Part shown: piece after piece, positions 1-19,876 of the stretch
How the letters are laid out: each line of letters starts with the position of its first letter
How positions within the stretch are numbered: position 1 is the first letter of the stretch
From: Candidatus Poribacteria bacterium
GTDB taxonomy: Bacteria; Poribacteria; DTPJ01; WJIO01
Direction of reading: 5' to 3'
DNA length: 19,876 nucleotides
Assembly: GCA_014730235.1 (NCBI GenBank)
Contig: WJIO01000286.1
Span: 1 to 19,876, forward strand
Position numbers and translations under genes: made by a program
The notes under the pieces: generated by a model
Seen by the model: only the letters and a program-made list of their open reading frames with translations
Told to the model about the DNA's origin: nothing
The model's database searches: none

Positions 1-106
1 CCTGGCTCATGAATATACTCCTTGAATTTCAGTCTTTTTTGAGTTGATTGCTGTTGTTATACCATAAAAGCATAGCTCAGAAGCTATTCATAAGCAAGGC
101 CCTTTC

Positions 107-141
107 AATAGGATTTTAAATGGTGTTGAAAACAGGCTAAG
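107..141 (+). repeat. Left copy of a 35-nt inverted repeat bracketing the window
   Basis: This stretch matches the reverse complement of 19738-19772 at 31 of 35 positions, including an uninterrupted GGTGTTGAAAACAGGCT core. It sits directly upstream of the surviving transposase reading frame, so it may mark the point where the element was truncated. No similarity to the other copy was seen immediately outside the 35 nt. The sequence before it, 1-106, holds nothing I can identify. Confidence 0.6.
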
Positions 142-1149
142 AATAAGGAAACGGATAATTCGAGAAACGGTCATTCACCAAAAACGGTTCGTTCTTCCCA
201 TGGAGAAATGGACCTGAAGATCCCCCGTGACAGGAAAGGAGAATTTGAGCCACAGATAGTTCAGAAACATCAGACAGACATATCCCAGTTGGCAGACAGG
301 ATTATCTCCATGTATGCCAAAGGTATGACGGTCCGGGACATTCAGAGTCATCTTGAGGATATATAATCTCCCCAGACCATCAGCAACATGACAGACCGAG
401 TATTGCCTTTGCTTGAGGAATGGCGCAACAGGAGTCTGGAAGAGATATATGCCGTATTGTATATAGATGGCATCCGCTACAAGGTTCGTGACAATGGTAT
501 GATCAAGGCCAAGACCGTGTATGGAGTGGTAGGCATAGACCTGGAAGGTAGAAAGGACGTCCTTGGTCTATGGATATCCGAGACAGAGAATGCCAAATAC
601 TGGCTTAGTGTGCTGACAGACCTGAAGAACCGTGGAGTGAAGGATGTGCTCATAATCACCTCTGACGACCTGCCTGGAATCCAGAAAGCTACATCTGCGG
701 TATATCCCGAATCCCAGTATCAGCGCTGTGTGGTACACGTAATCCGCAACAGTCTGAAGTATGTGTCCTATAAAGACAGGAAAGCCTTCAGCAAGACCAT
801 GAAGGGCATTTACCAGGCTCCCACAGAGGAAGCAGCTTTGATGGCCCTGGACAAACTGAAGCAGGAGTGGGGAGACAGATATATCCTTGCAGTAGGAGCA
901 TGGGAGCGTAACTGGGACAGGATCAGAACCTTGATCTACACGACTAATCCTATAGAGAGTTTTCATAGGCAGTTGCGTAAGGTGACAAAGAACAGAAGCA
1001 TGTTTCCAAAGGACACAGCAGCTCTGAAATTGCTTTATTTGGCAACCTGTGAAGTAGTGAAAAAATGGACAATCAAACTCCGTAAATGGAAAATGATTCT
1101 GGCTCAATTGTCCATACATTTTGGTGACAGGATTCAGGGGTATTTATGA
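142..1149 (+). pseudogene. IS256-family (mutator-type) transposase, 5'-truncated, with in-frame stop
   Basis: This is a DDE transposase remnant of an IS256-family insertion sequence. Reading one frame from about 142, the translation shows the family's NSRNGHSPKTV, IPRDRKGEFEPQ and YAKGMTVRDIQ segments. It then meets TAA at 364-366, where the conserved Y-G-x-x-I-S-P connector should be; several codons are missing, and the frame is kept. After the stop an ATG at 388 opens 253 residues with the catalytic core: YIDG (first Asp), ITSDDL (second Asp, where DGL is usual), CVVHVIRNS, and NPIESFHRQLRK (catalytic Glu). It ends in the usual IHFGDRI tail. Roughly 60-80 N-terminal residues of the normal approximately 400 are absent. 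The 388-1149 frame alone lacks the DNA-binding N-terminus, so transposition activity is unlikely. The gene is convergent with the FG-GAP gene, whose stop lies about 70 nt away. Confidence 0.9.
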
Positions 1150-1164
1150 GTCAAAATGGAGGGA

Positions 1165-1205
1165 GTTTACACAAAAGGATTGACAGACTCAAAGGGGACA
1201 GACTC
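1165..1205 (+). mobile_element. Probable right end of the IS256-type element
   Basis: Just past the transposase stop, the sequence TTTACACAAAAGGATTGACAG is followed by two copies of GACAGACTC (1182-1190 and 1197-1205). This resembles the terminal inverted repeats of many IS256-family elements. The matching left end is not present in the window, consistent with 5' truncation. The end lies only about 12 nt from the stop codon of the neighbouring minus-strand FG-GAP gene. Confidence 0.5.
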
Positions 1206-1216
1206 CATTAAAACAT

Positions 1217-3100
1217 TTACCTGATCAGAAGCATTTTGCCTGTACCTGTAAAATCTTCAGTTCTGATTTGATAGAAATAAACTCCGCTTACTACCTCTTC
1301 ACCAGCTTCGTTGCGACCATCCCAGTATGCAGCCCTGTTCTTTGACATATACATTCCAGGAGCTTTACTGCCTAAGTCCAGTTCTCTTACCAATTGTCCG
1401 TATGAATTATAAATTGAAATAACTACACTACCAGGAACCGCAAGCTTAAATGGTATCCATGTCTCCGGATTGAATGGATTAGGGTAATTTTGTCCTGCTG
1501 ATGAGACTTCGATGGCTTCTTCCGGTTCAGATTGTTTAACCCATGCCCATGTCTTGATGGTAGCACCACCGGGTTCTACAGGTGTAGATTCACCCTCAAC
1601 TATTACAAAGTTTTGGTCTGCCGGTACGTTATTAATTGTCTGTTCTATCCCTGAGGGCCAGGATACAGTAATAGAATCGACAACTTCATTTCCACCTAAT
1701 CCAAAATGAGCTAAAATATTATCCTGGGCATATCCCCTTCCGCCGCTTATCTCTCTGAGCATATTTAGGTCGCCGGAATTCACACTTACCTGAGCACCTA
1801 TACCCGACATGTTACTTACCGTTGATTCAAGTTTAACTCCCAGCCAGTGGTTCTGCCCACCATTATTGATGTATAATATATCCGGATCGCCCACATCTTC
1901 ATCAGGTATACCTGAATTAGCCACATACATATCCAGAAAGCCATCGTCATTCAGGTCTCCCAGAGCTACATTTGATCCGAAACCGGGATCAGTAACTCCA
2001 GCTTGTTCTGAAACATCTGTAAAAGTTCTGTCACCATTATTTCTATAAAGAGTGTTTGGTTCACCATTGTTTACTACATAAAGGTCAAGATAGCCATCGT
2101 TATCCAGATCACCAAAAACAGCGCCCAGGGAATATGATAATCCAGATATACCGGCATCTTCTGTAACATCTTCAAAAACACCATGACCGTCATTTTCATA
2201 AAGTATATTAGACACAGGCGCTCCTACAGCATCGGCAAAATTCGTTACAAACAGATCGAGATCCCCATCGTTATCATAATCTCCAAAGGCAGTTCCTGCG
2301 CCGTCTTCTTGTTCACCAATCCCCGCCTTATTTGTTCTATCTTTAAAACCCTCAGCACTGTTTAAATAGAAGAAACCGGGAAGACCATAACCATTGACGG
2401 CGTAAAGGTCAACCATTCCATTGTCATCACAATCCCCAAAAGCTGCGGCTGTACCGGCACCCTGAGGACCAACACCAGCTTTAACACCTGCCGAATCAGT
2501 AATATCCTCAAACTTCATGTTACCTGTATTTCTATAGAGAATATTAGCTCCACCCAGGTTCACGACGTAAATATCCAGAAGCCCGTCGTTATCAATATCA
2601 GCAATGGCTGTTCCATAACCGTTAGGTATCTCATCACCACCAATAACATCAATACCACCTACTGTTCCTGAGCTTTCGGTTATATCTTCAAAAGTTCCAT
2701 CGCCATTATTCATATACATGGCATTTATACCAAAGTCATTTACTACATAAAGATCAATATCGCCGTCATTATCAAAATCTCCAAAAGCTGCACCAGTAGT
2801 CTGTCTTTCGTCATCCAGACCTGTTTCTGATGCAATGTCGGTAAATGTTCCATCACCGTTATTATGATACAGTATATTAGCTTTACCCAAAGGCTCAAAG
2901 GATCTACCACTGTTACCGACGTATATATCAGGCAAACCATCATTATCAAAATCAACGATAGCCACACAAGCACCCTTTGACGTATTATCAATACCTGCTT
3001 GTTGAGTGACATCAGTAAAACTAATATCAGCCATAACAAAACCTGATAATGCAAAAACTAATATTAAAAGCATTACCAATGATTTAATCTGTATATACAT
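1217..3100 (-). CDS. Secreted FG-GAP/VCBS protein with ASPIC/UnbV domain and FlgD-like C-terminal tail
   Basis: This is a 627-residue exported protein. A signal peptide (about residues 1-24, hydrophobic core ending VMA) is followed by seven calcium-type FG-GAP repeats, such as DFDNDGLPDIYV, DFDNDGDIDLYV, DYDNDGDLDLFV and DLNDDGFLDMYV, predicting a seven-bladed propeller. Next comes an ASPIC/UnbV-like region (HWLGVKLES...GIGAQV...LREISGGRGY...HFGLG...SITVSWPSG). The tail contains NYPNPFNPETWIPF followed by a FlgD-type Ig fold (YWDGRNEAGEEVVSGVYFYQ), a pattern seen on many secreted Poribacteria proteins and similar to type IX sorting tails. I chose the ATG at 3098-3100 because AAGGAGG (3107-3113, reverse strand) lies 6 nt upstream; an in-frame TTG at 3104-3106 directly abuts that site. 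The role is probably binding or adhesion at the cell surface; the substrate is unknown. Confidence 0.85.
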   Translation of the reverse strand: MYIQIKSLVMLLILVFALSGFVMADISFTDVTQQAGIDNTSKGACVAIVDFDNDGLPDIYVGNSGRSFEPLGKANILYHNNGDGTFTDIASETGLDDERQTTGAAFGDFDNDGDIDLYVVNDFGINAMYMNNGDGTFEDITESSGTVGGIDVIGGDEIPNGYGTAIADIDNDGLLDIYVVNLGGANILYRNTGNMKFEDITDSAGVKAGVGPQGAGTAAAFGDCDDNGMVDLYAVNGYGLPGFFYLNSAEGFKDRTNKAGIGEQEDGAGTAFGDYDNDGDLDLFVTNFADAVGAPVSNILYENDGHGVFEDVTEDAGISGLSYSLGAVFGDLDNDGYLDLYVVNNGEPNTLYRNNGDRTFTDVSEQAGVTDPGFGSNVALGDLNDDGFLDMYVANSGIPDEDVGDPDILYINNGGQNHWLGVKLESTVSNMSGIGAQVSVNSGDLNMLREISGGRGYAQDNILAHFGLGGNEVVDSITVSWPSGIEQTINNVPADQNFVIVEGESTPVEPGGATIKTWAWVKQSEPEEAIEVSSAGQNYPNPFNPETWIPFKLAVPGSVVISIYNSYGQLVRELDLGSKAPGMYMSKNRAAYWDGRNEAGEEVVSGVYFYQIRTEDFTGTGKMLLIR

Positions 3101-3656
3101 TCCCAACCTCCTTGTTTGAAATGAAATATTTTTTATACTCTCCAGAATTTTCCGGGATGATATTATAAGATTAAATATCTCCTTTATTATATCGGATAGC
3201 TTTCCTGAATTCTTTAGATATAAATATATGAGGCTCTTCCGGGTTCAGTGTGGTTATAATTGAAAATTCTCTCAGCTCGTCATTCCTGCTTCAAGTTTTT
3301 TGAAAAAGCTTGAGCAAAAAGGAATAATAGTTTCGCAGGAATGACAGCATAAAGAAGCTTCTTATCTTTATACCACACTGAACCCGGAAGAATTATATAT
3401 GATTTTATTAAGATTAACTTCTTGAAACGGGCTTAAATATCTGCTAAAATCACTTAATTGCTAATATTTACTTAATGTAATCTTTAAAGAATAAAGAATA
3501 CGTTTATAATAAAGTATCACCATAATGGTAAATTACAAAATTAGTTATTACTGCAAAATTCCTTAAAATTTCAATAAAAGCATTTAGCAAGGGATAGTAA
3601 AAAGTTGTATTTGTTTGAGATAAGTTATTTTTTAAATATGAATTGAGGTGATAGAT
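3101..3656. other. Divergent intergenic region between FG-GAP gene and glgC
   Basis: About 550 nt of AT-rich DNA between divergently transcribed genes. It holds the 155-nt nested palindrome at 3236-3390. A TATAAT-like hexamer occurs on the minus strand at 3186-3191 and another on the plus strand at 3505-3510, but neither has a convincing -35 partner at normal spacing, so no promoter is called. No coding potential is evident. Confidence 0.5.
3236..3390 (+). repeat. Nested palindromic (MITE-like) element, CTTCCGG family, copy 1
   Basis: The outer arms CTTCCGGGTTCAGTGTGGT (3236-3254) and its perfect reverse complement (3372-3390) enclose an inner element at 3279-3345. The inner element has its own 11-nt inverted repeats (GTCATTCCTGC and GCAGGAATGAC) around a 45-nt middle. 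The left inter-arm segment (about 3255-3278) is nearly the same as in copy 2 at 5058-5235, but the 45-nt middle is inverted between the two. The element encodes nothing and lies between divergent genes. Confidence 0.8.
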
Positions 3657-4940
3657 TTGCCATGTAATGCCATCGGTGTCATTATGGGCGGCGGAAAAGG
3701 AACGAGGTTATATCCACTAACAAAGGACAGGGCCAAACCTGCGGTTCCAATTGCTGGTAAATTCAGACTCATTGATATACCTATCAGCAATTGTATTCAT
3801 TCAGAAGTTGAACGCATGTTTGTTTTGACTCAATTTAACTCAACGTCTCTAAACAGACATATCGTTCAAACTTACCAATTTGATTCGTTCTCAAAGGGAT
3901 ATGTGCAAATACTGGCAGCCCAGCAGACGCAGGAAAATACCGATTGGTACCAGGGTACTGCTGACGCTGTCCGCCAGAATCTAAGACGTTTTCTAGAAAC
4001 ACCCTGTGAATACATATTAATTCTGGCCGGTGACCATCTTTACAGGATGGATTACCAAAAAATGCTGAAAGAACATGAAGAGAATAACGCAGACGTAACA
4101 GTTGCTGTTATACCTGTAGAAAGAGATAAAGTCAATGAACTGGGTATATTAAAAACCAATACTGAAGGACAGATAATAGATTTTGTGGAAAAACCCGAAG
4201 AGGAAGAAGAAATAACCCGAATGGAACTGGAAGAAAGTATCCTTTACCAGCATGGTGTCGATCCAAAAGGACGTTCTCATGTGGCTTCTATGGGTATATA
4301 TGTTTTCAATAAAAGAACACTGGTTGATTGTCTTTCAGATAAAAAAAAGATGGATTTTGGCAAACATGTGATCCCCGGTGAAATCTACCAAAAAAAGATT
4401 TTTGCCCATTTCTTTGATGGTTACTGGAGAGATGTAGGAACTATCAGGTCTTTCTTTGATGCCAATCTAGAACTAACAAAAACAGTTCCTGAATTTGACT
4501 TTTATGATGAAGAAGGTCAGGTTTATACCCATCCAAGATACTTACCAGGTTCAAAAATAAATAGCTGTATATTGCAAGCTTCTATAATATGTGAAGGTTC
4601 TATAATAACTGAATGTGAAATCAGAAATTCTGTAATTGGTGTTAGAAGTATAGTTCGTTCAAGCGCGGAGATATTAAACTCAGTGGTAATGGGAGCAGAT
4701 TACTATGACATTATAAGGGATAAATGCAATCTGGATGATAATGGAGATTTGCATGTAGGTATTGGAAAAGGAAGTATCATAAGAAACGCTATAATTGATA
4801 AAAACGCCAAGATCGGTTGTAATGTAAAGATTATCAACGAGAAAAATTTACAGGAATATGAATGTGATAATTACAGTATCCGGGATGGAATTGTGGTTGT
4901 CCATAAAAATGCTGTGCTTCCTGATAATACTGTTATATAA
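3657..4940 (+). CDS. glgC: Glucose-1-phosphate adenylyltransferase (ADP-glucose pyrophosphorylase)
   Basis: This enzyme makes ADP-glucose from ATP and glucose-1-phosphate, the first committed step of bacterial glycogen synthesis. The nucleotide-binding motif GGGKGTRLYPLTKDRAKPAV is at the N-terminus. FRLIDIPISNCIHS, the QTQENTDWYQGTADAVRQNL glucose-phosphate region, LAGDHLYRMDY, SMGIYVF and YWRDVGTIRSFFDANLEL follow in family order. The last third is a left-handed beta-helix (IICEGSIITECEIRNSVIG and following), which carries allosteric contacts in this family. At 427 residues it is full length. I prefer TTG at 3657 because GAGGTGAT (3645-3652), a long match to the anti-Shine-Dalgarno sequence, precedes it at normal spacing. 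The alternative GTG at 3648 lies inside that site. No other glycogen gene is adjacent, so it appears to be transcribed alone. Confidence 0.95.
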   Translation: MPCNAIGVIMGGGKGTRLYPLTKDRAKPAVPIAGKFRLIDIPISNCIHSEVERMFVLTQFNSTSLNRHIVQTYQFDSFSKGYVQILAAQQTQENTDWYQGTADAVRQNLRRFLETPCEYILILAGDHLYRMDYQKMLKEHEENNADVTVAVIPVERDKVNELGILKTNTEGQIIDFVEKPEEEEEITRMELEESILYQHGVDPKGRSHVASMGIYVFNKRTLVDCLSDKKKMDFGKHVIPGEIYQKKIFAHFFDGYWRDVGTIRSFFDANLELTKTVPEFDFYDEEGQVYTHPRYLPGSKINSCILQASIICEGSIITECEIRNSVIGVRSIVRSSAEILNSVVMGADYYDIIRDKCNLDDNGDLHVGIGKGSIIRNAIIDKNAKIGCNVKIINEKNLQEYECDNYSIRDGIVVVHKNAVLPDNTVI

Positions 4941-5429
4941 TCATATTTTCGCATTGTTTAGATATAGTAAATGTTTATTTTGGTTAGAGTGTGGTAATGA
5001 CAAACAAATTAGTCTTTTCTTGTCCAAGCATAAAATTTATGTCCGTGAAAACTTTGGCTCTTCCGGTTTGAGTATGGTAATAATTTGAAAATTTTCTCAG
5101 CTTGTCATTCCTGCGAAACTCTTATTCCTTTTTGCTCAAGCTTTTTCAAAAAGCTTGAAGCAGGAATGACAAATGGAGGATGTTTTTTCTTAATTGGACA
5201 ATATTTTTTATAATTCCACACTCAAACTGGATGAACCAAAACTTCTGATACAGACTAAAAACTTTATTTGTTACTCCGTTCTTCGCAATAACACAGGGAT
5301 GTAAAATTTATACTTGTTTTTCTTGTTTAATTTGTGGTCTTTTTCCATTACCACACTTAACTCTGAAGAACTAATTAAATTTACATGAGGTTTTGCATGG
5401 GCACACCGATGTGTGCTTTATACTTACCA
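4941..5429. other. Convergent intergenic region filled by palindromic repeats
   Basis: About 490 nt between the ends of two convergent genes. It contains CTTCCGG-family copy 2 (5058-5235). Outside that, GTGTGGTAATG at about 4990-5000 and its reverse complement near 5345-5355 resemble degraded outer arms. They may be the remains of an older element into which copy 2 inserted. No coding potential was seen. Confidence 0.45.
5058..5235 (+). repeat. Nested palindromic (MITE-like) element, CTTCCGG family, copy 2
   Basis: Imperfect outer arms (CTTCCGGTTTGAGTATGG from about 5060, and its diverged complement ending near 5235) surround an inner element of exactly 67 nt at 5104-5170. The inner element has the same 11-nt inverted repeats as copy 1. 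The left segment between arm and core (TTGAAAATT.TCTCAGCT) runs in the same direction as in copy 1. The 45-nt middle of the core matches the reverse complement of copy 1 at 43 of 45 positions. Confidence 0.8.
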
Positions 5430-6896
5430 TTATAAATCCCTTAAGCCATTATCAATATATTCTCTTATTACCCGGGCAACCGCATCAGCGCATTTCTCCT
5501 GACCTGCCTGACTTAGATGTAACTGATCTTCGGCCAGATACAGATCAGGATCTGAAGCCACAATTGAATGCAAATCATTGACAGGGACATGGTTATTTTT
5601 CATCAGCTTCAATGCTGTGGAATTATACTGGTCTATTTCATCATTTCGCCATGCCCATTGGTCGTTTTGGAAGGGCCTGTCAGGATGCACAGGGGTAGTT
5701 GTCGCCCATATAACATGAGGAGTTATTGACCTTAGATTACCCAATATATATTCCAGGGTCATGCGGTAAACATCCAGGGGTATCTGGACAGGTGATCGAG
5801 CCGGATTATGACCGGAATCGTGTATACCGTTATTCCAGTGGATAATATGCGGTATTCCTAATGCCTTGATCCATCTACTTAAGGATGACAGGGTATACAG
5901 GCTAAACTGGCAGTTATCTGCTGGACCAACTACCTCGGCACAATCTTTCAGCTTTTCAGCAACCAAAGACTGATAGCTCATTCTTATGGAATCACCTAAA
6001 AGCAGAACTTTAGGAAGCTTCTTTGATGGTTTTATCAATTCATTCCAGACAGATGGTTCTGGCCTTCTGACCGCATCAGCGGTAATTTTTTCCCCATCTT
6101 TACAGAAATCAAACATAGCCTTCAGCATAGGCATACGAAATCCTTTTGCCTTTGCCTCTTCCAGGTAATATTCCCATTCGGAATATATAAATGAAAATTT
6201 TTCTATAACTCCATCCTTTACCCCTCTGCATAACCTGGCATATGGATCTCTGGAATCTAAGGATATATCCAGGGCCCGCATTAGAGTTTCCAGGTCTAAA
6301 CCTGCGTTTAGACCAAAGGCCATCACTTCCAGTCGGGCTACATCAGGGAATCTAACAGTCAACTGCTGAACAACTTTGGCCACCTGTCCCATGCCAGTTG
6401 AACCGCAGTATATAATTTTTTCAGGATTACCAGTGGCTTCAAACAAAGCCCAGCAGTATTCCGCCGTATCTTTATCACCACCTACAAATATCCTTAGAGT
6501 TCCCGATTCCGCACCACCCTTGCCGCCGCTTATAGGTGCATCCAGGTATTTACTCCACTTTTCCGTAAATGCTTTGCCTATGCGACGATTTTCTGGCGCG
6601 GGTAAAGTGCTGTGGTCAATAAATATCTGACCGGGCCGGGCGTTGGGAATTAAAATTTCATCAGCTATTTCTATTGAATCATGACCTTCCACGCATGTAA
6701 GAACTATATCGCAGGATTCAACAATAGCCTGACTACTTTCAGCCTGATTTCCACCAGCATGTATAAATTTGGATATGCTTTCTGGTTTTAGATCGTATCC
6801 AGTAATAGAATAGCCAGCTTTTATAAGGTTAATAGCTATCCCATAGCCCATATTCCCCAGACCAATAATACCGATAGAATTATTCTTTATATTCAT
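5430..6896 (-). CDS. Fusion of 3-hydroxyisobutyrate-dehydrogenase-like oxidoreductase and SGNH hydrolase
   Basis: This 488-residue protein joins two enzymes. Residues 1 to about 285 are a beta-hydroxyacid dehydrogenase: Rossmann motif G12-L-G14-N-M-G17, the substrate segment FIDHSTLPAPENRR, DAPISGGKGGAESGTL, and GSTGMGQVAKVVQQ, carrying the family's catalytic lysine. From about residue 295 an SGNH/GDSL hydrolase follows: VLLLGDSIR (nucleophilic Ser), a second block near GPADNCQFS, HWNNGIHD (NxND-like block) and DQLHLSQAG (Asp/His pair). All expected catalytic residues are visible in both halves. No signal peptide is seen, so it should act in the cytoplasm. It is the last gene of a three-gene unit, 27 nt after the NagB-like gene, and its own ribosome site is weak. 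A plausible role is ester removal coupled to oxidation of a sugar-derived hydroxyacid; the substrate is unknown. Confidence 0.85.
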   Translation of the reverse strand: MNIKNNSIGIIGLGNMGYGIAINLIKAGYSITGYDLKPESISKFIHAGGNQAESSQAIVESCDIVLTCVEGHDSIEIADEILIPNARPGQIFIDHSTLPAPENRRIGKAFTEKWSKYLDAPISGGKGGAESGTLRIFVGGDKDTAEYCWALFEATGNPEKIIYCGSTGMGQVAKVVQQLTVRFPDVARLEVMAFGLNAGLDLETLMRALDISLDSRDPYARLCRGVKDGVIEKFSFIYSEWEYYLEEAKAKGFRMPMLKAMFDFCKDGEKITADAVRRPEPSVWNELIKPSKKLPKVLLLGDSIRMSYQSLVAEKLKDCAEVVGPADNCQFSLYTLSSLSRWIKALGIPHIIHWNNGIHDSGHNPARSPVQIPLDVYRMTLEYILGNLRSITPHVIWATTTPVHPDRPFQNDQWAWRNDEIDQYNSTALKLMKNNHVPVNDLHSIVASDPDLYLAEDQLHLSQAGQEKCADAVARVIREYIDNGLRDL

Positions 6897-6923
6897 TATT
6901 TTAAACCTGCTTTATATTAAGAC

Positions 6924-7853
6924 CTAATGCATCTCAACTTCACACGTACCTATAGCAGGGCGATAAAAATTAAACTGCACGTTGGGATGATCAGCCAGTA
7001 GTGACATAGGAACAGAGGAATCAGGAATGTTCTTGCCGATCATCAGTGTAGTAAGACGCATGCCAAATGGGTTATCATGAGTTCCTGCCTGCCATATAGA
7101 GACTTTCTCTGCCTGCCAGGTTTGCACCGGTCCAACCGTTATAGCTTTTGTGGGAACTCCTGTTACCACACCGCCGCCGCTGGTTCGGGCATTTTGCATA
7201 ACTGTCACCGGATGAAGCTCCACAACCCGGGTATTCAGCTTGCGATATTCTTTCGGTGATGGTGGATTATCCCTGTATTTACCCTCCCGTTTCAAAGGAT
7301 CATTAAAAGCCCAGTGCTTTATGTCACCCTGTCCTCCCTGCATTACTGCACATCTTACACCATCCCAGCTCTTGACGTAATCTGAAACATCGGCCTTGGG
7401 AAAATGGATGTTGCTATCGGGCATTCGCAGTTTTTTGTCAATGCGATTAAAACAAAGCTCCATATCAGCTTTTGCAAAAGAGAGTGGATGATCTTCTGCT
7501 ACTTCCTCGCCGTCTTTATACCATTCGTCCATACCCCAGAAATGACCATATCTTACGTCTATCCCAAGTTCATTGACCAACCGGACCACCAGAGGAAGCT
7601 GTTCTGTCGGGCCTATAGGTCCACATATACCTACCGGATTATCAGCAGTAGCCTGCCTCCATGCGTTTATGTATTCCAGTGCTTCAGCCAGGTAAAAATC
7701 CTCCAGGGTATCATAAAATATAACTTTAAAACCCTCTCGCGACATACCCAGCATATCATCCGGTGTCAATCGGGCTGCATCATCCAGAATTTCATCGTCA
7801 AGGGTTGTGTAATCCCACCATTCAGGGGCTAAGATACTGATTTTTCTAGTCAT
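6924..7853 (-). CDS. NagB/SIS-like glucosamine-6-phosphate isomerase/deaminase family protein
   Basis: At 309 residues it is somewhat longer than the E. coli NagB class (266), but shares its landmarks: [19 protein letters not shown] in the phosphate-loop position, GHFWGMDEW (D109, the expected general base) and [14 protein letters not shown], corresponding to GGxGxDGHIAFNEP. His180 is kept. The Asp usually two residues before it is Ile178, with an Asp shifted to 177, and the usual Glu of NEP is Asp185. The activity may therefore be an altered aldose-ketose isomerase or deaminase, not standard NagB. ATG at 7851-7853 is chosen because GAGG follows the stop of the upstream PIG-L gene at good spacing; the GTG at 7860-7862 overlaps that site. 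The 12-nt gap to PIG-L implies one transcript. Confidence 0.75.
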
Positions 7854-7865
7854 TTTTTTCACCTC

Positions 7866-8627
7866 TTATCTTTCAAAAACTAAATCACCCAATTCTGATC
7901 GCAATATATTATCGTGGGGATAACCGTGTCCAAGATGCTTCCTGAAGCCCTCGGCATATTTAACATGGATTTTATTCCCCCGATCATCGGCAAACCTCTT
8001 CATGGATAGCACATATTCATCCATGCCATGATGTACCATAAGCCAGTTGCGCTGGCTTTCGTGACAGCAAAGCATTTTCTCCTTGGTATCCATCACAGAG
8101 GTAATATCTACCAGGATTTTAGGCTCGATGTTATTACCAAGTATATCAACACTTTCCAGGGCATCAGCGTAATACAAATGTGGAATAGGTTCAAAAGGAT
8201 CCACACCTTCGATCTCAATATTTGGCATACCGCAAGCGAAGCAAGCAGTCTGAACCACTTTGCTTGTTATCTCATGATCTACCATGTAGTCAGATGGACT
8301 TGGAGCGAAGACCACAGCAGGTTTAACCTGGCGCAAAAGTTTAATTGCTTTAACAAGCGTCTGCCGGTCATACATAATAAAAACATCATCGCACTCAAGA
8401 CAGTGATAGCTCCCGTCAAGTATTTTAGCTGATACTGCCGCCTCATTGCGGCGAATACGACTAATTTCCTCCCGACCCAGTTCCGCAGAACCGCAGTCCC
8501 CTGATGTCATCGTGCCTATATGAATATCCCATCCTTTCTTATGCAAAAGGACTAGTGTACCAGCACACATAAATTCTGCATCATCAGGATGCGCCATCAA
8601 AGACAAGACCGCCTTATTATCACTCAT
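7866..8627 (-). CDS. PIG-L family N-deacetylase (LmbE-like)
   Basis: This is a zinc-dependent deacetylase of the kind that removes N-acetyl groups from GlcNAc-containing sugars or sugar conjugates. It has the hallmark AHPDDAEF near the N-terminus (His13, catalytic Asp15, zinc-ligand Asp16), GTMTSGDCGS, the APSPSDYMVDHEITSKVV segment with the third zinc ligand His, and a 253-residue length normal for the family. There is no signal peptide, so it is cytoplasmic. ATG at 8625-8627 has GGAGG 8 nt upstream; the longer in-frame TTG start at 8666 has no such support. As first gene of the unit, it would supply a free amine to the NagB-like enzyme that follows 12 nt downstream. The pathway is inferred from order and family only. 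Confidence 0.88.
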   Translation of the reverse strand: MSDNKAVLSLMAHPDDAEFMCAGTLVLLHKKGWDIHIGTMTSGDCGSAELGREEISRIRRNEAAVSAKILDGSYHCLECDDVFIMYDRQTLVKAIKLLRQVKPAVVFAPSPSDYMVDHEITSKVVQTACFACGMPNIEIEGVDPFEPIPHLYYADALESVDILGNNIEPKILVDITSVMDTKEKMLCCHESQRNWLMVHHGMDEYVLSMKRFADDRGNKIHVKYAEGFRKHLGHGYPHDNILRSELGDLVFER

Positions 8628-8794
8628 GGTCTTTTCCTCCAAATTTGACTTTTTATATATCCCCAATTTTATTATTTGCCATAGATATTGGTATATCTCA
8701 TCTTTTTAGATATTAACATATAAAAGGGCTTTGTTACAAGAAGAGAATTTTGAAGGAATATGATATTGATTTACAAAGGATATTGATGTATTAT

Positions 8795-8917
8795 GTAAGC
8801 ATTAAAAAATGAATATCACTAATAATGTCATTCCTGCTTTCGCAGGGATGATAAATTTTATAATTAATCATAGAAAAAGCGAATATTACAAATACCTCTT
8901 TAATTTTTTAAGGTTAC
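8795..8917 (+). repeat. GTAATC-family palindromic MITE, copy A (123 bp)
   Basis: The ends are GTAAGCATTAAAAAATG and the complement of GTAACCTTAAAAAAT. The centre is the hairpin GTCATTCCTGC-TTTC-GCAGGGATGAT (8827-8852). Its right half, TAGAAAAAGCGAATATT, matches copy C in the same orientation, yet the central tetraloop is TTTC where copy C has GAAA. Flanks ATTAT/ATTAG could be a decayed target duplication. There is no coding capacity. Confidence 0.75.
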
Positions 8918-8940
8918 ATTAGAATAAATAAGGTCAGTAA

Positions 8941-8972
8941 TATTCCCCTTAATCTATTATAAAAGGGGAATA
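8941..8972 (+). promoter_or_regulatory. Perfect 10-bp hairpin covering the candidate ribosome-binding site of the lipoprotein gene
   Basis: TATTCCCCTT (8941-8950) pairs exactly with AAGGGGAATA (8963-8972) across a 12-nt AT-rich loop. The 3' arm contains AGGGGA, the only good Shine-Dalgarno-like stretch upstream of the lipoprotein starts at 8979 (TTG) or 8991 (ATG). The hairpin could therefore mask translation initiation, or it could be a dyad operator. The structure is seen directly; the function is inferred. Confidence 0.5.
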
Positions 8973-8990
8973 GGACACTTGATAATCTCT

Positions 8991-9818
8991 ATGAAGACAT
9001 TTAAATATTTATTTCTTATGCTATTATACATATTCATGTATAGTTGCAGTCATTTCAACCAACCAATACCTCTGGAAGATCCAGACGTCAAGGGATATGT
9101 GGTTTATGTTTCCGCAAAAGGTAATGAAGTAATAATAGATCTTAAAAAAGGTGATGGCATATCCAGAGGAATGAAGCTGGATGTATTCAGGGAAAATGTT
9201 TCCAATTTACAGAAATCCGTAAAGCTGGGAGAGATAACCATCGAATCTGTCGGTGAAAAGTCATCAAAAGCCGTTGTAACCTCTATCACCTCCAGCTTAC
9301 GCATGGAAAAAGGAGATAGGGTAAAACCGCACCAGATATTGATAGTCAGCGATGATTCATGGCTGGTCTCCAAAACACCCATTGATGGGTGGCAGTCGGA
9401 TACAGAAAATTTGGATGAACGATACTGGAAATCTTCTCAGATTCTGGAAAATACCCGTCTGGAACCGGAAATGCGTCAGCTAATAGCAGAGACAAAGGCC
9501 AGACCCATATGGCATAGTTCGTCAACCAGCAGAGAGGGCGACGTATTTTTCAGGAAGATGTTTATAATAGATGGTGTGCCTGTAAATGCAAATATCAGGA
9601 TAGCCTGTGGTGGAAAGACAAATCTATATATAAACAATCGCTGGATAAGCAAAGTAGATGAATGGCCCGAAATAACCGATATAAAAGTCAAAAAATATCT
9701 GGAAAACGGCAGAAATGTTATTGCCATTCATACCATAAGAGATTATCGGACTATACCACCACCGGTTTTGCTGCTAGCTCTACAAATTGAAACAGATTTT
9801 ATACAAAATGAGCAATAA
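8991..9818 (+). CDS. Putative lipoprotein: FlgT C-terminal-like barrel plus rhamnosidase-N-like beta-sandwich
   Basis: A 275-residue protein. The start MKTFKYLFLMLLYIFMYSC gives a lipoprotein-type signal with Cys19 as probable lipidation site, although the lipobox (M-Y-S-C) is atypical. Residues about 32-110 (GYVVYVSAKGNEVIIDLKKG, GISRGMKLDVFRE, LGEITIESVGEKSSKAVV, MEKGDRV) resemble the C-terminal domain of flagellar assembly protein T, a fold also found in non-flagellar lipoproteins. Residues about 165-268 (WHSSSTSREGDVFFRKMF, ANIRIACGGKTNLYINNRWI, VKKYLENGRNVIAIHT) resemble the sugar-binding-like N-terminal sandwich of alpha-L-rhamnosidases. Both assignments are by eye. A TTG at 8979 is an alternative start, with AGGGGA 9 nt before it. 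The gene probably shares a transcript with the acetamidase 14 nt downstream. Confidence 0.65.
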   Translation: MKTFKYLFLMLLYIFMYSCSHFNQPIPLEDPDVKGYVVYVSAKGNEVIIDLKKGDGISRGMKLDVFRENVSNLQKSVKLGEITIESVGEKSSKAVVTSITSSLRMEKGDRVKPHQILIVSDDSWLVSKTPIDGWQSDTENLDERYWKSSQILENTRLEPEMRQLIAETKARPIWHSSSTSREGDVFFRKMFIIDGVPVNANIRIACGGKTNLYINNRWISKVDEWPEITDIKVKKYLENGRNVIAIHTIRDYRTIPPPVLLLALQIETDFIQNEQ

Positions 9819-9832
9819 ACGGAGGAATAAAT

Positions 9833-10789
9833 ATGATATTTAAGCCCAAAAAGTTTTATTATACTTTCGGCCCACATGAACCTGCTTTAATACTTAAACC
9901 CGGAGACTCATTAACAACTGCAACTCTCGATTCCGGCAGTATAGATCACCAGGGAAATCCAGCGGATGAGGATATGCTCCAGACCAGTCCTGATATGGAG
10001 TTTTATACGGCAAATCCACAGGTAGGCCCTTTCTATGTTGAAGGCGCAGAAATTGGGGATACACTTTCCCTGTATATTCAGGAGATAAAGCTCAACCGAG
10101 ATTATGCCTCATCCAAATTTCCCGAAGGTTTTGGTGTGCTTAATATAGAGGACAGGATAACAGGTCCTATGGGCTTGGGAGAGCCGCTTCCTTACAAGGA
10201 ATTTCAATGGGAAATAGATACAGATAAAAAAACCGCATTCCTGGATGTTCCCAGCAGTAAAATTGGCAAGGTAGAAATTTCACTTCACCCGTTTCTGGGA
10301 TGTATAGGTGTCTCTCCTAAATATGGTGAAACAATTAACTCTCTTACCCCCGCTGAACACGGTGGAAACATGGACTGTGTTGAAACAAAGGCAGGAACTA
10401 CAGTATATCTACCTGTATTTGTTCGGGGTGGTTTATTTATGTTTGGTGACGTTCATGCCGCCCAGGGAGACGGTGAGATATGCGGCGTAGCCCTGGAAAC
10501 AACGGCAGAAGTCACAATAAAGATTGATGTTATCAAGGATAAAGAGATAAGATGGCCACGGTTTGAAGATGATACTCATATAATGGTAGCTGCCAGTACC
10601 AGACCGTTAATTGACGCTTTTAGAATAGCTCATACGGAAATGATAAAATGGCTTGAGCAGGATTATGGATATGACAGATGGGATGCCTACCAGTTGCTTT
10701 CCCAGGTAGGAACTGCAAGGGTAGGAAACGTGGTTGATCCAAAATACACTGTTGTCTCCAAATTTCCCAGGGAATATCTTATTCACTGA
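9833..10789 (+). CDS. Acetamidase/formamidase (FmdA/AmdA) family protein
   Basis: This 318-residue metal-dependent amidase-family protein has the family's ordered motifs: NPQVGPFYVEGAEIGDTL near residue 60, HPFLGCIGVSP mid-protein, HGGNMDC, and GGLFMFGDVHAAQGDGEICG, where His and Asp residues form the metal and active site in known members. Such enzymes hydrolyse formamide, acetamide or related short amides to ammonia and the acid. It is close to full length for the short bacterial class. GGAGG lies 7 nt before the ATG, right after the lipoprotein stop, so the two form an operon. It is followed by a strong hairpin and T-run at 10846-10892. Whether its substrate relates to the nearby amino-sugar genes is not known. 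Confidence 0.88.
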   Translation: MIFKPKKFYYTFGPHEPALILKPGDSLTTATLDSGSIDHQGNPADEDMLQTSPDMEFYTANPQVGPFYVEGAEIGDTLSLYIQEIKLNRDYASSKFPEGFGVLNIEDRITGPMGLGEPLPYKEFQWEIDTDKKTAFLDVPSSKIGKVEISLHPFLGCIGVSPKYGETINSLTPAEHGGNMDCVETKAGTTVYLPVFVRGGLFMFGDVHAAQGDGEICGVALETTAEVTIKIDVIKDKEIRWPRFEDDTHIMVAASTRPLIDAFRIAHTEMIKWLEQDYGYDRWDAYQLLSQVGTARVGNVVDPKYTVVSKFPREYLIH

Positions 10790-10807
10790 TCCGCTTAACT
10801 GTAAAAT

Positions 10808-10920
10808 TCAGATTCCTCTTTACTCAAGCTTTTTCCAAAAAACTGAAGCAGGAATCCAGAAGCTTAACATAATGACTGGATTCCTGCTTTTTCAGGAATG
10901 AAATACTTAGAAAATTTTCA
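10808..10920 (-). repeat. Degenerate CTTCCGG-family element (third copy)
   Basis: ATTCCTCTTTACTCAAGC and GAAGCAGGAAT match the 45-nt core seen at 5115-5159. The right part, CAGGAATGA...CTTAGAAAATTTTCA, matches the reverse complement of the conserved left segment in copies 1 and 2, so this copy lies in the opposite orientation. The outer arms are not recognisable. The element occupies the gap between convergent genes. Confidence 0.6.
10846..10892 (+). terminator. Bidirectional intrinsic terminator formed by the repeat element
   Basis: AAGCAGGAATCCAG (10846-10859) pairs perfectly with CTGGATTCCTGCTT (10876-10889) around a 16-nt loop, and a T-run (10888-10892) follows on the plus strand. On the minus strand the stem runs into AGTTTTTT just beyond it. 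It therefore can serve both the acetamidase gene (+) and the LamG gene (-), which converge here. Confidence 0.7.
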
Positions 10921-10968
10921 AATATTTTACACATCCCATTAAGTAAGTATTATTGCCCTTAATAAACA

Positions 10969-11757
10969 TTAATTTTTTATAAAACCCCAGGTTACAGACA
11001 TTTTACCTATACTTTCAACGGACAATACTTCACTGATGCCGTTATTCATAATTGAAACAATTTCATCATCACTTAGAGCAACGTTGAAAATAGCTACTTC
11101 ATCTATAACACCAGTAAAATCCCATCCAGGTGCTTTCCATGCGCCCAACCATATGGCGTTCTGATACGGAGCCGGGGCATTGTTAGATTGTGCATCTGGT
11201 GTTCCTACTTCTTTTTCTCCAACCATTTCACCGTCTACATAAAGCCTTAAACTCTCGCCATCATAGGTCAAAGCCACAAAACTCCATTCATTCATGGCCC
11301 ATAATCCACCCCGAACATTAGTATTAGCCTGATCAGCGTTTACAGCTATGCTGCCGTAAAAGTCGGTTGCGCCGATTTGTATTGTTGGATTATGCCAATC
11401 CCTCTCAATTATACGGGTATTTGCGTTGGGTGGAGTGCCTGTAGGCATTACCCAGAGCATATAGGTAAAGCCATCCTCTATATCATCTGTGGTATCACTT
11501 GCGGGTATATTTACATGACTGACTCCATCAAATTCCAGGGCAGTACTACTAACACCATCAACCCATTGAGCGCCGGAATTCTCACCGTGATTTTCATTTC
11601 CCGAAGAATCCATAACATCATCACCCTGACCCTCGTCCAGTGTCCATACACCCACGATAGAATTTGCATCTATTGCATAAACAATAGATGCAGATAAAGT
11701 AAAGATTAATAAAATAAACAGACGTATTATAGTCTTGCTACAAAATCGAGTTCTCAT
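10969..11757 (-). CDS. Secreted LamG / concanavalin-A-like lectin-domain protein
   Basis: A 262-residue exported protein. A signal peptide of about 28 residues (Arg-rich start, ILLIFTL core, ends VYA) precedes one LamG-like jelly-roll: VGVWTLDEGQGDDVMDSSGN, GALEFDG-like strand (TALEFDGVSHVNIP), FTYMLWVMPT, IIERDWHNPTIQIG, WSFVALTYDGESLRLYVDG, and FTGVIDEVAIFNVALSDDEI. The domain fills nearly the whole protein, and the tail ends in SVTWGFIKN. Such domains usually bind carbohydrate or protein outside the cell; no catalytic domain is present. AAGGAGA lies 8 nt before the ATG. It is the last gene of the long minus-strand block, but the MITE at 11784-11907 separates it from the DUF362 gene, so it may be transcribed on its own. 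Confidence 0.82.
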   Translation of the reverse strand: MRTRFCSKTIIRLFILLIFTLSASIVYAIDANSIVGVWTLDEGQGDDVMDSSGNENHGENSGAQWVDGVSSTALEFDGVSHVNIPASDTTDDIEDGFTYMLWVMPTGTPPNANTRIIERDWHNPTIQIGATDFYGSIAVNADQANTNVRGGLWAMNEWSFVALTYDGESLRLYVDGEMVGEKEVGTPDAQSNNAPAPYQNAIWLGAWKAPGWDFTGVIDEVAIFNVALSDDEIVSIMNNGISEVLSVESIGKMSVTWGFIKN

Positions 11758-11783
11758 TTGTTAATGTCTCCTTTCATTTAATT

Positions 11784-11907
11784 GTAATCGTTAAAAAATG
11801 GATATAATTTAGTTGTCATCCCTGCTTTCACAGGAATGACAAATTTTGTGATTTACCATCATTATAAAGGTATTTTCTAAACACATTTTTCATTTTTTAA
11901 CAATTAC
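11784..11907 (+). repeat. GTAATC-family palindromic MITE, copy B (124 bp)
   Basis: The terminal repeats GTAATCGTTAAAAAATG (from 11784) and the complement of GTAATTGTTAAAAAATG (ending 11907) match at 16 of 17 positions. The centre is GTCATCCCTGC-TTTC-ACAGGAATGAC (11815-11840). TTAATT is found directly outside both ends, consistent with a target duplication. The right terminal repeat overlaps the stop codon of the DUF362 gene (11904-11906). Confidence 0.8.
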
Positions 11908-13016
11908 TTAATTAAACAGATAAGTTTCTTTATATCCCCGGACTTAGGAGGACATCCCGAAATATGGTCGTAATCCTTCCAGAAAGATGAGGTACACTTC
12001 CCGATTAAGACGCTGTTTTTCTCTACAGGTTCATCCTGACCCATAACCACTGCATTATAAGATATTTCGCTTTCAGATTTTACATCGTTAAGGGCCACCA
12101 GCAGATTCATATTACAACCACTGCAAGCACCTTTGTTCCTGATAATCAGATTGGGAAATTTTTCGGTTATAGTAGAATCCGGACGTTTCCAGTTCATTTT
12201 TAAATCATCCAGCTTATCGCCTGTTATCTGGATATTATCCAGATTCATATCTCCCAATCCTGCCTGATAACCTCGTTTTATAGTCATAACCTCTTCAGGC
12301 TGGATTCCCATTAAAAAGCTTGCTGCAGAATCAACTCCAACAATATCCTTACCCGCCAGTAGAAGATTACAATTTACAGGAGTTCCACTGGCTGGACCCA
12401 TACCCTCCATACCTACAGTACCGTCTATAATGTTAAGATGAGGTTTTATCAAGCTATTTATAGCTACTATAGCCCTGTTGACGTCTGCTTTATGGAAAGC
12501 GGCTTTATCCTCAGGCCTTACACAACCTTTTAGATTCTTCATACACAGAGTAACAAGGCAGTTAAAGTGGGTCTTCATAGCGGATATGTTAATCATCTTA
12601 TCACAGTCAAATACAAAACGAGATATGCCTACTTCTTCAGGTAAATGCCGGGAAGCACTTCGGAAAATCCTGAATTCATGTTCTCCAAAAGTAACCCACC
12701 TGGCCCCTGATTTTTCCACAATTTCACCCATACCTGTTTCAGTAAAACAGCGTCTGGGATCTGATAGCCCGTAATAAGGGCTATCACCCACAATAACTTC
12801 CTTTGCTCCACATTTATAAGCCCATTTGATTACTGCTGCAACCACATAAGGATTTGTTGTTCCTCCAGTGGTATAATGCTGTACCGCATGGAGATTGGGT
12901 TTTAACAAGACAATATCACCGGATTTAATCAGATCTTTTGCTCCAGACAGATCCATTAATTTTACTATCTCATTATCAAGATCTGACTTGATTTTTATAA
13001 CAGAGACTGTATTCAT
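11904..13016 (-). CDS. DUF362 family protein with C-terminal cysteine motif
   Basis: This 370-residue protein has the DUF362 core: SGDIVLLKPNLH near the N-terminus, AAVIKWAYKCGAKEVIVGDSP, KMINISAMKTHFNCLVTLCMKNLKGCV, IIDGTVGMEGMGPASGTPV and a VGVDSAASFLMG segment. The C-terminal region adds KGACSGC, then IGKCTSSF and SGCPP, four cysteines that could bind a metal or iron-sulfur cluster. The biochemical role of the family is not settled. ATG at 13014-13016 is preferred, with AGGTGATC just upstream; a GTG at 13025 lies inside that site. It follows the VOC gene by 21 nt. The stop codon lies inside the terminal repeat of MITE copy B, so the original C-terminus may have been changed by the insertion. 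Confidence 0.85.
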   Translation of the reverse strand: MNTVSVIKIKSDLDNEIVKLMDLSGAKDLIKSGDIVLLKPNLHAVQHYTTGGTTNPYVVAAVIKWAYKCGAKEVIVGDSPYYGLSDPRRCFTETGMGEIVEKSGARWVTFGEHEFRIFRSASRHLPEEVGISRFVFDCDKMINISAMKTHFNCLVTLCMKNLKGCVRPEDKAAFHKADVNRAIVAINSLIKPHLNIIDGTVGMEGMGPASGTPVNCNLLLAGKDIVGVDSAASFLMGIQPEEVMTIKRGYQAGLGDMNLDNIQITGDKLDDLKMNWKRPDSTITEKFPNLIIRNKGACSGCNMNLLVALNDVKSESEISYNAVVMGQDEPVEKNSVLIGKCTSSFWKDYDHISGCPPKSGDIKKLICLIK

Positions 13017-13037
13017 CCAGATCACCTATTTTCCTGA

Positions 13038-13457
13038 TTAAGTAATATCATCTTCAAAGAATTCCACAACTTCGCCATCAGGCCCTTTGAAGAAGGATAT
13101 TTTAATCTTCAAAGGTTGTGGAACGCTTTGTAGCTCTATTTCTTTTGGCTCAACGGTGATTTCTGCACCAGCTTTGCGAGCGGCTTCTGTGGCTTTTTCA
13201 CAATCTTCTGTCCTTAAGGCTATGTGCTGGAAAATTCCCGGTTGCTGTTCTGCATTGGGATCACCCTGGGAAATTTCAAAGTAGTTGCCATCACCGGTAT
13301 CCAGAAGCACCGTCCTGTTGGGTGCTTCACCCCATGATACCTTTTCCACAAAACCCAGACCATCACAGTAGAATTTAATTGATTTTTCCAGGTCTTTTAC
13401 CCTCATAGAAACATGATGAAAACCGCCACCTGCTATTTTGTTGTTAGTTCCTGCCAT
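13038..13457 (-). CDS. VOC (glyoxalase/bleomycin-resistance/dioxygenase) superfamily protein
   Basis: A 139-residue single-module VOC protein. It shows the two beta-alpha-beta-beta-beta halves: FHHVSMRVKDLEKSIKFYCD-GLGF with the first metal-ligand His, VLLDTGDGNYFEI with an acidic ligand position, FQHIALRTEDCEKATEAARK with the second His, and FFKGPDGEVVEFFE with the final Glu. A metal site is therefore likely intact. The family covers lactoylglutathione lyases, epimerases, dioxygenases and resistance proteins, and the sequence alone does not choose between them. The length and pattern resemble small isomerase or lyase members. AAAGGAAA precedes the ATG. It is followed closely by the DUF362 gene, and MITE copy C lies upstream. 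Confidence 0.85.
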   Translation of the reverse strand: MAGTNNKIAGGGFHHVSMRVKDLEKSIKFYCDGLGFVEKVSWGEAPNRTVLLDTGDGNYFEISQGDPNAEQQPGIFQHIALRTEDCEKATEAARKAGAEITVEPKEIELQSVPQPLKIKISFFKGPDGEVVEFFEDDIT

Positions 13458-13497
13458 TTATAAATTTCCTTTCTACAAATATATGTTTGTTTATTAC

Positions 13498-13621
13498 GTA
13501 ATCGTTAAAAAATAAATATAAAAATATTGTCATTCCTGCGAAAGCAGGAATGACAAATTCTACAATTGACCATAGAAAAAAGCGAATATTGTAAACATAT
13601 TTTTCATTTTTTAAAGATTAC
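13498..13621 (+). repeat. GTAATC-family palindromic MITE, copy C (124 bp)
   Basis: The ends are GTAATCGTTAAAAAATA (13498) and the complement of GTAATCTTTAAAAAATG (ending 13621). The central hairpin is perfect: GTCATTCCTGC, tetraloop GAAA, GCAGGAATGAC (13529-13554). ATTAC lies directly outside both ends, a candidate 5-bp target duplication. It separates the sulfatase gene (ending 13667) from the VOC gene (starting 13457). Confidence 0.8.
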
Positions 13622-13666
13622 ATTACATATTTTGATAATGATTATAGCTTAACAGAGATTACACAA

Positions 13667-15079
13667 TTATACAATGGAATTTGGTCCTATAGGTGCAGTT
13701 CTGAGAGTTGCATAATGGGTATTAAACAGAGAATCATCACCAATTTCTTTCATTTTTCGCCACATGCGCTTTGTCATCTCGATCTTTGTGTCTTTGTGGT
13801 CTGGGTCATAAGCCAGATTAACTACTTCGTGAGGATCATCCGCCAGATTATACAGTTCGTCAATACCTCCCGGACTAAATATATATTTCCAGTTTTCATG
13901 CCATACAATCCGTTGGGTATATACAAACCTTTGACCGAAAAATTCTCCATAAGCATCTTGCCAATCTTCAGGCTCAGCATTACCTTCCAGAGCGGATTTA
14001 AAACTTTTGCCCTGAGCGTCTTCCATAGGCTTTATTCCGCATAAATCCAAGACCGTTGGTGCAATGTCTACGTTACTTACTACAGTATTCTGATCTTCAC
14101 CAATAGGATTCATCCCCGGAACTTTCATAACCAGAGGAACGTTGTAAACTTCCTCATAGGGAGTACCTATACCTTTTGTAATTAAACCATGCCCACCCAG
14201 CATATCTCCGTGATCGCTGGCAAATACAATTATTGTGTTGTCATAATAACCCGTATCCTTTAACGAGTTTATAATTCTTCCTATTTCACTATCAATAAAG
14301 GTAATAACAGCCCAGTATGAAGCACAGACTTTGCGCCAGTCATCATCCTTAAGTGTTTCCCATACAGAATGCAGACGCTTAACTACATCGGGTTTATCTT
14401 TCAGGTTATCATGTAATGTAGGGCTTAACTGGATTTTGTCCGGATCATACATATCATAGAAACGCTCTGGTGTAATATAAGGATCATGTGGTTCAGCAGT
14501 GGATACAAAGCAGAAAAACGGCTGATCCCTGTTATCTCCTTCGGCGTGACTGCGGATGAAATCTATACCTCTGTCAAAAGCCGGATGACTGGGTGTATCT
14601 TTGTCCCTACTGACACCGGCCAGAAGATAATCCCGATAACCTTCTTTTGGTATTATCAACTCAGTTCCGGGTATAGCCTTACTTCGGGCATTGGCGCAGG
14701 ATCGATCATAAGTATGCCATCCAAAATCTTCCAGCTTGTTGCTCTGTTCCACATGCCACTTTCCGAAGTATGCGTTATAATAGCCTGCATCAGACATAAG
14801 ATGTGTAAAATACTCAAACCTATCCGCAGGGACATCCACCCATTCCTTACGCTGGGTATGGGTGCAGTCCCACATTCCATGTGTTGATGGATATGTGCTG
14901 GTCATGAGTGATGCTCTGGCCGGGGAGCATATAGCGTTTGTTGAATAGAAACGCCCGAAGCGTATTCCCTCAGATGCCAGTTGATCCAGATTTGGTGTCA
15001 AACATTGGCTGTCTGGTGATATGGCCTGGGCGTTGGTATGGTCTGTCATTAAAAATAATATGTTGGGTTGTTTTTGCAT
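13667..15079 (-). CDS. Type I sulfatase (Cys-type, arylsulfatase family)
   Basis: A 470-residue hydrolase for sulfate esters. The activation motif ICSPARASLMTSTYPSTHG places Cys51 as the residue converted to formylglycine (C-S-P-A-R). Metal-binding positions appear as FLMTDH at the N-terminus and FASDHGDMLGGHG in the second half, and KGIGTPYEEVYNVPLVMKVPG is a family landmark. The length is normal. No signal peptide is present, so the enzyme should be cytoplasmic and act on imported sulfated sugars or similar molecules. It depends on a formylglycine-generating or anaerobic maturase, which is not in this window. AAAGGAAAT precedes the ATG. It lies in the block with a galactonate-dehydratase-like gene, which hints at a sulfated galactose-type substrate, but that is only inference. 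Confidence 0.93.
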   Translation of the reverse strand: MQKQPNILFLMTDHTNAQAISPDSQCLTPNLDQLASEGIRFGRFYSTNAICSPARASLMTSTYPSTHGMWDCTHTQRKEWVDVPADRFEYFTHLMSDAGYYNAYFGKWHVEQSNKLEDFGWHTYDRSCANARSKAIPGTELIIPKEGYRDYLLAGVSRDKDTPSHPAFDRGIDFIRSHAEGDNRDQPFFCFVSTAEPHDPYITPERFYDMYDPDKIQLSPTLHDNLKDKPDVVKRLHSVWETLKDDDWRKVCASYWAVITFIDSEIGRIINSLKDTGYYDNTIIVFASDHGDMLGGHGLITKGIGTPYEEVYNVPLVMKVPGMNPIGEDQNTVVSNVDIAPTVLDLCGIKPMEDAQGKSFKSALEGNAEPEDWQDAYGEFFGQRFVYTQRIVWHENWKYIFSPGGIDELYNLADDPHEVVNLAYDPDHKDTKIEMTKRMWRKMKEIGDDSLFNTHYATLRTAPIGPNSIV

Positions 15080-15090
15080 TTATTTCCTTT

Positions 15091-15301
15091 CTATCTTTTT
15101 ATCCTTAATGTAAGCAGATCCCCGGACAATATTTCATCAGAATTCTTAAGCAATTCATCCAGACTTTGATGGGGAAGAAAATAATCGCACCCGCTTTTCT
15201 CACTTCATGGGCAGTCTGCTCAAGCTGTTGAACCAGTATATCCACAGTAGCTACTTTTGCCCATGAGAAGCTATACCTTTAGCAATGGCTTTACCTATCC
15301 C
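15091..15301 (-). pseudogene. Relic of a short-chain dehydrogenase (SDR), frameshifted and internally deleted
   Basis: Reading the minus strand from 15301, the first segment encodes GIGKAIAKGIASHG. After a one-base frame change it continues AKVATVDILVQQLEQTAHEV followed by RKAGA. Together these are the N-terminal Rossmann segment of an SDR (the GIG of TGxxxGIG, then the strand-2 Asp that selects NAD). A further frame change leads to PHQSLDELLKNSDEILSGDL and a TAG at 15091-15093; that part is not recognisably SDR. The catalytic Ser, Tyr and Lys region is missing. The relic begins inside the stop codon region of the upstream FG-GAP gene, suggesting a deletion joined the two. Confidence 0.65.
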
Positions 15302-16368
15302 CCAAGGTTAATAAGTAATTCTAACTGTTCGTTTCCTGAATCATAAGGCTTAACGATAATGTCAGGAAATCCGTTGCCGGTCATGTCTGCGACTCTGGAA
15401 CAGTGGGTGGGGTAATGTCCAACTATATCCATATCAAACTTACCTCTACCTTGATTACGGTAAATAACTTCCCTGGCTTTCGGATATCCGCTTAACCCCA
15501 TTTCACCCACAAATATATCCAGCATACCGTTACCGTCGAAATCAGCTATTTCCAGACTGTGAGGATGGAAGAAATTATCAGCCAGCAAAGTCGGTTTCCA
15601 GTCAGGATTTCTCAACCATATTACTTTTGCTTTGTCCAGTTCACCTTCGGATAAAACTATATCCGGTTTGCCATTACCTGTTAAATCACCTACAGCTATA
15701 CAAGTTCGCACATCTATATCAGCAAGTAGTTCAGTGCGTTCCCAGCTTCCGTCGGACTTACGTTTAAATATGTTTGGGCCTGCTATTACCTCAGCTTCAC
15801 CATCACCGTCTATATCTACCACTACAACACCTTCGACATGTGTGTTTTCAGCTATTATGTGACAGTAATCATCCGGCCAGGGTGACACTCGGGGATCGTC
15901 TGGAATATCGAAATAGGCTATAACCTTTGCCCCTTGAGATGCAAACACGATCTCTATTTCACCATCACCATCTATATCACCAACGGCCTGATCATGGTAC
16001 TTGCGGAATTTATTGGTTATGGTATGGGCTTTCCATCTTTCACTTGAATTATCGGGGTTTTCAAACCAGAATAGCCCTGTGTTTGTATAACCAATTGGGG
16101 CATCCATAGGCGCGCCCACAACAACGTCCAACTTGTCGTTACCTGTAATATCCACAAGCACGCCGCCAGCCTCTAAATGGGTTGTGCCGATGATATGACG
16201 CTTCCATGTGGGATTTTCGTACCATACCAGGTTATTTTCACCATATTTAGAACCTACAACAATGTCATTTTTGCCGTTGCCGCTAATGTCGCCAACCAGA
16301 CAGACGTCGTTCTTTGTGCCTGTAGTTCTGGGATCGATTATCTGATGTCTAAATACCAATGGTTTCAT
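15295..16368 (-). CDS. FG-GAP/VCBS repeat protein without signal peptide (seven-bladed propeller)
   Basis: A 357-residue protein made almost entirely of FG-GAP-type repeats with calcium-loop-like motifs: DISGNGKNDIVVG, DITGNDKLDVVVG, DIDGDGEIEIVFA, DIDGDGEAEVIAG, DLTGNGKPDIVLS, DFDGNGMLDIFVG and DMTGNGFPDIIVK. Seven repeats predict a complete propeller. WYENPTWKRH-type segments between blades recur (WYENP, FWFENP, WLRNPDW). Unlike the first FG-GAP protein in the window, it has no export signal, so a cytoplasmic location is expected. It sits between the dehydratase and the sulfatase in the catabolic block, making an enzyme or substrate-binding role plausible. GGAG lies 7 nt before the ATG. Its last residues run into SDR-like sequence, so the C-terminus may have been altered. 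Confidence 0.82.
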   Translation of the reverse strand: MKPLVFRHQIIDPRTTGTKNDVCLVGDISGNGKNDIVVGSKYGENNLVWYENPTWKRHIIGTTHLEAGGVLVDITGNDKLDVVVGAPMDAPIGYTNTGLFWFENPDNSSERWKAHTITNKFRKYHDQAVGDIDGDGEIEIVFASQGAKVIAYFDIPDDPRVSPWPDDYCHIIAENTHVEGVVVVDIDGDGEAEVIAGPNIFKRKSDGSWERTELLADIDVRTCIAVGDLTGNGKPDIVLSEGELDKAKVIWLRNPDWKPTLLADNFFHPHSLEIADFDGNGMLDIFVGEMGLSGYPKAREVIYRNQGRGKFDMDIVGHYPTHCSRVADMTGNGFPDIIVKPYDSGNEQLELLINLGG

Positions 16369-16387
16369 ATTGTATCTCCGTAGCTTT

Positions 16388-17491
16388 TTACCAGTCTACG
16401 ACTGAATTATCATCGGGATGATAGCTTTCAGGATTACGCCAGTCGTGGTCAATTTTATCTTCCATAGCATCCTCATCAAGCTCAATACCCAGGCCTGGAG
16501 CTTTAGGAAGCTCTACAAAACCATCTTTACATACAAATGGGTTCTTCAGGTATCCTTCACCCAGTGTTGTGTGTTCCTGAGCGATGAAGTTAGGTATGGA
16601 TGCATCCAGTTGTATACATGAGGCTAATGATATGGGCCCTAATGGATTGTGAGGAGCTATACCGGCATAATAGGATTCGGCCATTCCCGCTATTATATGT
16701 ACCTCATGGATTCCCCCGGCATGACATAAATCCGGCTGTAGTATAGACGCAGCATGTTTTTCCAGTATTTCCCGGAATCCCCATTTGGTGAATATTCTCT
16801 CACCAGTGGCAATGGGAAGATGTGTTCCGCGAGCTATTTCAGCCATTACGTCAACGTTCTGACACTGGCAAGGCTCTTCGATAAACATGGGCTGATAAGG
16901 TTCAAGTTCCTTGATAAGCAGTTTTGCTGTCTGTGGGCTGATAGCACCATGAAAATCTATGGCAATATCCACATCCGGGCCTGCCACTTCCCGCAGTTCG
17001 GCGAAACGATTTGCTGCTTTATCGACAAAAGACTTGTTTTCAACTATACGGGCTGGACGACCACCGGCAACACCGGTCTTAAAAGCTGTAAATCCTTTAT
17101 CAATCCATTCTTTCATGGCCTTTGGATCGCCGCAACCTTTATACATCCTGATACGATCCCTGGTGGGACCACCCAGCATCTGGTATACCGGAACACCCAG
17201 GGATTTCCCGGCTATATCCCATAAAGCATGTTCAACGCCGCTCAGCGCGCTGGTAAGTAAGGGCCCTCCTCGATAAAAAGCATGACGATACATGGCCTGC
17301 CAGTGATGCACTACTTTCCGAGGATCTTTACCAATCAGGTATTGAGCCAATTCATCAACGGCCTGGGCGCAGGTTAAAGCGCGTCCTTCCAGTATGGGTT
17401 CACCAAGACCTACTAATCCCTCGTCGGTGTGTATTTTCAGGAACAACCATCGGGGTTTTACAAGCATTGTCTCCACTTTTGTGATTTTCAT
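16388..17491 (-). CDS. dgoD: D-galactonate dehydratase-like enzyme (enolase superfamily, mandelate racemase subgroup)
   Basis: Likely dehydrates a C6 aldonic acid such as D-galactonate to the 2-keto-3-deoxy acid. The N-terminus (KITKVETMLVKPRWLFLKI, TDEGLVGLGEP, EGRA) and FYRGGPLLTSALSGVEHALW closely follow the DgoD pattern. Metal ligands are visible as D179 (in DFHG), E205 (in IEEP) and E231 (in TGER). The catalytic pair H181 (DFHG) and H281 (APHNPLGP) is the DgoD arrangement, and QPDLCHAGGI is present. The C-terminus, PDDNSVVDW after DHDWRNPESY, also matches DgoD. At 367 residues it is slightly shorter than E. coli DgoD. AGGAGA precedes the ATG. The residues from about 140 to 155 (GVAGGRPARIVENK) differ from the standard enzyme, so a related aldonate cannot be excluded. 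Confidence 0.85.
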   Translation of the reverse strand: MKITKVETMLVKPRWLFLKIHTDEGLVGLGEPILEGRALTCAQAVDELAQYLIGKDPRKVVHHWQAMYRHAFYRGGPLLTSALSGVEHALWDIAGKSLGVPVYQMLGGPTRDRIRMYKGCGDPKAMKEWIDKGFTAFKTGVAGGRPARIVENKSFVDKAANRFAELREVAGPDVDIAIDFHGAISPQTAKLLIKELEPYQPMFIEEPCQCQNVDVMAEIARGTHLPIATGERIFTKWGFREILEKHAASILQPDLCHAGGIHEVHIIAGMAESYYAGIAPHNPLGPISLASCIQLDASIPNFIAQEHTTLGEGYLKNPFVCKDGFVELPKAPGLGIELDEDAMEDKIDHDWRNPESYHPDDNSVVDW

Positions 17492-17538
17492 TATATTTGT
17501 CTCCTAAACAGGCTCAGCGGGAGCTTCGTCCCCCCATG

Positions 17539-18576
17539 TCATTTGTTATACTTTTGGCGATGTTTTGTACCATATACTATGGATTCATTTAAGAACGCTT
17601 CTATATTTTCAAAGGGTGTTCCCGATACTATACCGTTACCTGCACCCATGCACATGCCGCCATCAGGTCTATCGAAAGTATCTATAAGAAAACGAACTTC
17701 TTCCCGAACTCCATCAGGGTCTTTTTCCTGCAATACATGCTGGACATCAATACCCACCAGAAATGTCATCTTATCACCGTAGTATCTTGCCACTTCCACC
17801 TCGTTCATGGTGTGCTTCTGGACAGGATGAAATACTGTAACACCAGCTTCTGCAAGGTCTGCCAGGGCTTCAGTGTTATTACCACAACTATGTAACCACC
17901 AATGTAAATTATTTTCTTTTATAACTTTACCGACTTTTACATAATAAGGTTTTATAAGCTCTTTAAATGTTTCTGGTTTCATCATAAGCTGAGTCTGGTG
18001 GCCTAAATCGTCGCTTGTCCAGAATCCATCGGGTTTAAAATCCCGGACACATCGCCTTATGTGCCTGATATACTGATCCGCTAGGACATCATGTAGACGA
18101 TGTATATTTTCCTTGTCCAGGTGATAATCCATCATCAGGTTCTGCATCCCTCGCAGTCCCCAGGGTCTTTCAAAGAATAAAGCCCACCATCCGAACATAA
18201 GATAACGGTTCTGTTTACGAATACTCTCTGCGCTTTCAATCAGGTTGTCGTATTGGGGATCGTTTTCCGGATCCTGCATTTTTTCAATAAATTCATCCAG
18301 CTTATCATAATCATCAATCAAACATCTGGAATCGTGGGCTTTGCTTCCTTTAGCCTGCCATGAAAGCTTCATAGCTCCAATGTCCAAGGGATTGACCCAC
18401 AGGGTTGATGTGTCCTCAGGATAGCGGTTGAATTCACCCAGTCTTTCACCATATTGCTCGTGTAATCCCTCTCCCCACCATCTTGCCCTCACCAGGGGGA
18501 TTCGGGATGGGTAATTTTTCTCAACGGCTTTTATGACTTCTTCTCGCGGTAATGGTTCCCAACGTTCTTCTGACAT
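17539..18576 (-). CDS. Uroporphyrinogen-decarboxylase-like (URO-D/MtaA superfamily) protein
   Basis: A 345-residue member of the URO-D superfamily, which includes heme-pathway decarboxylases and zinc-dependent methyltransferases such as MtaA. Supporting segments are GFWTSDDLGHQTQLMMKPETF, KELIKPYYVKVGKVIKENNL, WWLHSCGNNTEALADLAEAG (the HxC of the methyltransferase zinc site) and GGMCMGAGNGIVSGTPFENI near the end. The N-terminal substrate motif of true HemE is not seen, so heme synthesis is unlikely. The His-x-Cys suggests the methyltransferase-like branch, as in many such genes linked to sugar or methyl-compound catabolism in environmental bacteria. GAGGAAAAAC precedes the ATG. It lies between ThuA and the dehydratase, 47 nt before the latter, so probably in one transcript. 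Confidence 0.88.
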   Translation of the reverse strand: MSEERWEPLPREEVIKAVEKNYPSRIPLVRARWWGEGLHEQYGERLGEFNRYPEDTSTLWVNPLDIGAMKLSWQAKGSKAHDSRCLIDDYDKLDEFIEKMQDPENDPQYDNLIESAESIRKQNRYLMFGWWALFFERPWGLRGMQNLMMDYHLDKENIHRLHDVLADQYIRHIRRCVRDFKPDGFWTSDDLGHQTQLMMKPETFKELIKPYYVKVGKVIKENNLHWWLHSCGNNTEALADLAEAGVTVFHPVQKHTMNEVEVARYYGDKMTFLVGIDVQHVLQEKDPDGVREEVRFLIDTFDRPDGGMCMGAGNGIVSGTPFENIEAFLNESIVYGTKHRQKYNK

Positions 18577-18604
18577 CGTTTTTCCTCACTGAAATTTTGG
18601 ATAT

Positions 18605-18640
18605 TATTGATGGCGGTTTTTTAAAAAACCGCCATCAATA
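18605..18640 (-). terminator. Perfect 36-nt palindrome (possible terminator or processing hairpin)
   Basis: The sequence reads the same on both strands: TATTGATGGCGG, six T, six A, then the complement. It lies 6 nt after the ThuA stop and 28 nt before the URO-D-like start. The stem is strong, but the T-run sits in its centre and no T-run follows it, so it is not a standard intrinsic terminator. It may reduce read-through or stabilise the ThuA message. The structure is certain; the function is not. Confidence 0.45.
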
Positions 18641-18646
18641 GCGTTA

Positions 18647-19312
18647 TTATTCTTCCAGACCGGCAGCCCACTTTATACAACCTTCAATATGTTCCAGGAA
18701 CCAATCCTGATCCCACAGATCATCGGGATGTCCCAGGGCGGAATACATTACCCGGCCTTTGCCGTAATTATGACACCAGCCCATAGCATAATCGTGATCC
18801 TCACGATTACCTTTGGACAGGTCTACAGTGTCGTTATCAATTTTCATCAGGACATGTGTTTTATTCCGATCCCAGTTTTTGAAGGTGTATATTTCATCAA
18901 AAACCTTGAAGCTGTCGCCTAACATTTTTGTAGCTGGATGATTCTTATCTTCAACGATAATGCCCACTTCCTGAGTCCAGGGATGACCCGCGAAGTATCC
19001 GCCTATCATTTCGCCGTATTCTTCCCATTCATAACCGGTATCGGTGGCATTGTGGATACCAAAGAAACCTTTACCATTTTTCACAAAATCAATAACAGCT
19101 TCCTTCTGTTCGTCTGTGAAATCCAGATTTCCGGTGGTGGCGAATATCAGAACATCAACTTTTTCCAGATTTTCTTTTGAGATACGCTGTAGAAGATGAG
19201 TTGTTGTTACATTCCATCCGTTCTTCTTACCTATTTTTTTAATAGCAACTTCTGCATTGGGCAAATAGCTGTGTTCAAAACCGGCTGAGTGTCTCAGCAT
19301 CAGGATATTCAT
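18647..19312 (-). CDS. ThuA-like protein (trehalose-utilization / glutamine-amidotransferase-like fold)
   Basis: A 221-residue ThuA-family protein. The start NILMLRHSAGFEHSYLPNA gives the first strand and loop. VDVLIFATTGNLDFTDEQ, FVKNGKGFFGIHNATDTGYEW, GGYFAGHPWTQEV, VFDEIYTFKNW and VMYSALGHPDDLW follow in family order. ThuA proteins are linked to disaccharide utilisation and to oxidised-sugar metabolism, where partners convert 3-keto sugars; the exact reaction is unsettled. ATG at 19310-19312 has AAGGAGG 5 nt upstream and begins the conserved domain directly. A longer in-frame ATG at 19336 lacks this support and would place the ribosome site inside the gene. It is the first gene of the long minus-strand block, about 92 nt downstream of a predicted transcription start. 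Confidence 0.9.
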   Translation of the reverse strand: MNILMLRHSAGFEHSYLPNAEVAIKKIGKKNGWNVTTTHLLQRISKENLEKVDVLIFATTGNLDFTDEQKEAVIDFVKNGKGFFGIHNATDTGYEWEEYGEMIGGYFAGHPWTQEVGIIVEDKNHPATKMLGDSFKVFDEIYTFKNWDRNKTHVLMKIDNDTVDLSKGNREDHDYAMGWCHNYGKGRVMYSALGHPDDLWDQDWFLEHIEGCIKWAAGLEE

Positions 19313-19411
19313 TTTATCCTCCTTACAATAATTCATTATTTTTGGGTGTATGCAAAATTCTAATACACAATAAATTTTCCAGCTATAAGGTTAATTTATC
19401 GTATATGATGT

Positions 19412-19440
19412 TTTATACCTCTTATTCACTTAATCGTCAA
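19412..19440 (-). promoter_or_regulatory. Sigma70-type promoter of the ThuA-led block
   Basis: On the minus strand, TTGACG (19440-19435) and TATAAA (19417-19412) are separated by exactly 17 nt. Each hexamer matches consensus at 5 of 6 positions. The expected start near 19404 would give a leader of about 92 nt before the ThuA ATG. This is the best promoter match noticed in the window. Confidence 0.6.
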
Positions 19441-19737
19441 GCCTTTAGTTATAATACTTGTAATTCGGAAAGGTCATTTACAAAGCAAGCATCATTTTCT
19501 TTTCATGTTCTGAAAAGTCAAGATAACCGTCTGATGAAAGCCATAAGAGTAAGTATTCACAGCTACAGGAATCAGAATATGACACACCAAACCCATTGCC
19601 GTCACACTAATTTGGTTACACTGACTTGTTGGATGGACAAAACACTATCCGCTGCTTCAGCCAAATCCTGACATATAGTATGGTTTCAGACGTTCCTGGA
19701 CTTCACTAGGCATTCCCAGAAGAAGACCTATAAGGTA
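19441..19737. other. Unassigned, probably decayed region
   Basis: No intact gene is evident. On the minus strand, short open stretches such as GLLLGMPSEVQERLKPYYMSG (about 19720-19660) are followed by stops. This could be a degraded coding sequence, but I do not recognise a family. The plus-strand open frame across 19342-19671 lacks a ribosome site and protein-like patterning. Confidence 0.3.
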
Positions 19738-19772
19738 CTAAGCCTGTTTTCAACACCCCTTTAAATCCTATT
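19738..19772 (-). repeat. Right copy of the 35-nt inverted repeat bracketing the window
   Basis: Its reverse complement matches 107-141 at 31 of 35 positions, with GGTGTTGAAAACAGGCT conserved without change. It begins at the stop codon of the partial minus-strand reading frame that enters from the window end. The other copy adjoins the IS256 remnant, so both copies sit next to decayed sequence. Confidence 0.6.
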
Positions 19773-19875
19773 CAAGTTTTACAGGTTCCAGATAAACATC
19801 AGGATGTAGCAAACCCAAAACCTGAATTAAGTCATTCTGAAACTGGGTTAAAGGCGCAATCTGCTTCCAGCAACT
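19770..19875 (-). CDS. C-terminal end of an unidentified protein, cut by the window edge
   Basis: The minus strand is open from the window edge for 34 codons, encoding WKQIAPLTQFQNDLIQVLGL and then LHPDVYLEPVKLE, before a TAG at 19770-19772. The composition looks like real protein (amphipathic, no odd bias), but the piece is too short to identify. It could be a transposase tail, given the repeat directly after it, or an ordinary gene. Confidence 0.35.
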
Positions 19876-19876
19876 A

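Follow-up and report, generated by a model that had tools for sequence, protein, structure and literature searches.

Two look-alike palindromes, copies A and B, lie on either side of glgC in the stretch of DNA analysed here (the window, 19,876 nt), and they raise the question why their inner cores point in opposite directions. The window is contig C225 of a Poribacteria-like MAG (5.53 Mb, 451 contigs); the best named protein relatives of its glgC product belong to Candidatus Poribacteria (56% identity). A sequence-only reading had described an inner element of exactly 67 nt with common ends in each copy, and this was reproduced: both units are bounded by GTCATTCCTGC...GCAGGAATGAC (11-nt ends), and their 45-nt middles agree at 43 of 45 positions as reverse complements versus 12 of 45 in direct alignment. 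As had been stated, the two copies agree in the direction of their left outer arm and of the stretch that leads up to the core (repeat D19, 83% of 35 nt). The interpretation given at that time, namely that the core had flipped within a fixed outer element (by template switching or by recombination at the 11-bp repeats) or that the inner unit had been inserted twice in opposite directions, is partly supported. From the comparison of copies within one assembly, the opposite cores are probably explained by the collapse of a REP dimer plus additional reorientation or exchange of whole tips. The reversed relation between the cores is genuine, but it mostly records which mirror-image half survived, and an apparently flipping DNA core would thereby find an ordinary explanation.

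Anatomy and nesting of the two palindromes

The boundaries of both copies were reset from the terminal inverted repeats (TIRs) and target duplications (TSDs), which were read directly, and are given in Table 1. Both copies have the left arm L1, whereas the right outer arm is of R1 type in copy A and of R2 type in copy B, a difference that the sequence-only reading had not mentioned. Both MITEs end in GGYTCTTCCGG. ISL3 elements make 8-bp target duplications. Among the scored ISL3-like copies an 8-bp TSD matching at 7 or 8 of 8 positions was found in 72 of 118, versus approximately 6% of shuffled pairs. The element is like ISL3-family MITEs in its GGYTCTTCCGG ends, its 8-bp A/T-rich target duplications and its lack of coding sequence, and it fits this family; the tie to a transposase is drawn from about 11 end bases. 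The assembly contains an ISL3 transposase fragment in which CCGGATGAACC overlaps the stop codon, and the ISL3 transposase matches run off the ends of their contigs (GGTTCATCCGG at C342:4013 versus GGTTCTTCCGG). No intact parent IS of the ISL3-like MITE was recovered in the assembly.

Copy B is nested in a second MITE, element P, with the ends CCAAGCATAAAATTTATGTCC and a perfect 9-bp TSD. Of the P matches with a scored TSD, 24 of 34 agreed at nine of nine positions, in a list that holds both strands and in which palindromic matches appear twice. The junction between MITE and P is identical in many copies, suggesting that these copies probably descend from a single nesting event. Right beyond element P, at 5346-5373, there is a further ISL3-like terminal repeat (ACCACACTTAACTCTGAAGAAC), and comparable stretches found matches in other genomes of this phylum.

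Table 1. Positions of MITEs, REP tips and target duplications in the window.
Feature	Position	Strand	Remarks
Left 8-bp TSD of MITE A	3224..3231	.	ATATATGA
ISL3-like MITE copy A, L1 arm / REP tip / R1 arm	3232..3394	+	TIR GGCTCTTCCGGG..CCCGGAAGAATT
67-nt collapsed REP unit in A	3279..3345	+	core orientation F, right-half type
Right 8-bp TSD of MITE A	3395..3402	.	ATATATGA
Left 9-bp TSD of element P	5015..5023	.	TTTTCTTGT
Element P, second MITE holding MITE B	5024..5317	+	TIR CCAAGCATAAAATTTATGTCC
Left TSD of MITE B	5048..5055	.	AAAACTTT
ISL3-like MITE copy B, L1 arm / REP tip / R2 arm	5056..5237	+	
67-nt collapsed REP unit in B	5104..5170	-	core orientation R, left-half type
Right TSD of MITE B	5238..5245	.	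AAAACTTC
Right 9-bp TSD of element P	5318..5326	.	TTTTCTTGT
26-nt collapsed REP tip, MITE family N	8827..8852	.	loop TTTC
REP dimer, uncollapsed but decayed, long type	~10799..10902	.	45-nt-loop half, CCAG-spacer-CTGG, short-loop half; repeats D10 + I3
26-nt collapsed REP tip, MITE family N	11815..11840	.	loop TTTC
26-nt collapsed REP tip, MITE family N	13529..13554	.	loop GAAA, opposite to 8827 and 11815

The pattern of the 67-nt unit had 53 matches in the 5.53-Mb assembly and the reversed control pattern had none; this copy number is far beyond chance. Two further settings share the tip. MITE family N (8780-8911, 11784-11907 and 13483-13625) is a separate family with ends like GTAATCGTTAAAAAATG, whose REP tip is common with the ISL3-like MITEs. 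Context K is a third repeated setting that also holds the 67-nt unit (ATGTTTATAAGAATTCAGCATGAAG..TTCTAT / AGCCTGATAGCATTTTC.., loci L009-L023, e.g. G000:C95:20167, C103:22675 and C190:87), and its right side close to the tip resembles the L1 arm. The nearest whole genome compared is of the same order only (glgC 69% identical) and is without any such MITE, and a pattern scan of genome contigs gave no match. No Rfam family matched within the window, and a literature search with the letters of the repeats returned unrelated work alone.

Both palindromes are non-coding MITEs, each with the shrunken remnant of a mirror-image REP pair. The copies belong to known kinds: CGTC-1-type REP dimers, many of them collapsed, at the tips of ISL3-like MITEs, some of which sit in a second MITE.

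The REP tip and its dimer

Judged from its layout, the tip is a CGTC-1-type REP and ancestrally a head-to-head dimer, which reads GTC-ATTCCTGC-GAAA-GCAGGAAT-CCAG, followed by a spacer of 16 to 21 nt and the mirror image of the first part. Di Nocera and co-workers (Di Nocera et al., 2013; PMC3733652) have described head-to-head dimers of CGTC-1 REPs, including Neisseria dRS3 and Rickettsia RPE-6, as well as dimers inside longer palindromes in H. neapolitanus and A. variabilis. Common to those REPs and the present ones are the GTC tag (TGTC or CGTC), the 8-bp ATTCCTGC stem, the 4-nt loop, the CCA tail, the arrangement of dimers with tags outward and the lack of a dedicated transposase. The terminal CGTC or TGTC is contained in the tag, which is CTTGTCATTCC in most copies and CTCGTCATTCC in copy A. 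Asymmetric monomers (ATTCCTGC-GAAA/GGAA-GCAGGAAT-CCAG) have an 8-bp stem starting with AT, a 4-nt loop and a CCA-type tail, and 45 dimer-like tips were listed with their tags outside, i.e. head to head, which is the prevailing dimer type among CGTC-1 REPs. There are also differences. Many dimers are collapsed to symmetric singlets here, some tips carry a loop of 25 or 45 nt and so depart from the 4-nt loop of the CGTC-1 definition, and the palindromes that hold them are MITEs flanked by target duplications, in stacks of up to three layers.

REPINs (Bertels and Rainey, 2011; PMC3116915) are likewise inverted REP doublets forming one long hairpin, and it has been proposed that REP singlets form by deletion inside such doublets. 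Whereas REPINs have an associated RAYT gene, the copies here ride in MITEs, and no RAYT was found in the assembly, which is approximately 92% complete. Its single Y1 transposase is of IS200 type, lies in a contig (C236) without any GTCATTCC palindrome and has no REP adjoining, so that a RAYT origin was rejected. The tips do not flank a tyrosine transposase, in agreement with CGTC-1 REPs.

Loops and tips were counted in about 1.25 Mb chosen around the repeats, a sample enriched for copies relative to the whole genome. Among 240 tips the loop was 4 nt long in 106, 45 nt in 50 and 25 nt in 26, and others had 48-53 or 87-93 nt. The original head-to-head design is visible in the 48- and 89-nt loop classes, and some dimers have a 45-nt loop in place of one of the tetraloops. 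The decayed dimer of the long type (Table 1) shows the ancestral layout within the window itself. In this sample the 24- to 27-nt loop class contains about 40 tips that form near-perfect long palindromes (TTCAAGCTTTTT-n-AAAAAGCTTGAA); their centres vary, and changes in them come as symmetric pairs. Since this class was not seen among the asymmetric monomers, it may have arisen from the 45-nt form by completion of the palindrome.

Loop orientation and the proposed loss of one dimer half

Flipping of loops inside hairpins would be expected to affect REPs with asymmetric ends as well. The asymmetric REP monomers (GTC..ATCC) carried the loops GAAA (48), GGAA (15) and 45R (13), plus others that were mostly purine, and not one of 76 had an inverted loop (TTTC, TTCC or 45F). 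In the same-order genome G001, all 33 matches had a purine-type loop. Both orientations were seen only where the ends are symmetric (GTC...GAC), and there the 4-, 25- and 45-nt loop classes each occurred in both. Inspection of the loop in asymmetric-ended repeats can thus serve as a test that separates true hairpin-loop inversion from the unequal loss of halves.

The dimer contains 8-bp direct repeats 44 nt apart, with ATTCCTGC present twice and GCAGGAAT twice. An in silico deletion of 44 nt converted the plain dimer to a 26-mer with either TTTC or GAAA (70 - 44 = 26), and the two orientations of the long dimer to exactly the 45F and 45R 67-mers (111 - 44 = 67). These lengths, which follow directly from the sequences, fit without adjustment. 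Together with the 0 of 76 inverted loops in asymmetric REPs, this means that the opposite cores need no loop inversion.

We propose that the tip of the ISL3-like MITE was at first a REP dimer of the head-to-head type, in which two hairpins mirrored each other and had their tags on the outside, and that in one lineage one half exchanged its tetraloop for a 45-nt loop. The dimer would often lose the 44 nt between the 8-bp direct repeats in the course of replication or repair, presumably by slipped-strand deletion. A deletion from one ATTCCTGC to the other would keep the right half (TTTC / 45F) and a deletion from one GCAGGAAT to the other the left half (GAAA / 45R), either of them leaving a single hairpin with symmetric GTC...GAC ends. 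Because the halves are mirror images, survival of the left or the right one would leave the loop in opposite directions (45R or 45F; GAAA or TTTC).

In L1/R1 arms, 21 tips with GAAA stand against 17 with TTTC, close to 1:1, and the figures among copies with intact TSDs are 11 and 10. MITE family N served as a control: its four long-spacer dimers all point the same way, whereas both loops are found among its 26-mers, as they are among the three N copies of the window (Table 1). The sequence-only reading had taken an orientation fixed per arm subfamily as a sign of two old independent events. Tabulated across copies, this does not hold for L1/R1 (13 F : 6 R) and nearly holds for L1/R2 (1 F : 14 R). 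Collapse would provide a route from dimers to REP singlets, a question raised in the REP literature, and this genome with its very many nested copies is available for measuring the dimer-to-singlet change.

Reorientation or exchange of whole tips, and rival explanations

Collapse does not account for everything. Whole dimers were directly observed both ways round in ISL3-like arms (approximately 9 versus 6 in L1/R1), and in 12 of 12 long dimers (our own tally) the side of the 45-nt loop is linked to the orientation of the spacer, suggesting that the whole dimer was reoriented and not the spacer alone. The P-nested copy C311:4067 (45R), which is without a clear P target duplication, is identical to C365 and C23 (45F) at 141 of 144 and 140 of 143 positions outside the unit (98%). 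Two other P-nested copies, C368:22548 and C76:8619, have the same spacer type in opposite directions. Tips with one change per stem arm had compensated pairs in 10 of 16 cases, compared with about 0.5 expected (P ~4e-12 if independent), and six of these ten pairs sit in the outer GTC/GAC pairs, which derive from different halves. Collapse alone does not explain compensated pairs, so the tips also undergo hairpin-templated correction, template switching or exchange with other copies, be it in cis or in trans. Besides collapsing, the whole tip was at times turned round or passed between copies, and the most plausible route is template switching or gene conversion via the palindromic stems. As regards the earlier claim of a core flip at the 11-bp repeats, such a flip is not needed for the core (76 of 76 un-inverted; exact 44-nt collapse), whereas reorientation as such is borne out by the dimers lying both ways and by 45F and 45R in 98%-identical copies.

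Inversion in situ, in which the polymerase switches from one 11-nt stem to its complement and reads the loop backwards, with no dimer involved, was our first model. The two orientations in symmetric tips of all three loop lengths, the compensated stem changes and C311:4067 compared with C365 and C23 speak for it, and single loop flips by template switching have been described in RNA genes, alike in having the loop reversed within a fixed stem and compensated stem changes (Monttinen and Loytynoja, 2022; PMC8794818). However, the template-switch pattern (loop reversed, stem kept, same length) is confined to the symmetric tips here and absent from the asymmetric monomers and from the 33 matches in G001, although perfect 8-bp stems are present there too. 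Simple loop inversion was demoted for this reason and seems rather unlikely to us, as the symmetric cases are explained by dimer collapse without inversion; unlike in the RNA genes, the reversal is mostly accounted for by the surviving half of a mirror-image dimer. Alternatively, MITEs might convert each other's tips in trans via stems that pair either way, so that loop class and orientation are shuffled among families. This is a serious though less favoured possibility, since identical tips are found in families whose arms are unrelated (ISL3-like, N, K), neither tip class nor orientation is linked to the arm tree, and some copies have mixed arms. On the other hand, the dimers of family N all have one orientation, joins made by the assembly at the 67-nt repeat may account for several mixed-arm copies, and the arm tree lacks the strength to reveal exchange (left-right arm Mantel r 0.154, not significant). 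The comparison of arm tree and core orientation was dropped as evidence: GAAA required 18 changes versus a shuffled mean of 16.8, and loop length as a control was equally unlinked, so that the tree is without power. With so weak a tree, tip exchange between copies could mimic many collapses.

The idea that the 67-nt unit was mobile and entered twice in opposite directions is very unlikely. REP dimers within larger palindromes are known (PMC3733652), so an ancestral dimer must once have entered the ISL3-like MITE, but the tip sits at the identical junction in approximately 176 of approximately 180 genuine left arms, the few tipless arms look like deletions (our own reading of the list) and no convincing empty site was found; moreover, both orientations occur among P-nested copies with one common MITE-in-P junction. 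An assembly artefact, by which short reads were mis-joined at the 67-nt repeat, is still less probable. The 451-contig MAG is short-read-like and several contigs end inside these elements, yet TSDs match at the frequency given above for the ISL3-like copies and at nine of nine positions in most scored P elements, and both window copies pass this test. Matching TSDs tie both sides of the tip to one insertion and thus answer most of the concern about misassembly; from matching TSDs, C340 and C365 also seem to be two parts of one element, and so do C304 and C23 (our own reading of the list). Least credible of all is an active site-specific inversion switch at the 11-bp repeats, for which the presence of both orientations in one genome could be cited. 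Loops of 4 nt are too short for recombinase synapsis and show the same pattern, no recombinase-like ORF was found beside the copies (translations read by eye), and the 45-nt core is without promoter or gene; we found no sign of recombinase-driven or programmed inversion.

We therefore keep to dimer collapse with additional reorientation or exchange of whole tips. A more far-reaching suggestion, which we make only tentatively, is that REP tips are orientation-blind exchange points through whose stems MITE families swap or reverse whole tips. If this is true, hundreds of copies in a single genome document template switching driven by hairpins, the collapse of dimers and the correction of stems. 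Copies with a different arm family on either side of the tip (contigs C360, C264, C343, C72, C146 and C375 of G000) could be products of recombination at the tip or assembly joins, and because of the latter they were left out of the main evidence.

Two other features of the window were recorded. A transposase ORF at 388-1149 reads like the IS256 family. Near both contig ends, at 104-141 and 19738-19775, lies an inverted repeat of 38 nt with 87% complementarity, possibly the sign of a repeat at which the assembly broke.
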